Shown piece after piece: positions 1 through 64,000 of a DNA stretch of 64,000 nucleotides. The notes under the pieces were generated by a model. That model had not been told where the DNA came from. It searched no databases and saw only the letters and a program-made list of their open reading frames with translations. Location of the stretch: positions 1 through 64,000 of the forward strand of contig CAISET010000027.1 in NCBI GenBank assembly GCA_903884505.1, in the 5' to 3' direction. The translations under genes were made by a program, and so were the position numbers. This DNA comes from an uncultured Microcaldota archaeon (GTDB taxonomy: Archaea; Micrarchaeota; Micrarchaeia; Burarchaeales; Fermentimicrarchaeaceae). Each line of letters begins with the position of its first letter. Within the stretch, counting starts at the first letter, position 1.

Positions 1-339
1 GGAACGGACATCCGCATTCTTGTCCTCCAGGGCCTCAAGCAGCGGCTCAAGTGCCCTTGCGTCTCCTATCTCCCCGAGCACATATGCCGCCCAGGAACGG
101 ACACCTTTATTCTTGTCGCCAAGGGCGTCAATCAGCGGCTCGACAGCCGGCTTGCCTATCTCCCCGAGCGCAAATACCGCAGAATGACAAACCGCCTCAT
201 TCTTGTCTCCCAGCGCCCTAATCAGCGGCCAGACTGCGGGCTTGCCCATCTTTCCGAGCGCCTTTGCCGCCTCCTTGCGGTCCTCATCACTGCCCTTTCG
301 AAGCATTTCTATCAACATCTCGACATTATCCATAGCCAT
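1..339 (-). CDS. HEAT-repeat protein, cut by window edge
   Basis: An open frame of 113 codons runs from an ATG at 339 off the left edge, so the C-terminus is missing. It encodes PBS-lyase-type HEAT repeats of about 31 residues, with recurring units such as VEPLIDALGDKNKGVRSWAA and the helix LGEIGKPAV. The start overlaps the stop of the preceding gene by one base (TGATG), as expected for the last visible member of a polycistronic array. HEAT repeats form protein-binding solenoids; no catalytic motif is visible. Whether it carries the shared C-terminal tail of its paralogues cannot be seen. Confidence 0.8.
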   Translation of the reverse strand, partial: MAMDNVEMLIEMLRKGSDEDRKEAAKALGKMGKPAVWPLIRALGDKNEAVCHSAVFALGEIGKPAVEPLIDALGDKNKGVRSWAAYVLGEIGDARALEPLLEALEDKNADVRS

Positions 340-2210
340 CAGCTCGGAACCCTTACCCTTGGCCTTAAATCTGACGCCATTCCCCTGAACATCCTCTCAA
401 TCGTGATATCCTTCGGCCTTTCCGAGACCTCACGCACCCCGCTGGGCCTCTCCACCTTTGAGCTGATTCTGTCGATTACTTTTCTCATTGTCTCCCTTAC
501 CTCAGGATCCTTGGCTGCGAGCGCGTGGAGCGCCGGCAGGGCATCAACCGCCTTGCCCCCCATGTAGCTGACCGCCACTGCGGCCGAGAGGCGGACATCC
601 GCATCCTCATCTCTGAGCGCCTCGATTAGGAACGGGGTGGCTGAGGCCCCTTTCTCCGCCATCGTGATGAATGTGTGGAATACCTTTCTGCGCAGTTCAG
701 GGTTTCCGGAGTTCGCCGCCTCGATGAGCGCCGGGATGGCCGGCTCCCCGATTCGGGCAAGGGCTTGCTGGGCAGTCCCGCGCACGTCGCCGCTGATGTC
801 TGTGAGGGCCCCTACGAGCGGGGGGATTGCCGCCTCTGCCTTTTCGCCAAACTCGCCAAGAGCCATCACAGCATTGCAACGGGCATTGACATCGCCGCCC
901 TTGAGCACCTTTATCAGGATGGGAACCGCCGGCTCGCCAACCCTGGTCAGAATTGTTGTGCAGGTCGGGCGCATGTCGCTGTTGCTCATCGCACCAATCA
1001 CCGCGGGAACAGCATCCACACCCATCTTCACGATTGCCTCCTTGGCCTTCTCGTTCAGGTCGTGGTATCTCAACCCGAGGTAAAGCAGGTCCTTGACCGC
1101 AGGCGGGCCCATCTTGAGAAGGGCTTCGAAAGCGGCAGGCGAGTCATAGTTCTGGGCCTCAACCATCTTGACGAGCCCGGGGATGGCGATGGCGCCGCTC
1201 TTGCCGAGCATGCCGATTGCCTCGCAGAAGCTGCCCTTGCTGTACATTACCTTGTCGGCCAGCGCCGCATTGAGCGTTTCCGCCAGCCTTTGGAGCATCG
1301 CATCGTCATGGCTGCGGCCTTCATGCCAGCCAGTCCACACAAGCGCGACAGCCGAGATGTAGCGGAGCTCTGCCTCACTTCTCTCCGCGCCCCTGGTCAG
1401 CAGCATCTTCTCAAGGGCTGGCCAGGCATCCTTTGCCTTCGGGCCTATCACCCCGATTGCATGGGCCGCCTCGACACGGACGTCCGGCGCCGGGTCGTTG
1501 TCCAGCACTCTAATCAGCGCAGGAAGCGCAGGGAGCGCCTTCTCCCCCAAGCGCCCGATTGTCTCAATAGCGCGGTAGCGTATTCCATTATCAGTATCGG
1601 CAAGCGCCCTCACAAGCGAAGGGATGGCCTTTGCGCCATTCTTGCTTTCAATTATCTTCTCCATCGCCCTGCGCGCATCGCAGGACACCGCCTCATCGCC
1701 GTGGACGATGTGCCCGAGCAGTTCCCTCACAGTCTTGTACTCGAGCCCGAGGGGCCGTGCGAGCCTGTAGCGCATCAGGTGGGTGCTGAAATGCCATTTG
1801 CGGGACATGTTCCAGGCGTTCATGGCGGGGTTTGTCACCCAGGAACGGATGCTGTCTGCGCCCCTTTTCACCCTCTCCTTGACGGTCGGCACGTAAGGCT
1901 TGTCATCGCGCCTGCTCTCTATTATCCGCTTCAACCTGTCCTGCCTCTCGCTGAGCTCCTTTATGTCCTTCTTCCACTCGAAATGCAATGCTATCCTATT
2001 CAGCATTATGCGGAATGTCGACTTGCCCTCTATGTCGTGCTCCACACGATACTTGTACTGATTCACATTCTTCTCCAATTTCCTGATGCCCTTCTTCCAG
2101 GGCGTTGGCCTGAACTTGCTTTTCACCCGCTCAACGCGGTCAACCACAGCGGCTGCCGTAACGATTAGGTCTAGCAGGTCCTCCTCATTTTCAGGCTTTT
2201 TGTTCCTCAT
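339..2210 (-). CDS. large HEAT-repeat protein (623 aa)
   Basis: This is the largest member of the HEAT array. The first ~150 residues are basic and helix-rich without clear repeats. About 14 HEAT units follow (helix pairs like ALADTDNGIRYRAIETIGRL), to about residue 575. It ends with the tail shared across the cluster, RPSGVREVSERPKDITIERM. The ATG at 2210 overlaps the upstream stop (ATGA), indicating translational coupling. The likely role is a scaffold or adaptor for the MoxR/VWA pair at the head of the operon; this is inferred from context and nothing enzymatic is visible. Confidence 0.8.
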   Translation of the reverse strand: MRNKKPENEEDLLDLIVTAAAVVDRVERVKSKFRPTPWKKGIRKLEKNVNQYKYRVEHDIEGKSTFRIMLNRIALHFEWKKDIKELSERQDRLKRIIESRRDDKPYVPTVKERVKRGADSIRSWVTNPAMNAWNMSRKWHFSTHLMRYRLARPLGLEYKTVRELLGHIVHGDEAVSCDARRAMEKIIESKNGAKAIPSLVRALADTDNGIRYRAIETIGRLGEKALPALPALIRVLDNDPAPDVRVEAAHAIGVIGPKAKDAWPALEKMLLTRGAERSEAELRYISAVALVWTGWHEGRSHDDAMLQRLAETLNAALADKVMYSKGSFCEAIGMLGKSGAIAIPGLVKMVEAQNYDSPAAFEALLKMGPPAVKDLLYLGLRYHDLNEKAKEAIVKMGVDAVPAVIGAMSNSDMRPTCTTILTRVGEPAVPILIKVLKGGDVNARCNAVMALGEFGEKAEAAIPPLVGALTDISGDVRGTAQQALARIGEPAIPALIEAANSGNPELRRKVFHTFITMAEKGASATPFLIEALRDEDADVRLSAAVAVSYMGGKAVDALPALHALAAKDPEVRETMRKVIDRISSKVERPSGVREVSERPKDITIERMFRGMASDLRPRVRVPS

Positions 2211-3001
2211 GCCCTCACCATCTTCGGCTGCCTCACATCCGAGGCCATTCCCCTGAGCATCCTCTCAATCGTGACGTCTTTCGGCCTCTCTGAAACCTCG
2301 CGCACGCCGGAGGGCCTGTACGTTTTGTCAGCGATCTTCTCGATTACTTTCCTCACTTCCTCCTGGTCTCCGGGATGCTTGAGCGCATATTCATGGAGAT
2401 GGGGCAGGATTTGCGCTCCCATCCTTTCGAACGCACTTGACGCCCAGTAACGAATATCCTTGTCCTCATCTCCCAATGCCTTGATAAGCGGCGCGATAGC
2501 CGGCTTGCCCATCTTTGCGAGCGCTTCTACCGCACTGAAAAAAAGCCTCGAATCCCTGCGTTTCTTAGCTCTAATTAGCCCGTCTTTCATGGCTTTAATC
2601 AGCGGCTCGACCGCCCTCGTATCACCTATCTTTCCGAGCGCAGATGCCGCACCGGAAGCGACATAATCATTCTCGTCTCCCAGGGCCTTAATCAGCGGCC
2701 CGACCGCTCTTGCATCGCCTATCTCTCCGAGCGCCTCTGCCGCCTGTTGACGGACATACAGATCCTTGTCTCCCAGGGCATTAATCAGCGGCTCAACTGC
2801 CCTTTCATCACCTATCTTTTCGAGTGCAATTGCCGCCCACTGGCGAAGACCATTATTCCTGTGTCCCAGGAGCTTAATCAGCACCCCAAATGACCTTTCG
2901 TCGCCCAGCTCCCCGAGCGACTCCATTGCCTCTTTCCTTTGAGGGCCAAGGGTTTCGCTCACTCTCCATATCTTCCACCTGACGCGGATTGAGTCGAACA
3001 T
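2207..3001 (-). CDS. HEAT-repeat protein (264 aa)
   Basis: The protein has six to seven PBS-lyase-type HEAT repeats (for example AVEPLINALGDKDLYVRQQA) and ends with the shared tail RPSGVREVSERPKDVTIERM plus a short variable end. A TTG lies two codons upstream at 3007, but the ATG at 3001 sits two bases after the previous stop in the recurring junction TGATTATG, so ATG is preferred. It is a paralogue of its neighbours and probably arose by tandem duplication. Inferred role: protein-protein interaction scaffold. Confidence 0.78.
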   Translation of the reverse strand: MFDSIRVRWKIWRVSETLGPQRKEAMESLGELGDERSFGVLIKLLGHRNNGLRQWAAIALEKIGDERAVEPLINALGDKDLYVRQQAAEALGEIGDARAVGPLIKALGDENDYVASGAASALGKIGDTRAVEPLIKAMKDGLIRAKKRRDSRLFFSAVEALAKMGKPAIAPLIKALGDEDKDIRYWASSAFERMGAQILPHLHEYALKHPGDQEEVRKVIEKIADKTYRPSGVREVSERPKDVTIERMLRGMASDVRQPKMVRA

Positions 3002-3003
3002 AA

Positions 3004-3789
3004 TCAAAACCTCACAGCCGCCCTCTGCTGCCTCACATCTGACGCCATCCGCCTGAACATCCTCTCCATCCCGAGATCCTCAGGCTTCTTTGACACCTTG
3101 CGCACCCCGCTCGGCCTCTTCACATCAGACGCAATCTCCCTGACCGCGTCTTTCACATCCGCCCTCAGCTCAGGATTCTTGAATGCGGCTTCGTGGAGGG
3201 CCGGCAAAGCATCAACAGCCTTTCCCTTCATCTGGCCCAGCAGATAGACAATCTTGAAGCGTGTATTCGCGTCCGCATGCCCGAGCGCCTCAATCAGCGG
3301 CCGCACCGCCCTCTCATCGCCAATCTCCCCCAATACCAGCGCCGCCTTTGCGCGGACATTCGCGTTCTCATCCCCGAGGAGCCTAATCGCTGGTTCAATC
3401 GCAGGCGCGCCAGTGCCTTTCCCGATATTTACCAGCACATCTAGTGCCTTCATGCGGACATCCGGGTTTTTATTTCCGAGAGCCTCAGCCAGCTTTCCAG
3501 CCGCGGGCCTGCCAATCTCCTCCAGCGCCTGCCCTGCATGGTAGGAGATGGCGAAATTCTCATCGCCAAGCGCCTTGACAAGCGGCCCGACCGCCTTTGC
3601 CCCAATCTTCACCAAAGCCAAAATGGCATTTCCGCGGACAGCCGCGTCATGATCCCCGAGCGCCCTGATGAGCGACCCGATAGTAGAGGGGTCCTTCAGG
3701 TCCACGAGCCTCCTGGCAGCCTGCACCCGCTCGTCGCGACTGCCAGTATGCAGCTGCGCAATCCAGTACGCAATGCCTGGGTCGTTCAT
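3004..3789 (-). CDS. HEAT-repeat protein (261 aa)
   Basis: About seven HEAT repeats cover most of the protein (for example GSLIRALGDHDAAVRGNAIL). It carries a divergent copy of the cluster tail, RPSGVRKVSKKPEDLGMERM. The start was chosen at the ATG at 3789, in the junction TGATTATG that also occurs at other gene borders here. It lies inside a minus-strand operon with its paralogues on both sides. No catalytic residues are apparent. Confidence 0.78.
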   Translation of the reverse strand: MNDPGIAYWIAQLHTGSRDERVQAARRLVDLKDPSTIGSLIRALGDHDAAVRGNAILALVKIGAKAVGPLVKALGDENFAISYHAGQALEEIGRPAAGKLAEALGNKNPDVRMKALDVLVNIGKGTGAPAIEPAIRLLGDENANVRAKAALVLGEIGDERAVRPLIEALGHADANTRFKIVYLLGQMKGKAVDALPALHEAAFKNPELRADVKDAVREIASDVKRPSGVRKVSKKPEDLGMERMFRRMASDVRQQRAAVRF

Positions 3790-3791
3790 AA

Positions 3792-4955
3792 TCAAAACCT
3801 CGCAATCTTCGGCTGCCTCACATCTGACGCCATTCCCCTGAACATCCTCTCGATTCCCACTTCCTTCGGCCTCTCTGAGACCTCACGGACTCCGCTCGGC
3901 CTCTTCGCGTTCTTCGATATGTTCGCAATCGCATCCTGCAGCTCTTTCCTGAGCTCCGGGCGCTCGAACGCCTTCTTGTGGAGCGCAGGCAGGACTTCCG
4001 CGGGAACGTTTTTTATGTCGCCAAGCGCCCCTGCTGCTTCCTTGCGGGCTTCCTCATCAGGGTCGTCAAGGTTCCTTATGAGCAGGGAAACGGCGTTCCC
4101 AGCGCACGCCTTCCCCATCCTGCCCATGTACGCAAAGGCATTTGCCGCGCCTGCGCGGACCGGCGCATCCTCATGGCTCAGCGCATCGGTCAGCGAAGGG
4201 ACCGCCTTTTCCGCAAGCTTGGCAAGCGAATCGGCCGCATGAATCCAGGTGTTCCTGCTCGGGCCCTTGAGCGCCTCAATCAGGGCAGGTATGGCGGAAT
4301 CCGCCAGCCTGTCCGCGTTCCCCAGCGCATCGGCAGCCCAGGTGCGGATTGCCCCGTCGCGGTCGTGCTTCAGAAGCCTAATCATCATCGGCACCAGAGC
4401 CTGCTCGTCGTATTTCACGAGCGGCGCCAGAATCCCGGCCATCTCATAGCGCATGGGGTTGCTCTCGTCCTCCAGCGCCTTGATGAGCGGCTTGACCGCA
4501 GGCTTGCCAGTCTTCCCCAATGCTTTCGCTGCGCCTTTGCGGACATTTTCGTTCTCATCATTAAGTGCCTTGATGAGCGGCTCAACCGCGGGCTCGCCAA
4601 TCTTCCCCAATGCCTCCTCTGCACGTGAGCGGACAGTCTCGTCTTTATCCCCGAGCAGCTTCATCAGCGGCTCAACCGCCCTCGCATACCTGGTGTCCCC
4701 CAATGCCTCTGTTACATACATGCGGACGCCCGCGTCTTCATCCCCTACCATCTTAGCCAGCTGCTCAACCGCGCCCTTACCCCCGATTTCCCCCAATGCA
4801 TATGCCATCTTTGCGCGGACTAGCGTTTCTTCATCAAATTTAGGCACAATTATGAGGACCGGGTGCATCTCCCCAAGCTTTCTGGCCGCCTGCTCCCGCT
4901 CTTCAGGGCTGCCGTTCTGCAGCTTCCTTATCCACCACCACTTGTGAATGCCCAT
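3792..4955 (-). CDS. HEAT-repeat protein (387 aa)
   Basis: Roughly ten HEAT repeats are visible, including AVEPLIKALNDENENVRKGA, followed by the conserved tail RPSGVREVSERPKEVGIERM. A TTG at 4961 could also initiate, but the ATG at 4955 directly after the upstream stop fits the pattern of the array. Coupling to its neighbours suggests the set is made at a fixed ratio with the MoxR and VWA proteins. Function is unknown beyond a predicted alpha-solenoid scaffold. Confidence 0.78.
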   Translation of the reverse strand: MGIHKWWWIRKLQNGSPEEREQAARKLGEMHPVLIIVPKFDEETLVRAKMAYALGEIGGKGAVEQLAKMVGDEDAGVRMYVTEALGDTRYARAVEPLMKLLGDKDETVRSRAEEALGKIGEPAVEPLIKALNDENENVRKGAAKALGKTGKPAVKPLIKALEDESNPMRYEMAGILAPLVKYDEQALVPMMIRLLKHDRDGAIRTWAADALGNADRLADSAIPALIEALKGPSRNTWIHAADSLAKLAEKAVPSLTDALSHEDAPVRAGAANAFAYMGRMGKACAGNAVSLLIRNLDDPDEEARKEAAGALGDIKNVPAEVLPALHKKAFERPELRKELQDAIANISKNAKRPSGVREVSERPKEVGIERMFRGMASDVRQPKIARF

Positions 4956-4957
4956 GA

Positions 4958-5635
4958 TCAAAACCCCGTAACCCTCTCTTTCTGCGGTTTGGCATCCAGC
5001 GCCCTTGACCTAATCATCCCTGAAATGTCTTCAGGCCTCTCAGAGACCTGGCGCGTCCCGCTCGGCCTCTTGGCATCCGAGGCAATCTCGCTGATTATCC
5101 TCTTCAGGTCCTCACGGCATTCGGGGTGCTTGAATGCGAGCTCGTGGAGCTGCGGCAGGATTCGCGCCCCCATCTCCACGAGCGCACATACCACGTAACC
5201 GTAAGCCTGCGATTCCGTGTCTTTCAGGGCCTCAACCAGCGGCTCGACTGCAGGCTTGCCTATCTTTTTGAGCGCCCATGCGGCATTGGAACGGACATCC
5301 TTATCCTCGTCTTCCAGAAGCTTGATAAGAGGCTCGACTGCCCTTGCGTCGCCCATCTCTCCGAGCGCCTGGGTCGCAGAATGGCGAACATTCTCATCCT
5401 TGCCTCCGAGGGCCTTGATCAGCGGCTCGATAGCCGGCCCGCCTATCTCTGCGAGTGCGTCTGCCGCATGAAAACGGAGATGCGCATCCTTGTCCCCCAG
5501 GGCTTTGACCAGGGGCTTGACCGCCCTTTCGTCTCCCATGTGCCCGAGCTCATCTGCCGCTGCCGCGCGCTCATCAAAGTTGCCCTTCCGGCGGCCCGTC
5601 CGAAGCTTTTTTATGAGCCTTTCGACCTCGTCCAT
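4958..5635 (-). CDS. HEAT-repeat protein (225 aa)
   Basis: This is the first HEAT gene downstream of the VWA gene. It has five to six HEAT units (for example AVEPLIKLLEDEDKDVRSNA) and the most divergent version of the cluster tail, beginning RPSGTRQVSERPEDISGMIR. The ATG at 5635 lies two bases after the VWA stop codon, in the same TGATTATG junction seen between the HEAT paralogues. This places the HEAT array in one transcription unit with the VWA and MoxR genes. Confidence 0.78.
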   Translation of the reverse strand: MDEVERLIKKLRTGRRKGNFDERAAAADELGHMGDERAVKPLVKALGDKDAHLRFHAADALAEIGGPAIEPLIKALGGKDENVRHSATQALGEMGDARAVEPLIKLLEDEDKDVRSNAAWALKKIGKPAVEPLVEALKDTESQAYGYVVCALVEMGARILPQLHELAFKHPECREDLKRIISEIASDAKRPSGTRQVSERPEDISGMIRSRALDAKPQKERVTGF

Positions 5636-5637
5636 AA

Positions 5638-8262
5638 TCACAGCCTCGTGACCTGCCTGTAGAACTTCGGAAGTATCTCAGGGAGCTCGGAGACATCGGA
5701 GATGGCAACTACCCTGCCCTCCCCGTAAATCTTTGAGAGCTCGTAGGCCTCGTGCTCCCTCATCCTGACTGCTATGCAGAAGACAACCACGCCCTTCGCG
5801 ATGGCCTCCTCAACCGCGTGCCTCGTGTCCTCCATGGCGTAGGTGCCGCCGTAGTGCGTCCCGTCATCGGAAGGGAGCCCGTCCGCGAGGAGGATGAGGA
5901 TTTTCTTCTTCTCGCTCCTCTCAAGGAGCTTCTCGGTGGCGTGCCTTATCGCAGCCCCGTCGCGATTCGCGTGGTTGCTCTCAACCGTCCTGTCGCCCAT
6001 GGGCTCCTGCCAGTCCTTTATGACGTAGAAGTGCGTGTTGTCCTTCCCGTCGCTGTTGAACGCCCAGACCGCGAACGGGTCCCCCACGGTCTCGACTGCA
6101 GAAGAAAGCACGCGCATTGACTGCAGCTCGGTCTTAAGCACCTGGCCGGAGGTGCTCCCTGAGCAGTCAACGAGCATTGCGGTTGCGACGCTGCGCTTGT
6201 TGCGCTTCAGCTTCACGTAGAACAGGGGCTCGGGGTTCAGGCCTGCCTTCTTCTTCACAAGGTAATCGACGTAAAGCCGCGGGTCTATCTCCTCCCCCTC
6301 GTCCGCCCCGCGCACCTTTGTCTTCGCATCTGGCTTCAGCCTCTGGAACATGGCGATTACTTCGTGCATTACCGGGTGGGACGGCTGGGGCGTGCCCTTC
6401 GTCGCACCTTCCTCTATGACCGTCGTGTATCCGTAGGTCGGGGCGTTTTCAGGGTCGTAGATGAACGCCTGCTTCTTGCAGTCCCATTCAGGGTAGTAGT
6501 ATTTCATCTTCTCCTCAGGCGGCTTCTCCCCTTTCGAGCCCCCTGGGTCGCCATCATCGCCGGCAGGCTTCTTTTCCTTCCCTTCCCCGAACTTCGCCTT
6601 CACTTCTATGGCCGGCTCGCCGGGCCTCGCCTTCTTCAGCTTCTTCTTGAACAGGGCCGAGATATCCTCCTCTATGAGGGGGGTCGGGAAGGTCTTCACG
6701 TAGCGCTTGTAGTCCGGGTACTTCTGCTTGAACTTCAGGACAACGTCGATGGTCGCGTTGAAGGCGTTGGTGCCGTCAGCCCCGGTGTTCCCCCGTTCCG
6801 CAATCTTCACGAGCTCGAGCGCCTCCGGAATCTGGATGAGCGTGGCGTGCCTCTCGAGCAGTTTCTGCAACTCACGCTCCTGGCGCTCGAGCTTTGCAAG
6901 CGCACCTGTGTCGTAGGGCTGCCCGGCCTCCTTCTGGCCGCGGAGCGGGGAAAGCCTCTTCTGGGCGTCGGCGAGCCTTTCCTTCAGCCTCTCCGGGTCA
7001 AGCGGGACGATTGCGAGCTGGAGGAATGCCTCCAGGATGTCACCGGCGTCTCCAGGGACGCGAGGCACCTCCCTGAACTGGAGGTGCTTCTCCTTGTTTT
7101 CCGAGTATTCCACCCGCACTCCCGGGTTCTTCCCAATCGTGATGTCGTCAATCCTGCGGTCCTCTATGATGTTGTGGATTTTGTGCGCAAGCTCTTTGTC
7201 CTCGCCGAAAAGGCCGAAGAGGTCGTCCGCGGTCTCGAACCTCCTGGGCCTCCCTGTCCTGAATGCCTTTGCCTCGCCCTCCTCATCTGTGAGCGGCTCC
7301 CCCTTGAGCGTCTCAATCTCCACATAGGCGTCGGTCTGCTTCACCATCGCAGGGTTCCTCAGCCTGTACCCGAGCTTCTCAAGCTCGGCCTGGAAAACGC
7401 TGATTTCGAAGCTTCCCTCGATGATGTGCGCAGCCTCGTGGTAGGAGCCCAGGGTGTAGTCGCGCCTGTTCTCCTCCTTGGACGGGAACCTGTTGACTAT
7501 TGTCGGAACTTCGACGCTCCTCCCGTCCGTGGCGAACTTGCTGCCGGCCTTTATGCCGACCGAGCCGTCATGCGAGAGGATCATGACCAGGGCGTCGAGG
7601 AAGCCTGTGATTTCGGCTGCGGTCTGCACCTGGCTCTTCTTCGCCCTTGCGAACCACTCCTTTGCCTCGGGCGTCTTGCCCTCGAAGATGAGCTTTGCGC
7701 TTTCCGGGACGGTCCGGGCGAGAAGGAGGAGCTCGGTGAAGTCCACGGGGTTGTTCCCGAGCTTGAAATAGACCATGTCCATGAACATGAAGAAGGTCAT
7801 GCTGTCCCCCTGGCACAGGGTGGCGTAATCCCCGAGCTTCCAGGCTTCGTACCTCGCGAGCTTGAGCAGCTCAGGGCCGTAATAGCTGTCATGCACCAGG
7901 CAGCGGTTGGCCGTGTCGTTTATGAGGTGCACGGCGTTGTTCACCGCCTTGGTCATGTCAATTAGCTTGTCACGGGTATACCCGGCGTCAATCCAGGCGT
8001 CCGCCTTCTCAATCGCCCTGTTCCTAAGAATCCAGTTTATGGAGTCGAGGTCGAGCGCATCCTTGAGGAAGGCGCGCGCCTTCTCCTCCCCGTACTTCGT
8101 GGTGAGCTCCCCGAGCTTTTTCTCAACAAGGGGCGCGCAGGCCCAGCCCGAGTAGCCGTCAATCTTCTCGCTGGCCGCATCAATCTTCTTCGCCTTCTCA
8201 AGCAGCTCCTGGCCCCAGGTAGGCTTGGTGACAACAGGGCTCGGGGTCAGGTGCTTGGCCAT
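5638..8262 (-). CDS. NorD/CobT-like VWA-domain protein with HExxH motif
   Basis: The 874-residue soluble protein has a C-terminal von Willebrand A domain with a MIDAS signature (D699, S701, S703 in LVDCSGSTSGQ). The mid region has features of the NorD/CobT family: HEAAH at 275-279, an EDRRID motif near 367, and YYPEWD near 590. Residues 550-585 are charged and low complexity. Family members work with MoxR AAA+ ATPases to insert metals or remodel target complexes. The MoxR gene lies immediately upstream and HEAT proteins downstream, so a MoxR-VWA-HEAT complex is inferred. Whether the HExxH is a working metal site is unknown. Confidence 0.82.
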   Translation of the reverse strand: MAKHLTPSPVVTKPTWGQELLEKAKKIDAASEKIDGYSGWACAPLVEKKLGELTTKYGEEKARAFLKDALDLDSINWILRNRAIEKADAWIDAGYTRDKLIDMTKAVNNAVHLINDTANRCLVHDSYYGPELLKLARYEAWKLGDYATLCQGDSMTFFMFMDMVYFKLGNNPVDFTELLLLARTVPESAKLIFEGKTPEAKEWFARAKKSQVQTAAEITGFLDALVMILSHDGSVGIKAGSKFATDGRSVEVPTIVNRFPSKEENRRDYTLGSYHEAAHIIEGSFEISVFQAELEKLGYRLRNPAMVKQTDAYVEIETLKGEPLTDEEGEAKAFRTGRPRRFETADDLFGLFGEDKELAHKIHNIIEDRRIDDITIGKNPGVRVEYSENKEKHLQFREVPRVPGDAGDILEAFLQLAIVPLDPERLKERLADAQKRLSPLRGQKEAGQPYDTGALAKLERQERELQKLLERHATLIQIPEALELVKIAERGNTGADGTNAFNATIDVVLKFKQKYPDYKRYVKTFPTPLIEEDISALFKKKLKKARPGEPAIEVKAKFGEGKEKKPAGDDGDPGGSKGEKPPEEKMKYYYPEWDCKKQAFIYDPENAPTYGYTTVIEEGATKGTPQPSHPVMHEVIAMFQRLKPDAKTKVRGADEGEEIDPRLYVDYLVKKKAGLNPEPLFYVKLKRNKRSVATAMLVDCSGSTSGQVLKTELQSMRVLSSAVETVGDPFAVWAFNSDGKDNTHFYVIKDWQEPMGDRTVESNHANRDGAAIRHATEKLLERSEKKKILILLADGLPSDDGTHYGGTYAMEDTRHAVEEAIAKGVVVFCIAVRMREHEAYELSKIYGEGRVVAISDVSELPEILPKFYRQVTRL

Positions 8263-8280
8263 GGGCTCACCGCCGGAAGC

Positions 8281-9264
8281 CTAAGGCATCGGAATCTTGT
8301 TGTAGACCACTTCTGCGGCTGCCCTTGCCTTCTGGATGGCATCCTTTGCGAAGTCGCTCATGACCTGGTAGACCATCCCCGTCATGACAGCGACCTTGGC
8401 GTCTATGCCTGCGACTATCTGCTGCATGACGTTGAGTATGAGGCCGTCGCCGGGCACCTCCTTGAAGGGCAGGTTGACGTTGCGGGCGGCCCCGGTGTCC
8501 GCGTCCTTCTCCTTCACCATGCCGCCCATGTTGTAGGCCTTCCTCAGCTCGTCTGTCCCGTCCCAGAGGCCTTCGGCTATCTTCCTCTTCTGAAGCTCCA
8601 CCTTCGGCTCCTTCGCCTTCTCCAGCCTCTCGAGAATCATCTCCACGCAGCGCTCCTTTGGCAAGTGGTCGAACTCCATCTCAACGCCCATGCGCCTTGT
8701 GAGCGCGGGCGAGGTCTCGACAGTGGTATAAAGGCTGCCCGTGTTCATGGCGAACATCAGCATTACGTCCTTCGGAATCTCGAATGTCATCCCGGAAACC
8801 TCATCCTTCAGCACGCGGTAGTCCAGCGCGGAATACAGGGATGCAGTCACCCTCTTGTCGGCAAGGTTCACGTCGTCGATAAGCACGACCGCCTTTCCTG
8901 CGGCAGCGGCCTCGCAGACTGGTCCCCAGTCAACCCTGAACTCGTCGCCCGCAGGCACTAGCTTTCCGAAGAAGGAGGCAGTGGTGGTATCCTCGTTGCA
9001 GACCACCCTATAGAAGCCTGCGCCCTTCTCCTTCGCGAACCACATGGCAAAGGTGGTCTTCCCGCAGCCCGGAGGGCCGCGCATGAGCATTGCCTTCTGG
9101 TTCCCCCAGCAGAACTCCGCGAGCTTCAGCTCGCTCTCCCCGTTGATGCTGTGCGGATGGTACTTCCCCGGGTTAGGGGCTATCCGGTTTGCAAGAATTG
9201 TCTCCTTCTCGGGAACTACTACGCCACTTGGCGCGCGCTTGTATCCATCAATGGTTTTCGCCAC
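8281..9264 (-). CDS. MoxR-type AAA+ ATPase
   Basis: This AAA+ ATPase has Walker A GPPGCGKT at residues 63-70 and Walker B VVLIDD near 127-131, followed by an arginine-rich sensor region. Its pairing with a VWA gene 18 bases downstream is typical of the MoxR/NorQ class, which couples ATP hydrolysis to remodelling of a partner. The GTG at 9264 was chosen because GGTGGT precedes it at Shine-Dalgarno distance and a TATA box lies at 9293-9300. An in-frame ATG at 9312 would lie upstream of that promoter. If 9312 is used, 16 residues are added. Confidence 0.85.
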   Translation of the reverse strand: MAKTIDGYKRAPSGVVVPEKETILANRIAPNPGKYHPHSINGESELKLAEFCWGNQKAMLMRGPPGCGKTTFAMWFAKEKGAGFYRVVCNEDTTTASFFGKLVPAGDEFRVDWGPVCEAAAAGKAVVLIDDVNLADKRVTASLYSALDYRVLKDEVSGMTFEIPKDVMLMFAMNTGSLYTTVETSPALTRRMGVEMEFDHLPKERCVEMILERLEKAKEPKVELQKRKIAEGLWDGTDELRKAYNMGGMVKEKDADTGAARNVNLPFKEVPGDGLILNVMQQIVAGIDAKVAVMTGMVYQVMSDFAKDAIQKARAAAEVVYNKIPMP

Positions 9265-9292
9265 TAGACCACCGGCAATATCGCTCGATTCC

Positions 9293-9300
9293 CCTATATA
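9293..9300 (-). promoter_or_regulatory. TATA box of the MoxR-VWA-HEAT operon
   Basis: On the minus strand this reads CTTATATAG-like sequence (TATATAGG core), about 30 nt upstream of the GTG at 9264. It matches the archaeal TATA consensus and supports initiation inside the longer open frame, so the leader is short and carries a GGTGGT ribosome-binding site. Confidence 0.5.
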
Positions 9301-9377
9301 AGGATTTCGCATTTTGGGTAAAAGGCGGAAACGTTTGTCTGGTTTTTCCGTAAAATTAGAACGATTGTTTCAGAGGG

Positions 9378-11915
9378 TTATACCTTTATGAAGTGGAAGT
9401 AGGCGAGCTTGCAGAGCTCCGCGACCGCGAAGTAGCCCAGGAGGATTGCGCCAATCATCCCAAGGAACCCCAGGTCGGGCTGCACGAACTGGAAGATGTA
9501 TGCGAACGGGCTATAAACCAGCAAGACAACCGCCGCGATGGTAAGCAGCGAAGAGCCGAGAAGCAGGTTGCTCGGCCGGCTCATGAAGAAGGGCTTCCTG
9601 CTTCTTATCGCGAACGTCACGAGTATCTCGGAGAGCACCGACTCTATGAACCAGCCCGTCCTGAACAGCTCCGGGCCAGCCTTCACGACATAGGCGAGGA
9701 ACATCATGGTGATGAAGTCGAAGACCGTGCTGACAAGGCCGAAGAATACCATGAATTTCGTTATGCCGGAGATGCTCCACTTCCCCGGCTTCCTAAGGTC
9801 CTCGAGGTCGACCCGGTCCGTTGAGATTGTAGTCAGGGGAAAGTCGGAAACGAAGTTGTTCAGCAAAATCTGAGAGGGAAGGAGGGGTATGAACGCCATG
9901 AAAGGCGAGACGAAGGCGAGCGTGAGCATGTTGCCGAAATTGGCGCTCACCGTGTTGCGCATGTATTTCACGGTGTTGGTGAATGTCTTCCTCCCTTCGA
10001 CAATGCCATCCGCAATCACATGGAGCCCGTGCCTGAGCAGGATGATGTCCGCGCTCTCCTTCGCTATGTCCGCCCCACTATCCACCGAGATGCCGGCGTC
10101 CGCGGAGTGGAGCGATGGGGCGTCATTCACCCCGTCGCCTATGAATCCCACCACGTGCCCGTTCTCCTTGAGCGCCGAGATTATGTCGAGTTTTTGCCCG
10201 GGAGTCATGCGTGCGAAAACGTTTGCCTGCTCGACAATCTTCCGCAGGCCCGCCCTGTCGAGCCCTGCGAGCTCCGAGCCCGTCACAACCCTTCCGCCCT
10301 TCAGCTCCATCCCCACGGCCGTGCAGATTGCGGCAGTCACACGCGGCTCGTCGCCGGACAGTATCTTCATCTCCACGCCGAGCAGCTTTAGGGTGTGGAA
10401 CGCGGCGGCCGCGGTTTTCCTCGGCGGGTCCGAGAACATGAGGAAGCCGAGGAATGTCAGGCCTGTTTCATCGGCTTTCGAGTACTCCGCTTTCGGCTTC
10501 GGCTTCTTAACTGCCACCGCGAGCACGCGAAGCCCCTGCTCGGACATCACTTCATATCGTCTCATCAGCCAGGTGACGTGCTTGTCAACTTTCTCCTCCC
10601 TGCCCTCGCTCATGATTTTGGTGCAGCGCGGTATGACCGATTCGGGAGACCCCTTCGTGACGAAGATGAGCTCCCCGCCCCGCTTCCTGGAGACGACGCT
10701 CATCACCCTGCGCTCGTAGTCGAATGCGACCTCATCCACGATGGAATAGGCCGCGACCTTTCTCGCGAGCTCGGCACGTTTCTTCGTGTGCTCCCATATG
10801 GCCGCGTCCATGGCCATGCCAGCATACTTATGCTTCTTCCCTATCGCAATCGGGCTGGCGAGCATCGCGTGGAACAGGACGCTGTCGTCCTCTTTGCCGT
10901 CGGAGTTCTCGTGCCCCTTGAGCGTGATGGCATTCTCGGTCAGCGTCCCGGTCTTGTCCGTGCAGAGGACATCCACGTTCCCGAGGTCCTCTATGGCGTC
11001 AAGCCGCTTCACGATGACCTTCTTGCTGGCGAGCATCAGCGCGCCATTTGAGAGCGATATCGTGATTATGGCCGGCAGAAGCTCGGGGGTTATGCCGACC
11101 GCGATTGCGAGGGCGAAGAGTAGCGAGAGCAGGATGTCCTTCCCCAGCAGGGCATTGGCCGCGAAGATGAAGACGGTCATCACGACAACGACGCCCAGCA
11201 GCATTTCGCTGAACAGCTTCACGTTGCGCTCGAAATCCGTCTGCGGCGGCTTCTCCTTGAGATATGCGGCAGTCCTGCCAAGCTCGGTCGCCTTCCCGGT
11301 CGCGATGACAACGCCCGTGCCCGCTCCGGATGCAACGCTCGTGCCCATGAACGCCACGCACGCCATCTCCTGCGGGGACGGCGACGCTTTCTTCACGGGC
11401 TCCAGGTTCTTCTCCGCAGGGGCCGATTCGCCGGTCAGGAGCGACTGGTTGATGAAGAGCTCATGCACGCTGATGAGGCGCACGTCCGCAGGCACCAGGT
11501 TGCCGGTCTCGAAGAAGATGATGTCGCCCGGAACGAGCTCGCGCGCATCCACTTCGTCCCGCTCGCCGTCGCGCAGCACCGTGGCCTTGAGCACTATATA
11601 GCGCGCCAGCTTCTCGAGCGCCTTCTCGCTCCTGTACTCCTGCACGAAGCTGAGCAGCGAGTTTATCACAACTATGCCGACTATGACCGCGGCCTCGGTG
11701 AATTCGCCGATGCTTCCCGCGATTACCGATGCCAGGACAAGGATGAGCACGAGCGGGCTGGAGAACTGCCTCACGAGAATGCCGAGGGCCGTCCTTCTTT
11801 TCTTTGTCTCCACTTCGTTCCTGCCGGATTTCTTGAGCCTCGCCTGCGCCTCGTGGCTGCCCAGGCCCTTCGATTCGGATGAGCCGAGCTCGGCAAGCAC
11901 TTTCTCCGCGGGCAT
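9378..11915 (-). CDS. mgtA: MgtA-like P3B P-type ATPase (Mg2+ transporter)
   Basis: The protein is an 845-residue P-type ATPase. It has the phosphorylation motif DKTGTLT at D320, TGES at about 161-164 in the actuator domain, the M4 motif ITPELLPA near 275, and a GDGVND hinge. The C-terminal membrane block (SANFGNMLTLAFVS, then LLNNFVSDFPL and a TDRVD segment) resembles bacterial MgtA/MgtB rather than Ca2+ or heavy-metal pumps, so Mg2+ import is likely. The frame extends antisense into the RuBisCO gene, so that part is rejected. ATG 11915 is preceded by GAGG; GTG 11933 is an alternative. The gene is divergent from RuBisCO. Confidence 0.88.
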   Translation of the reverse strand: MPAEKVLAELGSSESKGLGSHEAQARLKKSGRNEVETKKRRTALGILVRQFSSPLVLILVLASVIAGSIGEFTEAAVIVGIVVINSLLSFVQEYRSEKALEKLARYIVLKATVLRDGERDEVDARELVPGDIIFFETGNLVPADVRLISVHELFINQSLLTGESAPAEKNLEPVKKASPSPQEMACVAFMGTSVASGAGTGVVIATGKATELGRTAAYLKEKPPQTDFERNVKLFSEMLLGVVVVMTVFIFAANALLGKDILLSLLFALAIAVGITPELLPAIITISLSNGALMLASKKVIVKRLDAIEDLGNVDVLCTDKTGTLTENAITLKGHENSDGKEDDSVLFHAMLASPIAIGKKHKYAGMAMDAAIWEHTKKRAELARKVAAYSIVDEVAFDYERRVMSVVSRKRGGELIFVTKGSPESVIPRCTKIMSEGREEKVDKHVTWLMRRYEVMSEQGLRVLAVAVKKPKPKAEYSKADETGLTFLGFLMFSDPPRKTAAAAFHTLKLLGVEMKILSGDEPRVTAAICTAVGMELKGGRVVTGSELAGLDRAGLRKIVEQANVFARMTPGQKLDIISALKENGHVVGFIGDGVNDAPSLHSADAGISVDSGADIAKESADIILLRHGLHVIADGIVEGRKTFTNTVKYMRNTVSANFGNMLTLAFVSPFMAFIPLLPSQILLNNFVSDFPLTTISTDRVDLEDLRKPGKWSISGITKFMVFFGLVSTVFDFITMMFLAYVVKAGPELFRTGWFIESVLSEILVTFAIRSRKPFFMSRPSNLLLGSSLLTIAAVVLLVYSPFAYIFQFVQPDLGFLGMIGAILLGYFAVAELCKLAYFHFIKV

Positions 11916-11951
11916 TGCCTCGTAGGAAGCCACGGTTAGCACTGGGCGCCG

Positions 11952-11992
11952 TTGTTTTAATAAAGTTTGGGCAAAATCGCTTTGGTGATTGA
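11952..11992. promoter_or_regulatory. divergent promoter, mgtA / RuBisCO
   Basis: The AT-rich stretch TTTTAATAAAG at about 11955-11965 can serve as a TATA element in both directions. On the plus strand it lies about 30 nt upstream of the RuBisCO ATG, which also has GGTGAT just ahead of it. On the minus strand it reads CTTTATTAAAA and lies about 25-30 nt upstream of the GTG at 11933. No operator is recognisable. Confidence 0.45.
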
Positions 11993-13255
11993 ATGAGCCG
12001 CGATGTTTACAAGGGCTACCTGGCCCTCGGAAAAGCGCCTGACCCGGACAGCCACGTCCTCGCATCCTTCTACTTCGAGGCAGAGGACGCGGACAATGCC
12101 GCGCAGGCGATTGCGGCGGAATCCTCCGTGGGGACCTGGACTGAACTGAAGACGATGAAACCGCAAATCCGCAATTCCCTTGCCGCAAAAGTCTATTCAC
12201 TCGATAAGAAGAAAGGGCTTGTGAAGATTGCTTACCCCATCGACCTCTTCGAGCCATCGAACATCCCGCAGCTCCTCTCCGACATCGCGGGAAATATTTT
12301 CGGGATGAGGGAATTGGAGAACCTGAGATTGCTCGACTTTGAACTGCCCAAGGCGTATGTCAAGTCCTTCAAGGGCCCTGCCTTCGGGCTTGAGGGCGTC
12401 AGGAAGATGATTGGCACGCAGAAGAGCAGGCGGCCGCACTGGGGAACGATAGTCAAGCCGAAAGTCGGGCTGAGCCCTTCCGAGAACGCGAAGGTCGCAT
12501 ACGAGGCATGGGTTGGCGGCGTGGATTTCGTAAAGGATGACGAGAATCTTTCCAACCAGAAATTCTGCCCATTCGAAAAACGGGTCGCGCTTACTCTTGA
12601 GGCAAAGGATAAGGTGGAATCTGAAACCGGAGAAAAAAAGATTTACGCGCCAAATATCACTGCAGAAACTAATGAGATGCTCAGGCGTGCGGAATTCGTA
12701 AAGGCGCACGGCGGCAACTGCATAATGGTAGATATTATCACGGCAGGCTTTGCCTCCCTGCAGACAATCCGCAACGCAAACTTCGGCATGCCCATCCATG
12801 CGCACAGGGCGATGTACGCCGCATTTGCTAGAAACCCGAAGCACGGCATCGCTTTTGCGCCCCTTGCGAAGCTTGCGAGGCTCGCAGGCGTGGACCAGCT
12901 ACACACCGGCGCGATTGTCGGGAAGATGGAGGGCGCGAAAAAGGATGTTCTGGAGATTAACGATTGGCTGAGGGGGGAATGGTTCGGCCTGAAGCCCGTA
13001 TTCCCGGTCGCATCGGGGGGAATAGACCCGCTGCGGATTCCGAGGCTGCTTGAAATTGCCGGAACCGAGCTCGTAATCAACGCGGGCGGAGGAATCCACG
13101 GCCACCCGCAGGGCACGAGGGCTGGCGCGAAGGCGCTGAGGCAATCGTATGATGCATGGAAGAAAGGGGCAAGCCTGGAGGAATACGCGAAAACCCATAA
13201 GGAGCTTGCCGCTGCGTTGGGGAAATGGGGCGAACGAAAGCTGGAGAGTATTTAA
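11993..13255 (+). CDS. rbcL: form III-type RuBisCO large subunit
   Basis: This 420-residue ribulose-bisphosphate carboxylase carries the catalytic set: E42 and T48 region (AAESSVGTWT), N101, K155 in VKPKVG, the carbamylated K181 with D183 and E184 in VKDDEN, H271, H304, loop-6 K311 in VGKMEG, S341 and the glycine run G365-367. This argues for an active carboxylase rather than a form IV-like protein. Archaeal form III enzymes usually act in AMP/nucleoside ribose salvage, feeding 3-phosphoglycerate to glycolytic enzymes (pgk and gap occur further on). AMP phosphorylase and ribose-1,5-bisphosphate isomerase are not in the window. Y275 replaces the usual His of the HRAMH motif. Confidence 0.92.
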   Translation: MSRDVYKGYLALGKAPDPDSHVLASFYFEAEDADNAAQAIAAESSVGTWTELKTMKPQIRNSLAAKVYSLDKKKGLVKIAYPIDLFEPSNIPQLLSDIAGNIFGMRELENLRLLDFELPKAYVKSFKGPAFGLEGVRKMIGTQKSRRPHWGTIVKPKVGLSPSENAKVAYEAWVGGVDFVKDDENLSNQKFCPFEKRVALTLEAKDKVESETGEKKIYAPNITAETNEMLRRAEFVKAHGGNCIMVDIITAGFASLQTIRNANFGMPIHAHRAMYAAFARNPKHGIAFAPLAKLARLAGVDQLHTGAIVGKMEGAKKDVLEINDWLRGEWFGLKPVFPVASGGIDPLRIPRLLEIAGTELVINAGGGIHGHPQGTRAGAKALRQSYDAWKKGASLEEYAKTHKELAAALGKWGERKLESI

Positions 13256-13290
13256 CCTTTCCGCACCATAACGGTAGGAAGGTGAATCTT

Positions 13291-14403
13291 ATGGATGAGC
13301 ATCACGAAGAGCATACTCCTAGCGCCGGGCATAATGAGCACCACGCGGAAGCGCACACCCACGAGGAGCACGAGGCGCATGCATCTCACCACGGTGAGCA
13401 CACCCATGAAGAGCATGAGGCGCACGCACTTCACCATGGCGAGCACGAGGCGCACGCATCTCATCCGGAGGGACACCCCCACGGTGCGCCCTCGCACGGC
13501 GCGCGAAAGTCGAACGAGCAGTACTTCTGGTTTGCAATCGCGGCCGCGGTGATAATAATCGCCGTGTCGGCCTTCTTCGCAACAGGAGTGATAAACAAGG
13601 CGCTCGCGGACCTGGGAAATGCAACGGCAACCGGCTCGCCAACGCCCACCACTATCCCAACAAGCACGCCGGCTCCCCCGACTCCTACCCCGACGCCGCT
13701 CGTGAATGTAACGATTACCGAGATTCGTGATGCGAACTGCACTAACTGCTTCAACGTCAGCATAGTCACCGCATCCCTGCTGCGCTCGGGCGCGCAACTC
13801 GGGATGAATGTTACCTGGATAAGGAGGGTCGACATTAACTCGACCGAGGGCAGTGCAATGCTCACTGCTTACAACATAACGAAGGTGCCCACAATCCTCA
13901 TCTCAAAGGAGGCGCAGGAAACGGCGCTGATGGAAGTATGGAACGAGTCGGGGACCATTGAAAGCGATGGCACGCTCGTGCTGCGCGAGGTCTATCCTCC
14001 GTACATAGACCTGCAGACCGGGCAGCTCAAGGGGCTGGTGAACGTCACTTTCATCACGGCCCCGAACTGCACGCAATGCTACGACCCCGCAATCCACAAG
14101 GCCATAATCCTCCAGAGGTTCAGCATCGTTGTGGCCAACGAGCAGAACGTCACATACACGTCTCCGGAGGGCATTGCGCTCATGGGGAAGTATAACATAA
14201 CTGCCGTCCCGACAGTCCTTATCTCGCCTGAAATGGGCCTTTACCCGGGAATGGAGTCGCTGTGGGTAGATGGCCTGGTCGGCTCGAAGGAGAGCGACGG
14301 CTGGTATGTGTTCAGGAACATGGCGGCCATGGGCAACGTGACCTTCTTCAACGTAACATCGAACAGCACGGTCACGCTGACGATGAACAATACCGGCGGC
14401 TAG
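13291..14403 (+). CDS. His-rich, membrane-anchored double thioredoxin-like protein
   Basis: The protein is 370 residues. Residues 1 to about 75 are extremely His/Glu-rich with near-tandem EEHEAHASHHGEH-type units and look metal-binding. A single transmembrane helix follows (about 80-105), then a Thr/Pro linker, then two exposed domains each with a CxxC motif (NCTNC and NCTQC) and a later cis-Pro-like KVPT/AVPT segment, as in thioredoxin folds. A disulfide or metal-handling role at the cell surface is inferred. The start is ATG 13291, which has GGTGA ten bases upstream. The next gene is also a thioredoxin-fold protein. Confidence 0.75.
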   Translation: MDEHHEEHTPSAGHNEHHAEAHTHEEHEAHASHHGEHTHEEHEAHALHHGEHEAHASHPEGHPHGAPSHGARKSNEQYFWFAIAAAVIIIAVSAFFATGVINKALADLGNATATGSPTPTTIPTSTPAPPTPTPTPLVNVTITEIRDANCTNCFNVSIVTASLLRSGAQLGMNVTWIRRVDINSTEGSAMLTAYNITKVPTILISKEAQETALMEVWNESGTIESDGTLVLREVYPPYIDLQTGQLKGLVNVTFITAPNCTQCYDPAIHKAIILQRFSIVVANEQNVTYTSPEGIALMGKYNITAVPTVLISPEMGLYPGMESLWVDGLVGSKESDGWYVFRNMAAMGNVTFFNVTSNSTVTLTMNNTGG

Positions 14404-14474
14404 GGCAAGGAGTTTATTGGCGCCGGCGAAGCGGGCGGAACGCGCTTCGGACAGGTGCCTAGGGAAAGGATTCG

Positions 14475-15077
14475 ATGGACGACCGCGTGAAGAACTTAGC
14501 CATAGGCGCTGTGCTCGTTGGTATCGCATTCGCCATCTATTATTTTTTTATCGCCGTTCCCCCAGGCCCGCCCGTGCAGATAAATCTCGATGGCAGGCAC
14601 TGGAAAGGCGGGGAGAACGCATCGGTCATAATCGTGGAATTCTCGGACTTCCAGTGCCCTTATTGCAGCAGGGCAGCGGGAATCGCGGATGAGGTTGCTG
14701 CCGAATTCGATGGCGATGTGAGGCTGTACTACCTGCACTTCCCATTCCATCAGAACTCGGAGAAGGCCGCCGAGGCTGCGGAATGCGCGGGCGACCAGGG
14801 GAAGTTCTGGGAGATGCATGACATAATGTTCAGCAACCAGGGGGCGCTTGACCAGGAGCACCTAAAGAGCTATGCGAGCGGGCTGGGCCTGAACATGACG
14901 CAGTTCAACTCCTGCCTTGGGAGCGGGGAGAAGGGGGCAGTCATTGATGCTGATTTTGACAAGGGACGGGCGGCGGGCGTCACAGGAACTCCGACATTCT
15001 TCGTGAACGGTAGGAAGCTGAGGAGCTATGATGCGGACAGCCTCAGGACCGCGATAAGAAGCGAGCTTGGGCGGTGA
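14475..15077 (+). CDS. membrane-anchored DsbA-family oxidoreductase
   Basis: The 200-residue protein has an N-terminal signal anchor (about residues 8-27) and a DsbA-like domain with active site CPYC at 61-64 and the cis-proline motif GTPTFFVNG near 170-178. A helical insertion lies between them, as in DsbA/DSBA thioredoxins. It likely catalyses disulfide exchange outside the membrane, consistent with the many Cys-rich secreted proteins in the window. It follows the double-thioredoxin gene; a TATA-like GTTTATTG at about 14411 suggests its own promoter. Confidence 0.87.
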   Translation: MDDRVKNLAIGAVLVGIAFAIYYFFIAVPPGPPVQINLDGRHWKGGENASVIIVEFSDFQCPYCSRAAGIADEVAAEFDGDVRLYYLHFPFHQNSEKAAEAAECAGDQGKFWEMHDIMFSNQGALDQEHLKSYASGLGLNMTQFNSCLGSGEKGAVIDADFDKGRAAGVTGTPTFFVNGRKLRSYDADSLRTAIRSELGR

Positions 15078-15186
15078 GCCGAGAGGAATGCTGGGAACCT
15101 CAGGGCAGCGATAAATGGCGGAACTGGGGCGATGATTTCGTGACAAACATATTTAAACGGCGGAAGCGCCAACAATTGCGATAGGG

Positions 15187-15400
15187 ATGGTGAACAACGG
15201 GTGTTTACGAACCGGGTGTTTCCAAACGTTCCGTCAGTCCAGGCCATGAATCTCTTTCTCAAAGCGGAAGGCCGCGAAAGCTGAATTCAAATGACGTAGC
15301 CGAGCTGCGCGCACTTCGCGCCGAAGGAATTCCGATAAGGCAGCTGGCCGACGGGTTCAACGTTTCAAGGATGTGCGTTTGGAGGTGTTTGAATGACTGA
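15187..15400 (+). pseudogene. resolvase-type HTH relic without in-frame start
   Basis: Codons ending at TGA 15398-15400 encode a Hin/resolvase-like helix-turn-helix preceded by a GRPRK motif (LRALRAEGIPIRQLADGF, then VSRMCVWRCL). No ATG, GTG or TTG opens this frame. The only well-placed start, ATG 15187 with GGGATGG ahead of it and a TATATTTAAA-like box at about 15149-15158, is in another frame and stops at 15249. A frameshift is therefore implied. The end overlaps the next gene by eight bases. It may be a decayed recombinase C-terminus or a small regulator with an error. Confidence 0.4.
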
Positions 15401-15911
15401 GGTAGTTTTCGGCCTGATGCCATTGGGCGCGCCAATAAGCCGCGACATGGAGCGGCTTGAGAGAAGGCTCTGGGATGCAGGAGTGTGGCACAGGTTCATC
15501 GAAAAGCCGGAGACAGTGCATACTGCGGATGCAGCGAAAGCCAGCGGCCTTCCCATCGAGGCCTTTACGAAAAACCTCGTCTGGAACAGCGAGCGCGGGC
15601 CGGTCCTGCTAATCGTGCGCGGGGACATGAGCGTTGATTTGGAGGCGGCAGCAAAGGCGGCTGGCGTGAAGAAGCTGCTGAAGGTCCCGTTCAGCGATGC
15701 GGTCAGGATAAGCGGATACCTTCCCGGGGCGACGCCGTCCGTGTTCCATGCGAGCCCGATGATAGTTGTTGTTGATGAAGAAGTGGCGAAGCTGGAAACG
15801 CTGATATGTGGAGGCGGCGACAGGGAGCACCTGCTGGAGCTCCGCAGCGCGGATGTGATTAGACTTAATAATGCGGCGGTAGAGAAGATAGCGAAGAGGG
15901 ATTTGAAATGA
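15393..15911 (+). CDS. YbaK/ProX-family aminoacyl-tRNA deacylase
   Basis: This 172-residue protein matches the YbaK/EbsC/ProXp editing fold. Supporting features are the conserved lysine in EAFTKNLVW, the segment VRGDMSVDLEAAAKAAG, and SGYLPGATPSVF matching the family's glycine-rich loop. Members hydrolyse mischarged aminoacyl-tRNA in trans. The stop overlaps the ATG of threonyl-tRNA synthetase by four bases, so the two are probably co-translated. A role in clearing mischarged tRNA, perhaps connected to threonine or alanine, is inferred; the substrate cannot be read from sequence. Confidence 0.85.
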   Translation: MTEVVFGLMPLGAPISRDMERLERRLWDAGVWHRFIEKPETVHTADAAKASGLPIEAFTKNLVWNSERGPVLLIVRGDMSVDLEAAAKAAGVKKLLKVPFSDAVRISGYLPGATPSVFHASPMIVVVDEEVAKLETLICGGGDREHLLELRSADVIRLNNAAVEKIAKRDLK

Positions 15912-17800
15912 GGATTTTGACGCTGCATTCGGATTTCATAGAGTTCGAGCCGCTCACCAAGGCCATCGGGAGTGCCGAGGAGTGCGATAAGGCCAAGAAA
16001 AGGATTGCGGAATGCCTTGTCGCGTTCGCGACCGTGGAGAAGGCCGATGAGGCGGATGAATTGCAGGTGGCGCAGAATGCAGCGAAGGAGATAATGGACG
16101 TCGCGGCGCAGGTCAAGTCCAACAGCATAGTCCTCTACCCGTTCGTGCACCTCAGCTCCACGCCGTCTTCCCCGTCTTCCGCGCTCAATGTGCTCAAGCT
16201 CACTGAATCCGAGCTGAAGGCGAAGGGCTTCGTGGTCGACAGGGCGCCTTTCGGCTGGTACAAGTCGTTCGACATAAAGGTCAAGGGCCACCCGCTGAGC
16301 GAATTGTCAAGGGAGATAAAGCCGGTAGAATCGAAGAAGGAGAGCGGGGAGAAGATGACCGTCTCCGGGGGGCCCGTTTCCGATTCGCTCAAGAAGGAGG
16401 CGGAGATGAAGTCAAAGTTCTACATCCTCACACCGAAGGGAGAGCTGGTTGAGGCCGAGAAATACAAGTATTCGCCGGATGGGAAGAACCTGAAGAAATT
16501 CGCCGATTATGAGATTCACAAGAAGCGCGCATACGAGATGGAGCCGCCGCACATAAAGCTGATGAAGGAGCAGAAGATTGCGGACTACGAGCCTGGCAGC
16601 GATTCCGGCAACTTCCGCTGGTATCCGAAGGGAAGGCTGATGAAGAAGCTGCTTGAGAGGCAGATAACCGAGTACTGCACGGACTACGGCTCCGTGGAAG
16701 TCGAGACGCCGATCATGTATGATTTCGAGCACCCGGCGCTCAAGAAATACCTCAGCAGGTTCCCGGCAAGGCAATACGTTGTGAAGAGCGACGAGAAGGA
16801 GTTCTTCCTCCGCTTCTCGGCCTGCTTCGGCCAGTTCCTCATGGCGCATGACATGGTCATCTCCTACAAGGATTTGCCCTTCAGGATGTTCGAACTGACC
16901 CGGTATTCCTTCAGGAGGGAGCAGAGCGGCGAGCTTGCGGGCCTGAAGAGGGTGCGCGCGCTCACGATGCCGGATATGCACGCCTTCTGCGCGGACCTGC
17001 CCCAGGCGAAGACGGAGTTCGAGGCGCAGTACCAGAAGGCACTCGAGTGGATTTCCATGCTCGGGCTGGAGTATGAAGTCGGCTTCAGGATTCAGAAGGA
17101 GTTCTTCGACCAGAACAGGGACTGGTACATGGGCATGGTGAAGAAGTTCGGCAGGCCCATACTGGTTGAGATGTTCGACGTCAGGTACGCCTATTTCATC
17201 ACCAAATTCGAATTCAACTTCGTTGACGCCCTGGACAAGGCGAGCGCGCTCTCGACCGTGCAGATAGATGTCGAGAACGCGGATACCTATGATATATGGT
17301 ACACGGCCGCGGACGGCTCGAAGAAGAGGCCAATCATCACCCACGCATCAATCTCGGGCTCAATCGAGCGCATCGTCTATGCGCTGCTTGAGCAGCAGGC
17401 GATGAGAATCAGGGAGGGAAAGCCGCCAATCTTCCCGCTGTGGCTTTCGCCGACCCAGGTGCGCGTCGTTCCCGTTGCTGACAGGCACAACAAGTTCGCG
17501 GAGGAGGTTGCGGAGCAGCTCGAGCTGAACGCGATTCGCGCGGACGTTGATGACCGCACGGAAACATTGCAGAAGAAAATCCGCGCAGCGGAGCAGGAAT
17601 GGGTCCCGTTCATAGTTGTGGTGGGCGACAAGGAAGCCGAGTCGAAGAAGCTGAGCGTGCGCGTCCGCGGCACCAAGGAATCGCCGCAGATGGCAATCGA
17701 GGAGCTGACCGTCCTCATAAGGAAGAAGACGGACAACTTCCCGCACGAGAAGCTCACGCTTCCGAGGCTGCTCAGCAAGAGGCCCATCTTCCGCGGGTGA
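15908..17800 (+). CDS. thrS: threonyl-tRNA synthetase, archaeal type
   Basis: The protein is 630 residues. The N-terminal ~140 residues form the archaeal ThrRS editing domain (starting MRILTLHSDFIEFEP), related to D-aminoacyl-tRNA deacylase, which removes serine from tRNA-Thr. The class II catalytic core follows (motif 2 region around FEIFELTR/RYSFRREQSGEL, motif 3 around SISGSIERIVYALLE), then an anticodon-binding domain from about 520. Length and order are normal. It is coupled to the deacylase gene upstream. A tRNA-Thr(CGT) gene lies near 37.2 kb. Confidence 0.95.
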   Translation: MRILTLHSDFIEFEPLTKAIGSAEECDKAKKRIAECLVAFATVEKADEADELQVAQNAAKEIMDVAAQVKSNSIVLYPFVHLSSTPSSPSSALNVLKLTESELKAKGFVVDRAPFGWYKSFDIKVKGHPLSELSREIKPVESKKESGEKMTVSGGPVSDSLKKEAEMKSKFYILTPKGELVEAEKYKYSPDGKNLKKFADYEIHKKRAYEMEPPHIKLMKEQKIADYEPGSDSGNFRWYPKGRLMKKLLERQITEYCTDYGSVEVETPIMYDFEHPALKKYLSRFPARQYVVKSDEKEFFLRFSACFGQFLMAHDMVISYKDLPFRMFELTRYSFRREQSGELAGLKRVRALTMPDMHAFCADLPQAKTEFEAQYQKALEWISMLGLEYEVGFRIQKEFFDQNRDWYMGMVKKFGRPILVEMFDVRYAYFITKFEFNFVDALDKASALSTVQIDVENADTYDIWYTAADGSKKRPIITHASISGSIERIVYALLEQQAMRIREGKPPIFPLWLSPTQVRVVPVADRHNKFAEEVAEQLELNAIRADVDDRTETLQKKIRAAEQEWVPFIVVVGDKEAESKKLSVRVRGTKESPQMAIEELTVLIRKKTDNFPHEKLTLPRLLSKRPIFRG

Positions 17801-17804
17801 GGGC

Positions 17805-18173
17805 CTGCCATCCATTGCCATAATCGGAGCATCTCCGGACAGGGCGAAGTTCGGCAACAAGGCCGTGAGGGCCTACATTGCGAAAGGGTGGAAGGTCTAC
17901 CCGGTGAATCCGAAATACGGGGAGATTGAGGGCCTGGAATGCTTTCCCACGCTTCTCGATTTGCCCGAAACCCCAGACTTCGCATCGCTTTATGTTGCGC
18001 CAGCGGTCGGGATTATCGTGCTCAACGAAATCGCTACGAAGGGAATAAAGAAGGTTTATGTAAATCCCGGGGCCGAAAGCGACGCGCTTATCGCCAAGGC
18101 GAAGAGGCTCGGGCTGCAGCCGCTGATGGTGTGCAGCATACGGACGATTGGGGAGGACCCGGACAAGCTGTGA
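17805..18173 (+). CDS. CoA-binding (YccU-like) Rossmann protein
   Basis: The frame encodes a short CoA_binding domain: glycine motif IAIIGASPDRAKFGNKAV at the start, WKVYPVNPKY in the middle and KVYVNPGAESDALIAKAK later, as in YccU/YneT proteins of about 130 residues. There is no ATG, GTG or TTG ahead of the Rossmann glycine motif. The first canonical codon in frame is a GTG inside the domain. Initiation at CTG 17805 or ATT 17814 just after the thrS stop (with GTGAGGG upstream) is the simplest reading; a frameshift is the alternative. Function in this family is poorly defined. Confidence 0.65.
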   Translation: MPSIAIIGASPDRAKFGNKAVRAYIAKGWKVYPVNPKYGEIEGLECFPTLLDLPETPDFASLYVAPAVGIIVLNEIATKGIKKVYVNPGAESDALIAKAKRLGLQPLMVCSIRTIGEDPDKL

Positions 18174-18174
18174 T

Positions 18175-18243
18175 ATGATGTACGACGCAATATTCCTTGA
18201 CTGTGACAGCGTGATTGCGCACGGCGACCACAGGAGGCTTTGA
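18175..18243 (+). pseudogene. truncated duplicate of the HAD gene start
   Basis: A 22-codon frame beginning ATGATG encodes MMYDAIFLDCDSVIAHGDHR then stops. It repeats the first 13 residues of the following HAD phosphatase (MYDAFFFDCDGVIT), including the DxD nucleophile motif. The DNA also matches (tacgacgca... and gactgtga... are shared). It is either a duplication relic or a short leader peptide; it is too short to be an enzyme. Confidence 0.55.
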
Positions 18244-18244
18244 C

Positions 18245-19015
18245 ATGTACGACGCATTCTTCTTTGACTGTGATGGCGTCATTACGAACAAGAGGGCGCA
18301 GGTGGATTCCCAGGTAATATTTGAGGCCTACCGCCACGCGCATTCCGGGAGAAAAATCGCCTTCGTGACAGGTAGGTCGCTCGACTGGTTCTCCAAAAAC
18401 CTCATACCTGCAATTGAGCGATTCAATCCCACTCCCGAGGAGAAGAGGCGCTTTTTCTTCATCGGTGAATATGGGAACAGGTGGCTCTCCTTCTCGGGCG
18501 GAACCCTCGCGCATGGGAGCGATGATTCGCTCGCGGTCCCGGAGAAGGTGAGAACTGCGGTGAGGAATGAAATGCACCGCTTCCCCTACCTCTCCTTCGA
18601 TGAGACAAAGGAGTCTTTCATCTCCATTGAGGTAAGGCACGAGCGGCTGGTTTCGCCGCAGGCTGAAAGGGAGGCGCAGCGGCAGATTGATGAAGCGCGT
18701 GGAGCTTTTGCCGCAAAATTCCCGCAGCTTGTTGCCATCCGCACGCTTTATGCGGTTGACGTGATGGGAAAAGGAGTAGGGAAAGCCGCTGCTACGAGAA
18801 GGGCGCTGGAGCTGATGGGCAGCGTTTCGCAGGCGCTGGTCATCGGTGACAGCGAGATTGACCTGGAGATGGGCGAGGAGCTGCGAAGAAAAGGCATAGA
18901 GTTTGATTTCTACTATGTTGGCGAAGGCCAGATTCCGCGCCCCTCATTCCCAGTAAAGAAGGCGCCGGGGCTTTACGCGGAAGGGACGCTGGAAGTCCTG
19001 CGCGGCGTTAGATAA
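18245..19015 (+). CDS. HAD-superfamily sugar-phosphatase-like hydrolase
   Basis: The 256-residue HAD hydrolase has a DxD nucleophile at D8/D10 (FFFDCDGVIT), motif II VTGRS, the conserved lysine in GKGVGKAAATRR and motif IV GDSEIDLEMG. The cap is of the IIB type found in trehalose-phosphate, mannosyl-3-phosphoglycerate and phosphomannose phosphatases. The substrate is not identifiable. ATG 18245 follows AGGAGG at good distance; the open frame extends upstream through non-conserved codons that are not used. A partial copy of its 5' end lies directly upstream. Confidence 0.82.
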   Translation: MYDAFFFDCDGVITNKRAQVDSQVIFEAYRHAHSGRKIAFVTGRSLDWFSKNLIPAIERFNPTPEEKRRFFFIGEYGNRWLSFSGGTLAHGSDDSLAVPEKVRTAVRNEMHRFPYLSFDETKESFISIEVRHERLVSPQAEREAQRQIDEARGAFAAKFPQLVAIRTLYAVDVMGKGVGKAAATRRALELMGSVSQALVIGDSEIDLEMGEELRRKGIEFDFYYVGEGQIPRPSFPVKKAPGLYAEGTLEVLRGVR

Positions 19016-19027
19016 ACGACGAACGAG

Positions 19028-19036
19028 CATTTTTAA
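19028..19036 (+). promoter_or_regulatory. TATA box for fni (leaderless)
   Basis: CATTTTTAAAC at this position is an archaeal TATA element centred about 27 nt upstream of ATG 19060. No ribosome-binding site lies between, so a leaderless mRNA starting at or next to the ATG is expected for fni, probably reading on into mevalonate kinase and glutamyl-tRNA synthetase. Confidence 0.5.
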
Positions 19037-19059
19037 ACCGCGGGGAGTAATCTTCTTCT

Positions 19060-20136
19060 ATGAACGCCACGAGGAGCAGGAAGGGCTCGCACATAGACAT
19101 CTGCCTGAAGAAGGGCGTCGAGGCGAAGGTGAAGACAGCGGGCTTCGACGACGTGGATTTCTTCCACAACGCCCTGCCCGAGCTGGATTTCGCCAAGCTT
19201 GACACGCGCACCCCGTTCCTCGGGAAGAGGCTGAAGGCGCCAATAGTTATCGAGGCGATGACGGGCGGCTACGAAAAGGGAGGGGAGATAAACCTCGCGC
19301 TCGCGGAGGCTGCGCAGGAACACGGCCTGGCTTTCGGCCTTGGTTCGCAGCGCGCCATGCTTGAAGATGTGGCGCTTTCCTCGACCTACAAGGTCCGCAA
19401 CGTTGCGCCGGACGTGCCTTTAATCGGAAACATAGGAATGACGCAGCTGAGGAAATACGGCGTGCAGAAGATTGCGTGGGCAGTAAAGTCGGTTGATGCG
19501 GACGCGCTTGCCATACATCTGAACCCGCTCCAGGAGCTAGTGCAGCCCGAGGGGGACAGGAATTTCGAGGGATGCCTTAAGCTCATCAAGAAGGTTTGCG
19601 ACGAGGTTCCGGTTTCGATTATAGTGAAGGAGACTGGCGCGGGCATAAGCCCCGAGGTTGCAATCAAGCTTGCGGAGGCAGGCGTTGCTGCGATAGATGT
19701 CGCAGGCGCAGGCGGCACTTCCTGGAGCGCTGTCGAGATGCTTAGGGGCAATGAATCGAGCGATGGCGCGTTCTGGGACTGGGGAATCCCAACAGCAGTT
19801 TCAACTACGCTGGTTTCAAGGGCAGTGAAAATTCCAGTAATAGCTTCCGGAGGGGTGCGTTCAGGGGTCGATGTTGCGAAAGGGATAGCGCTGGGCGCAT
19901 CGCTGGGCGGCGCGGCTTTGCCTTTCCTGAGGGCCTGGGGCAATGGAGGGAAAAAAGCCGTCTCAACGCTCGCAGGGGAATGGGTGAACGAGCTGAAGAT
20001 GGCGATGGCGCTCACCGGATGCAGGCAGGTCCACGAACTCGGCAGCGTAAGGCTCATTATTACTGGGAAGACTTCGGAAACGCTCTGCGCCTTCGGGTGC
20101 TTCCCGTCCAACTTCGTCTCGAGGGAGCAGAGATAG
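19060..20136 (+). CDS. fni: type 2 isopentenyl-diphosphate delta-isomerase
   Basis: The 358-residue FMN-dependent TIM-barrel enzyme interconverts IPP and DMAPP. Family landmarks are RKGSHIDICLKK at the N-terminus, APIVIEAMTGG, FGLGSQRAML, ALAIHLNPLQE, VKETGAGISPE, GAGGTSWSAVE and IASGGVRSG for phosphate binding. Length is normal. It is followed one base later by mevalonate kinase. The remaining pathway genes to IPP lie within 11 kb, so it supplies DMAPP from the IPP produced by the downstream isopentenyl phosphate kinase. Confidence 0.95.
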   Translation: MNATRSRKGSHIDICLKKGVEAKVKTAGFDDVDFFHNALPELDFAKLDTRTPFLGKRLKAPIVIEAMTGGYEKGGEINLALAEAAQEHGLAFGLGSQRAMLEDVALSSTYKVRNVAPDVPLIGNIGMTQLRKYGVQKIAWAVKSVDADALAIHLNPLQELVQPEGDRNFEGCLKLIKKVCDEVPVSIIVKETGAGISPEVAIKLAEAGVAAIDVAGAGGTSWSAVEMLRGNESSDGAFWDWGIPTAVSTTLVSRAVKIPVIASGGVRSGVDVAKGIALGASLGGAALPFLRAWGNGGKKAVSTLAGEWVNELKMAMALTGCRQVHELGSVRLIITGKTSETLCAFGCFPSNFVSREQR

Positions 20137-20137
20137 C

Positions 20138-21160
20138 ATGACGAGCATTGCGCCAGGCAGCGTGAAGCTGTTCGGCGAGCACGCGGTAATATACGACCGG
20201 GTAGGCCTATCCGCTTCGCTGGACAGGCGCGCCTCGGTGACCATCCTCCCGGAAGAGCATGACCGCGTAGAGATTCTTCTTCCTGATTTCAAGTTCAGCC
20301 GCACGCTCAGCGAGGAGGAGATAGAGAATGAGAGGCGCACGCTCGATTTCCTGTTCCTGAAGAATGAGATGGGAAGGCTGCGCGACCTGAGAAAAGACAA
20401 TTTCGCGCTCCCTTTCGCCTACATCCTCGGCAACATTTTCCTGAGGACGGGCTTCGCCCCCATGAAGGTGGAAGTGAGGTCGCAGGTCCCCCGCTTTTCA
20501 GGGCTCGGCTCAAGCTCCTCCATCTTCACCGCATTCGCGAGCGAGCTGAGCGCGCATTTCAAGCTCAGATTCACGCTGCAGGACATCGCGGACCTCGCAA
20601 ACATCGGCGACAAGGTCGTGCACGGCTCGCCGAGCGGGATTGACGTCAACACGTGCGCGCACGGCGGCTTCCTCCGCTTCAGGAAAGGGGAGGGGATGAA
20701 GAGGGCGGATGTGAAGGGGTTCGTGCATGTGGTTGTGGCAAACACGAACCTGAAGAAGGACACCGGGGAGATGGTCGCAAGGGTTGCCGAGAGGTTCGCG
20801 AAGGACCGCAGCGGAACCGATGGTATTTTCGATGACATGCAGGAGGCCGCTTTCGCAGGCGTTGATGCGCTGAAGGCAGGCGATTTGGTGAAGCTCGGCG
20901 CCGAGTTCGACAGGGCGCAGGGATGCTTCGAGAGGCTCGGCCTGAGCACGAAGGAGACGGACGAGATTGTGAAGGCCGCGAGGAAGCACGGGGCCTATGG
21001 CGCTAAGATAAGCGGGGCCGGCGGCGGGGGGTGCGTGATTGCGCTTGCCAAGGAGCCGGCGAAACTGGTCCCGATTCTCGGGAAGATGGGCTATCCCTCG
21101 TTCATCTCGGAGCTCGGGGTTGAGGGAGTGAAGCACGGGAAATTCGACCACGTGATGTGA
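20138..21160 (+). CDS. mvk: mevalonate kinase (GHMP family)
   Basis: The 340-residue GHMP kinase has motif 1 APGSVKLFGEHAVIY at the N-terminus, the ATP-binding motif 2 FSGLGSSSSIFTAF, the catalytic region VHGSPSGIDVNT and C-terminal motif 3 KISGAGGGGCVIAL. It phosphorylates mevalonate to mevalonate 5-phosphate, the substrate of the phosphomevalonate dehydratase encoded at 28.8-30.3 kb. It starts one base after fni and abuts glutamyl-tRNA synthetase. Confidence 0.94.
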   Translation: MTSIAPGSVKLFGEHAVIYDRVGLSASLDRRASVTILPEEHDRVEILLPDFKFSRTLSEEEIENERRTLDFLFLKNEMGRLRDLRKDNFALPFAYILGNIFLRTGFAPMKVEVRSQVPRFSGLGSSSSIFTAFASELSAHFKLRFTLQDIADLANIGDKVVHGSPSGIDVNTCAHGGFLRFRKGEGMKRADVKGFVHVVVANTNLKKDTGEMVARVAERFAKDRSGTDGIFDDMQEAAFAGVDALKAGDLVKLGAEFDRAQGCFERLGLSTKETDEIVKAARKHGAYGAKISGAGGGGCVIALAKEPAKLVPILGKMGYPSFISELGVEGVKHGKFDHVM

Positions 21161-22849
21161 ATGGCGCTCGAAGAGACTATCCGCAAGCATGCACTGAAGA
21201 ACGCATTTGATTACGGGAAGGCGGAGCCCGGGGGCGTTGTCGGGAAGGTAGTCGCCGAATTCCCGGATGCGAAGAAGGACATGAAGAAGACGATGCAGCT
21301 CGTCGTGAGGATAATCGCCGAAGTAAACAAAATGGGCAGGGCGCAGGTTGAGGCGGAACTTTCCAAATTTGAATTTGTAAAAAAAGAGGAAGGGCCGAGG
21401 AGATGGGAGCTTCCGGGCGCAGAGGAAGGCAAAGTAGTCACGCGCTTCCTCCCGGAGCCGAACGGCTACCCGCATATAGGGCACGCTAAGGCGGCGTGGC
21501 TCAGCTATGAGTTCGCAAGGCAGTGGAAGGGGAAATGCCATCTCCGCTTCGACGACACCAACCCCGAAAAGGAGAAGCAGGAGTATGTCGATGCCATACG
21601 CCGGGACGTCGAATGGCTCGGCCTTTCATTCCCAGGCGAGACCTACTCCTCGGACATGATTCCTGAGTTCTACAAATACGCTGAGAAGCTCATCAAGCAG
21701 GGCGACGCATACGTCTGTGGATGCAAGCGCGAGGAGATGTCGCGCAACAGGATGGCCGGGAAGGAGTGCACGTGCAGGGGCAGGCCTGGCGAGGAAAGCC
21801 TAAGGCTCTGGAAGGGGATGCTCAAGGGAGAATTCGAGGAGGAGCAGTACATACTGCGCCTAAGGGGCGACATGAAGTCGCTCAATACGGTGATGCGCGA
21901 CCCGACGCTTTTCCGCATCAACGTCACGCCCCATTACAGGAAGGGGACGAAATATGCAGTCTGGCCCACTTACGATTTCGAGGTCTCAATCGCGGATTCG
22001 CTCGACGGGGTGACGCATGCGATGCGCTCGAAGGAGTATGAATTGCGCGACGAGCTTTACTACGAGATTCCGAAAAGGTGCGGGTTCAAGCCTCCACAAA
22101 TCTACGATTTCTCTCGCCTGAATCTGAAGGGAACGATGCTGAGCAAGAGGTTCCTCAAGCCGCTAATAGATGAAGGGAAGGTCATGGGCTGGGACGACCC
22201 GCGGCTGCCCACGCTCATCGGCCTGAAGAGGCGCGGGATTCCGCCCGAAGCCATCAAATCGTTCGTGCTGCAGTTCGGCCTGAGCAAGGTCGAGAGCGAG
22301 CCCGGCTGGGATGCGCTGCTGGTCGAAGCGAAGAGGCTCGTGGAACCCTCGGCCGAGCATTATTACTTCGTTCCCGAACCCGTGAAGGTTTCGGTGAAGA
22401 ACGCGACAGGCGAAACGGCAAGGCTGAAGAAGCTGCACACGCCGAACAGCCCTGTACGCGAGATTAAGACCACCTCGACATTCTACATTCCAAAAACCGA
22501 TGCAGATGCCGTCACGGTCGGAGAGATAATCCGCCTCAAGGACCTTTGCAACATCAAGATTACGAAGAAGGCGAAAGGGGGCTTGGAAGCAGAATTCGCC
22601 GGAAACGAATCCGTGGAAGCGAAAAAAGTCCAATGGGTGAGCGAACCTCACATCGAAGTTTCAGTTGCTGTCTTGGGCGACCTCTTCATCGAAGGGAACT
22701 TTAACCCTGGAAGCATGAAATGGGAGAAGGGGCTCGCCGAGCCGGCTGTCGGAGAGATTCAACAGGGTGCGGTCGTGCAGTTCGAAAGGTATGGGTTTTG
22801 CAAGCTGGACGACAAAAAGGGCGGGAAGTTTATTCTTGCCTTCAGATGA
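21161..22849 (+). CDS. gltX: glutamyl-tRNA synthetase, archaeal class
   Basis: The 562-residue class I synthetase has the HIGH signature as PNGYPHIGHAKAAW, the KMSKS-equivalent GTMLSKRFLK, and the beta-barrel anticodon-binding C-terminal half of the archaeal/eukaryotic GlxRS branch. In archaea this enzyme is usually non-discriminating and works with GatDE. A CxCx(n)CxC-like knuckle (YVCGCKREEMSRN, ECTCRGR) occurs in the catalytic domain. It starts directly after the mevalonate kinase stop with no spacer. Confidence 0.94.
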   Translation: MALEETIRKHALKNAFDYGKAEPGGVVGKVVAEFPDAKKDMKKTMQLVVRIIAEVNKMGRAQVEAELSKFEFVKKEEGPRRWELPGAEEGKVVTRFLPEPNGYPHIGHAKAAWLSYEFARQWKGKCHLRFDDTNPEKEKQEYVDAIRRDVEWLGLSFPGETYSSDMIPEFYKYAEKLIKQGDAYVCGCKREEMSRNRMAGKECTCRGRPGEESLRLWKGMLKGEFEEEQYILRLRGDMKSLNTVMRDPTLFRINVTPHYRKGTKYAVWPTYDFEVSIADSLDGVTHAMRSKEYELRDELYYEIPKRCGFKPPQIYDFSRLNLKGTMLSKRFLKPLIDEGKVMGWDDPRLPTLIGLKRRGIPPEAIKSFVLQFGLSKVESEPGWDALLVEAKRLVEPSAEHYYFVPEPVKVSVKNATGETARLKKLHTPNSPVREIKTTSTFYIPKTDADAVTVGEIIRLKDLCNIKITKKAKGGLEAEFAGNESVEAKKVQWVSEPHIEVSVAVLGDLFIEGNFNPGSMKWEKGLAEPAVGEIQQGAVVQFERYGFCKLDDKKGGKFILAFR

Positions 22850-22862
22850 GGTGGTGTTGGTG

Positions 22863-23219
22863 GTGAATATAGTAAAAGGAATAGTCGATTTCGCCCTGTT
22901 CAAGGAGTTTGTGACGCCCGTGTTCCTCAAGATACTCTACCTGATATTCTTCATCGTCCTGAACGTGGGCGGGCTGCTCCTAATAGGAGTCTATCTGGTA
23001 CTTGGCGTGCTGGCATTCGTGACCGCATTGAACGGAGGGAATGCGACAAACGGAGTATTCGCGCTTGTCGTGATGCTGATAATGGCAGTGATTCTGGTCA
23101 TCATGCTCATCATCTACAACCTGTTAATCAGGATGTATTTCGAGGTTGTGCTCCTGATGTTCAACATCCATGGCTACCTTAAGTCCATCGATGACAAAAC
23201 ATCTGCCGGCAGGAAGTAG
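22863..23219 (+). CDS. small membrane protein (DUF4282-like)
   Basis: The protein is about 118 residues: a short amphipathic start (VNIVKGIVDFALFKEFVTPV), two long transmembrane helices, and RMYFEVVLLMFNIHGYLKSI near the end. This resembles DUF4282 proteins, whose function is unknown. The start is placed at GTG 22863 because GAGGTGGTG lies just upstream; several in-frame GTG/TTG codons make it uncertain by a few residues. The open frame extends into gltX but that part is not conserved. Confidence 0.65.
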   Translation: MNIVKGIVDFALFKEFVTPVFLKILYLIFFIVLNVGGLLLIGVYLVLGVLAFVTALNGGNATNGVFALVVMLIMAVILVIMLIIYNLLIRMYFEVVLLMFNIHGYLKSIDDKTSAGRK

Positions 23220-23252
23220 GCGTTTATATACGGGGAGAGGCATAAATTAGGC

Positions 23253-23579
23253 ATGACGAATGCCTTATCATACCTGCTGGCAGTTCTTTTGCTTTCAGGC
23301 ATAGCTTATGCCGCAGCAGGCGACACCTTGGCTGAGCACGCGAATGAGAGGCTGCAACTCCTGGTGACTCTGCTCTATTCGATAGCCGCACCCATTGCGC
23401 TCGGGCTCATCGTGTTCGCAGGGGTCGTCTATTCCGGCGGGCAGGCTTTCGACAAGGCTACGCGCGAGAAAGCCAAGACCTGGAGCACATCCATAATAAT
23501 AGGCGCGGCAATCGGAATCCTGATAATCGTCCTGGCGCCTTTCGCGGTCTCCTTCATCGTCGCGATGGGCGCGACCTAA
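23253..23579 (+). CDS. VirB2/TrbC-like small two-helix membrane protein
   Basis: The 108-residue protein has a cleavable-looking signal peptide (to about residue 22, SGIAYAAAG) and two transmembrane helices separated by a short basic loop (FDKATREKAKTW). This is the layout of TrbC/VirB2-type pilin-like proteins often found in archaea. No partner secretion genes are adjacent. A TATA box (GTTTATATA at about 23221-23229) lies about 27 nt ahead of the ATG, giving a leaderless transcript. Confidence 0.68.
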   Translation: MTNALSYLLAVLLLSGIAYAAAGDTLAEHANERLQLLVTLLYSIAAPIALGLIVFAGVVYSGGQAFDKATREKAKTWSTSIIIGAAIGILIIVLAPFAVSFIVAMGAT

Positions 23580-23616
23580 TCGGCCCGGCAGCCTAGTTTC
23601 AGAGCTTACGCCGCAT

Positions 23617-24159
23617 CTAGCCGAGCTGCTTTTCCAGCTCCTTACTCCAGTCAATCCTGCCGGCAAGGAACTTTTTGCCCCTGCCCCTGGCTATTGCCTC
23701 TATTTCTCTCGCGTTCTCGCCCAGCTTCTTCCCGGTGTCTATCTCAAAGACCTTCTTCTTCGGGTAGTTGGCGAGGCTGCAGATTGTGCAGTAGTCGAGC
23801 ATCTCGGCCATCAGGTTCTCCTCTGCCTTCTTCTTCGGGTATTTCCTCTGCGAGAGCCGCTTCTCGAGCAGCTTCGGGCTCGTCCTGCAGACGACAACGA
23901 GATCGGCAGGAAGCGGGAACTCGCAGGCAAGGTGGCCTTCCATAACCAGGTCATTCCCCGCATCCATCAGCCGCTTCAGCTCTCTCTGCAGCGGGCCCAT
24001 AAGGACTATCTTCGCGCCGAACCTGTCCTTCCCCTTCCAAAGCCTCTTTTTCACGACCACGTCGTTGATTTTCACGAGCCGCAGCTTCATCTTCCTCGCA
24101 ATCTTCTGAGCAAGCACGGTCTTCCCCGTCCCGGGGACGCCGGTGATGACAAGGCGCAT
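23617..24159 (-). CDS. AK6/Fap7-type adenylate kinase
   Basis: The 180-residue P-loop kinase has GVPGTGKT at residues 7-14, the family's VVCRTSPKLLEKRLSQR segment and the EENLMAEMLDYC helix typical of AK6/Fap7 proteins. These act as NMP kinase/ATPases, with a ribosome-maturation role in eukaryotes and archaea. The start is ATG 24159: the glycine motif begins seven residues later, and a TATA element lies about 27 nt upstream. The frame continues upstream but overlaps the divergent promoter and neighbouring gene. Confidence 0.85.
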   Translation of the reverse strand: MRLVITGVPGTGKTVLAQKIARKMKLRLVKINDVVVKKRLWKGKDRFGAKIVLMGPLQRELKRLMDAGNDLVMEGHLACEFPLPADLVVVCRTSPKLLEKRLSQRKYPKKKAEENLMAEMLDYCTICSLANYPKKKVFEIDTGKKLGENAREIEAIARGRGKKFLAGRIDWSKELEKQLG

Positions 24160-24197
24160 GAAAACGGTTTTTAACTCGCCTGTTAAAAGCCTTTGCC
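24160..24197. promoter_or_regulatory. divergent leaderless promoters, AK6 / MEMO
   Basis: The 38-bp gap holds GTTTTTAAC (about 24165-24173) and TTAAAAGCC (about 24182-24190). Read on the plus strand, the first lies about 27 nt before the MEMO ATG at 24198. Read on the minus strand, the second lies about 27 nt before the AK6 ATG at 24159. The two TATA boxes cross over, so both genes should be leaderless and may compete for TBP. Confidence 0.5.
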
Positions 24198-25037
24198 ATG
24201 AGGTATCCCGCTGTTGCCGGAACGTTCTACCCTGGAAAGAAGGAGGAGCTCGAGAGGCAGATTGAAGAGGCATTCGTGAAGGAGGCGGGAGCGCCGAAGC
24301 TTTCCGACAGGCGCGACATCGCGGCCGCCGTTGTTCCCCACGCGGGCTATTTCTACTCGGGATGGGTTGCGGCGTTCGCGTACAGGAGGATTGCCGCAGC
24401 TTATTCGAAGCCCCCTGTCTTCGTGATTGCGGGGCCGAACCACACAGGCTACGGGACCAGAATGAGCCTTTCGAAGGAGGACTGGCAGACTCCGCTGGGC
24501 GTGGCGAAGAATGATCTGGATCTTGGGAAAGCCATCAAGAAGAATTCGAAGATAATTGAGTTCGACGAGGCAGCGCATGAGTATGAGCATTCTATAGAGG
24601 TGCAGCTTCCCTTCCTCCAATACATCTACCACGGGGAAGAAATCCGCTTTGTGCCAATCTGCATCATGTCGCAGGGCCCTGAAACCGGGCGCGACCTCGG
24701 GGATGCTGTCTTCAAGGCTGCGGCGGAGCTGAAGCGTGACGTTTTCTTCATCGCAAGCTCGGACTTCACGCATTTCGAGAGCGCGGATAGCGCAAAATCG
24801 AGGGATACTGCGGCGATTGCAAAATTGGAAAAGCTGGATTTGGAAGGCTTCGACAAGGTGCGCGCGGCAAAGAACGCGACGATATGCGGCTATGGCCCGA
24901 TTCTCGCGGCGATGCATTACGCAAGGCTGAAGGGCTGCAGGCGTGCCGAAATCCTCAGATATGCGAGCTCGGGAGATATTACCGGCGACTTCGGGCAGGT
25001 AGTCGCCTATTGCAGCGCGGTTTTCCCGCACAGGTGA
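24198..25037 (+). CDS. MEMO-family protein
   Basis: The 279-residue MEMO/AmmeMemoRadiSam-B protein shows RYPAVAGTFYPG at the start, VVPHAGYFYSGWVAA, IAGPNHTGYGTRMSL, EYEHSIEVQLPFLQY and ASSDFTHFE, all family hallmarks with conserved His/Asp/Cys-type metal positions. MEMO genes recur in archaeal mevalonate operons, as here between mvk and the dehydratase genes, but the reaction in archaea is not established. The gene is expected to be leaderless. Confidence 0.9.
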   Translation: MRYPAVAGTFYPGKKEELERQIEEAFVKEAGAPKLSDRRDIAAAVVPHAGYFYSGWVAAFAYRRIAAAYSKPPVFVIAGPNHTGYGTRMSLSKEDWQTPLGVAKNDLDLGKAIKKNSKIIEFDEAAHEYEHSIEVQLPFLQYIYHGEEIRFVPICIMSQGPETGRDLGDAVFKAAAELKRDVFFIASSDFTHFESADSAKSRDTAAIAKLEKLDLEGFDKVRAAKNATICGYGPILAAMHYARLKGCRRAEILRYASSGDITGDFGQVVAYCSAVFPHR

Positions 25038-25042
25038 TGGTT

Positions 25043-25240
25043 ATGGAAATTTCGAAAGAGAAGCTTCTGAAAAAGGGCAACGGGAGCCTGGCTGCATTCG
25101 CGCTTTTCTCAATCTCCAGCATCTCCTGCCCCTGCCCGTTCTGCATCGGAGGGGCGTGCATCAGCTTCCTCAACAGCGTGCGCGAAAAACTCTCAATCGG
25201 CCCGAAGTTCCTGGAAGAGCCAACCCGGGGCCGGGATTAA
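25043..25240 (+). CDS. small Cys-rich protein of unknown function
   Basis: This is a 65-residue protein whose centre is a hydrophobic stretch with CPCPFCIGGAC, four Cys that could bind a metal or form disulfides. The N-terminus is basic (MEISKEKLLKKGN) and the C-terminus polar. ATG 25043 follows GGTGATGG. It lies five bases after the MEMO stop, so it may be co-transcribed. I do not recognise a family. Confidence 0.55.
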   Translation: MEISKEKLLKKGNGSLAAFALFSISSISCPCPFCIGGACISFLNSVREKLSIGPKFLEEPTRGRD

Positions 25241-25252
25241 GAAAAAGATGGC

Positions 25253-25630
25253 TCAGCCCAGTCTTTTTTTGCGCAGGCAATTCTCGCAAACTCCAGTTAT
25301 GTCAAGCTGGAAGTGGCAGACTTTGCCATTGGCCGCATCTTTGATGAAATCTATTTTCGAGAGTTTCAAATGCTCCACATGTCCACATTTTGAGCAGGTA
25401 AAATGGCAGTGGCTGTCCTCCTTCACCGAATACAGCCTGCGCCTGCCGCATAAATATGAGTGAACCTCCCCTGAACGCTCCCTGCTCTTCAGGAAACGGT
25501 AGACGGTCGCGATGCCGATGCGTGACTTCTTCTGCGCCTTTGAGGCCAGTTCTTCGGCCGTGAAGAAGGAATCGGCAGCGTTCAGAGAATCCATAAGCAC
25601 GCGTTCCTGTCGTGTGTGGCGTTTCATCAT
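25253..25630 (-). CDS. Fur-family metal-responsive regulator
   Basis: The roughly 125-residue regulator has an N-terminal winged helix (FFTAEELASKAQ, IGIATVYRFLKSRERSG) and the Fur C-terminal metal domain with HCHFTCSKCGHVEHL and a second CENC pair forming the structural zinc site. The start is ATG 25630, two bases after the predicted transcription start. An 8-bp-arm palindrome lies in its promoter and it diverges from a ZIP transporter, which points to a zinc- (Zur-like) or iron-responsive autoregulator. Confidence 0.9.
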   Translation of the reverse strand: MMKRHTRQERVLMDSLNAADSFFTAEELASKAQKKSRIGIATVYRFLKSRERSGEVHSYLCGRRRLYSVKEDSHCHFTCSKCGHVEHLKLSKIDFIKDAANGKVCHFQLDITGVCENCLRKKRLG

Positions 25631-25634
25631 AGGC

Positions 25635-25657
25635 TTATTGATAATGAACATCAATAA
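25635..25657. promoter_or_regulatory. palindromic operator between fur and ZIP genes
   Basis: TTATTGAT-AATGAAC-ATCAATAA is a perfect inverted repeat with 8-bp arms and a 7-bp centre. It lies between the predicted fur TATA box (TATTTTAT on the minus strand at about 25653-25662) and its start codon, and just upstream of the ZIP TATA (ACTTATAG, about 25661-25668). This is where a Fur/Zur repressor would block both promoters. Binding is inferred. Confidence 0.65.
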
Positions 25658-25701
25658 AATACTTATAGTCGCGGCCCGAATTTGATTACAGGTGGATTGT
25701 T

Positions 25702-26445
25702 ATGGATACGCTTTCGTGGATTATTCTCGCAACGCTGGTCGATGGCCTGGTGGCCCTCGTAGGCGTCTTCACGCTCGGGATGAGGAAGAAGCTTTTCGAC
25801 ATGCTCGTCTTCCTGCTCGTTGCATTCTCCGCGGGCGCTCTGCTCGGCGGCGCGTTCTTCCACCTCCTCGTCGAATCCGTGGACCAGATCGCGCTCAACG
25901 CTGCGCTGGTATACCTCATCCTTGGCTTCGCGCTCTTTTTCGTGCTCGAGAAGGTGCTTCTGTGGAGGCACTGCCACGAGGGCAAGTGCGATGTCCATCC
26001 CTTCACCTATTTGATACTGTTCGGCGACGGCGTGCACAACTTCATCGATGGCCTGGTCATAGCTGCCAGCTTCCTTGTGAGCGTGCCGTTCGGCATAGTC
26101 AGCACCATGCTAATCCTCAGCCATGAGATACCGCAGGAGCTGGGCGATTTCGGCGTTCTTGTCTACGGCGGCATAGAAAAGAGGACCGCGCTTCTCTATA
26201 ACCTTGCTGCGCAGCTCACCTGCGTGCTCGGCGGCCTTGCGGGCTACTTCGGGCTGCAGGCGGCGGGCGGTGCGATGGCGCCGCTGCTCGCGTTCGCAGC
26301 AGGGGGCTTCATCTACATCGCAGCGTCCGACCTCATCCCTGAATTGCACAAGGAGGAAGAGATGAGCAAGGCGGCAAATGCCTTTGCCGTGTTCCTTGTG
26401 GGCGTCGCCCTGATGCTCGTGATGAAATACTACATCGGCGGCTGA
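25702..26445 (+). CDS. ZIP-family metal (zinc) transporter
   Basis: The 247-residue membrane protein has about seven to eight helices and the ZIP metal-path motifs HNFIDGL in helix IV and HEIPQELGDF in helix V, plus a His/Cys-rich loop (WRHCHEGKCDVH) between helices III and IV. It probably imports zinc or another divalent metal. GGTGG precedes ATG 25702. It is divergent from the Fur-family gene with a palindrome in between, so induction on metal depletion is expected. Confidence 0.92.
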   Translation: MDTLSWIILATLVDGLVALVGVFTLGMRKKLFDMLVFLLVAFSAGALLGGAFFHLLVESVDQIALNAALVYLILGFALFFVLEKVLLWRHCHEGKCDVHPFTYLILFGDGVHNFIDGLVIAASFLVSVPFGIVSTMLILSHEIPQELGDFGVLVYGGIEKRTALLYNLAAQLTCVLGGLAGYFGLQAAGGAMAPLLAFAAGGFIYIAASDLIPELHKEEEMSKAANAFAVFLVGVALMLVMKYYIGG

Positions 26446-26516
26446 GTTACGGCGCCTGCCGAACCATCGCGCCCCGCCGAATATAGCTTTAAAACCACCC
26501 CCTCCGAATCATCATC

Positions 26517-27080
26517 ATGGACATCGCAGTCGCCATAACCGGCGCCTCTGGCACAGCTTATGGCATGCGCCTTGCCGAGGAGCTTGCGAAGGCAGGCAAC
26601 AAGCTGGAGATAGTTGTCAGCGATGGCGCGAAGAAGGTCATGGACTACGAGCTGGAGGGCGGCGCGAAAAAGGCAATCGTGCGGCTGAGGAAGTTCGGGA
26701 AGGTTTATGATGAAAACGACATGAGCGCGGACTGCGCGTCCGGCTCGAGCGCCCCGGATGCCTTCATTGTCTGCCCTTGCTCCATGAAGACGCTCTCAGA
26801 TATTGCGAACGGGTATTCGAAGAACCTTGTGAGAAGGGGCGCGGAGGTCGCGCTGAAGGAGGGGAAAAAGCTCGTATTGGTTCCACGGGAGATGCCTTTC
26901 ACCGCAATCCAGCTTGAGAACATGCTCAAGCTCGCGCGGCTCGGGGTTGTGATAATGCCGCCGCAGCCCGCTTTCTACTCGAAACCGAAGAAAATTGATG
27001 ATGCGGTTGATTTTGTCGTCGGGAAGATAATGGATGTGATTGGAGTGAAAAATTCGCTCTATGCGAGGTGGCAGGAATGA
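26517..27080 (+). CDS. ubiX: UbiX-type flavin prenyltransferase
   Basis: The 187-residue UbiX-family protein starts with the FMN-binding ITGASGTAYGMRL motif and contains CPCSMKTLSDIANGYSKNL and LVPREMPFTAIQLENML. UbiX makes prenylated FMN from FMNH2 and dimethylallyl phosphate, the cofactor of UbiD decarboxylases. Its 3' end overlaps the UbiD gene by 13 bases. A TATA element (CTTTAAAA at about 26487-26494) sits at leaderless distance from the ATG. It probably serves the UbiD-like enzyme of the mevalonate pathway here. Confidence 0.94.
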   Translation: MDIAVAITGASGTAYGMRLAEELAKAGNKLEIVVSDGAKKVMDYELEGGAKKAIVRLRKFGKVYDENDMSADCASGSSAPDAFIVCPCSMKTLSDIANGYSKNLVRRGAEVALKEGKKLVLVPREMPFTAIQLENMLKLARLGVVIMPPQPAFYSKPKKIDDAVDFVVGKIMDVIGVKNSLYARWQE

Positions 27081-28402
27081 ACTTCCGCGACTTCATCGAG
27101 AAGCTGACGATTGAGGGGCAGCTGGCGCAGGTGAGGAAGGAGGTTTCGCCGGACCTCGATGCCGCGGGGCTCATCGCGCAACTGCAGGAGAAGCCCGTCC
27201 TCTTCCACAATATCAAAGGCTCGCAGTTCCAGGTTGCAGCAGGCCTGTGTTCGAGCAGGGAGCTTGTTGCGAAGGCAGTCGGAATTCCAAAGGAAAGGCT
27301 CCTCTTCGCGCTCGCGGAGGCTGCCTCAAAGCCGAAGCCGCCGCAGATGGTTGAGCGCGCGCCGTGCCAGGAGGTCGTGGAAACCTCGGTGGATTTGGAC
27401 CGCCTTCCGATCTTCAGGCATTTCGAGAAGGACGGCGGCCCCTACATCGCGTCCGCGGTCGGGGTTCTCAAGGACCCGAAGACCGGCAGGAACATCTCGT
27501 TCCACAGGCTGATGAAGATTGGGAAGAATCGCTTCGCGGTCCGGCTTGTCGAGGGAAGGCAGACGCACACCACCTACCAGAAGTTCCTGAAGGAAGGGAG
27601 GGAGATGCCCATCGCATTCTGCATAGGCAATTCCACGGCCCTCATGCTTGGAGGCGCCATCTCGCCCTCCCCGGGGATTGATGAGCTCGGGATTGCGAAC
27701 GCGCTCGGCGAAACAAGGCTTGTGAAATGCAGGACTATTGATTTGGAGGTTCCTGCGGACAGCGAGTTCGTGCTTGAGGGCAGGCTGCTCACGGAGCAGG
27801 TGAAAGAGGGGCCCTTCGTGGATTTGACCGAAACCATGGATATCGTGCGGCAGCAGCCCGTTTTCGAGGTGGACTGCATAACGCACAGGCGCGAAGCGAT
27901 ATTCCAGGCGCTCCTTCCCGGAGGGCTGGAGCACAAGCTTCTGATGGGAATGCCGCGCGAGCCGACAATCTACAACGAGGTGAGCAAGGCCTGCGAATGC
28001 AAGAATGTCGTCCTGACGCCCGGCGGCTGCTCATGGCTGCACGCAGTTGTCCAGATAAGGAAGAAGAGCGAAGCCGATGGGAAGAAGGCGATTGATGCGG
28101 CGTTCAAAGGCCATTCGTCCCTAAAGCACTGTGTGATTGTTGATGATGACATAGACCCGACCGACCCTGCGCAGGTCGAGTGGGCGATTGCCACGAGATT
28201 CAGGGCCGACAAGAGGCTTTACATCAGGGAGAACCAGCCATCCTCATCCCTGGACCCCATGGCTGACAAGCCGCCGGGGGAAAAAGCAACCTGCGCAAAG
28301 ATGGGCCTTGATGCCACGATTCCGCTGGGCGACAAGGAGAGGCCGAGGCAGAAGTTCGTGAAGACGGGATTCAAGCCCATGCGCTTGGGGGAATATGTAT
28401 GA
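27068..28402 (+). CDS. UbiD-family anhydromevalonate-phosphate decarboxylase
   Basis: The 444-residue UbiD-fold decarboxylase has an N-terminal MNFRDFIEKLTIEGQLAQV, the mid-domain HRLMKIGKNRFAVRLVEGR and a C-terminal region with DDDIDPTDPAQVEWA and the prFMN/metal ligands usual in UbiD. Because phosphomevalonate dehydratase subunits and isopentenyl phosphate kinase are encoded in the same operon, the substrate is most likely trans-anhydromevalonate 5-phosphate, giving isopentenyl phosphate as established for Aeropyrum pernix. That assignment is contextual; aromatic-acid decarboxylation is the alternative. Confidence 0.88.
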   Translation: MAGMNFRDFIEKLTIEGQLAQVRKEVSPDLDAAGLIAQLQEKPVLFHNIKGSQFQVAAGLCSSRELVAKAVGIPKERLLFALAEAASKPKPPQMVERAPCQEVVETSVDLDRLPIFRHFEKDGGPYIASAVGVLKDPKTGRNISFHRLMKIGKNRFAVRLVEGRQTHTTYQKFLKEGREMPIAFCIGNSTALMLGGAISPSPGIDELGIANALGETRLVKCRTIDLEVPADSEFVLEGRLLTEQVKEGPFVDLTETMDIVRQQPVFEVDCITHRREAIFQALLPGGLEHKLLMGMPREPTIYNEVSKACECKNVVLTPGGCSWLHAVVQIRKKSEADGKKAIDAAFKGHSSLKHCVIVDDDIDPTDPAQVEWAIATRFRADKRLYIRENQPSSSLDPMADKPPGEKATCAKMGLDATIPLGDKERPRQKFVKTGFKPMRLGEYV

Positions 28403-28770
28403 GCTGCGAGGATTCCCGCTGCAACTGCCTTTCATTCGGGAAAGGGAAGTTCGAAATCTCTGCATGCATAGACTCGCTGGGCAGCGACATAATCATCCTG
28501 ATTGGCGGGGGGCAGAAGCCGCACGCCGGATGCGTGGTCATCTGCGAGCCGGACAAGGCGAGCGGCGAAGTGACGACTTCGGTGCACACCTTCGCGACGC
28601 ACCGCGAGGAGCAGGTCGCGCGGCCCATCGCCGAGGAAGTTTGCAGGAGGACCGGCTCGAAAGTCGTCTGCGTCTGCGGAATCCATGTCGAGAAGGCGAG
28701 CAAGAAAGATATAGAATTGCTTGTGAGAAATACGCACGAGCTCGGAAGGATGATACTGAAATGCTTCTGA
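28399..28770 (+). CDS. LpdD-like prenylated-flavin chaperone
   Basis: The 123-residue protein resembles the small D subunit that accompanies some UbiD decarboxylases (LpdD). It shows IILIGGGQKPHAGCVVI, HTFATHREEQVARPIAEEV and VVCVCGIHVEKASKKDIELL. LpdD-type proteins are thought to help handle or load prenylated FMN. Four-base overlap with the UbiD gene upstream and ten-base overlap with the dehydratase gene downstream support a role in maturing the UbiD enzyme. The N-terminus has three clustered Cys (SCEDSRCNCL). Confidence 0.75.
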   Translation: MSCEDSRCNCLSFGKGKFEISACIDSLGSDIIILIGGGQKPHAGCVVICEPDKASGEVTTSVHTFATHREEQVARPIAEEVCRRTGSKVVCVCGIHVEKASKKDIELLVRNTHELGRMILKCF

Positions 28771-29933
28771 CGAAGGATGAGGGGAAGATACTGGATGGTG
28801 AGCTGGGAGAAGGGAAACAAAAGGCCATGCAGATACTCAAGACCATAGGCGAAATCTACGATGCGGACAGGCTCATCCCAGTCACATCTGCGCAGGTCGC
28901 GGGGGTTAGCTACAAGACCATAGGCGATGCAGGCCTTGAATTTTTGGAGGACTTCGCAGCCAAGGGCGCACGGGCGAGCATTCCCGCATTCCTGAACCCC
29001 GCTGGCATGGACCTCAAGAACTGGGAGGAGATGGGGATCCCCAGGAAGTTCGCGGAGATGCAGCTTAAGGTGATGAAGGCTTACGCTTCAATGGGAATCT
29101 CCGCGACCTGCACCTGCACGCCCTACCTCATCGGGATAAGGCCGAAGCGCGGGGAGCATATTGCCTGGAGCGAATCGTCAGCAATCTCGTTCGCAAACTC
29201 GATGCTCGGCGCGCGGACCAACAGGGAGAGCGCGGTGACGGCACTTGCCTCGGCAGTAATAGGCAAGACGCCCAATTTCGGGCTGCACCTGAACAACAAC
29301 CGCGTCGCAAGCGTCGTATTCGAAATAAAGGCGGGCATGAGCAAGCTCACCGATTTCGGCGCGCTCGGGATTTTCGCGGGAAGGCTGGCGAAGGAGAGGA
29401 TTCCTGCGTTTGAAGGCATGAACAGGTCATTCGCAAACGAGGACAGGATGAAGTCGCTCGGCGCGGCAATGGCTGCCTCCGGCTCCGTTGCCCTTTACTA
29501 TGCGAAAGGCATAACCCCGGAATGGGTGGTCCCTGCAGGCATTGAGAGGGTGCCGATTGAGCAGAAGCAGCTCGATGAGATGAAGGCGAAAATGCAGAGC
29601 GCGGACTCGGTCGATTTGGTCACGATAGGCTGCCCGCACTGCTCGCTGCAGGAGATTAAGGAAATCGCCTGGCGCCTCAAAGGGAAGAAGCTGAAGATGA
29701 AGCTCTGGGTCTGCACCTCGGGCAAGGTGAAGGAGCAGGCGGACAAGGAGGGCTACTCGGCGGCAATACGCGAGGCGGGCGGGCTTGTCGTCGCCGATAC
29801 CTGCATGGTGGTTGCGCCCATCGAGCAGATGGGATTCAAATCAACGGGCGCGAACTCCGGGAAGGCTGCAATCTACCTCCAGAGCCTCTGCAGGCAGAAG
29901 GTTTCGTTCAAGGATGTCGAGGAGTTGCTATGA
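28761..29933 (+). CDS. phosphomevalonate dehydratase large subunit (aconitase X)
   Basis: The 390-residue aconitase-X catalytic subunit begins MLLTKDEGKILDGELGEG. Fe-S cluster cysteines are visible in SATCTCTPYLIG, TIGCPHCS and VVADTCMVV. The partner swivel subunit follows with four-base overlap. In archaea this pair dehydrates mevalonate 5-phosphate to trans-anhydromevalonate 5-phosphate. ATG 28761 is chosen because conserved sequence begins there; the open frame upstream lies inside the LpdD-like gene. An oxygen-sensitive [4Fe-4S] cluster is expected from the family. Confidence 0.92.
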   Translation: MLLTKDEGKILDGELGEGKQKAMQILKTIGEIYDADRLIPVTSAQVAGVSYKTIGDAGLEFLEDFAAKGARASIPAFLNPAGMDLKNWEEMGIPRKFAEMQLKVMKAYASMGISATCTCTPYLIGIRPKRGEHIAWSESSAISFANSMLGARTNRESAVTALASAVIGKTPNFGLHLNNNRVASVVFEIKAGMSKLTDFGALGIFAGRLAKERIPAFEGMNRSFANEDRMKSLGAAMAASGSVALYYAKGITPEWVVPAGIERVPIEQKQLDEMKAKMQSADSVDLVTIGCPHCSLQEIKEIAWRLKGKKLKMKLWVCTSGKVKEQADKEGYSAAIREAGGLVVADTCMVVAPIEQMGFKSTGANSGKAAIYLQSLCRQKVSFKDVEELL

Positions 29934-30328
29934 AAGTCGTTGGCCGGATAATCTCGAAGGGCATTGCAGAAGGCGAGGTGCTAATGAGCAAAGAGCCCAT
30001 CTCGTTCCTCGGCGGAGTCGATGCGAAGACGGGGATAGTGGTCGAGAAGGGCCACCCGCTTGAGGACAAGAGCATAGCCGGCAAGGTCCTCGTTTTCCCG
30101 CGGGGGAAGGGCTCGACAGTGGGGAGCTATGTGCTTTATCAGTTGAAGAAAAATGGGAAGGCGCCTGCTGCCATAATCTGCACCTCGGCAGAAATAATCG
30201 TTGCCGCGGGCGCAATCATCGCAGAAATCCCGATGCTGGACAGGATTGAGGGTGACATTAACGCACTCTTCAAGAGCGGCCAGAGGGCATTCGTGAACGC
30301 GGATAAGGGGTATGTGGAGGTGTTCTGA
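29930..30328 (+). CDS. phosphomevalonate dehydratase small subunit (swivel)
   Basis: The 132-residue aconitase swivel-domain protein (DUF126 type) has GVDAKTGIVVEKGHPLEDK and FPRGKGSTVGSYVLYQL, with the conserved serine of the swivel loop. It completes the active site of the large subunit encoded immediately upstream (four-base overlap). The stop overlaps the next start by one base, so dehydratase, flavin reductase and kinase are translationally linked. Confidence 0.93.
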   Translation: MKVVGRIISKGIAEGEVLMSKEPISFLGGVDAKTGIVVEKGHPLEDKSIAGKVLVFPRGKGSTVGSYVLYQLKKNGKAPAAIICTSAEIIVAAGAIIAEIPMLDRIEGDINALFKSGQRAFVNADKGYVEVF

Positions 30329-30870
30329 TGAAGGTCATTGCTGTCTGTGGAAGCGCGAGGAAAAATGGGAACACGGAAGCTTTGCTTGGGGCGGCGCTTG
30401 ATGGCGCGAGGAAAGCAGGCGCCAAGACGGAGCTCATCACGCTGTGCGACAAGAGCATAAAGATGTGCGACGGCTGCTGCTATTGCGACACTGCGAAGAA
30501 ATGCCACATCAAGGATGACATGGCGAAGGTCTTCGCAAAGCTTCTTTCCACAGATGCGATCATCTTCGGAACCCCGTGCTACTGGGACAACATGAGCGGG
30601 CTCCTGAAAAACTTCTTCGACCGGATGAACGCTTTTTGCATCGACAGGCCGCTCAATGGGAAGAAAGCCGGGATAGTAGCGGTTAGCGGGGGAGGGAAGG
30701 AGCATGCCGATCACGCGATTGGCGCGGTAAGGCGCTTCACCGAGGCGCAGAAGATGCATTTCGCGGCATCGATGGGCGCAAAGGCCTACAAGCCGGGCGA
30801 GATTAAAAACGATGCGAAGAAGATGGCTGATGCGCGCGCCCTTGGCGAAGCTGTTGCGAGGATGAGATGA
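30328..30870 (+). CDS. NADPH-dependent FMN reductase-like flavoprotein
   Basis: The 180-residue flavodoxin-fold protein has the FMN phosphate loop CGSARKNGNTEALL near the N-terminus, a CDGCCYCDTAKKCHIKDDM cysteine cluster as in iron-sulfur flavoproteins, and FGTPCYWDNMSGLLKNFFDR. It probably reduces FMN or transfers electrons. Embedded in the pathway operon, it could supply FMNH2 for UbiX or electrons to keep the dehydratase cluster intact; that is inference from position and overlap with both neighbours. Confidence 0.85.
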   Translation: MKVIAVCGSARKNGNTEALLGAALDGARKAGAKTELITLCDKSIKMCDGCCYCDTAKKCHIKDDMAKVFAKLLSTDAIIFGTPCYWDNMSGLLKNFFDRMNAFCIDRPLNGKKAGIVAVSGGGKEHADHAIGAVRRFTEAQKMHFAASMGAKAYKPGEIKNDAKKMADARALGEAVARMR

Positions 30871-31664
30871 TGCCCTCACCAGTTTTGCTGAAGCTTGGCG
30901 GAAGCCTGATTACGGATAAGGGAAAGGCCGAGACGCCGAACCATGCCGCAATCTCACGGCTTGTTAAGGAGATTCACGAGGCGAGGAATGCCGACGGCTT
31001 CATGCTCATTGTGGGCCATGGCGGAGGCTCGTTCCCGCACCAGGCCGCGCACAAGTACCAGACGCAGAAAGGAATTGCAGGCAAGGAGAGCTATAAGGGA
31101 ATCGCGCTCGTGCAGGACGCAGCCGCGCGGCTGAACCGCCTGGTTGTGAAGGCGCTGCTCGATGCGGGCGAGAACGCCATCTCAATACAGCCGTCCGCGT
31201 GCATGGTGACCGAGGGCGGCCTAATTACGGGAGGCTACCTCAAGCCAATAGAGCGGGCGCTTGATTTCGACATGGTGCCCGTCCCTTACGGTGACGTCGC
31301 ATTCGATTTGAAGCAGGGCTGCAGCATAATTTCCACTGAGAGGATACTGAGCTTCATCGCAAGGAAAGTTGGCGCGTCACGCATCGTAATCGCGGCAAAC
31401 GAGGAGGGCGTTTGGGAGGATTTTCCGCAGAGGGAGAAGCTTATTCCTGAGATAAATCCGCGGAACTTCCTTCTGATGAAGAGGCACTTGCAGGGCTCTT
31501 CCTCAGTTGATGTGACCGGCGGCATGCTCCACAAGGTGGAGAGGATGCTCGATTTGGCGAACCAGACCGGCGCCGAAGTAGTGATAATCAACGGCAGCGT
31601 ACCCGGAAGATTGCGGGACGCGCTGCTCGGGAAGAAAGTCCTTGGCACGACCGTGAAGTGTTGA
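30867..31664 (+). CDS. ipk: isopentenyl phosphate kinase
   Basis: The 265-residue amino-acid-kinase-fold enzyme has LLKLGGSLITDKGK at the start, the diagnostic histidine in HGGGSFPHQAAHKY, IQPSACMVTEGGLITGGY in the middle and GVWEDFP and DVTGGMLHKVERML in the nucleotide-binding half. It phosphorylates isopentenyl phosphate to IPP. It is the last gene of the dehydratase operon (four-base overlap), which gives a full route from mevalonate 5-phosphate to IPP. Confidence 0.95.
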   Translation: MMPSPVLLKLGGSLITDKGKAETPNHAAISRLVKEIHEARNADGFMLIVGHGGGSFPHQAAHKYQTQKGIAGKESYKGIALVQDAAARLNRLVVKALLDAGENAISIQPSACMVTEGGLITGGYLKPIERALDFDMVPVPYGDVAFDLKQGCSIISTERILSFIARKVGASRIVIAANEEGVWEDFPQREKLIPEINPRNFLLMKRHLQGSSSVDVTGGMLHKVERMLDLANQTGAEVVIINGSVPGRLRDALLGKKVLGTTVKC

Positions 31665-31666
31665 TT

Positions 31667-32032
31667 TTAGCCGAAGATTGCGCCCATTCCCATTTCCGCT
31701 GCGTTCTCCTCTGCCTCAATAGTTGCAATTACCTTCGCTTCCAGTCCCTTCTCAACCCTTTTCAGGCTTGCGAGCGGCGGCTGCGGCGCCTGTCCTGGCT
31801 GCGCGCCGGGCGCTGGAATCGGCTCCTTCAGCCTTGCCTCGGCCCACTTGAAGAAGTCGGCCTCACCTTTGATGCAGAGGTAGTACTTCCCCCCTTCCCC
31901 GCCGACGCCCCGCCCTTCCTTTAGCTTGTAGCCTTGGGTGGCAAAGCCCGGCTTCTGGTACGGGTCCCTCTCCAGAATCTGCTTGAGTTTCCCCTGCTCC
32001 TTCCCTTCCACTTCGTAAACTCTACTTTCCAC
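31667..32032 (-). CDS. hypothetical soluble protein (121 aa)
   Basis: The protein has no signal or membrane helix. Its N-terminal half (YEVEGKEQGKLKQILERDPY, YLCIKGEADFFKWAEARL) looks like a compact alpha/beta domain; a Pro/Ala/Gln-rich linker follows, then a charged helix ending EENAAEMGMGAIFG. I do not recognise a family. It overlaps the 3' end of the membrane-protein gene upstream on the minus strand by 11 bases, so the two form an operon facing ipk tail-to-tail. Confidence 0.6.
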   Translation of the reverse strand: MESRVYEVEGKEQGKLKQILERDPYQKPGFATQGYKLKEGRGVGGEGGKYYLCIKGEADFFKWAEARLKEPIPAPGAQPGQAPQPPLASLKRVEKGLEAKVIATIEAEENAAEMGMGAIFG

Positions 32033-32486
32033 GCTTCCTACCTCCTTTTTTCACTTCAACGGCTTCCTTCCTGCCGCCAAGAAAGTCGAAAACATACGCT
32101 ACAATTACGCCTGCCACGAGCGCGTTTATCAGGTTGGTGAAGAGCCACGTAATCACCAGCTCGGGCGAAACTGCCATTGTGAGATGCGTCATCATCAAGC
32201 CTGGCAGCGGACCGATGAACCATATAAGGGAACCATAAAGCAGGCCCTTCGCGAGCGGCGAGCCTACGAGCGGCCTGCCAACCACGGTGTATACGACCGC
32301 ATAGATGAGCCCGACCATGAGGTTCAGCAGGACTATTCCCACGAACCAGAGCATTCCCATTGGCTTCCACATGGCGGGCGAATCAAGGTAAAGGCTCGAA
32401 GTAAGGGCGCCGATGGCAATCGAAATTGCCAGCATAGCTATCCATGCCAGGATGCCTGCAGTGAAAACGGTCTTTCCGCCCATCAT
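32022..32486 (-). CDS. four-helix membrane protein of unknown function
   Basis: The 154-residue protein has four predicted transmembrane helices (starting at about residues 7, 43, 80 and 115), a conserved-looking PGLMMTHLTM segment and a basic C-terminal tail (GGRKRGK). No family is recognised with certainty. On the minus strand a TATA element (TTTTTAAATG at about 32512-32521) lies about 28 nt ahead of the ATG, implying a leaderless transcript shared with the 121-residue protein downstream. Confidence 0.65.
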   Translation of the reverse strand: MMGGKTVFTAGILAWIAMLAISIAIGALTSSLYLDSPAMWKPMGMLWFVGIVLLNLMVGLIYAVVYTVVGRPLVGSPLAKGLLYGSLIWFIGPLPGLMMTHLTMAVSPELVITWLFTNLINALVAGVIVAYVFDFLGGRKEAVEVKKGGRKRGK

Positions 32487-32558
32487 ACCACCGAAACCTA
32501 TTTCGGGCGGCGCATTTAAAAATCAAACCCTATCATATTGGACAAGAGATGGTTAGAG

Positions 32559-32852
32559 ATGGCGTATGATTCTGTGAGCGCAATAAACCTGGTCTTCGCA
32601 GCAGCTATATGCGCGATTGGCCTTGTGGATTACCTCAAGCTAAGGTCGAAGCCGGCGCTCTTCATCTCAGTGGCATTCTTCTTTTTCTGGGTAACGCACA
32701 TGATATCGTTCTTCGGGGTTACGGGCCTTGACCTGCCCGTCCTCGCGCTCAGGATTCTGGGCTACGCATCCGTGATATCCGCGCTCTTTGTAATCTGGAG
32801 CAGCGGCGGGAAGACTGCCCAGGCTGCGGAGAAGAAGGCGAAAAGGCGCTGA
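32559..32852 (+). CDS. three-helix membrane protein
   Basis: The 97-residue protein is almost entirely hydrophobic with three helices (INLVFAAAICAIGLVDYL, LFISVAFFFFWVTHMISFF, ALRILGYASVISALFVIW) and a basic tail. Similar short proteins occur in archaea without known function. The frame could start at a TTG at 32538, but ATG 32559 sits at the first hydrophobic segment and is preferred. Confidence 0.6.
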   Translation: MAYDSVSAINLVFAAAICAIGLVDYLKLRSKPALFISVAFFFFWVTHMISFFGVTGLDLPVLALRILGYASVISALFVIWSSGGKTAQAAEKKAKRR

Positions 32853-32878
32853 GCAGGCGAAGCTGCGGCGCAATGCCG

Positions 32879-33808
32879 CTAGTGCCTGAAGGCGAAAAGA
32901 AGCCCGGCTGCGCTTAAGAGCAGGATGAAACCTGTGCAGCAGCTCGATTCCACGCACTTTCCGTTCTGGCAGATTTGCGTTCCTGGGCAGTCGCTTGAAC
33001 GTGCGCATTTAGGGGAAGGTATCGGGGTGTGGGACGGCGCCGGGGTTTCGGTTGCCGTCATTTCAGGCGTTGGAGTGAACACTGGGGTTGCGGTCGGCGC
33101 AGGCGTCTCCGTGGGTGCTGGCGTGGATGTAGGTACAGGAGTTGAAACTGGGGTGGGGGTTGGCGTGGGCGGGGCTGAAAGGCACCTGCAGTCAGGTGCA
33201 GGCATCTGGTAAAGCCCTTGCGGGCACGAGTCAAAGCACACACCTTCTAAGAAGCGCGACTTCTTTTGCGCGCACCCGTCGCTGCAGTTCGCGCACGCCT
33301 GCCCTGGCCCGATGCATGCGTCATCGAGCGTGGAATAATCCGTTCTCACCTGCCCGCCGCAAGCGGAGCAGCACGACTGCAGGCATGCAGTGTAAATCGG
33401 CTCACCCGCTGAGGCCAGCGTGATGTCCGCTGTGCCAAGCACGGTCCCGTTGCGGCTCGTGACTGCAATCTGTTGCGCGTTTTCGTTGAACGGCAAGACC
33501 ACTGTGAACTCAGCCAGCTCATTCACCACAAGCCCGCCTCCGCTCGTCGAATTCGCGGGGCGGCTGATGGAAGAGAAGAGCGGGATGTTGGCAGTAGTGT
33601 TGTAAATCGCCCCGTCCGGGCCGATGATGGACACCCAGACGCTTCCGTTCGTGTCCCTGTCCGGGGCGCCCGTACCGATTACGCTTATTTCCTTCACGGT
33701 TACGTTCCCCGTGCTTGCGTTGAATTCCAGAACCGCGAAGTAGCTCTTCGCGGCCGCTATTGAGGCTAGGGCGGAAAGCAGCAGTGCAATGATGAGCAGG
33801 CGCTTCAT
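32879..33808 (-). CDS. secreted Cys-rich protein with Thr/Pro linker and C-terminal anchor
   Basis: The 309-residue protein has a signal peptide (to about residue 20, ASIAAAK), an N-terminal beta-rich domain with many N-glycosylation-type NxT/S sites, a Cys-rich segment (CLQSCCSACGG, CANCSDGCAQKK), a long Thr/Pro linker of about 60 residues, a second Cys knot (CARSSDCPGTQICQNGKC) and a terminal hydrophobic anchor followed by FRH. It is likely displayed on the cell surface. It lies four bases downstream of the M64-like protease gene, with which it probably forms an operon. Confidence 0.72.
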   Translation of the reverse strand: MKRLLIIALLLSALASIAAAKSYFAVLEFNASTGNVTVKEISVIGTGAPDRDTNGSVWVSIIGPDGAIYNTTANIPLFSSISRPANSTSGGGLVVNELAEFTVVLPFNENAQQIAVTSRNGTVLGTADITLASAGEPIYTACLQSCCSACGGQVRTDYSTLDDACIGPGQACANCSDGCAQKKSRFLEGVCFDSCPQGLYQMPAPDCRCLSAPPTPTPTPVSTPVPTSTPAPTETPAPTATPVFTPTPEMTATETPAPSHTPIPSPKCARSSDCPGTQICQNGKCVESSCCTGFILLLSAAGLLFAFRH

Positions 33809-33812
33809 CCGA

Positions 33813-35084
33813 TCACTTCACATAATCTACTAGGTGGTTGTCCACTATCTTGATGCACACTTCGTTGAACATCCCGGCCTTCCCGTCCTCGCCGTCCATT
33901 ATGCTCTGGTTCGTGGAGCGGTACCAGCCCGGGGACGTGCAGCCGGCGATGCAGTCGGTGTGCCACGGGTGGCCGACCCATCCGCCAAACCACGTCCTGC
34001 AGTCATACTGCAGGTCGATGTAGGAGAACAAGTCAGGGACATAGCAGTTGGCAGTCTCGTAATAGCCGGAATGCCACCATTCGCCGAGCTGCTGTATGCC
34101 GGGAAGCTCGGAGTAAACGTATTCGTCCCACAGGCCGAACATGTGCCCTGTCTCGTGTATGGCGTAGGTGTGCACGGGGGTGAAAAGGGTGTCGTTGCGC
34201 AAAACGTATGCATTTTTTCCGCCTATCTCGGCGTACGGCTCGTGCCTCCTGAGGCTATAGAAGATGTACTTGTCAGCCTGCGAGCACCTTTGTCTTCCAA
34301 CGCTTTCGCTTTGCGACTCGTTTATCAGCGTCACCCAGAAGTTTATCTTGCTCATATTCGAGGCGAAGGGCTCTGCCCGCGCGAAGCCCTGAGTTATCAG
34401 CGTGTTCACATCGTTATAGAAGGCAGTTTCCCTGCCGGCAGCCGGCACGTCCCAATATTCGCCTATTATCGCGATGTCCAGCTTGTTTCCCGCCTTGCTG
34501 CCGTTCTGGTAGAGCCGGCACCCGCACTCTGGGCTCGTGCTGTTCGGATCGAATTGGTTGAAGCAGTCCAGGTCAGCGCAGTCAACATAGCAGTCCTTGT
34601 CGTTGTCAATACCGTCGCCGCAGATGGACTCCACGTTGTTGGGCGGCTGCAGCACGCAAGGCCCGCCGCAGTCAATGCCGAGTTCCCCGGGATCCTTAAC
34701 TCCGTTGGAACACGGGTCCGGAGTCGGCGTCGGAGTAGGTGTAGGGGTAGGAGTGGGGGTTGGCGCCGGAGTCACAACAGGCGTCGGCGTGGGAACCTCG
34801 CTTGGGAGCATGCAGGAGCAGGAATCGCCCTCGCAATAGCAGATTTGGTTTTCTGCGCAGCCGGGGATGCATCCGCCGAGCGGCTCCATATACTCCGAAT
34901 AGGGGCAATAGCAGACGCAGCCACTCTCCGGGCATGCACACGCGGAAGGGGCGGTGCACCTATTACTATGCGAGCATGGGATATCACCGCAAAGGAAACA
35001 GTTCATGTAACCGACCGGGCACTCGCCTGCCGAGGAGAGCAAGGCGAAACCAACAACAATGACAACCAGAAGAGCCCACCGCAT
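33813..35084 (-). CDS. secreted M64-like zinc metalloprotease
   Basis: The 423-residue exoprotein has a signal peptide, a dense Cys-rich domain (22-95, over a dozen Cys), a (TP)n linker, a CxxGxxD-type domain (CSNGVKDPGELGIDCGGPC), then a catalytic domain with LDIAIIGEYW and the zinc signature HETGHMFGLWDEY (H310, E311, H314). This HExxH...DEY layout resembles peptidase family M64 (IgA peptidase). It probably degrades extracellular protein. A TATA box (CATTATAAACC on the minus strand, about 35108-35118) lies upstream at near-leaderless distance. Confidence 0.78.
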   Translation of the reverse strand: MRWALLVVIVVGFALLSSAGECPVGYMNCFLCGDIPCSHSNRCTAPSACACPESGCVCYCPYSEYMEPLGGCIPGCAENQICYCEGDSCSCMLPSEVPTPTPVVTPAPTPTPTPTPTPTPTPDPCSNGVKDPGELGIDCGGPCVLQPPNNVESICGDGIDNDKDCYVDCADLDCFNQFDPNSTSPECGCRLYQNGSKAGNKLDIAIIGEYWDVPAAGRETAFYNDVNTLITQGFARAEPFASNMSKINFWVTLINESQSESVGRQRCSQADKYIFYSLRRHEPYAEIGGKNAYVLRNDTLFTPVHTYAIHETGHMFGLWDEYVYSELPGIQQLGEWWHSGYYETANCYVPDLFSYIDLQYDCRTWFGGWVGHPWHTDCIAGCTSPGWYRSTNQSIMDGEDGKAGMFNEVCIKIVDNHLVDYVK

Positions 35085-35180
35085 AATGCAACTTTTGTGG
35101 AGCGCATCGGTTTATAATGATGCTTGGCTGGCGGAAGCAGGTTTTAAATGCGGCGCAAGGCAAAGGGGACAGGAGTCAAA

Positions 35181-36263
35181 ATGATACCGTTCCTTGACCT
35201 GAAGGCCCAATTCCTGGGATTGAAACCTGAAATTGAGCGGGAGGTTTCGCGCGTCTTTTCGAACGGCAGGTTCATACTCGGGGAGAATGTCGGGCTGTTC
35301 GAGAAGGAGTTCGCCGCCTACTGCGGCGGGAAACACTGCGTGGGCGTTGGAAACGGAACCGATGCGCTCTATCTCTCGCTCGCCTCCTGCGGAGTGGCCT
35401 CCGGAAGCGAAGTGGCGACTGTCTCGCACACCGCAGTGGCGACCGGCACCGCGATTTATGGCGCAGGCGCAACCCCCGTTTTCGTTGACATCGACCCTCT
35501 TACCTTTACGATGGACGCGAAGAAGCTGGAGCGCGCAATAACGCCAAAAACGAAAGCCATCCTGCCGGTCCATTTATACGGGCACCCGTGCGACCTTTCC
35601 CAGATTTACGAGATTGCTGAACGGCACAGCCTGCCGGTCGTTGAAGATTGCGCGCAGGCCCATGGCTCGGAATTCCGCGGCAAAAAGCTCCCGTGGAGGG
35701 GCGGGATAGGGAGCTACAGATTCTATCCCACGAAGAACCTCGGCGCATACGGGGATGCAGGCGCAATATTGACTGGGGATGAGAAGCTGGCCGGGAAGCT
35801 CCGCATGCTGCGCGACTACGGGCGCAGGGACAGGCACCGCCAGGGGTTCCACGGGCTGAACAGCAGGCTCGACGAGCTCCAGGCAGCCTTCCTGAGGGTG
35901 AAGCTCAGGCACCTGGATGAATGGAATGGGATGCGGAGGCAACACGCGAATCTCTACGGCGAGTTGCTCCAGGGCGTTGCAACTCCGAAAGAGATGAAAT
36001 GGGCGAAGCACAACTACCATCTTTACGTAATCCGCTCAAAGAAGAGGGACCGGCTGCAGGCATTCCTTGCGAAAAAAGGGATAGGCGCTGAAATCCACTA
36101 CCCGGTTCCCCTGCATCTTCAGGACTCCTGGAAATTTTTGCCGAAGAAAAGGCTGCCGGAAACGGAAAAGGCCTGCAATGAGGTGCTTTCGCTTCCAATC
36201 TATCCCGAGCTTTCGCAAAGCCAGATAGAACGAGTTGCGCAAGCGGTGAATGGGTGCCCGTGA
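35181..36263 (+). CDS. DegT/DnrJ/EryC1-type sugar aminotransferase
   Basis: The 360-residue PLP aminotransferase of the DegT/ArnB group starts IPFLDLKAQFLGLKPEIE and has VGVGNGTDALYL, VEDCAQAHGSEF and the lysine-bearing FYPTKNLGAYGDAG. It transfers an amino group to a nucleotide-linked keto sugar. ATG 35181 has AGGAG just upstream; an earlier ATG at 35148 lies inside the TATA-like GTTTTAAATG and is not used. A glycosyltransferase gene follows with one-base overlap, so a surface glycan role is inferred. Confidence 0.9.
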   Translation: MIPFLDLKAQFLGLKPEIEREVSRVFSNGRFILGENVGLFEKEFAAYCGGKHCVGVGNGTDALYLSLASCGVASGSEVATVSHTAVATGTAIYGAGATPVFVDIDPLTFTMDAKKLERAITPKTKAILPVHLYGHPCDLSQIYEIAERHSLPVVEDCAQAHGSEFRGKKLPWRGGIGSYRFYPTKNLGAYGDAGAILTGDEKLAGKLRMLRDYGRRDRHRQGFHGLNSRLDELQAAFLRVKLRHLDEWNGMRRQHANLYGELLQGVATPKEMKWAKHNYHLYVIRSKKRDRLQAFLAKKGIGAEIHYPVPLHLQDSWKFLPKKRLPETEKACNEVLSLPIYPELSQSQIERVAQAVNGCP

Positions 36264-37138
36264 TGGACGATTCACGGCTTCTCGCAGAAGCGCGCAAGGG
36301 ATATGCCTATGAGAAGAACCCGCTCGTCTCGGTCTGCATACCAACCTTCAACAGGGGTAAGCTTCTTGCCGAGCGCACAATCCCGTCGGTCCTGCGGCAG
36401 ACTTATAGGAACTTCGAGATAGTCATAGTCGGTGACGGCTGCACGGACGATACCGCGAAAAGGCTGCGCGCGCTCGGCGATTCCCGCATCCGGTTCCACA
36501 ACTTCAAAAAGCGGAGCAGCTACCCTGCCGACCCGCTGGAGCGCTGGTGCGTTGCCGGAGTTCCCCCGTTGAATGCCGCGATCGACATGAGCCTGGGCCG
36601 CTGGATAGCGCCAATGGGCGATGACGACGAGTTCCTACCCAACCATATTGAAGCGCTCCTGCGCTTTGCGCAGAAGAATGACCTGGAGCTCGCCTATGGC
36701 GCGGCTGATGCGGAAGGGGAGCCGGAATCCTGGAAGCGCATCGGAGAATATCCCCCCAAGCAAGGCCAGATAACGGACTCTGCGGTGATGTACCGTTCGG
36801 AGCTGCGCTGCTTCAAATATGATGAGGAATGCTGGAGGACCAGGACGCCCTCGGACTGGGCGCTTTTCTCCAGGATGATCCGCGCCGGAGTCCGCGTTGG
36901 TTTCTTGGACATGGTCATCACAAGGCATCACTTCTCGAAGAGGCGGCCGCTCAAGCAGATGCGCCGGCACCTTGAGTTGCAGGAAATCGAACGCCTGCGC
37001 CGCGAGATTGAGGAGTACAAGGAGCGCGAAAAGCGTTACCGGCCGGCCAGGAGATTGTACGACGCGCTCACCAATCCGGTGGATGCCGCGCGAAAGATAA
37101 AGAAGCGCATTATGAAGAGAGCCCCCAGAGGGATTTGA
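36263..37138 (+). CDS. family 2 glycosyltransferase
   Basis: The 291-residue GT-A glycosyltransferase has LVSVCIPTFNRGKLL near the start, IVGDGCTDDTAKRL, the DxD-type GDDDEF and a basic C-terminal coiled region (EIERLRREIEEYKEREKR). No membrane helix is present. The ATG overlaps the aminotransferase stop (TGATG). The last six codons and stop are read from the antisense of the tRNA-Thr T-arm and acceptor, a 19-base overlap. The gene may therefore have been cut or inserted at the tRNA. Confidence 0.87.
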   Translation: MDDSRLLAEARKGYAYEKNPLVSVCIPTFNRGKLLAERTIPSVLRQTYRNFEIVIVGDGCTDDTAKRLRALGDSRIRFHNFKKRSSYPADPLERWCVAGVPPLNAAIDMSLGRWIAPMGDDDEFLPNHIEALLRFAQKNDLELAYGAADAEGEPESWKRIGEYPPKQGQITDSAVMYRSELRCFKYDEECWRTRTPSDWALFSRMIRAGVRVGFLDMVITRHHFSKRRPLKQMRRHLELQEIERLRREIEEYKEREKRYRPARRLYDALTNPVDAARKIKKRIMKRAPRGI

Positions 37139-37292
37139 ACCCTCGACCTATCGCTTACGAGCCCTTTCGCGTCAATTTTCCGTTAACGCTTTTAGGATGT
37201 CGAGCGACGAGCGGAACGCGAGGAGCGTCCGCGCAAGCGGCGACACCGAAAAGGGTTACGAGGCGATCGCTCTACCACTGAGCTATAGGGGC
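37120..37292 (-). tRNA. tRNA-Thr (CGT) with ~101-nt intron
   Basis: Reading the minus strand from 37292: acceptor GCCCCTA pairs with TGGGGGC (one G-U), D-arm GCTC/GAGC, anticodon stem ATCGC/GCGAT, loop CTCGTAA (anticodon CGT), T-arm GAGGG-TTCAAAT-CCCTC and discriminator T, as in archaeal tRNA-Thr. CCA is not encoded. The exons are about 37257-37292 and 37120-37155. The intron at 37156-37256 interrupts the loop near position 37/38. The seven loop bases CTCGTAA occur at both borders, so the exact cut is ambiguous. The intron contains a copy of the hairpin repeat found elsewhere. Confidence 0.9.
37176..37258 (+). repeat. hairpin repeat, copy 1 (in tRNA-Thr intron)
   Basis: Conserved left block TTTTCCGTTAACGCTTTTAG and right block ACCGAAAAGGGTTA bracket a variable middle. 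The middle folds with inner stem TGTCG/CGACA and a further hairpin around GAGGA. The outer blocks pair imperfectly (TTAACGCTTTTAGG with CCGAAAAGGGTTAA-type sequence). The 3' end of the element coincides with the 5' end of the tRNA intron on the other strand. Confidence 0.8.
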
Positions 37293-37318
37293 GATTGCGA
37301 AGGTAGGTTGTGCCGATA

Positions 37319-37327
37319 GATTATTTA
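37319..37327 (+). promoter_or_regulatory. TATA box for molybdopterin oxidoreductase
   Basis: ATTATTTAAAG lies about 30 nt upstream of ATG 37354 with no ribosome-binding site between, indicating leaderless transcription away from the tRNA-Thr gene. Confidence 0.4.
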
Positions 37328-37353
37328 AAGCGTAGCGGGGCCAAACCTAAACG

Positions 37354-38340
37354 ATGGTGTTCTCCATCCTTCACTGGCTCCCTTCAGCCATTGCGGCAGT
37401 CCTGGTGATAGCGCTTGCTTTTGCCAGGGGAAGGGAACGCAACCTCGCGCTCGGAAGCCTGATGGCGGTCTTCGCCATCATCGGCCTGGCTGGCTACCTG
37501 CAGGCGGGCGATTACAATTTAACGCCGCTCGATTTCCACACTCTTCATGCCATGCTCGGGATTGCCACACTCCTGGTTTCCCTCGCAGTCTTCGCATACG
37601 CGATGCTCGTGAGAAGGAAGGATGGGGAGGCGCAGTTCCATTGCTGGCCCGGCTACCTTGCCGCGGCTCTCGCGGCAGTCACCCTACTGATGGGCCTGCT
37701 GCTCCTCCTCGGGCTCGCGCCGGGAGAAACCGGGCCCGTGAATTTGAGCGCGCAGGTGCCTGCCTCCGGCACGCTTCCAGAAATGGAAGCAACTGAATTC
37801 CAGGGGATTGCGCTCACGCCGCTGAGTGCGCAAGGCAATACCGAAATCGCGGGAACGCAACACATAAACAGGAGCAGTTACCGGCTCCAGGTCACGGGCC
37901 TCGTGGAGAGGCCGATGAACTTCACCTACGACGACCTTCTTCAGTTTCCCGCCTACTCGGAAGCCGCATACATGCCATGCGTGGAAGGATGGGGGTTCAT
38001 GGCGAAATGGACGGGCTTGAGGCTGGGCGACTTGCTCGACAGGGCGGGCGCGAAGCCGGAGGCGCGGTACATAATCTTTTACGCGGTCGATAACTATTCG
38101 ACGAGCCTGCCAATCGATTACGTGAAGGCCAACAACATCCTTCTCGCTTACGGAATCAACGACGTGACGCTTCCCCCGGAGAGGGGATTCCCGTTCCAGG
38201 TCGTGGCCGAGAGCAAGTACGGCTATAAGTGGGCGAAGTGGGTTGACAGGATAGAAGTTTCCGCGGAGGATAAGCCGGGCTACTGGGAGTCAAATGGCTA
38301 CAGCAACTCCGCGAATGTCGGGGAGCTGCCGTACGGGTGA
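37354..38340 (+). CDS. membrane-anchored molybdopterin oxidoreductase (YedY/sulfite-oxidase fold)
   Basis: The 328-residue protein has four N-terminal transmembrane helices (to about residue 120), a short linker and a sulfite-oxidase-type Mo-pterin domain with the Cys ligand C209 in YMPCVEGWGFMAKW, followed by VDNYSTSLPIDY and FPFQVVAESKYGYKWAKWV. It is likely a membrane-tethered oxidoreductase facing outward, like bacterial MsrP/YedY relatives fused to a heme-less helical anchor. The substrate is unknown. No Mo-cofactor genes lie in the window. Confidence 0.85.
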   Translation: MVFSILHWLPSAIAAVLVIALAFARGRERNLALGSLMAVFAIIGLAGYLQAGDYNLTPLDFHTLHAMLGIATLLVSLAVFAYAMLVRRKDGEAQFHCWPGYLAAALAAVTLLMGLLLLLGLAPGETGPVNLSAQVPASGTLPEMEATEFQGIALTPLSAQGNTEIAGTQHINRSSYRLQVTGLVERPMNFTYDDLLQFPAYSEAAYMPCVEGWGFMAKWTGLRLGDLLDRAGAKPEARYIIFYAVDNYSTSLPIDYVKANNILLAYGINDVTLPPERGFPFQVVAESKYGYKWAKWVDRIEVSAEDKPGYWESNGYSNSANVGELPYG

Positions 38341-38370
38341 GTAAGCCGCTTTTTGAAACTGAGTGCTGTG

Positions 38371-38859
38371 CTAGGGGTTCATGATAAGGACGGCGAGGTT
38401 GAGGGCTGCCGCAAAGCTCCCCCAGAGGAAATACGGCACGAGGAGGTAGGCCGCGGTCTTTGAGATGCGGTAGAATAGAATTATTGTTGCCAGGAGCGTA
38501 ACCCAGAGGAGCGCAATTACCGCAAAGCCGTAAAGTGGGGAGTGCATGCCGAAGAACGCGATGGACCAGAGGACGTTTAGGAAGAGCTGTGCCGCGAAGA
38601 GGCTGAGCGCCCACCTTACTTCGTGCTTCTTCACTCCTTTAGTCCAGACCAGGTAGGCGGAGATGCCCATGAGCGCATAGAGCGCCACCCACGCGGGGCC
38701 GAAGACCCAGCCGGGAGGGGTGAAGAACGGCTTGTTCAGGGCAGCGTACCAAGTCGGGATTGAAGGTATCGTGAAAATTGAGCCTATGACTCCTGCAATC
38801 TCGCAGGCGACTATCCCCGCGAGCATGCCCGGGATGTCGCGCGTTCCTATCCTCTCCAC
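38371..38859 (-). CDS. tspO: TspO/MBR-family membrane protein
   Basis: The 162-residue five-helix protein has the TspO landmarks WYAALNKPFFTPPGWVFGPAW and the later LNVLWSIAFFG and AYLLVPYFLWGSFAAALN. TspO binds porphyrins and lipids and acts in stress responses in bacteria; its archaeal role is unclear. The GTG start at 38859 lies just downstream of the parvulin stop on the same strand, so the two are probably co-transcribed. Confidence 0.92.
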   Translation of the reverse strand: MERIGTRDIPGMLAGIVACEIAGVIGSIFTIPSIPTWYAALNKPFFTPPGWVFGPAWVALYALMGISAYLVWTKGVKKHEVRWALSLFAAQLFLNVLWSIAFFGMHSPLYGFAVIALLWVTLLATIILFYRISKTAAYLLVPYFLWGSFAAALNLAVLIMNP

Positions 38860-38863
38860 AGGC

Positions 38864-39139
38864 TCACTTCTTTCCAGTCACTTTTATCAGGTGATAGCCG
38901 AACTGCGTCTTCACCGGCGCGGAAACTTCGCCTGGCTTGAGCGAGAACGCCGCATCCTCGAATTCCTTCACCATCTGCCCCTTCGAGAAGAAGCCCAAAT
39001 CGCCCCCGTCCTTCTTGCTCGGGCACGATGAATATTTCCTTGCGAGCTCGGCGAAATCCTTCCCTGCCTTCAGTTCATTCACCACGTGGTTCGCCTCTTC
39101 CAGGGAAGAAACGAGTATGTGGCTTGCTCTTACCATCAT
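38864..39139 (-). CDS. parvulin-type peptidyl-prolyl isomerase
   Basis: The 91-residue single-domain parvulin shows [53 protein letters not shown] and the closing QFGYHLIKV, which together cover the active-site histidines and the hydrophobic substrate pocket. It has no signal, so it is a cytosolic prolyl isomerase/chaperone. It is the first gene of a minus-strand pair with tspO. Confidence 0.93.
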
Positions 39140-39230
39140 TTTAACACCTCAGCCTATGGCGAACAGATGCAGATATGGCTGGCGCGTATTTTAATACCGA
39201 GCAGTTCAAATTCGCATGAGGTTGATTTGA

Positions 39231-39590
39231 ATGAAACTTCCATTGTATGTATTCGTTCTTGTCTTGATTGCTGCATTGGTTTTCGCACAGGAGGAGCAGC
39301 CCACTGTCGGGACATTCGGCTGCAGCCCGGGGTTAGTTGAGGATCCACCGTGCGCCGCACAATGCTGCGGGAATAACGGTGGGCAATACTCTTTCGCCGA
39401 AAGAACGTGCACTGTAAACTCGAGCATCCGATGGAATGCGACAATGTCCTGTGAAAGCGTCATGGGATGCTGCAAGGAATCGGCCGGCAACCCGACCTGC
39501 AGCACTGGCCCAGCCCTGATATTGGCGGGCCTGGCGACTTGCGCAATGCTGGCCGGTTATACCCGTAGGACGAAGCCCAGGCAGCCGTAG
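39231..39590 (+). CDS. secreted Cys-rich protein with C-terminal anchor
   Basis: The 119-residue protein has a signal peptide (to about residue 19, ALVFAQ), a Cys-rich exposed part (CSPGL, CAAQCCGNNGG, CESVMGCCKES) and a C-terminal transmembrane helix with a positive tail (GYTRRTKPRQ). It resembles a small version of the Cys-knot segments in the surface proteins at 32.9-35.1 kb. Function unknown. Confidence 0.6.
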   Translation: MKLPLYVFVLVLIAALVFAQEEQPTVGTFGCSPGLVEDPPCAAQCCGNNGGQYSFAERTCTVNSSIRWNATMSCESVMGCCKESAGNPTCSTGPALILAGLATCAMLAGYTRRTKPRQP

Positions 39591-39603
39591 GGAAGCGGAT
39601 TGC

Positions 39604-40839
39604 TTACTTCGCGAACTTCTTCGCGTTTACCTTCAGGATTTCAATACCTGGCAATTTTTCGCCGCTCATGAACGCAAGCACGGCACCGCCCGCGGTTGAG
39701 ATGTGGTCCACCGCAATTCCCAGGTCAAAGGCGACATTTCCCATGTGCCCTCCGCCGATGAGGGTGTAGGCCTTGGAGCGCTCCATGGCGAACAGTATTT
39801 TCACCGTTCCCTTCAGGAAGGTGGGATTCTCATACATGCCCATCGGCCCCTTTGAGAGGACCGCGCGCGACCTCATTATCTCCTCGGTGTAGACTGCGAT
39901 GGTCTTCGAGCCTATGTCAACCGGCGGGTATTTCGCGAGCTTCTTGTCGCTCACCAATACCTCCTCGCGTCCCCCGTATGAGATTGCAATGTCTATCGGA
40001 AGCTCGATGCGGTCCTTGAACACCGCCTCTATCTTCTTTATCTTATCGAGCAGCTTGTCGAGCTCCTCGCCTTTCTCCGAGATTGCAGCGCACGCCTCCC
40101 TGGGCACGAGGCCGCGCACGTGCAGGAAAGCCTGCGCGACCGCGCCCCCCACGAGAATCTTGTCAACCGTGTTCTTCTGCAGCGTGGTCTCAACTACTTT
40201 CACGACCTCCTTCAGCTTGGAGCCGCCGATCACATAGACCGACGGCCTCCTCCCTTTCTCCACCGCGCGGTACATGGCATCCATCTCCTTCTCAATCACC
40301 ATGCCTGCGCATGCCGGAAGCACTACCGAGAAGCCGGTGACTGACGGCTGGGAGCGGTGCGAGACGGAGAAGGCGTCGTTTATGAAGATGTCGAACTTCG
40401 GCGCGAGAGCCTTCACGAGCGATGTCTCCGCGCCCTTCTCGGGCTCCATGTTCTCATTGTCCTCGTCCAGGAACCTCGTGTTCTCGAGCACCAGGACCTC
40501 GCCGGGCCTCAGGGCGTCTATGGCTGCCATTGCCTTCGCTCCCGTCAGGTCATCGCAGAAGATTACCTTCTGCGGCTCGAGCGCCTGCCCCAAGATTTCC
40601 GCATGCTTCCTCAGCGTGACGCAGTCGTCCTGCCCCTTCCTCCCCTGGTGGGAGATTGCCACGATTTTCGCAGCGCCTTTGAGCGCGGAGAACGTGGGCT
40701 TGTAGACCCGTATTCTCATGAACTCCAGCGGCTCCCCCTTCTCGCCGAGCGGGGAGTTGAAGTCGCATCGGATTAGGACTTTCTTTCCCGTGAAGTCGAA
40801 GTCCCTCATTGTCTTGAAGCCGCCAACATCGTTCGCCAT
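39604..40839 (-). CDS. pgk: phosphoglycerate kinase
   Basis: The 411-residue enzyme has the N-terminal signature GKKVLIRCDFNSP, the substrate-binding SHQGRKG, FINDAFSVSHRSQPSV, and the nucleotide-binding end with ILFAMERSKAYTLIGGGH and ISTAGGAVLAFMSGE. It catalyses 1,3-bisphosphoglycerate plus ADP to 3-phosphoglycerate plus ATP, reversibly. ATG 40839 is chosen because GGTGA precedes it; a TTG further upstream lies across the gap to gap. It forms an operon with the GAPDH gene. Confidence 0.95.
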   Translation of the reverse strand: MANDVGGFKTMRDFDFTGKKVLIRCDFNSPLGEKGEPLEFMRIRVYKPTFSALKGAAKIVAISHQGRKGQDDCVTLRKHAEILGQALEPQKVIFCDDLTGAKAMAAIDALRPGEVLVLENTRFLDEDNENMEPEKGAETSLVKALAPKFDIFINDAFSVSHRSQPSVTGFSVVLPACAGMVIEKEMDAMYRAVEKGRRPSVYVIGGSKLKEVVKVVETTLQKNTVDKILVGGAVAQAFLHVRGLVPREACAAISEKGEELDKLLDKIKKIEAVFKDRIELPIDIAISYGGREEVLVSDKKLAKYPPVDIGSKTIAVYTEEIMRSRAVLSKGPMGMYENPTFLKGTVKILFAMERSKAYTLIGGGHMGNVAFDLGIAVDHISTAGGAVLAFMSGEKLPGIEILKVNAKKFAK

Positions 40840-40847
40840 CAAATCAC

Positions 40848-41933
40848 CTAGCAAAGGAAGGGGGTTTCCTTCCCCTTCTCGCCAACGAGGATTGCAGCGG
40901 GAACCTCGCCCGCGCCAATCATCAGCGCCTTGTCTGTCTTCGCCATGGAGGTCTTCACATCGCAGACGTTCATGACCGCGCGTATTGCGTCAACCGTCTC
41001 CGGGACCACATCCGACTCGTTGTGGATTGCCATGATATAGATGAGCTCATCGCCCTTCACGGAGATGGAGTCCGCCCACACTAGTATCTTCATCAGGTCG
41101 TCCCTTCCGCCGCGGAGGGATGCCGTGTCCCTGCCATAATCCATGATGTGCGAGGTGCTCAGGAACCCGTCAACGCCCGAGATGAGCTTCACCCTCGGCG
41201 TGTTCTGGAAGACCTTTATCACCGCATCCTTTGTCGCTGGCTTCTTGAGCTTCGCCCTGATTATGTGCATGTGCATCAGCGTGGTTGAGCACTTGATTGC
41301 AACGGTTGTTATCGGCACTTCGGGGATTACGGTCTGCACATCGGGCCCCTGGTGGGAAGGAATAGTCAGTTCCGGGACGAGCGAATTTATCGGCCCGGTC
41401 TTTATGTCGTTCGGGTCAGCGGCCCTCCTCGCGAGCACCACGAATGACTCCGCAATCCCGAACGCCTGGTGGATTGCCCAGAGAGTCCTCGAAAGGCCGG
41501 TCGTGTTGCACGAAACTACGCGGACGAACTGCTTCCCCTTCGCCTTGTCGTAGTTGCACTGTGCGGTGAAGGATACCTCGGCGACGTCTTTCTTCTCGCC
41601 TCCCTGGAATATTGCCTTCTTGCCCAGTTTCTGGTAGAGCGGCTTGTAGGTCACGCCAACCTTCCCCGGCGTGCAGTCGAGAATCACGTCGCAGCTCTTG
41701 AACAGGTCCTCTGCGAGGCCTGCAGCCGGCACGCTGAACTTCTTGAAATTGTCCAATGACGCCTGGTCAGGCACGTAGACTTTGTACCCCTTCATCACCG
41801 CGACCTTCGCGGAATAGTCCGGGTGCTGCTTCACAACGCCGAGCAGCTCCATGTCGTCCTGCTTGGAGACCGCGTCAGCCACCCTTTTCCCAATCACACC
41901 GTAGCCGTTGACTGCAACCTTCACCTTAGCCAT
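40848..41933 (-). CDS. gap: glyceraldehyde-3-phosphate dehydrogenase, archaeal type II
   Basis: The 361-residue enzyme has Rossmann motif VNGYGVIGKRVADAV, catalytic C142 in VVSCNTTGLSR, and the archaeal CSTTLMHMHIIRAKL segment. It is the phosphorylating type II enzyme (NADP/NAD). GAGGTGG lies upstream of ATG 41933. With pgk eight bases downstream and tpiA nearby it forms the triose part of glycolysis/gluconeogenesis, which would also take up 3-phosphoglycerate from RuBisCO. Confidence 0.96.
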   Translation of the reverse strand: MAKVKVAVNGYGVIGKRVADAVSKQDDMELLGVVKQHPDYSAKVAVMKGYKVYVPDQASLDNFKKFSVPAAGLAEDLFKSCDVILDCTPGKVGVTYKPLYQKLGKKAIFQGGEKKDVAEVSFTAQCNYDKAKGKQFVRVVSCNTTGLSRTLWAIHQAFGIAESFVVLARRAADPNDIKTGPINSLVPELTIPSHQGPDVQTVIPEVPITTVAIKCSTTLMHMHIIRAKLKKPATKDAVIKVFQNTPRVKLISGVDGFLSTSHIMDYGRDTASLRGGRDDLMKILVWADSISVKGDELIYIMAIHNESDVVPETVDAIRAVMNVCDVKTSMAKTDKALMIGAGEVPAAILVGEKGKETPFLC

Positions 41934-42005
41934 TCTCGACCACCTCAGCGGATTAACAGAAACAGACCTCTATGTTGTAGGAAGGTATAATTTAAAAGTA
42001 TTTGC

Positions 42006-42033
42006 CGCCCGCCAAGGCGAAGAGATTATCGCC
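42006..42033 (+). repeat. 28-bp direct repeat, left copy (HEPN/MNT flank)
   Basis: CGCCCGCCAAGGCGAAGAG followed by ATTATCGCC matches 25 of 28 bases of the sequence at 43023-43050. The three differences are all G to A. The two copies bracket the HEPN/MNT gene pair exactly, one just past the HEPN stop and the other upstream of the MNT promoter. Confidence 0.7.
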
Positions 42034-42036
42034 GGC

Positions 42037-42429
42037 TCATAAGTATGCGCGAGCCATGGCGACGAACCGCTCGGTTTCGAAGACGTAGGCCTCGGCCTCG
42101 CGGTAGCTGAACCTCTTCCGCCCATAATCCGCGCCGCTCTTGTCCGTCATGGCCCTTGCGAGCAGGCGCTTAAATGCGGCTTCCTTGGCCTGAATTTTGT
42201 TCTCGCGCAGAAGGTCTGCAAAAAGCGCTGGCGCATCTTCATGCCGCGTGGACTTGCGGCCGAGAAGCCTCATCGTGAGGGCGTCGTTCGCCCGTATCAG
42301 GGCATGGATGGCCTGCGCGCAGCATACGGCCGCCCGCGACTCCTCCGACTGCGCTTCCGCAAGGCTGTGCTTCGCCGAAGCCAGCCATCCCTCGGCTTCT
42401 TTCAGTGCGCGGAGTGGCTCGTCATTCAT
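42037..42429 (-). CDS. HEPN-domain toxin-like protein
   Basis: The 130-residue all-helical protein is of the HEPN class. It has an N-terminal EAEGWLASAKHSLAEAQ, a CCAQAIHALIRANDAL helix and the RNase-type motif R58-x4-H63 (RKSTRH), then a Y..rKRFSYREAEAYVFE helix. HEPN proteins paired with minimal nucleotidyltransferases form type VII toxin-antitoxin systems in which the MNT partner modifies the HEPN toxin. The ATG overlaps the MNT stop by four bases, and the catalytic motif is intact. Confidence 0.85.
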   Translation of the reverse strand: MNDEPLRALKEAEGWLASAKHSLAEAQSEESRAAVCCAQAIHALIRANDALTMRLLGRKSTRHEDAPALFADLLRENKIQAKEAAFKRLLARAMTDKSGADYGRKRFSYREAEAYVFETERFVAMARAYL

Positions 42430-42959
42430 TTCAATCTCACCGCCCCTTTCCCCTTCAGGAAGTCCTTGAGCTCCCTTTCGCTGCCGAATTTCAGGGGCAC
42501 CAGCTTCGTGCCGTATGCCTCGTAAACCCTGAAGACGAGCCCCTCGGCGTCGAACCCTTTGCCGGCAAGGACTGCGAGGTCGATGTCGCTCGACAGCTTC
42601 TCCTCGCCGCGCGCGACGCTCCCGAAGAGGTAGGCTTCCCTCACCCCATTCATGCGCCCCAGCATCCCTTTCAGCCTCGCCGCCGTGAATGCCTGCGGCG
42701 ACGAGCTGGCGCCAAGGATTCCGGCAAGCGAGCGCGCGTATGGCGAGTCATGGTACCTGACGACGACGCTGCGGCCGAGCTTCCCTGTTTCCACGACGCC
42801 TGCGCACTCCCAGAGCCGGACGATGCGCCATGCCGAGGCGAACGGGACGCCTGCCGTCCTCGCAAGCTCGCTTATGCTGAAGTCGCGCTTCGGGAACCTC
42901 TGCAGCGCCGAGAAAAGCTCGCGCGAGCCGCGGCGTGCCAGAAGCTCAATCGTTTCCAT
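42426..42959 (-). CDS. MNT-type nucleotidyltransferase with N-terminal wHTH
   Basis: The 177-residue protein joins an N-terminal winged HTH (FSISELARTAGVPFASAWRI) to a minimal nucleotidyltransferase domain with GSVARGEEKLSSDIDLAVL (G113-S114, D125, D127). It is the expected antitoxin partner of the HEPN protein; the HTH suggests autoregulation. ATG 42959 is chosen over an ATG at 42995 because the extra codons lie within two operator-like palindromes. Confidence 0.85.
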   Translation of the reverse strand: METIELLARRGSRELFSALQRFPKRDFSISELARTAGVPFASAWRIVRLWECAGVVETGKLGRSVVVRYHDSPYARSLAGILGASSSPQAFTAARLKGMLGRMNGVREAYLFGSVARGEEKLSSDIDLAVLAGKGFDAEGLVFRVYEAYGTKLVPLKFGSERELKDFLKGKGAVRLK

Positions 42960-42968
42960 TATAAAACC

Positions 42969-43005
42969 TATCCATCTCTGGATAATGTTATCCATTTTTG
43001 GATAA
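42969..43005. promoter_or_regulatory. twin palindromic operators of HEPN/MNT
   Basis: Two palindromes, TATCCA-TCTC-TGGATA (42969-42984) and TTATCCA-TTTT-TGGATAA (42988-43005), have centres 20 bp apart, two helical turns. They sit directly upstream of the MNT start. The wHTH of the MNT protein is the natural binder, so negative autoregulation is inferred. Confidence 0.7.
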
Positions 43006-43022
43006 TAGGTTAATAAGCATTA

Positions 43023-43050
43023 CGCCCGCCAAAGCAAAGAAATTATCGCC
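43023..43050 (+). repeat. 28-bp direct repeat, right copy
   Basis: CGCCCGCCAAAGCAAAGAA followed by ATTATCGCC is the partner of the repeat at 42006-42033, same orientation, 1,017 bp apart. It could be a remnant of insertion or excision of the HEPN/MNT module. No recombinase lies between the copies. Confidence 0.7.
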
Positions 43051-43069
43051 AGTAGAAAAAAGAAAGGCG

Positions 43070-43367
43070 TCACCCCGTATCTTCCATCTCGGAGCAGGGC
43101 TCACACGCCTCTTCCTCGTAGGTTACCTTCTCGCAAAATCCAAAGTCCAGAAGGGTCTTGCAGTACTCGATGCACCCGCAGGTTCCTATATGGCACATCT
43201 CACTCATCCCCTGGCTCCGGCATTTCCATTTCCGGTTCCGGGCCCTCGGGCCCCATCGGCATCGGTCCTATTCCCATTTTTCCACTCCGCCACCGAGGCG
43301 GCTGGCACCTGTTCTAGGGCCAGTGAAGGACCAGTCAGAAACAGACCATAAAGAACGATCGCAACAT
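43070..43367 (-). pseudogene. decayed small secreted Cys-rich protein
   Basis: Signal-peptide-like and Cys-rich coding pieces appear in different frames on the minus strand. ATG 43367 opens MLRSFFMVCF then stops. Another frame continues LYGLFLTGPSLALEQ. A third gives a Met/Pro/Glu-rich piece (start 43277). The last (ATG 43207 to TGA 43070) is an intact 45-codon frame with seven Cys (CHIGTCGCIEYC ... CEPC). At least two frame changes are needed to join them. The distal 45-residue piece might still be made on its own. This and the two repeats are the main content of 43006-43529. Confidence 0.35.
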
Positions 43368-43529
43368 CGGCCCTGTCCAGGTTCCCCTACCTGTTAAGCG
43401 GGGACTTCCCGAACAGATACCAGCGTTGCGTCTCTGTCATGGCGCATTTATTTCGCATTTTGGGTATATAAATATGCGCCCACGCCGTAATCGCCCACGC
43501 TTTTTAACCAGAAGCTGCAGAAATTAGGC

Positions 43530-45038
43530 GTGAAAGCGAAGACGGTTGTCCAAACCCCTGCCCAGGCGACTCTTCATGAGGCAAAGCAGGAGAAGACAGT
43601 TGCGAAATCTTCTCCTCAGGAGGCGAAGCAGGAGAAGACAGTTGCGAAAAAATCCTCTCGGGAAACTCTTCAGCAGGCTCAGCAGGAGGTTCAGGCCGAG
43701 GTGAGGAAGATTCCGAATGCCGGGAACTCCAAATACTCCGGAGAGCAGCTGAAGACGGTGTTAGGCAACCTGGAGAGGCTTGTGGATAATGCCAAAATCG
43801 CGGAAGGCGATGGCAAGCCGACCCGCAACAAGCTCTGCATCGAGGCGGTCGGGGATTCCGGAGTCTGCGCAGGTACGCTTGTCAAGTATGTCTGGAACAA
43901 GAAGGGAACGCATCTTCCAGACAAATTCAAGAAGTGGGCGGCAAGGATACTCAACAACTACCGGAGGATAGGCAGGCGCATTGATGGTAGCTTCAAGTTT
44001 ACCGATGCGCGGTTCGAGAACACTATTTCATACCTGGAGAAGCGCGTCGAGGGGCTGGAGAAGGGGGAAGGCGACAACAAGCCCTCTTTCCTAGATATCT
44101 GCAAGGAGGCCGGCGCGCTGCCGGAAGCCAACATGAACGGGATGACGCTCTGCAGGTATATCACGGTCAAGCGCCTGAAGGCACGCATTCCGAAGGAATT
44201 CCGGAAAAGGGCAGCTGCCGCGCACAAGGCGTATGAGGCGATTGAGAAGAGGTGCGCGATGCCCGACTCGCAGAAATACAGCGAGGAGCAGTTCAGGAAG
44301 GCCGTAGATTATCTTGAAGGGAGGATTAGCCGGCTTGAAAAGAATATCAGCATGCCGCTGCCGTCGTTCACTAACCTCTGCAAAGGCGCGAAGAAGGTTT
44401 CGGGAATCAAGTGGAGGACAATTTCCGAGTATCTGAAGTCCGAGGAGAGCCAGGAATTCATCCCGGGAAGCCTGCAGCCCAGAGCCATTGTGCTTTATGC
44501 GCGCTACCTGGAGCTGGACAGGAAAAAGAAGGAGATGGCGCTAAACCACGTTGAGGGCCGGCTCACAAAAATAAGGGACGGGCACCTTCCGCTCGAATAC
44601 ATCGGGGTTATGTGCGATGAGGCGGCTGCCCTCACCGGGATGGGCGGAGAGACCATACGCGAGCGTTACATACTCAACAACAGGTCCGGCAGGAGAGGCC
44701 TTCCGAACACGAAACTGCAGCAGCAGGCAGCGAGGATAGATGCGCTTTATGATGAGCTGAAGGATGAGAAGGAGGTCAAGAGTGCTGTTGAAAAGGCCAA
44801 GAAGACGATGGAACGGGGCGAGGGGAGCGCTGACACGATAAGGATAGGAAAGCGCGAAGTGAATGTTTCCGTCATCTTCAGCAAGGTCTGGGTGGACTTC
44901 CAGCTTTCGAGGTTGGAGCAGGTAGAGCTGGTATATACCGTGGAGAACGACCCAAGATATGCGGCGGCGAAGGAAAGGCTGGGCACCGAAGCCTGGTGGG
45001 AGCAGCTCAAGAAAAAGGCGCGGATGGGGGCAGAGTGA
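43530..45038 (+). CDS. novel four-repeat helical protein (502 aa)
   Basis: The N-terminal 50 residues are Lys/Gln-rich with a repeated KQEKTVAK element. Four units of about 85 residues follow. Each begins with a helix like YSGEQLKTVLGNLERLVDN, continues to a small L-C-x-E-A element (NKLCIEAV, LDICKEAG, TNLCKGAK, GVMCDEAA), a T-x-x-x-Y helix and an IP-x-x-F/L end. A unique charged C-terminus contains a WWEQLKKKAR end. It is soluble, with no known fold recognised; the Cys-containing turn may be a variant HTH. Start GTG 43530 is about 27 nt after the TATA-like GCTTTTTAACC, so it is leaderless. Confidence 0.75.
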   Translation: MKAKTVVQTPAQATLHEAKQEKTVAKSSPQEAKQEKTVAKKSSRETLQQAQQEVQAEVRKIPNAGNSKYSGEQLKTVLGNLERLVDNAKIAEGDGKPTRNKLCIEAVGDSGVCAGTLVKYVWNKKGTHLPDKFKKWAARILNNYRRIGRRIDGSFKFTDARFENTISYLEKRVEGLEKGEGDNKPSFLDICKEAGALPEANMNGMTLCRYITVKRLKARIPKEFRKRAAAAHKAYEAIEKRCAMPDSQKYSEEQFRKAVDYLEGRISRLEKNISMPLPSFTNLCKGAKKVSGIKWRTISEYLKSEESQEFIPGSLQPRAIVLYARYLELDRKKKEMALNHVEGRLTKIRDGHLPLEYIGVMCDEAAALTGMGGETIRERYILNNRSGRRGLPNTKLQQQAARIDALYDELKDEKEVKSAVEKAKKTMERGEGSADTIRIGKREVNVSVIFSKVWVDFQLSRLEQVELVYTVENDPRYAAAKERLGTEAWWEQLKKKARMGAE

Positions 45039-45045
45039 AAAGGAG

Positions 45046-45285
45046 CGCCGGGGATGGGATTTTCAGCGCACCTGAAAGCGCCTTGCCTTCAGGCGAGCGC
45101 GTTTGAACCCATACTGCCCTTGCGGGCAACCAGATATCGCAACCCCGGTTGCGCTGGCTCGCTCGTCGTTGCCAAACGACCTCGCTCGCCGCGCATATCC
45201 TCGGTTTCGATGCTTCCGACAGCACCGCATTCTGCGAGGACGGGATACTCGAGTCTGGCGCGTTACCTGGCTCCGCCACCCCGGC
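45046..45285 (-). tRNA. tRNA-Ser (CGA) with two introns
   Basis: From 45285 on the minus strand: acceptor GCCGGGG pairs with CCCCGGC, D-arm GCG/CGC with GCCAGGTAA loop, anticodon stem CCAGA/TCTGG with loop CTCGAG-A (anticodon CGA), long variable arm TGCCC-GCAA-GGGCA, T-stem ATGGG/CCCAT, and discriminator G as in serine tRNAs. Exons are about 45248-45285, 45102-45135 and 45046-45059 (86 nt mature). Intron 1 (about 45136-45247, 112 nt) follows position 37. Intron 2 (about 45060-45101, 42 nt) interrupts the T-loop near position 59 and folds with CCTGAA/TTCAGG and GCGC/GCGC stems. It occupies the otherwise gene-free stretch after 45038. Confidence 0.85.
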
Positions 45286-45329
45286 AAAGTGAAAGTAAGA
45301 TTTGCGGCGAGAAGTTTTAAAGGCAGCTC

Positions 45330-45422
45330 TTTTCCGTTAACGCTTTTACGATATGAGCGCACGAGCAGAGCGAGAGCGAGCGGGTGAACCTCGTGAGCGG
45401 TGCGCTCAACGGAAAAGGGTTA
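45330..45422 (+). repeat. hairpin repeat, copy 2 (3' end of debranching-enzyme gene)
   Basis: Left block TTTTCCGTTAACGCTTTTAC and right block ACGGAAAAGGGTTA enclose a GC-rich middle with a perfect 9-bp inner stem TGAGCGCAC/GTGCGCTCA. The element directly abuts the stop codon of the minus-strand gene ending at 45423. Confidence 0.8.
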
Positions 45423-47261
45423 TTATAGTATCGTCTGCCTCGTCACCGCTCTTTCGTATTCCTTGCATGAAACTATGAACGAGGCGAGGGACCAGGCCTG
45501 GTAATGGGGGACCGGGGCGTCAGTTCCGTCGCCGTTGTAGAGCTCCGGAATTCCTCCGAAGTTCTTTGCAAGAATGTCGCTTATCAGCGGGTAGATATAG
45601 ATATTGTAGGCGCGCTCCGTGTGCCCTGCCTTAATCTCCCTCTTCGCTGCCATTGAATTGAATACGGGCCACTGGTTCCCGCGGTGGTAGCTGCCGTCGC
45701 CAACGTGCTTTTCGAAGTAGCCCACCTCGTCCGGGGCAAGGGTGCGTATTCCCTTGCCTGCGAGCTTCTCCTTGGTGAGAATAAGGATGTCAGCCTCCAG
45801 CTCCTCATCAACCACGCCGCAGTCGAGCGCGATGAGCTGGTTTGGCGTGAGTGCCGAATACTTCGCCATTTCGCCTGTGAGCAGGTCTGCGAAGTATTTG
45901 CGCGCGACACCGCCGAGCTTTGCGCTGCACTTGAATGACTGGAGCGCGTTGATGGCTATTGCGGATGAGCGGAGAAGCTTGTCAGCGAACCTCTCATCAA
46001 ATAGCTTTGCTAGCAGCAGGCAGTCGTAGATGAAGAGCGCCTGAACCTCTATCGGGAAGCCCTCGCGCGGCGTGAACTCCGTGTCCATCCAGGTCTCGTA
46101 GGGCTTGCACCTGACGAGGCCTTTCGCATTCTGCCTCTTGTCGATTATCTGCTCGAGCGATGCGCGGATGAGGTCCGCCTTTTCCTCGAAGAACTTCTTA
46201 TCCCCAGTAAGCAGCGCGTATTCGCCCGCGCGCCTGAAAAGCCATAGAGTCCCGTCAAAGCCGCGCCAGCCCGGTGGGTCCAGGCGGTCTGCGAAAACGC
46301 CTTCGCCGTTCATGTTCTCCTTCCTCAGCCAGAGGCCGAGGATTTGGCGCGCCTTGTCGTAGAGCCCCAATTCGAAATAGGCCTCAAGCGAAATCATGGA
46401 GTCGCGGAGCCATCCCTTGTCGCCTGCGAACCAGCGGTCGCCGGAAGCGGGAAGGCAGCCGTTGAACTGCAAGGAAAGGAACTGCAGGACCGCGAGCTGG
46501 AATGCGCGGTTCAGCTCATCATTGTTAGTCTTGAGCCTGAAACGGCTGGAGAAGGTGCGGATGCGCTCGCTTTTCGCCATCTTCAGCTCCTCGTAGTTGT
46601 TCCGCAGCCTCTCGTAATTGGTGCGCGCCTCCTCAGGCGTGTTTCCGAAGCCGATGAAGAAGCGCTTCCCCTTTATTGTGCACGGGGAGAAGCACCAGCG
46701 CTCGGCGATGTCGTTGCGGTCGTAGTCCTGTGGGTAGAACTTGTAGCGGTATTGGTGCAGCGGGGAGATGTCGCCTCCGCTGTCGCCCAGAGTTGCGAAG
46801 ACGCCCTGCGAGCCGATAGTTGCGCGGCCGGACTCGATGCTTGAGGAGTAGTCCGTCCAGTTATGGGAATACCTGTCCCTGATGTCGAACTCGGGCTGGA
46901 ATGTGATGGAGGAGAATTCGCCGTAGTAACTTATCGCGATGGCGGGGAAGCCGTCAGGGAGGAAGATTTCCTCCGTAATCTTCTTTCCGTTTGCGTTGTA
47001 GGCCTTCTCGGCAATCACGAAATCGGCCTGGAACGAGGCCTGGTTCTCGGGGGCGAGCGCGTGGCTGTCCGCGATTGCGAACCAGCCTTCCATCAGCTTC
47101 CGCGTTCCCCAGAAGAGCCCCTGATATTTGGAAGGGTTTTCAATCTCCTTTTCCTTGTGCCGCTGGTTGCGGATTTGCTGGTGCGGAAGAAGGAGGAAGA
47201 GATTGTCGCCGTTATTCAGGAGGAAGTCGTTCGCCGGCGAGGGTTTGGCCTGAAGCCTCAT
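45423..47261 (-). CDS. amylo-alpha-1,6-glucosidase / glycogen-debranching-type enzyme
   Basis: The 612-residue protein has an N-terminal beta-sandwich (to about 230) and a C-terminal (alpha/alpha)6 barrel. The barrel carries RWFAGDKGWLRDSMISL, KPYETWMDTEFTPREGFPI, EVQALFIYDCL and GDGSYHRGNQWPVFNS, matching GDE C-terminal glucosidases (GH133-like). Catalytic acids are expected at the Asp of WMDT and in the GDGSYHRG region. It probably trims alpha-1,6 branches of glycogen or a similar storage glucan and feeds glycolysis. Its ATG lies about 27 nt from a TATA box shared with tpiA. Confidence 0.88.
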   Translation of the reverse strand: MRLQAKPSPANDFLLNNGDNLFLLLPHQQIRNQRHKEKEIENPSKYQGLFWGTRKLMEGWFAIADSHALAPENQASFQADFVIAEKAYNANGKKITEEIFLPDGFPAIAISYYGEFSSITFQPEFDIRDRYSHNWTDYSSSIESGRATIGSQGVFATLGDSGGDISPLHQYRYKFYPQDYDRNDIAERWCFSPCTIKGKRFFIGFGNTPEEARTNYERLRNNYEELKMAKSERIRTFSSRFRLKTNNDELNRAFQLAVLQFLSLQFNGCLPASGDRWFAGDKGWLRDSMISLEAYFELGLYDKARQILGLWLRKENMNGEGVFADRLDPPGWRGFDGTLWLFRRAGEYALLTGDKKFFEEKADLIRASLEQIIDKRQNAKGLVRCKPYETWMDTEFTPREGFPIEVQALFIYDCLLLAKLFDERFADKLLRSSAIAINALQSFKCSAKLGGVARKYFADLLTGEMAKYSALTPNQLIALDCGVVDEELEADILILTKEKLAGKGIRTLAPDEVGYFEKHVGDGSYHRGNQWPVFNSMAAKREIKAGHTERAYNIYIYPLISDILAKNFGGIPELYNGDGTDAPVPHYQAWSLASFIVSCKEYERAVTRQTIL

Positions 47262-47298
47262 GGAAGGAATTTAAACCGCGCTATTTAAATGTTGCCGC
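47262..47298. promoter_or_regulatory. divergent leaderless promoters, debranching enzyme / tpiA
   Basis: Two TATA boxes, GAATTTAAACC (47266-47276) and GCTATTTAAATG (47279-47290), lie in the 37-bp gap. The first is about 27 nt ahead of the tpiA ATG on the plus strand. The second, read on the minus strand, is about 25 nt ahead of the debranching-enzyme ATG. Both genes appear leaderless. Confidence 0.5.
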
Positions 47299-47970
47299 AT
47301 GGCACGCGCTACCGGGTATATCGTCCTGAATTTGAAGGCATATGCAGAGTCGACAGGAAAGGGGGCGGTCAGGCTCGCGAAGATAGCTGATGAGGTCTCG
47401 CGCGAGATGGAGGTCAGGGTGATAGTCTGCGCGCAGGCGACAGACCTTTCAAGGGTTGCCAAGGCCGTGAAAATCCCCGTTTTCGCGCAGCACGTTGATG
47501 AGAAGAAGCAGGGGGCTTTTACCGGGAGCATAACTGCTGAGGCTGCGAAGGATGCGGGCGCGGACGGCACTCTTATCAACCACTCCGAGAGGAAGCTGAA
47601 GCTCGAGCAGGTGGGCGCAATAATTGCCAGGTGCAAGGAGGCGGGCCTCCTCGCGATGGCGTGCGCGGCAACGGTTGCCGAGGCCGAGGAGATAGCGAGG
47701 TTCGGGCCGGAGTTCATAGCAATTGAGCCGCCAGAGCTGATAGGGAGCGGAATCTCGGTTTCTACTGCGAATCCTGATATTGTGAAGAATTCGGTGAAGG
47801 CAGTCCATGCCGTGGCGGACATCCCCGTCCTCTGCGGCGCCGGAATCTCAAATGGCGGCGATATCAAGAAGGCGATGGAGCTCGGGGCAGCGGGCGTGCT
47901 CCTCGCGAGCGCTTATGTCAGGGCGAAGGACCCGAAGGCGCTCCTTACTGAAATGGCCAGGAACGTCTAG
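47299..47970 (+). CDS. tpiA: triosephosphate isomerase, archaeal type
   Basis: The 223-residue archaeal short-form TIM has catalytic K13 in LNLKAY, H95 in LINHSER and E143 in AIEPPELIGSG, with phosphate-binding GAGISNGGD near the end. It interconverts DHAP and glyceraldehyde 3-phosphate alongside gap and pgk. Its final 15 codons recur as a diverged, in-frame copy downstream at 48057-48104, separated by a hairpin repeat. Confidence 0.95.
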   Translation: MARATGYIVLNLKAYAESTGKGAVRLAKIADEVSREMEVRVIVCAQATDLSRVAKAVKIPVFAQHVDEKKQGAFTGSITAEAAKDAGADGTLINHSERKLKLEQVGAIIARCKEAGLLAMACAATVAEAEEIARFGPEFIAIEPPELIGSGISVSTANPDIVKNSVKAVHAVADIPVLCGAGISNGGDIKKAMELGAAGVLLASAYVRAKDPKALLTEMARNV

Positions 47971-47972
47971 CA

Positions 47973-48055
47973 TTTTCCGTTAACGCTTTTAGGATATGGC
48001 AGCGAGCGAGCCGCAGACACGCTGCGAGCGAGCGTCGCCAACCGAAAAGGGTTAA
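47973..48055 (+). repeat. hairpin repeat, copy 3 (after tpiA)
   Basis: Left block TTTTCCGTTAACGCTTTTAG with GATA, right block ACCGAAAAGGGTTAA. The inner stem is TGGC/GCCA, with a further GCAGCG/CGCTGC hairpin inside. It begins two bases after the tpiA stop codon. Confidence 0.82.
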
Positions 48056-48056
48056 G

Positions 48057-48104
48057 GCGAAGGACCCGAAGGCGCTTCTGACCGAAATGGCGAAGAACGT
48101 CTAG
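48057..48104 (+). pseudogene. duplicated 3' tail of tpiA
   Basis: Forty-eight bases match the end of tpiA (47923-47970) at 43 positions. They encode AKDPKALLTEMAKNV followed by TAG, against AKDPKALLTEMARNV in the gene. Four of the five differences are silent; the fifth is Arg to Lys. The tail is cut off from tpiA by hairpin copy 3 and followed by copy 4. Confidence 0.75.
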
Positions 48105-48108
48105 GCTC

Positions 48109-48200
48109 TTTTCCGTTAACGCTTTTAGGATATGCGCCTTCGAGCGAAGCGAGAGCGAGTCGCCCTGCTGACGAGCGACGGCGCAACCGAAAAGGGTTAA
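48109..48200 (+). repeat. hairpin repeat, copy 4
   Basis: Same left and right blocks as copy 3 (ending AAAAGGGTTAA), with inner stem TGCGCC/GGCGCA and an unrelated GC-rich middle. It follows the tpiA-tail duplicate. Together with copy 3 it makes a tail-plus-hairpin tandem arrangement of about 134 bp. The rest of 48201-48277 holds only a TATA box (GGTTTTTAAAC, about 48212-48222) for the next gene. Confidence 0.82.
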
Positions 48201-48277
48201 GGCAGACGGAAAGGTTTTTAAACAAACTAAAGTCAATTGCTCATTAGTGGCGTTCAGTAAAACCTAGAGGTGGTGTT

Positions 48278-48766
48278 GTGGGCGGGATAATGGGGAAGAG
48301 CTGGAATGACTATATCAAAGTGATAACGCTGCCTCTGGCGGTGTGGATACTGTGGGACCTAGCTAGCTTCGTGGTTGGCATCGTGTTCGCCTCGCAGTTT
48401 ACCGCTGCCGTGGCCGAGGGCGCAGATGCCACAGGGGCGGCTGTGATAATTATGGTCATGGGCCTCGTAGGGCTGCTGGTCTATGCGATAGCAGGCCTCT
48501 GGATTGGCTGGAATACGGTGAAGATGATAAAGGGCTCGTACATTGAGGCTGCCGTGGCCGCGATAATTGCCGCGGTAATCGCCACCGTCGTGTCGGTCGT
48601 CCTCGGAATCATCTCATCGGTGATAGCCGGCGGAGTCGCAGGCCTTGCAACCATGCTGGTAGGGCTGCTAATCACGGGTGTTATTGGCCTTATACTCGCT
48701 TGCGTGATTGTGGTAATCTTGGCAGTGATAGGGGTGTTCATCGCCAAGATGATGGGCAAGAGATAG
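48278..48766 (+). CDS. multi-helix membrane protein of unknown function
   Basis: The 162-residue protein is dominated by Ala/Val/Ile/Gly with four to five predicted membrane helices (WILWDLASFVVGIVF, AVIIMVMGLVGLLVYAIAG and two more), and a short basic C-terminus (KMMGKR). GAGGTGGTG precedes GTG 48278; an ATG four codons later (48290) is an alternative. The layout resembles Yip1-type small membrane proteins but no motif secures this. It lies in front of a gene with a mechanosensitive-channel-like helix. Confidence 0.6.
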   Translation: MGGIMGKSWNDYIKVITLPLAVWILWDLASFVVGIVFASQFTAAVAEGADATGAAVIIMVMGLVGLLVYAIAGLWIGWNTVKMIKGSYIEAAVAAIIAAVIATVVSVVLGIISSVIAGGVAGLATMLVGLLITGVIGLILACVIVVILAVIGVFIAKMMGKR

Positions 48767-48773
48767 GCGGCCT

Positions 48774-48797
48774 TCGATTTTCATTTTTTTTATTTCC
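48774..48797 (+). terminator. T-rich transcription terminator
   Basis: A run with TTTTCATTTTTTTTATTT follows the stop of the membrane-protein gene by a few bases. Oligo-T tracts on the coding strand terminate archaeal transcription; no hairpin is needed. Confidence 0.45.
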
Positions 48798-48835
48798 TGA
48801 AATAGGCAGTCGGACTGTCAAAAGAGGTGGATTGA

Positions 48836-49519
48836 ATGGTGGAATTTGATTGGAGCATAGTAATGCAGCGCATGTCTGAGGCTACTGCCGCGATGGCAGT
48901 CGGCCTGATGCAGGCGGTCTGGGCGGCGTTCATCATCGTCGCTTACTACATTCTCGGCTGGTGCATCGCATTCGTCCTGATTGGGCTTCTCAAGAGCGCA
49001 TTCGCGAGCATAAAGCTCGAGCAGAAGATAAAGGAGCTTGGCATCCAGAACGCACTGCTTGGGATCAAGCTGACCGACCTGGTTTACGGGCTGCTTAAAT
49101 TCTATATTATAGTGGTGTTCCTCGGCGCTGCTGCCGCGCGCGTGGAGCTCGGGATTGTGACCGAGAAGCTGATTGACCTTGCGAACTACGTCCCGAACCT
49201 CATGCAGGGCCTTATCATAATCGTCGCGGCCCTGTTTGCGGCTGACTATGTCGCGGGAAGGATCAAGGGCGTGCAGTTCGCGAGGACCCTCGGCATGCTC
49301 ATAAAGGTCTTCGTTGGATACACCGCGCTGGTTATCGCGATGCCGTCCATCCTGCCCCAGGCTGACACCTCAATCCTCAAGACCGCATTCACCCTGGTGG
49401 TAAGCTCGGTGGCAATCGCCGTTGGCTTGGGCCTGGGCATTGCGCTCGGCTGGGGCCTGAAGGACACGGTCAGCGAAGTCGCGAAGAAGAAGAGGAAAAT
49501 GCTCGAGAACCTCCTTTAA
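48836..49519 (+). CDS. MscS-like transmembrane-helix protein
   Basis: The 227-residue protein has five or so membrane helices with the conserved TM-helix element seen in mechanosensitive-channel relatives: FVLIGLLKSAFASIKLEQKIKE and the downstream LGIKLTDLVYGLLKFYIIVVF, then VAIAVGLGLGIALGWGLKDTVSE like the MscS pore helix. The beta domain of true MscS channels is missing. A channel or scaffold role is inferred. GGTGG precedes the ATG. Confidence 0.72.
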   Translation: MVEFDWSIVMQRMSEATAAMAVGLMQAVWAAFIIVAYYILGWCIAFVLIGLLKSAFASIKLEQKIKELGIQNALLGIKLTDLVYGLLKFYIIVVFLGAAAARVELGIVTEKLIDLANYVPNLMQGLIIIVAALFAADYVAGRIKGVQFARTLGMLIKVFVGYTALVIAMPSILPQADTSILKTAFTLVVSSVAIAVGLGLGIALGWGLKDTVSEVAKKKRKMLENLL

Positions 49520-49520
49520 G

Positions 49521-49567
49521 GTTCCTTCTTTTCCTTTTTCTTTCCCTTTTTTCTTCATCTTTTTTGT
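49521..49567 (+). terminator. poly-pyrimidine terminator
   Basis: Immediately after the TAA at 49517-49519 comes a 45-base pyrimidine tract with several T runs (CTTTTTCTTTCCCTTTTTTC and a later TTTTTT), a typical archaeal terminator for the preceding gene. Confidence 0.5.
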
Positions 49568-49591
49568 GCCGTCCCCCAGAAGAATCCCTGC

Positions 49592-49777
49592 ATGAAGCCG
49601 CACATCCGCACCCCGCTCCCGGGCCCGAATGAGAGGAAGACGGCTGCGATGAAAAGGTTCGCGGTGAATTCTACTTTCGAGTACCCTTCTGCGATCAGGG
49701 ATGGGAAGGGCTGCTGGCTTGAGGACACGGACGGGAACAGTTTTCATGGCGTCTGCCCGAGCGGAGTCTCAATCTAG
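49592..49777 (+). pseudogene. truncated class III aminotransferase N-terminus
   Basis: The 61-codon frame matches only the N-terminal part of archaeal class III (4-aminobutyrate/amino-acid racemase-like) aminotransferases: KPHIRTPLPGPNERK, then YPSAIRDGKGCWLEDTDGN and HGVCPSGVSI. It ends at a TAG where such enzymes normally continue for about 380 residues. No PLP lysine region follows, so it is a relic. Confidence 0.65.
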
Positions 49778-49806
49778 GGTTATGCTTGCTTGTCTTCAAT
49801 CTAGGA

Positions 49807-50715
49807 TTAGGTCGACTTCTGGACCGTCTCTACTGCTATGTAAAGAGTTTCAGTTATGCTGCCGTCGTTAACATCCACGACGTAGCCGTAGGGCCACGCA
49901 CGGGTTATGTCGTATCTCGCTATATCCTCCATCCTGGAGTTCATGAGGACTATAGCCATGTTGCGCCTGCTGACCGAGCCGCTTATTGTCTGGTAGCGCC
50001 AGCTATAGAGCTCACTCTGCTGCATGTACGGGATGCGCAGGACTATGTTGCGCGGCGTGCCTGTCGGGCCGTTGGAAAGGAAGAGCGCATCTGGGTTCTT
50101 GGGGTCGAGCCTCTCGCCGGGCGCAACCGTTACCCCTACGCGGTCATAGCTGCTTGAGGTCACTATGCCGTCAATCTCAACCCTGAACCCACCATAGCCT
50201 GCGCCCAGGTAGTCGAGCCAGACAACGCCCGTGGGCGCATCACCCTCGCCCCCTCCAACGCCTGCAGGGGTAGGTGTTGGCGTCGGGGTTGGAGTAGGTG
50301 TTGCCTCGGGCGTCGGGGTTGGAGTTGAAACAGGAGTTGGGGTGGGAGTAGGTGTTGCCTCAGGAGTCGGAGTGGGCGTCGGCGCGATTTCGACGCAGGT
50401 GCAGTTGATTGTGCAGAACAGCCCTGATGGGCACGGTATTCCGCGCTCGCACATTTCACCCAGGTCCAGAATTCCATTGCCGCAATAAGGTGAAGGCTGC
50501 GGGGTCGGTGTCACGGTGGGCGTTTCAGTGGGCGCGGGAGTGCCGGTTTGCTCGGGCGTCGCGGTCGGCACAGGTGTGCCGGTTGGCGCTGGAGTCGCCG
50601 TGTGCACTGGCGTAGGGGTAGGAGTAGGGGTGCCGCCCTGCCACGGGAGCGTTATGCAGCCCGCGAGCAGTATGACCGCCGCAGCCGCAATGATGATAAG
50701 ATTGAAGTGTTTCAT
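49807..50715 (-). CDS. lipoprotein with Thr/Pro linkers and gp19-like tail-tube domain
   Basis: The roughly 302-residue protein has a lipobox (VILLAGC), a first (TP)n linker, a short Cys-rich module ([18 protein letters not shown]), a second long TP linker, and a C-terminal domain of about 130 residues. That domain has [19 protein letters not shown], the middle [20 protein letters not shown] and [20 protein letters not shown]. This order resembles phage T4 gp19/contractile-injection tail-tube proteins. The assignment rests on motif order read by eye. ATG 50715 has GGTGAAGG upstream; GTG 50724 is possible. Confidence 0.65.
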
Positions 50716-50720
50716 TCCCT

Positions 50721-51209
50721 TCACCCGATGACGCCCAAATCCCTCTCAAACGTCGTATAATTGTAGATGTAAGTCGCATATGTTATCCCATGTATGAGCC
50801 CCGTCGTCCGCGAGGCGGGCGTTGTGCGGTAGAAGAAATACTGGGTCTGCACCACTCCTGAGCCCGTGCGGATTTTCAGTACCATATCCTTCATATGGCC
50901 CGGGGTGCCCGGGTCCTCAGTATACCACGCTTTCAGGCTGCTGTCATTGTAGAACCCTGAAACCGGCGCCGTTATGAAGAGGGCGCTGTAGGTCGTTGCG
51001 CCAGGCGATTTGGTGACCGTTGGTGAACCGCCTACTCTGGTTTCCACTATTTCCGTGAAGGTCGAGAATTCAATCGGGTTGTTTGGGTACGCCTGGTACC
51101 TGGCATCATACTGTAATATGGTGGAGAACGGGCCGTCCGGCAGTGCCGGGCGCGCATTGATTATGAGCGCGAATGCAAGCAGCGCGAAGAGGATTGCGTA
51201 AAGCCTCAT
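50721..51209 (-). CDS. secreted protein, possibly gp19-like
   Basis: The 162-residue protein has a signal peptide (to about residue 19) and an exposed beta-rich domain. FSTFTEIVETRVGG, SPGATTYSALFITAPV, SSLKAWYTEDPG and MKDMVLKIRTGSG follow in the order seen in the first half of tail-tube-like proteins, but the closing AWP-type motif is absent. The stop overlaps the next gene start, so it is co-expressed with the gp19-like lipoprotein. It could be a partner subunit. Identification is tentative. Confidence 0.55.
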   Translation of the reverse strand: MRLYAILFALLAFALIINARPALPDGPFSTILQYDARYQAYPNNPIEFSTFTEIVETRVGGSPTVTKSPGATTYSALFITAPVSGFYNDSSLKAWYTEDPGTPGHMKDMVLKIRTGSGVVQTQYFFYRTTPASRTTGLIHGITYATYIYNYTTFERDLGVIG

Positions 51210-51239
51210 GAAGGTTTTATTGAAAGAGAGGATTTATTA

Positions 51240-51309
51240 ATCGATTGTTGCCTTCCGCAGCTTCTCCGAGTAGTCTATGCAGGCCGCCTTCTTGTCCGTA
51301 AACTCCTCT
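51240..51309 (-). other. coding-like remnant after lipoprotein stop
   Basis: In frame beyond the TAA of the gene ending at 51321, the minus strand reads GDSIEEFTDKKAACIDYSEK and a few more codons to a second TAA. The octamer GGTGACTC occurs on both sides of the first stop. This may be the old C-terminus of the upstream protein or a leftover of another gene. No start codon precedes it. Confidence 0.25.
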
Positions 51310-51320
51310 ATCGAGTCACC

Positions 51321-52049
51321 TTATGACGGAGTCACGGTCGGCGTGTCTATCAGGTAGAAGTCATCGACCTCGATGTAGCCGTGCTGCCTTGTGGCGGATG
51401 CGTCCACAATCTTCAGGTAGCCCCTCTTGTTAAGCCATTGGCTCACGTCCCAGGAATAGCGCCTGAAGCTTGTCGTTGGGTTGTCCGGCTCAAGGTGCTT
51501 CACGGGCTGCCCGTCAACCCAGAGCTCAACGTAAATCTGCCCATTCTGCATTCCGGTTGCGAGGAATTCCAGGTAAGGCTTGGAGATTGTAAACGCATCG
51601 GAGGTAAGCGTGCCCCTTGCGCCGGCGTCCCGGATTGGGAGATATGAGGAGGCGGCATACCTTCCCTCGTAGTTATAGTAAGGCTGGTCCAGGTACATGT
51701 GGTTCACGTTCGCGGTGATGATGTCGGACGGCTCGCTTCCGAAGCCAGTATCGGTCACGGTCCAGTGCGAGTAGTCGCCCGTCTCGAAGTTTCCGTTCTG
51801 CAGTGGAACCTTTGCTGGCTGGACAGCCGGAGTCGGGGTCGGCGCGGGAGTCTGGGTGGTAGAGGGCGTATGCGTTGCTATCGGAGTCGGCGCGGGAGTC
51901 GCGGCGTGGAATGGCGTCGGAGTTGCAGGTGGAGTATATGTGGGCGTGGGGGTCGGGGTTGTCTCGCCGATTGGAATGGAGATTCCGCAAACGGAGAACA
52001 GCATAAGAACGGCGCCTGCAGCAGCGAGAATTGCGAAATTCCCGGACAT
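51321..52049 (-). CDS. secreted Thr/Pro-linker protein with jelly-roll-like domain
   Basis: The 242-residue protein has a signal peptide or lipobox-like end (LMLFSVCGIS), a Thr/Pro-rich linker of about 60 residues and a C-terminal beta-sandwich domain (VPLQNGNFETGDYSHWTV, YVELWVDGQPVKHL, YIEVDDFYLID). That pattern resembles carbohydrate-binding jelly-roll modules. It is likely surface-attached. ATG 52049 is preceded by GAGGTGGT, which decides the start; earlier in-frame codons have no such site. It is divergent from the transglutaminase-like gene. Confidence 0.68.
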   Translation of the reverse strand: MSGNFAILAAAGAVLMLFSVCGISIPIGETTPTPTPTYTPPATPTPFHAATPAPTPIATHTPSTTQTPAPTPTPAVQPAKVPLQNGNFETGDYSHWTVTDTGFGSEPSDIITANVNHMYLDQPYYNYEGRYAASSYLPIRDAGARGTLTSDAFTISKPYLEFLATGMQNGQIYVELWVDGQPVKHLEPDNPTTSFRRYSWDVSQWLNKRGYLKIVDASATRQHGYIEVDDFYLIDTPTVTPS

Positions 52050-52077
52050 CCGACCACCTCGGATTAGCTTTCGCGCC

Positions 52078-52090
52078 ACTATTTAAAAAT
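52078..52090. promoter_or_regulatory. shared TATA region of two divergent exoprotein genes
   Basis: CTATTTAAAAATGG provides a TATA box about 27 nt ahead of ATG 52111 on the plus strand (leaderless). On the minus strand (TTTTTAAATAG) it provides one about 33 nt ahead of ATG 52049, which keeps a Shine-Dalgarno sequence. Confidence 0.45.
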
Positions 52091-52110
52091 GGCGCGCCAA
52101 ATGATTTGCC

Positions 52111-54243
52111 ATGAGGTTCCTCGCATCAGCACTTCTTCTTTTCGCGCTTCTCCACCTCGCGCAGGCGATAACCCTCTCGGACCCGCAACTTGTGAAGAGC
52201 ATGGATATCGAGGTCACCGAGAGCGGGAATATTTCCGCGACGAGCGGGGAAATGACTAACCTGAGCATGAATACGACGATTCCGCAGGCATCCGCATACC
52301 AGACGATAAACTACAGCGGGAGGACTGCCGTGGATGCAGATGGCAATATCCTCGCGAGCATCAGCGAGGCCGCGCCGCCCAACCCCTACAATTACGAGAT
52401 AAGGAGCACGGGCACCGTGAGGGAGAGGGTTACTGGCGAGCTGCCGCGAAGCTATATCGTTCCCCCGGAATACGCGAGATACACGCTCCCGGGCCCGAAG
52501 GTGCAGAGCGACGACCCGGAGATAAGGAGTGTGGCGCAGGAGGTGACCGCGAATTCGACGGACGACTGGGAGCGGGTTGCGAAGCTGGCGGTTTTTGTCA
52601 ATAATTATGTGCAATATGATGAGAGCTACACCGGGCAGGAGAAGGACGCGAAATGGGTGCTGCAGAACAGGAGGGGCGTGTGCGTGGAATATTCTACGCT
52701 GTTCATCGCGCTCTCGCGCTCGCTCGGCATTCCCTCCAGGTTCGTTTCGGGCTACGCCTTCAGCAGATACGGGACATGGCTCGGGCACTCCTGGGCAGAA
52801 GTGTATCTGGGCGAGTGGGTGCCGGTGGACCCGACCTGGCTCGAGGCGGGCCATCTCGACGCCACGCACGTTGAAACGTTCAAGAGCGCGGACAACGGGG
52901 CCGAGGGGAACGCTGTCGCTTTCATTGGCCATGGCGCGCAACTCGAATGGAACCGGAGCGAGGCATTTGGCGGGCAGACCGAGGCCGTGCGCGCAAGCAA
53001 CCTCCAGTCCAGCGAGCGGATTGCAGGCTATGAGCTTAGCTCCGGGGAGACGGAGCTCGGGTTCGGGGACGAGACGATTGTGGCGGTGAAGATTACGGGA
53101 ACGGATTACCGGATTGCCGAGCTCAGCCTCGCGCAGTGCACGGGCGGCGGCAACCCCGTGAGCGTCATTGGCGAGGCGCACAAGACCGTGATACTGAGGC
53201 CGGGCGAGGAGCAGTTCGTCCTCTGGAGGGTCAAGGCGAACGACCTGCTTTCATCCGGATATATCTACACCTGCCCCATGGTGGTCAATTCAGGCTATTT
53301 CGAGGAAAAGATGTTCGAGCTGAAGGTCACTCCGGAAAAAACCTGGAGGCCGGAGTTCACCGCGTGGCTCGGGAAGAGCTCGCTCGGGCTCGGGGAGGAG
53401 CAGGAAGTCTATTATACCGTCTCCAGCCCGGATGCGGGGACCATTGAGCTTTCGGCCGAGGACGCGCGGCGCTCGGCAGCCGCAACCGCAGGCACGTGGA
53501 ACTTCAGCTACATCCCATCACATTTGGGGCAGAACACGGTTTATGTGCACTGGGGAGGGGTCGTGCAGGAGCTGTCGTTCAATGTCAGCGAGGAGTCCGC
53601 GGTTGGGATAGCAAACCTCACTGCGCCGGCGTTCGCGGTCGAGGGATATGATGTGCCCATCCAGGTGCGCGTAAGAAGCAATGGGACGGCTGCAAGGAGC
53701 GTCGGGATTACCGCGAGCATCGGTTCCCAGTCAGCCAGCACGCAAGCCACGTTTGCCGGGGAGCAGACGTTCAACTTCTCATTACTGGCGAACGGGACCG
53801 GCATGCAGAATGTGAGCGCGGTGCTGGAGAGCTCGGGGATTAGGGAGGAGGCGCATTCGCTCATCGAGATTCAGCCCAGGCCGGCTGTCTCCATTTCAAA
53901 TGTGAGCTTTGCCTTTGTCGGAAGCGAAACAACTGTGATACTCTGGCTGAATGCGACCGGGGAGCCGAGGGCGATGAACATCTCGGTGGATGGGACCAGT
54001 GTTCCTGCGCAGCCCGGGGAGGTCAGCGTGAGCAGCCCGCCGGGCAACAAGACGATGGGAATCGAGTGGCTGGATGTCGCGGGGAACTACTATTCGATGA
54101 ACCAGACGTTATACGTGCCCGCAAGGGGCGAGCCGACCCCAACTCCTACCGCGGCAGAAACTCCGGAGGAGAAGCCCTTTTGCGCCGGATTCATTTTCCT
54201 GGCCATTCTCGCGGCGCCGCTTTTCGCGAACAGATACTTTTAA
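52111..54243 (+). CDS. secreted transglutaminase-like protein with membrane anchor
   Basis: The 710-residue exoprotein has a signal peptide to about residue 19 and a transglutaminase-like core with catalytic C191 (RRGVCVEYS), H226 (WLGHSWAEVYL) and D240 (VPVDPTW). Two to three Ig-like beta domains follow (about 300-660) with many N-glycosylation sites, then a short Pro/Thr linker and a C-terminal membrane helix. Archaeal relatives are thought to act as surface proteases or cross-linkers. It sits directly before the pilus locus, which suggests a cell-surface role. Confidence 0.85.
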   Translation: MRFLASALLLFALLHLAQAITLSDPQLVKSMDIEVTESGNISATSGEMTNLSMNTTIPQASAYQTINYSGRTAVDADGNILASISEAAPPNPYNYEIRSTGTVRERVTGELPRSYIVPPEYARYTLPGPKVQSDDPEIRSVAQEVTANSTDDWERVAKLAVFVNNYVQYDESYTGQEKDAKWVLQNRRGVCVEYSTLFIALSRSLGIPSRFVSGYAFSRYGTWLGHSWAEVYLGEWVPVDPTWLEAGHLDATHVETFKSADNGAEGNAVAFIGHGAQLEWNRSEAFGGQTEAVRASNLQSSERIAGYELSSGETELGFGDETIVAVKITGTDYRIAELSLAQCTGGGNPVSVIGEAHKTVILRPGEEQFVLWRVKANDLLSSGYIYTCPMVVNSGYFEEKMFELKVTPEKTWRPEFTAWLGKSSLGLGEEQEVYYTVSSPDAGTIELSAEDARRSAAATAGTWNFSYIPSHLGQNTVYVHWGGVVQELSFNVSEESAVGIANLTAPAFAVEGYDVPIQVRVRSNGTAARSVGITASIGSQSASTQATFAGEQTFNFSLLANGTGMQNVSAVLESSGIREEAHSLIEIQPRPAVSISNVSFAFVGSETTVILWLNATGEPRAMNISVDGTSVPAQPGEVSVSSPPGNKTMGIEWLDVAGNYYSMNQTLYVPARGEPTPTPTAAETPEEKPFCAGFIFLAILAAPLFANRYF

Positions 54244-54268
54244 AACCAGCCGCGCCGATTTCTACGCC

Positions 54269-54694
54269 ATGAGGACAGCACGCGGCCAGTCAGCAGTTGA
54301 ATACGCATCCATCCTTGTTCTCCTTCTGATAGCCCTGATACCTATAGTCTACATCGGGCTTTCGACGATTGAGGACAGCTACAGGATTTCGCAGGCGTCC
54401 GTGGCCGTGGTCTCCATGTCGGACGCGGCCGACCTGGTGTTCGCGCAGGGGCCAGGCGCATCTACGCTAGTGGACGTCTACCTGCCGAGGTCCGTGAATC
54501 CCGCGAAGACGAACGTTTCCGGAAAGGAGATAAGAATCAACGTCTTCCTCACCAGCGGCGCGGAGCATGATTTTTTCGCGATAACCAGGGGAAACCTGAC
54601 CGGTTCGCTCCCGACGAGCGAGGGCAGGCACAGGCTGCGCATCGAGATGCTGGCGTCAGGCGTCGTCCAGATAATGGAGCCTTCCTATGGGTGA
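54269..54694 (+). CDS. class III signal-peptide pilin-like protein
   Basis: The 141-residue protein has a short basic leader and the RGQSAVEY processing motif followed by a hydrophobic helix (ASILVLLLIALIPIVYI), the archaeal type IV pilin pattern cleaved by prepilin peptidase before the QSAVE motif. The exposed part is beta-rich. A TATA box (CTTTTAAAAC at about 54237-54246) places the transcription start at the ATG. It is the first gene of a long plus-strand pilus operon. Confidence 0.82.
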   Translation: MRTARGQSAVEYASILVLLLIALIPIVYIGLSTIEDSYRISQASVAVVSMSDAADLVFAQGPGASTLVDVYLPRSVNPAKTNVSGKEIRINVFLTSGAEHDFFAITRGNLTGSLPTSEGRHRLRIEMLASGVVQIMEPSYG

Positions 54695-55103
54695 GAAAGG
54701 CCAGGCGAGCGTAGAGGCGATGGGCTGCATCGTGGTACTGGTGCTCATCGCCGCCGTGGCGCAGTTCTTCGTCTTCGACAGGATGGTCAGGATGCAGGAG
54801 CTGCGGCAATACATGAGCGCCCTGGACATCTGCAACGGAGTGGCAAGCGAGCTGAACCTCGCGGGCTACTCGGAGGGGCTTTCCTCCCAGTTCTACATCC
54901 CGGGCGATGTTGCCGGGACGAATTACACGCTCATGGTCACAAACGAGTATGTCACCGTCGATTATTCCGACAAGAGCTGCGTGAGGAGATTCAACGCGCT
55001 GCAGGTGAATTATAACGGCACTGCCCCGCCGTTCGCGCTTGCCGGGGGCACGTACAGGATGAACAACACCGGAGGGGTGGTGACGATTGCGAAGGTTTCA
55101 TAG
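54687..55103 (+). CDS. class III signal-peptide pilin-like protein
   Basis: The 138-residue protein begins GEKGQASVEAMGCIVVLVLI, the same leader-helix pattern as its neighbour, followed by an exposed domain with two Cys. It overlaps the previous gene by eight bases and the next by seventeen. It is a minor pilin candidate. Confidence 0.8.
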   Translation: MGEKGQASVEAMGCIVVLVLIAAVAQFFVFDRMVRMQELRQYMSALDICNGVASELNLAGYSEGLSSQFYIPGDVAGTNYTLMVTNEYVTVDYSDKSCVRRFNALQVNYNGTAPPFALAGGTYRMNNTGGVVTIAKVS

Positions 55104-56166
55104 GGCCCAGGTGCACTCGATAGACCTCATCATGGCCATAGTCATATTCCTGGTGCTGCTCTCGCTTTACCAGTTTACGTGGAACTCCGCTACCGCAACC
55201 ACCCAGGCCAGCGAGGAGGAGCTTTCCCTCAGGGCGTACCACGTCGCGAACAGCCTTTTCGAGTCCGGAGGCTATCCCGCGGACTGGAGCCCCGAGAACG
55301 TGAGCGTGATAGGGCTCGTGACCGAGAGGAACGTCGTTGACAGGAACAAGCTTATCAATTTCATAAAGCTGCTCAACACCAACTATTCGAAGGCGAAGGA
55401 GCTCCTCGGGCTCAGCGGGGAAGAGATATACATGAACGTGACGGATCCGCAGAACAACCTAATCTACCTGGACACGATGCCCGCGAGCGGGGGAATGCCC
55501 CCGAACATCGTGGCCCTGCAGGCCGCGCACACGGGCAGCACCGCGAAGGTGTCCGCGATACTCCGCGCGAACAACTCCATCGCCATCCTCTTCGACCAGT
55601 CCGGAAGCATGGGCGACAATCTCCCCGCCGAGGGGAGGTCGAAGCTCGACGCAGCGAAGCTCGCGTTCAACAACTTCCTGTTCGCAATACTGCCCGACGA
55701 CGAGATAGGGCTGACGACCTTCAGGGACTGCAGCGGCCCCGGCCCTTACACTGCGCAGAACTTCACGAGCGACCTCAACCTGGTGCGCCTTGCGGTGAAC
55801 GGGATGAGCGCCAATGGCTTGACCCCGCTCGCCGGAGGCACAACCTATGCGGCGAATTTCATCAACGGCTCTGCGCGCAATTCGAACCGCGTCCTCATAG
55901 TATTCTCGGACGGCGAAGAGACGTGCAACGGGAACCCGAGCGCCGCAGCGACATACGCCATGACGCGGGGCGTCGGCAAGATAGACACGATAGGCTTCGT
56001 CCTCGCCGACAACAGCACCGGCGCGACGCAGCTCAAGCAGATGGCATCCATAGGCCGGGGCACATATTATTCGGCAAACACCTCCGTGGAGCTGCAGCAG
56101 GCGCTGGAGCAGGCCTATTCGTCCAGCGAGGCCCAGGTCGTGGTAAACGTGGTGATATGGCAGTAA
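55087..56166 (+). CDS. VWA-domain pilin-like protein
   Basis: The 359-residue protein has an N-terminal pilin-like helix (RAQVHSIDLIMAIVIFLVLL), a helical spacer and a C-terminal VWA domain with MIDAS D170-x-S172-x-S174 (LFDQSGSM), the TFRD threonine region and FSDGEET. A pilin-like N-terminus joined to a VWA adhesion module suggests a tip or minor subunit. A TTG at 55087 gives a leader that fits the class III pattern; GTG 55111 would remove the charged leader. Confidence 0.8.
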   Translation: MRRFHRAQVHSIDLIMAIVIFLVLLSLYQFTWNSATATTQASEEELSLRAYHVANSLFESGGYPADWSPENVSVIGLVTERNVVDRNKLINFIKLLNTNYSKAKELLGLSGEEIYMNVTDPQNNLIYLDTMPASGGMPPNIVALQAAHTGSTAKVSAILRANNSIAILFDQSGSMGDNLPAEGRSKLDAAKLAFNNFLFAILPDDEIGLTTFRDCSGPGPYTAQNFTSDLNLVRLAVNGMSANGLTPLAGGTTYAANFINGSARNSNRVLIVFSDGEETCNGNPSAAATYAMTRGVGKIDTIGFVLADNSTGATQLKQMASIGRGTYYSANTSVELQQALEQAYSSSEAQVVVNVVIWQ

Positions 56167-56615
56167 AGGGAAAAATCGTGGTGAGGGGGTTCGTCTTCTC
56201 GCTCGATGCGCTCTTCGCGGTCATCCTGGCGGCGACAGCGGTCGCCGCGGTCGCGGGGATGACCATGACCAGCAAGAGCCAGGCGTACGGGAACATGCCG
56301 CTGGCGAGGGCGGCCCAGGACACGCTTACCCTGATGGACAAGCAGGGCTTCCTACCCAGCATGTTCAACATGACGGACCAGCAGGTGCAGGCGAGCATCG
56401 ACGGCAACTTCTCGTCCTATCTCCCGGTGCAGATGGGGGGCGAGCTCAACATAACCATATGCCGGTACAACGACCCGGGCTTCAACTGCAGCCGCAACTT
56501 TTACACTTCGGCAAGGAACCCGCCTTCGGGCTATTCGAGCAGTGCCAGGAGGGTCTTTGCGGACCCTCTGCACAACCAGTATGGCATAGCAGTGGTAAGG
56601 GTGTGGTACACTTGA
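56157..56615 (+). CDS. pilin-like protein
   Basis: The 152-residue protein has an N-terminal VVRGFVFSLDALFAVILAAT leader-helix and a variable exposed domain with two Cys. The ATG at 56157 overlaps the VWA gene by ten bases and has GTGGTGA just upstream. It is probably a minor pilin of the same filament. Confidence 0.75.
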   Translation: MAVKGKIVVRGFVFSLDALFAVILAATAVAAVAGMTMTSKSQAYGNMPLARAAQDTLTLMDKQGFLPSMFNMTDQQVQASIDGNFSSYLPVQMGGELNITICRYNDPGFNCSRNFYTSARNPPSGYSSSARRVFADPLHNQYGIAVVRVWYT

Positions 56616-57988
56616 GGCGGGGATTCGTGCTCACGCTGGTGGCGTTCATCCTCTTCGTAACGCTCGTCAACATGGTGATGCAGATGAGGACCGATAGGGC
56701 GAGGGTCAGCAGCTGGTCGCAGGACATGCTCGTCGCAAGGAAGCTCCTTTATGTTACGGATGACGTGGGCGAGGACGTTAGGTTCGCATACAGCGTAAGG
56801 ACCGCCAGGAGCGGCATCGCACTCACCTTCACCGACACGCTGCCGGCGAATTACAGCATCGACAGGAACCTGAGGGGATACAGAGATTTCCTCCAGCAGA
56901 AATACCTGACGCCGGAGCTCGCGCTACAGTTCTACAACATGACCGGAAGCGCGATAGCCCTCGACGCGATGCCGACCGACCTCGTGGTCCGTCCCTACAA
57001 CCTCACCTACCACTACCCGGACTACGGCCAGCACCAGCTCAGCATCTACTGCGCGCCCAACGGCTATTGCAACAATACGGATATCCGCTCGGTTTCGTTC
57101 GCCTTCACGATGCCGAATTCCAACTTCACCTACATTCCGAGCTCCGGCAACAAGAGCCACTATGCGTGGTCACCGAGCGCCCTCAACTGCTCCGGCCAGC
57201 CGGCATGCATCAACTTCACGCTCGCGATAACCGACTCGCGCGGCTACGTGTTCTCCTGCCCGAGCGCAACCTGCAACTACAGCACTTTCCGCTCGGACCA
57301 GGCGAGCCTGCTCACCGTCCAGATGTCGCCGTGCTGGCTCGACCTCACGCTCGGGAACAGCGGCATAATCCAGCTCAAGCTCCGCCAGCCCAGCGACCCC
57401 AATGCCAGCTGCAACGCGACCCTGAACTCGACCATCTCGCCGACGTTCCCCTCGCAGTCCTACTACCTGGAGCTCCCTGGGCGGGTCAGCGTGGGCGACG
57501 TCAATTACAACGCGAGCAGGGTATACCAGCTCCCTGGCGAGAACATCAGCGCGCGCGAGCTGACCGAAACCTTGCCGTCAAGAGCCGCCTACCTCGACTC
57601 GGAGTGCTTCAACAGCGACACCACCAACGCTTACGCCGGCGGGTCCGGCTACAAGTATGTCTACGGGGTACTGTTCGCGAACATCTGCACCGAAAAGAAC
57701 ATACACATAACGAACATAAAGCCCTCCTGGGTCCCGAACAGCAGCGAGAAGATAGAGATAGTGAGGATAAACAACACGAACGTCTGGAACTATGACGGCA
57801 GCATAGGCAGCCCGCAAGGCAGGCAGCCCTCCGGGACCAAACTCGACATGCTCGACTGGACCATAGGCCCGGTCAAGACAATCCCGCTCACCTACCTGCG
57901 GTTCCAGCAGGGCATGAGGAACAAGAACATCACGCTCAACCTGACATTCTCGGACAATTCCACCGCGGTCGTCATGGTGCGGACCTAG
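56603..57988 (+). CDS. large pilin-like surface protein
   Basis: The roughly 461-residue protein begins LRRGFVLTLVAFILFVTLVN, a pilin-like helix. A large exposed region follows with many NxT/S sites and six or more Cys, likely glycosylated and disulfide-bonded. Start is GTG 56603 or TTG 56612; codons further upstream in frame lie inside the preceding gene and are not used. Size and position suggest a major adhesive or structural subunit. No domain is recognised beyond the leader. Confidence 0.7.
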   Translation: MVHLRRGFVLTLVAFILFVTLVNMVMQMRTDRARVSSWSQDMLVARKLLYVTDDVGEDVRFAYSVRTARSGIALTFTDTLPANYSIDRNLRGYRDFLQQKYLTPELALQFYNMTGSAIALDAMPTDLVVRPYNLTYHYPDYGQHQLSIYCAPNGYCNNTDIRSVSFAFTMPNSNFTYIPSSGNKSHYAWSPSALNCSGQPACINFTLAITDSRGYVFSCPSATCNYSTFRSDQASLLTVQMSPCWLDLTLGNSGIIQLKLRQPSDPNASCNATLNSTISPTFPSQSYYLELPGRVSVGDVNYNASRVYQLPGENISARELTETLPSRAAYLDSECFNSDTTNAYAGGSGYKYVYGVLFANICTEKNIHITNIKPSWVPNSSEKIEIVRINNTNVWNYDGSIGSPQGRQPSGTKLDMLDWTIGPVKTIPLTYLRFQQGMRNKNITLNLTFSDNSTAVVMVRT

Positions 57989-57995
57989 TGATTCC

Positions 57996-58460
57996 ATGGA
58001 CCTGAGGCGCAACACTGCCCAATCCGCTGTCGAATACATGATGACGTATGGCTGGGTAGTCATAGCCATGATCATCACCATCCTTCTGCTTTACGTGCTC
58101 GGAATCTTCGACCCGGCCACCATACTGGGCGCGGAAAACTCGATAACCGGCACGACGCTTTTCAGCTTCACCGATTTCCTGGTGATGCCGGACGGCAATG
58201 TGACGCTCTACATGAGGAGCGAGTCGCCCATCAGGCTGAACGTGACCGGGATTGCGCTCGGCAGCTCCAACCTCACCGGCCTCGAGCCGTCCCTCCCGAT
58301 AGAGCTCGCGCCGGGCCAGTCCATCAACGTCTCCGGAGGCTCCGGGCTGCGCGGCCAGCAGGGCGGGTCGTTCTTCACGGTAAAGCTCAGGATTTATTAC
58401 TCGATAGAAGGCGCGGGCAACCATACGGACTCGGGGACGATGAGCGGCAGGTTCGGCTAG
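57996..58460 (+). CDS. class III signal-peptide pilin
   Basis: The 154-residue protein has the canonical AQSAVEYMMTYGWVVIAMII leader-helix and an exposed beta domain ending GNHTDSGTMSGRFG. It is clearly paralogous to the pilin at 62648-63115 (shared TGIALGSSNLTGLEPSLPI-like pattern and ...NHTDxGTMxGxx end). It is a likely major pilin of the filament. Confidence 0.87.
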   Translation: MDLRRNTAQSAVEYMMTYGWVVIAMIITILLLYVLGIFDPATILGAENSITGTTLFSFTDFLVMPDGNVTLYMRSESPIRLNVTGIALGSSNLTGLEPSLPIELAPGQSINVSGGSGLRGQQGGSFFTVKLRIYYSIEGAGNHTDSGTMSGRFG

Positions 58461-58512
58461 CAAAGATACTAATAATAATAGTGGACGGGGAGAATAAGAG
58501 GGATTGGTTGGC

Positions 58513-59127
58513 ATGGCAGAGCAGAGGGAAACGGTTGAGACGGCGTGCGACAGGCTTCTCGAGCTTGTGCAGCAGAAGGGAAAGGTCTCCCTGCGCGACG
58601 CCTCAAAGGACCTCGGCGTGAGCGAGCCCGTGCTCGAGGAGATAGCGAACGTGCTTGCGGAGCAGAAGATACTGAAGGTGAAATACGGGTTCACGGGCAC
58701 GTTCTTCGAGCCGATGAAGGTCACCAAGGAGGAGGCGGAGAAGGGAATCAGCGAGGCGAAGAAGCGGGCGAGCGCCGCGAAAGTGATGGATGACATCGGG
58801 CTGGACGTGTCCGCGTCCGAGCGCGCATACAGGCGCGTGGAGGACGATGTCCTGATGAGGATGAGGAAGGCGGAGGAGCTTCTCGCCTGCATAGAAGAGG
58901 AGGAGAGGGAGGCGACGGATGAGGAGCGGGCCTACCTCCTGAAGGAGGCGAAAAAGCTTGACGAGGTCGTGAAGGCATTCGGCAGCGACATAAAGGATAT
59001 CAAGGATGAGGTTGTGAAGCTTACCGAGAAGCTCCGCGAATTCGAGGCGGAGACGTCGAAGGGGAAGAAAGAGAAGAAGCCGGGCCTGCTCGGCGGGCTT
59101 TTCGGCAGGCTCGGGAGGAAGAGGTGA
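58513..59127 (+). CDS. winged-helix and coiled-coil protein in the pilus operon
   Basis: The 204-residue soluble protein has an N-terminal winged-helix domain (LLELVQQKGKVSLRDASKDL, VLEEIANVLAEQKILKVKYG), a long charged coiled coil (about 80-190) and a Gly-rich basic end (GLLGGLFGRLGRKR). It lies five bases before the pilus ATPase gene. A regulatory or assembly-scaffold role is possible; no family name is certain. A TTG at 58504 is an alternative start. Confidence 0.7.
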   Translation: MAEQRETVETACDRLLELVQQKGKVSLRDASKDLGVSEPVLEEIANVLAEQKILKVKYGFTGTFFEPMKVTKEEAEKGISEAKKRASAAKVMDDIGLDVSASERAYRRVEDDVLMRMRKAEELLACIEEEEREATDEERAYLLKEAKKLDEVVKAFGSDIKDIKDEVVKLTEKLREFEAETSKGKKEKKPGLLGGLFGRLGRKR

Positions 59128-59131
59128 AGGC

Positions 59132-60670
59132 ATGGCCGCTGAGCAAAAGATAGGGGGCGCCAAGATACTCGACAAGTACACCCTTATGAGCGAGGATGTG
59201 CCCGCCGAGATAACGATTGCCGAGCGCTCGGACGAATATGTCAACACCTATGAGATGAAGCAGGTCAAGCTATTCAAGGCGACCGAGGCAATGCTGAGCT
59301 ACCTGAAGGAGAAGATAATAGGCAGCGTCAATATCAAGATTTCCGAGATACTGGACCCGCGCGAGATAGAGTCAGTGAGGAAGAAGTTCATCGCCAGGGC
59401 GGAGGAGCTGGTGAGCGCGGAGATGGGCGGGCTGAGCGCGGAGGAGAAGAAGCTGCTGGTCGGGAAGCTGGCGCACGACCTCCTCGGGCTCGGGGACGTC
59501 GAGATGCTCCTTGCGGACAACCAGCTCGAGGAGATTGTGATAAACTCCGCGCGCGAACCGGTCTGGGTCTACCACAAGAAGTGGGGCTGGCTCAAGACAG
59601 ACCTCGTGATAAAGAGCGAGGAGCAGGTCCAGAACTACGCCGCGATAATCGGCAGGAAGGTCGGGAGGCAGATTACCAACCTGAACCCCCTGATGGATGC
59701 GCACCTGACCAGCGGCGACCGAGTCAATGCCGTGCTGTTCCCCATCGCCTCGCGCGGCAACTGCATAACAATCCGCAAGTTCGCAAAATCCCCCTGGACC
59801 ATCGTCCGCATGATGGACCCGGCGATAAACACCGTGAACGCGGACATCGCTGCGCTGATATGGCTCGGCGTGCAGTACGAAATGAACATACTCGTCTCCG
59901 GAGGCACGGGCTCCGGGAAGACCTCGTTCCTGAATGCGATACTCGTTTTCACCCCGCCCAACCAGCGCGTCATCTCAATCGAGGACACGCGCGAGCTCTA
60001 CCTTCCCGACTACCTGAACTGGACGCCGCTGGTCACAAGGCAGCCGAACCCCGAGGGCAAGGGCGAGGTCTCGATGCTGGACCTGATGGTCAACTCACTG
60101 CGCATGAGGCCCGACCGCATAATCCTCGGAGAGATGAGGAGGCAGAGCGAAGCCGAGGTGCTGTTCGAGGCGATGCACACCGGGCACGCGGTCTATGCTA
60201 CCGTTCATGCCGATGATGCGATGCAGACGAAGAAGAGGCTCATCTCGCCGCCCATCTCGCTCCCGGAGTCCATGCTCGAGGTGCTGCATCTCATAGTCGT
60301 GCAGTACAGGCAGAGGCGCACGGGAATACGGCGCGTGTTCGAGGTCGCGGAGGTCGTGCCTACAATGGAAGGGGTGGGGATAAACAAGATATTCAAGTGG
60401 ATTCCGCGCGAGGACGAGATGAAGAAGGTCGGGGACTACGTGAGGCTGCTCGACCAGTTCCAGCTTTACACCGGGATGACGCCCGAGGAGATAAAGGAAG
60501 ACCTCGAGGAGAAGAAGAAGGTGCTGAACTACCTGCTCGAGAAGAAGGTCTATGACGTAGATGACGTGGGCAGGGTGGTCGCGTTCTACTACAGGAGGAA
60601 GGGCGACCTCATGAAGATGGTGGAGAAGAAGGCTGATATTAGGAAGATACTTGAGCTGAAGGGGGAATGA
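59132..60670 (+). CDS. type II/IV secretion (pilus assembly) ATPase
   Basis: The 512-residue GspE/VirB11-superfamily ATPase has Walker A GGTGSGKTSF at 257-266, the Asp box EDTRELYLP, Walker B-like RPDRIILGEMR and the His box HTGHAVYATVHADD. The N-terminal ~200 residues form the usual N-domain. It powers assembly of the filament made from the surrounding pilins. It is adjacent to two TadC/FlaJ-like membrane platform genes. Confidence 0.94.
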   Translation: MAAEQKIGGAKILDKYTLMSEDVPAEITIAERSDEYVNTYEMKQVKLFKATEAMLSYLKEKIIGSVNIKISEILDPREIESVRKKFIARAEELVSAEMGGLSAEEKKLLVGKLAHDLLGLGDVEMLLADNQLEEIVINSAREPVWVYHKKWGWLKTDLVIKSEEQVQNYAAIIGRKVGRQITNLNPLMDAHLTSGDRVNAVLFPIASRGNCITIRKFAKSPWTIVRMMDPAINTVNADIAALIWLGVQYEMNILVSGGTGSGKTSFLNAILVFTPPNQRVISIEDTRELYLPDYLNWTPLVTRQPNPEGKGEVSMLDLMVNSLRMRPDRIILGEMRRQSEAEVLFEAMHTGHAVYATVHADDAMQTKKRLISPPISLPESMLEVLHLIVVQYRQRRTGIRRVFEVAEVVPTMEGVGINKIFKWIPREDEMKKVGDYVRLLDQFQLYTGMTPEEIKEDLEEKKKVLNYLLEKKVYDVDDVGRVVAFYYRRKGDLMKMVEKKADIRKILELKGE

Positions 60671-61549
60671 ATGGCGCTCAACATACCGTTCTCAATCCTG
60701 CCCCCTCCGCTGGTTATCCGGCTTGCCAAGCCGCTTAAGGGGCTCGGCAACTTCATCGCCACGCTCTTTCCCGGCATGAGGCTTGAGCTCATACAGGCCG
60801 GCATGGAAGTCACCCCGCGCGAATACGCCGGGATGGCCTTGATTGTAGGCATAAGCAATGCCATCGCAATATTCGCGCTTCTCTACGGGATAGGCATCGC
60901 GGTGGACAAGGACCTCCTGGCCCTCGGGATAGCCGGCGCTCTCGTGGTCGGGGCGGCCTCCTTCATCACGGTCATCTCATACCCGCGCGTGATTGCGACC
61001 AAGAAGACGCGCAGCCTCGAGGACCAGCTGATACCCGCGCTGCGCCAGCTGCTCATAGACTTGCGCTCCGGCGTCCCGCTCTTCCAGGCAATGGCAAGCG
61101 TCAGCACGGGCTATGGCGAGGTCTCCGCTGAGTTCAGGAAGATGGTGAAGGAGATGAACGCGGGGATGAGCCAGCCAGATGTCCTCAACGAGGCGAGCAG
61201 GCGCGTGGCCTCCTTCCGGTTCAGGCGCGTGCTCTGGCAGATAAACAACGCGCTCAGGGTCGGCTCGGACGTCGCGGCCGCGCTCGACGCGATGGTGGAT
61301 GAGCTGACGCGCGAGAGGGTTGACGATATCCGCAGGTACGGCCAGGAACTCAACCCCTGGGTGATGATTTACATGATAGCCGCGGTCGTCATCCCGTCCC
61401 TCGGCATAACCATGCTTATAGTCGTCCTCTCGTTCCTCAACATCCCGGTCCCGAAGATAGTGTTCCCAGTCATCTGGTTCTTCCTCGCGGGGTTCCAGAT
61501 ATTCTTCATATCATTCGTGAAAAGCAGGAGGCCCGCCGTGGAGGGATAG
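60671..61549 (+). CDS. TadC/FlaJ-like pilus platform protein
   Basis: The 292-residue T2SSF-domain membrane protein has a pair of helices at 50-95, a cytosolic domain with LEDQLIPALRQLLIDLRSGV and FRFRRVLWQINNALRVGSD, and two C-terminal helices. This is the platform protein that works with the assembly ATPase encoded directly upstream (no gap). It is shorter than FlaJ, matching half of a TadB/TadC-type pair. Confidence 0.9.
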   Translation: MALNIPFSILPPPLVIRLAKPLKGLGNFIATLFPGMRLELIQAGMEVTPREYAGMALIVGISNAIAIFALLYGIGIAVDKDLLALGIAGALVVGAASFITVISYPRVIATKKTRSLEDQLIPALRQLLIDLRSGVPLFQAMASVSTGYGEVSAEFRKMVKEMNAGMSQPDVLNEASRRVASFRFRRVLWQINNALRVGSDVAAALDAMVDELTRERVDDIRRYGQELNPWVMIYMIAAVVIPSLGITMLIVVLSFLNIPVPKIVFPVIWFFLAGFQIFFISFVKSRRPAVEG

Positions 61550-61607
61550 CATGTTGCTCAGGGGAACTTGCGCGAAGGCGTTCGCGCGGAATGCGGGGGA
61601 ATAATCC

Positions 61608-62648
61608 ATGGTGCTCGAGAGGATTTACGTAAGGGCATCGATGCTCCTTCCGGAGAACCTGATAGGCTCGTTCGAGCGCCTGATGGTCCAGGGCGGCTTC
61701 TCCGTCTCGGCGCGCGGATATGCCGGCTACGCGCTCGTCTTCTCCATTATGGTCGCGATTGTCGGATTCGAGGTCTCCACGTTCTTCTTCGAACAGGCGT
61801 ATGCGATAGGCATAGGCGCGTTCACCTTCGTCCTGCTGATGGCGCTCTTCTACCTGCTGATAATGATAACGGCTGACAACAGGGCGAGGAGAATCGAGGA
61901 GGTCCTCCCGGACGCGCTTCAGATGATGAGCGCGAACATCCGCGCAGGCATGACTATCGAGAACGCCATCTGGATGGCCGCGAAACCCGAGTTCGGGCCC
62001 CTTGAGGAGGAGATAAGGATGGTCAGCGGGAAGGCGTTCGGAGGCAAGCCCATCGCGGACGCGCTGCTTGACATGTCCGTCCGCGTCCGCTCAACCATGC
62101 TCGAGAGGGCGGTGAAGCTCCTGAACGAGGGGATGCAGCTCGGGGGGGAGCTCGCGCCCCTGCTCGACGAGGTGGCGCGCGACCTGAAGATGAACCACAT
62201 GCTCGCCAAGGAGATTGCCAGCGCGACCACGATGTACATGATATTCATAGTCTTCACCGCGGTCATCGCGTCCCCGGTAATGTTCGCGGCGTCAGTCTAC
62301 TACGCGCAGATGTCCTATTTCATATCGAACCAGCAGGGCATGGAGACGGACATGACCACCGGGGGCGTTGCCGGCACCGGCGGAGTCTCGATTGGCGGAG
62401 GGCTGACGGGCATGATAGCCAATGGGAAGAAGGGCGAGGCCATCACCCCGGACGAGGTCTTCCAGTTCGCAATCGCGTGCATAATGCTCACGACTTTCTT
62501 CGGCGCGCTCACGCTTTCCGAGATACGGTACGGCAAGCTGACGCGAGGCCTCCAATACGTCCCAATCTTCATGATAACGGCGCTGATCATATTCCTCGTC
62601 ACGAACGGCGCGCTCAAGAGCACGTTCGGATTCCTGTTTGGTAGTTGA
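61608..62648 (+). CDS. second TadC/FlaJ-like pilus platform protein
   Basis: The 346-residue T2SSF-type protein has helices at about 30-80, the cytosolic RIEEVLPDALQMMSANIRAG, KLLNEGMQLGGELAPLLDEV and a longer C-terminal helical region. Paired with the 292-residue protein it resembles the two-component platform (TadB/TadC) of Tad-like or archaeal adhesive pili. ATG 61608 follows GGGGGAATAA; the 58-bp gap before it holds no gene. Confidence 0.9.
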   Translation: MVLERIYVRASMLLPENLIGSFERLMVQGGFSVSARGYAGYALVFSIMVAIVGFEVSTFFFEQAYAIGIGAFTFVLLMALFYLLIMITADNRARRIEEVLPDALQMMSANIRAGMTIENAIWMAAKPEFGPLEEEIRMVSGKAFGGKPIADALLDMSVRVRSTMLERAVKLLNEGMQLGGELAPLLDEVARDLKMNHMLAKEIASATTMYMIFIVFTAVIASPVMFAASVYYAQMSYFISNQQGMETDMTTGGVAGTGGVSIGGGLTGMIANGKKGEAITPDEVFQFAIACIMLTTFFGALTLSEIRYGKLTRGLQYVPIFMITALIIFLVTNGALKSTFGFLFGS

Positions 62649-63115
62649 TGAATATGGATAAAAAAGCTCAAGGCGCGGTCGAATACCTCGTAACCTACAG
62701 CTGGATGCTCATCGCGCTTGTCGCGATAATCGCAGCGCTCTATTACCTGGGCGTGCTCAACCCTTCCACCTGGTTCGGCACCTCCAACGAGGTGACCGGC
62801 CTCTCGACTTTCACGGTAACCGATTTCACAATCAAAGGCAGCGGCAACCTCACGCTTTATCTTGTGAACAGCGCCAGCGTCCAGGTGAACATAACGGGCA
62901 TCAGGGTGAAGGGGGCTTCCCTCACCAACGTCTCCCCGACGCTGCCCCTCAGCATGAATCCCGGGCAGAACAGGACAATCACCTGCAGGTCCGGCCTGCT
63001 CAACGGGACCGTTGGCGATACGTTCTACGGGGTGAAATTCGAGATAGTTTATGATGTGGTGGGCGGCGGCACCAACCACACCGACGCCGGCACAATGCGG
63101 GGGAAAATCTCGTAA
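62648..63115 (+). CDS. class III signal-peptide pilin (paralogue)
   Basis: The 155-residue pilin has leader KKAQGAVEYLVTYSWMLIALVA and an exposed domain closing with GGGTNHTDAGTMRGKIS. It is a paralogue of the pilin at 57996-58460, about 4.2 kb apart with the assembly machinery between them. The ATG overlaps the stop of the platform gene by one base; a second ATG two codons on is also possible. Confidence 0.87.
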   Translation: MNMDKKAQGAVEYLVTYSWMLIALVAIIAALYYLGVLNPSTWFGTSNEVTGLSTFTVTDFTIKGSGNLTLYLVNSASVQVNITGIRVKGASLTNVSPTLPLSMNPGQNRTITCRSGLLNGTVGDTFYGVKFEIVYDVVGGGTNHTDAGTMRGKIS

Positions 63116-63143
63116 TCGAGGCATAGTGAAGAGGGGGCAGAAG

Positions 63144-64000
63144 ATGAGGTTCCGCGAACTTGCAGAGGCTTACGAGAAGATTGAAGCCACTTCCGGCCGC
63201 CTCGACATGATGGCCTTGCTCGCCGAGGCATTCAAGAAGGCCTTACCCTCGGAGATAGACAAGATAATCTACCTCTCGCAGGGGGTCGTCGCCGCGCCAT
63301 TCGAGGGGCTTGAGGTGGGAATGGGCGAGAAGTTCGTCATCCACGCAATTGCGACCGCCACGGGCTATGACGAAAAAACCGTTGGGAAGCTTTACAAGAA
63401 GAGCGGCGACCTCGGCGATACTGCGCAGGAGCTTATCAAGGAGAAGAGGCAGCAGTCGCTCCACCGCGAGGAGCTTTCGGTTTCAAAGGTATTTGATTCC
63501 TTCAAGAAGATAGCTGTCATCTCAGGCGCGGGAACGCAGGAGAAAAAAATAGACGCGCTGGTTGAGCTGCTGAACAGCGCCACGCCGCTCGAGGCGAAGT
63601 ACATAATCCGCTTCCCCATCGGCAAATTGAGGCTCGGCGCAGGGGACGCAACCGTTCTTGAGGCGCTCTCAATCGCGAAACAGGGCGACAGGACTGCGAA
63701 GGACGATTTGGAGCACGCGTACAACATGTGCTCGGACCTTGGGCTCGTTGCGAAGACCTATTACGAGAAGGGGCTTGAGGGAATAAAGAAATTCCACATA
63801 ATGCTGTTCCATCCGATAAGGCCCGCTCTCGCCGAGCGCCTTCCCTCTGCGGAAGAGATTATTGAGAAATTGGGGAAGTGCGCAGTAGACCAGAAATTCG
63901 ACGGCTTCCGCGTCCAGTGCCACAAGAAAGGCGACGCGGTCGAGCTCTACTCCCGCAGGCTTGAGAAGACGACCGCCATGTTCCCCGAAATAGTTGCGGG
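63144..64000 (+). CDS. lig: ATP-dependent DNA ligase, cut by window edge
   Basis: The first 285 residues of an archaeal ATP-dependent DNA ligase are present. The N-terminal DNA-binding helical domain includes MRFRELAEAYEKIEATSGRL and IIRFPIGKLRLGAGDATVLE. The adenylation motif I has K251 in DQKFDGFRVQ. The rest of the nucleotidyltransferase and OB domains lie beyond the edge. ATG 63144 follows AGGGGG; a GTG at 63126 is in frame but poorly placed. Confidence 0.92.
   Translation, partial: MRFRELAEAYEKIEATSGRLDMMALLAEAFKKALPSEIDKIIYLSQGVVAAPFEGLEVGMGEKFVIHAIATATGYDEKTVGKLYKKSGDLGDTAQELIKEKRQQSLHREELSVSKVFDSFKKIAVISGAGTQEKKIDALVELLNSATPLEAKYIIRFPIGKLRLGAGDATVLEALSIAKQGDRTAKDDLEHAYNMCSDLGLVAKTYYEKGLEGIKKFHIMLFHPIRPALAERLPSAEEIIEKLGKCAVDQKFDGFRVQCHKKGDAVELYSRRLEKTTAMFPEIVA

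Follow-up and report, generated by a model that had tools for sequence, protein, structure and literature searches.

The 1.5-Mb genome of an uncultured Micrarchaeota archaeon carries three loci in which a MoxR-type ATPase and a NorD-like VWA protein are encoded with HEAT-repeat proteins, and every HEAT protein of one locus ends in a common tail of about 35-50 residues. The reading that we favour, at a probability of about one half, is that of a NorQD- or midasin-like motor served by interchangeable binders that would dock via this tail. What is new is the tail-coded, scaffold-independent repertoire, the motor itself being of a known type. MoxR-VWA motors are widespread and, to our knowledge, the targeting of one such motor to its targets is poorly understood. 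The sequence offers a testable answer in the form of a short tag linking many variable binders to one motor, and the three natural tag-motor sets in one genome constitute ready-made specificity controls.

Organization of the locus

The window, by which is meant the whole 64,000-nucleotide stretch that was analysed, begins at base 1 of contig C27. Its first gene cluster (locus A) lies on the minus strand, with MoxR followed by the VWA protein and then by HEAT genes down to base 1:

8281..9312, minus strand: MoxR-type AAA+ ATPase, 343 aa (AAA_5, E 1.7e-18)
9055..9078, minus strand: Walker A motif of MoxR, GPPGCGKT, read off the translation
5638..8262, minus strand: HExxH and VWA protein, NorD/CobT-like, 874 aa (VWA 8e-10, CobT_C 1e-8)
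7426..7440, minus strand: HEAAH, VWA protein residues 275-279; both H residues and the E unchanged in all ten relatives
7147..7164, minus strand: EDRRID, VWA protein residues 367-372; across ten relatives D at the second position is invariant and the last D almost invariant
6154..6168, minus strand: MIDAS motif DCSGS, VWA protein residues 699-703; D, S and S invariant in ten relatives
4958..5641, minus strand: HEAT protein 1, 227 aa (HEAT_2 7e-33); tail 4970-5071, match 7e-17
3792..4961, minus strand: HEAT protein 2, 389 aa (HEAT_2 9e-52); tail 3795-3905, match 1e-20
3004..3795, minus strand: HEAT protein 3, 263 aa (HEAT_2 3e-31); tail 3007-3120, match 1e-19
2207..3007, minus strand: HEAT protein 4, 266 aa (HEAT_2 1e-35); tail 2213-2320, match 6e-21
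339..2210, minus strand: HEAT protein 5, 623 aa (HEAT_2 3e-44); tail 348-452, match 5e-19
1..339 (<1-339), minus strand: HEAT protein 6, 5' part; remainder and tail on contig C30, 191 aa when joined

HEAT_2 E-values for the six HEAT genes of the window range from about 1e-28 to 1e-51. An earlier reading of this DNA, made from its letters (the sequence-only reading), had described a MoxR ATPase, a NorD/CobT-like VWA protein with HEAAH and EDRR motifs, and at least six HEAT genes continuing past the window edge, all in one minus-strand unit. The Pfam matches and motif positions bear out this description, and the HEAT array proves larger than described. MoxR and VWA are separated by 18 nt, the VWA-H1, H1-H2, H2-H3, H3-H4 and H4-H5 junctions (H denoting a HEAT gene) are 4-nt overlaps, and H5 and H6 overlap by 1 nt; such tight junctions are in keeping with a single unit whose genes are translationally coupled.

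The end of contig C30 is identical to the start of C27 over exactly 55 nt, and the two were joined on the basis of this exact overlap, typical of an assembly-graph break, rather than of reads. The join closes HEAT gene 6 and adds HEAT genes 7-9 (778, 250 and 303 aa), so that locus A holds nine HEAT genes. The sequence-only reading had looked to this leftward sequence for more HEAT genes and for a client: the three further genes were there, and a metalloenzyme client was not, either here or elsewhere in the loci examined. Profile searches, on which the genome-wide statements rest, gave 101 HEAT_2 matches in the source genome, nearly all within the three MoxR-VWA loci. The sole mobile-type context found was a degenerate recombinase.

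The MoxR and VWA proteins

Profile searches link MoxR to NorQ, CbbQ and midasin. For the VWA domain NorD is matched both by profile (1e-49) and by Foldseek (6e-17), with midasin MIDAS-UBL complexes among the next Foldseek matches, and the C-terminal MIDAS motif, DxSxS, is intact as DCSGS. The N-terminal region holds HExxH and N..ED.R.D, which are invariant or nearly so and present also in three divergent members. This region has no Pfam family, and an AlphaFold model of the full protein, based on a five-sequence alignment, is poor outside the VWA domain; a peptidase role for the HExxH region is therefore only possible. Apart from a weak CobT match, neither PADLOC nor NCBIfam placed the VWA protein in an informative family; PADLOC had no match to it, and its matches elsewhere were weak, general ones to AAA or HEAT. 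Scans of viral contigs found nothing, and plasmid and phage searches returned partial matches over the VWA region, of the NorD/CobT type where annotated.

Recurrence in Micrarchaeota

Two further MoxR-VWA-HEAT loci, B and C, are present in the source genome. Locus B, on contig C25 joined to C7 through a 41-nt overlap, encodes a single giant HEAT protein (>1,100 aa) alongside MoxR and VWA. The giant gene is broken by a TAA near the contig join; it is possibly split, and the TAA may be an assembly error. In locus C (contig C22) the order is MoxR, 11 HEAT genes, VWA and 7 HEAT genes, so that HEAT genes separate the MoxR-VWA pair that is adjacent in A and B. VWA identity is 45% for A versus B and 29-32% for A versus C.

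A VWA profile search covering 301 genomes, a number that is the same for the class and for the phylum of the source genome, found relatives in 10 genomes besides the source. HEAT-type genes lie beside MoxR-VWA, or beside VWA at a contig end, in six Micrarchaeota genomes (G050, G098, G111, G093, G103 and G045); in G123 an ankyrin gene adjoins the VWA gene, and in G117 the MoxR-VWA pair has no recognisable HEAT neighbours. The sequence-only reading took an expanded HEAT set to be the apparent partners of the pair, and was to be given up if HEAT genes adjoined MoxR/VWA in no relative. They do so at loci B and C and in these six genomes, so the refutation fails and the expanded HEAT set as apparent partners is supported.

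The VWA protein was not found by profile search in the seven other genomes of the source genome's own family, giving it a patchy distribution. When named genomes were scanned, the VWAs of A, B and C as queries yielded nothing, and the divergent VWA group, used in a second scan, yielded four Micrarchaeota contigs. In G033, 12 HEAT genes with a common tail of their own surround a 554-aa protein, and no VWA of this MoxR-VWA family was found in that genome.

Locus-specific C-terminal tails

Distant loci have unrelated tails, even though their HEAT bodies resemble one another. The consensus is 'RPSGVREVSERPKD..IERM.RGMASDVR' for locus A and 'KPHDFGCRETE.L..P.IP.EF.RL.L.DVPKAK' for locus C; G050, G098, G111 and G033 each have a separate tail, as do G093, G103 and G045. 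In the AlphaFold model of HEAT protein 3 the solenoid is confident to about residue 223, and the tail lies outside it at low confidence. Tail alignment scores above shuffled sequences average 56 within loci and 1.9 between loci. Clear similarity between loci is confined to A-B (22) and G111-G093 (15), the two pairs whose VWAs are closest (45 and 50%, respectively). Loci with more similar VWAs have more similar tails (Mantel r 0.79, p 0.0002), a co-divergence that also follows common ancestry.

Among A, B and C, HEAT bodies from different loci resemble each other about as much as those from the same locus, and it is thus the tail, not the body, that sets the HEAT groups apart. A profile of the nine A tails and the B tail matches exactly the nine A genes and B in the source genome, and a C-tail profile exactly its 18 genes, with nothing else in either case at E up to 1. 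All 12 good matches to the G050 tail fall inside its locus, and the G103 tail is present on the neighbouring HEAT gene and recurs on other contigs, in at least one gene and probably in two. Tail A and tail C both have a conserved acidic residue, as expected of a putative MIDAS ligand.

In G045 one tail is carried by two scaffolds. A profile built from two HEAT tails, one beside MoxR-VWA and the other on another contig, led to 30 genes, spread over ten contigs, whose products all finish with this tail; 14 are HEAT, 15 are ankyrin and one has no Pfam match. For this count the ORFs under and beside the matches were read, weak single matches were kept only if the ORF ended in the motif, and match L127 was discarded. 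The tail is thus independent of scaffold and of operon (scaffold INDEPENDENCE), and its presence on two unrelated folds is hard to explain through whole-gene duplication. As far as sequence comparison can tell, the earlier guess that the HEAT proteins are interchangeable adaptors gains support from the locus-specific tail, carried in G045 by ankyrin proteins as well.

Binder-like HEAT repeats

A 31-residue register fits 113 repeats from A, B and C, with 4.05, 3.75, 3.58 and 2.86 bits at positions 6, 7, 10 and 14, respectively, and 1.2 bits or less at positions 5, 8, 12 and 16. These variable positions correspond, in a mapping by motif and not by structure superposition, to alphaRep positions 18, 19, 22 and 26 (PMC3754942). 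The closest solved structures to the HEAT repeats are alphaRep binders, and the repeats show a surface of the binder type. Hypervariability at alphaRep-type positions is general to the whole HEAT subfamily, and a codon-based comparison between repeats revealed few recent pairs; the variability alone is therefore no proof of selection for diversity.

Proposed mechanism

Each locus would encode one ATP-driven remodelling machine, composed of a MoxR AAA+ ring and a NorD-like VWA protein with its HExxH region, together with a set of target-binding adaptors that can be exchanged for one another. These adaptors would be repeat-protein binders, alphaRep-like HEAT proteins here and both HEAT and ankyrin proteins in G045, and the repeats of different adaptors would bind different targets. 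The common C-terminal tail would dock onto the cognate VWA/MoxR machine; being unlike the tails of distantly related machines, it could work as a bar-code that assigns adaptors to a motor. The motor would then pull on the complex of adaptor and target or restructure it, much as NorQD does, or midasin with UBL-tagged Ytm1 and Rsa4, and the target would be released, unfolded or, if the HExxH region is active, cleaved.

Against the adaptor reading stand the tail-sharing HEAT array of G033, which lacks a VWA of this family, and the G117 pair, which lacks HEAT neighbours; the subfamily-wide hypervariability of the HEAT repeats and the common ancestry behind the co-divergence of tail and VWA weigh on the same side. 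Either another machine serves the G033 tails or these tails have another role. We extend the bar-code logic to Micrarchaeota only tentatively: machine-specific tails on HEAT or ankyrin binders, whether operonic or scattered, may direct them to the cognate MoxR-VWA, with remodelling or destruction of the target.

Alternative explanations

The same architecture with a purpose added would be a MoxR-vWA biological-conflict (immune) system, in which the HEAT/ankyrin repertoire senses invaders and MoxR-VWA(-HExxH) transduces or executes. In bacteria, ternary MoxR-vWA conflict systems have been described that include repeat domains and occur as several paralogues in one genome (PMC7159879), and DGR-diversified sensors occur with MoxR in some conflict systems (PMC10907252). 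The patchy distribution of VWA relatives and the variable repeat surfaces point the same way. An immune purpose is nevertheless unlikely, given that Pfam detects no VMAP, STAND, peptidase-effector or nuclease family among the locus A proteins, that PADLOC has no match to the VWA protein and otherwise only weak, general AAA or HEAT matches, and that no mobile or viral context was found beyond the degenerate recombinase.

Many Micrarchaeota are thought to be host-dependent, and an ankyrin protein bearing a C-terminal signal is a typical form of symbiont effector. The tail might accordingly be a translocation or localisation signal by which HEAT and ankyrin proteins are exported to a host cell or the envelope, MoxR-VWA being the chaperone of the export system. 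Independence of scaffold would suit such a signal, but no secretion gene was seen in the loci, and docking specific to each motor accounts better than one shared export route for a genome with three different tails, each linked to its own MoxR-VWA. Export is thus distinctly unlikely.

It is improbable that the HEAT proteins are the product rather than the adaptors, that is, that MoxR-VWA assembles tailed repeat proteins into a large scaffold by way of tails acting as assembly or oligomerisation elements. The HEAT genes do share one coupled unit with the pair, and the G033 tailed array without MoxR-VWA is readable in this way. However, the number of subunits varies from 1 to 18 and HEAT and ankyrin scaffolds differ, which does not suggest a fixed complex.

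HEAT genes within a locus are paralogues, and the arrays clearly grow by duplication, so the tails might merely have been inherited via recent tandem duplication and have no docking role. We hold this to be highly improbable: the bodies of A, B and C are equally alike within and between loci, yet the A and C tails are unrelated; ankyrin and HEAT proteins carry one tail; and the tails, unlike the variable repeats, are conserved.

A RuBisCO activase of the CbbQO kind, itself a MoxR-VWA pair, serving the RuBisCO gene at window positions 11993-13255, 2.7 kb from locus A, is rejected as very improbable, since that gene lies on the opposite strand behind a P-type ATPase and none recurs at B, C or relatives' loci in the stretches read. 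The sequence-only reading had cited MoxR-VWA pairs as metal-insertion or assembly chaperones. A remodelling pair survives from this; metal insertion is not supported, the loci examined encoding no metalloenzyme client and no counterpart of the RuBisCO gene having been seen at B, C or the relatives' loci.

Implications

A docking tail on interchangeable binders would, if true, parallel in nature the engineered binder-adaptor systems, represent a new design for DPANN archaea and give Micrarchaeota a modular target-remodelling (or target-destroying) system. Among the papers searched none joins Micrarchaeota and HEAT repeats, an absence that is no proof of novelty. One of three papers in which both DPANN and MoxR occur describes bacterial conflict systems.

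Comparison with known systems

Among known systems CbbQO is set apart by its linkage to RuBisCO: here a RuBisCO gene was seen near locus A only, on the other strand, and not at B, C or the relatives' loci. Like the CobS-CobT cobaltochelatase, locus A has a CobT_C-type VWA beside an AAA+ ATPase, but the locus A VWA scores 23.5 bits against a CobT equivalog cut-off of 759, and no CobN was seen at locus A. The VMAP and other MoxR-vWA ternary conflict systems (PMC7159879) have in common with the present loci a MoxR-vWA core, repeat domains and several paralogous systems per genome. Here, in contrast, there is no VMAP, and Pfam detects nothing but HEAT-type repeats in the other genes of locus A; the system is archaeal, and its repeats reside in separate tailed proteins instead of being fused to the vWA. 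Those systems have effector domains fused to the vWA; here a peptidase is conceivable in the HExxH region of the VWA protein, which lies N-terminally and has neither a Pfam family nor a confident model.

The HEAT proteins resemble the alphaRep artificial binders, of the HEAT_PBS type (PMC3754942), in the 31-residue repeat and, by motif mapping, in the variable positions, and differ from them in being natural and in ending in a locus-specific tail. NorQD likewise has a MoxR protein beside a VWA protein, and the VWA matches NorD by profile (1e-49) and by fold; in NorQD a finger of the VWA protein inserts into the ring, and target activation requires the MIDAS, although NorQ binding does not (PMC9976466, PMC13036017). 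The differences are that the stretches of A, B and C that were read showed neither a NOR gene nor one for another metalloenzyme, that the N-terminal HExxH region falls outside the NorD match, and that a repertoire of tailed HEAT proteins takes the place of one client.

The closest working analogy is midasin/Rea1 pulling UBL-tagged Ytm1 and Rsa4 (PMC6624252). Both systems have an AAA motor and a MIDAS domain, and MoxR and VWA each match midasin. Unlike midasin, the present loci encode separate small subunits, a short C-terminal tail in place of a folded UBL, and many adaptors per motor, with no known ribosome role. The comparison concerns how these loci may work, not membership: the MIDAS of midasin reads a tag on adaptor proteins (PMC6624252), and the mechanism proposed here would do likewise.

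Tail-sharing HEAT arrays without the VWA protein

Shared tails, the short C-terminal segments proposed to dock the HEAT proteins of one locus onto their cognate MoxR-VWA pair, also occur in other genomes. In genome G033, 12 HEAT genes on both strands surround a 554-aa protein without a Pfam match (L088, contig C11, 6501-16100); the array has a strong common tail, '...HWxLTAKQLMAMEGRLK', and MoxR-VWA is absent from its vicinity. Several HEAT proteins of genome G048 (L089, contig C22, 4155-10870) have a common terminal '...FRRR' motif; that genome has no VWA protein of the locus A family. A CobT-like VWA protein carrying HEGAH and NIIEDGRIE is encoded in genome G125 (L066, 3094-5460) on contig C46. 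This contig has the look of phage or mobile-element DNA, its gene content, as judged by eye, including primase, SSB and transposase-like genes.

Ends and interior of the three loci

At the end of locus A, on contig C30, lies a 143-aa XerA-like tyrosine recombinase (L028 6937-7368). The profile match is restricted to the catalytic part, and because the position of the usual catalytic tyrosine appears to be missing, the enzyme may, from its sequence, be inactive. Locus C, the third MoxR-VWA-HEAT locus, is flanked by a pair of paralogous proteins, each 101 aa long, that share 68% identity and are probably regulators of the winged-helix type:

L020 1368-1673, minus strand, 101-aa paralogue
L020 18129-18434, plus strand, 101-aa paralogue

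One of its HEAT genes (L020 6253-7404) resembles two HEAT proteins fused, with a start-like segment inside and a single tail only, a sign of active rearrangement. In locus B, a TAA interrupts the giant HEAT gene adjoining the contig join (L018 start/L027 start), and is either a real stop or an assembly error.

Neighbouring protein and MoxR motif

Adjoining the RuBisCO gene in the window is a histidine-rich protein with two CxxC motifs (13225-14403), perhaps metal-binding or redox-active. Two MoxR proteins share a variant motif:

Window 8281-9312, MoxR of locus A
L018 4857-5828, MoxR of locus B

In both, 'LIDD(V/F)N' replaces the usual Walker B DE..N.
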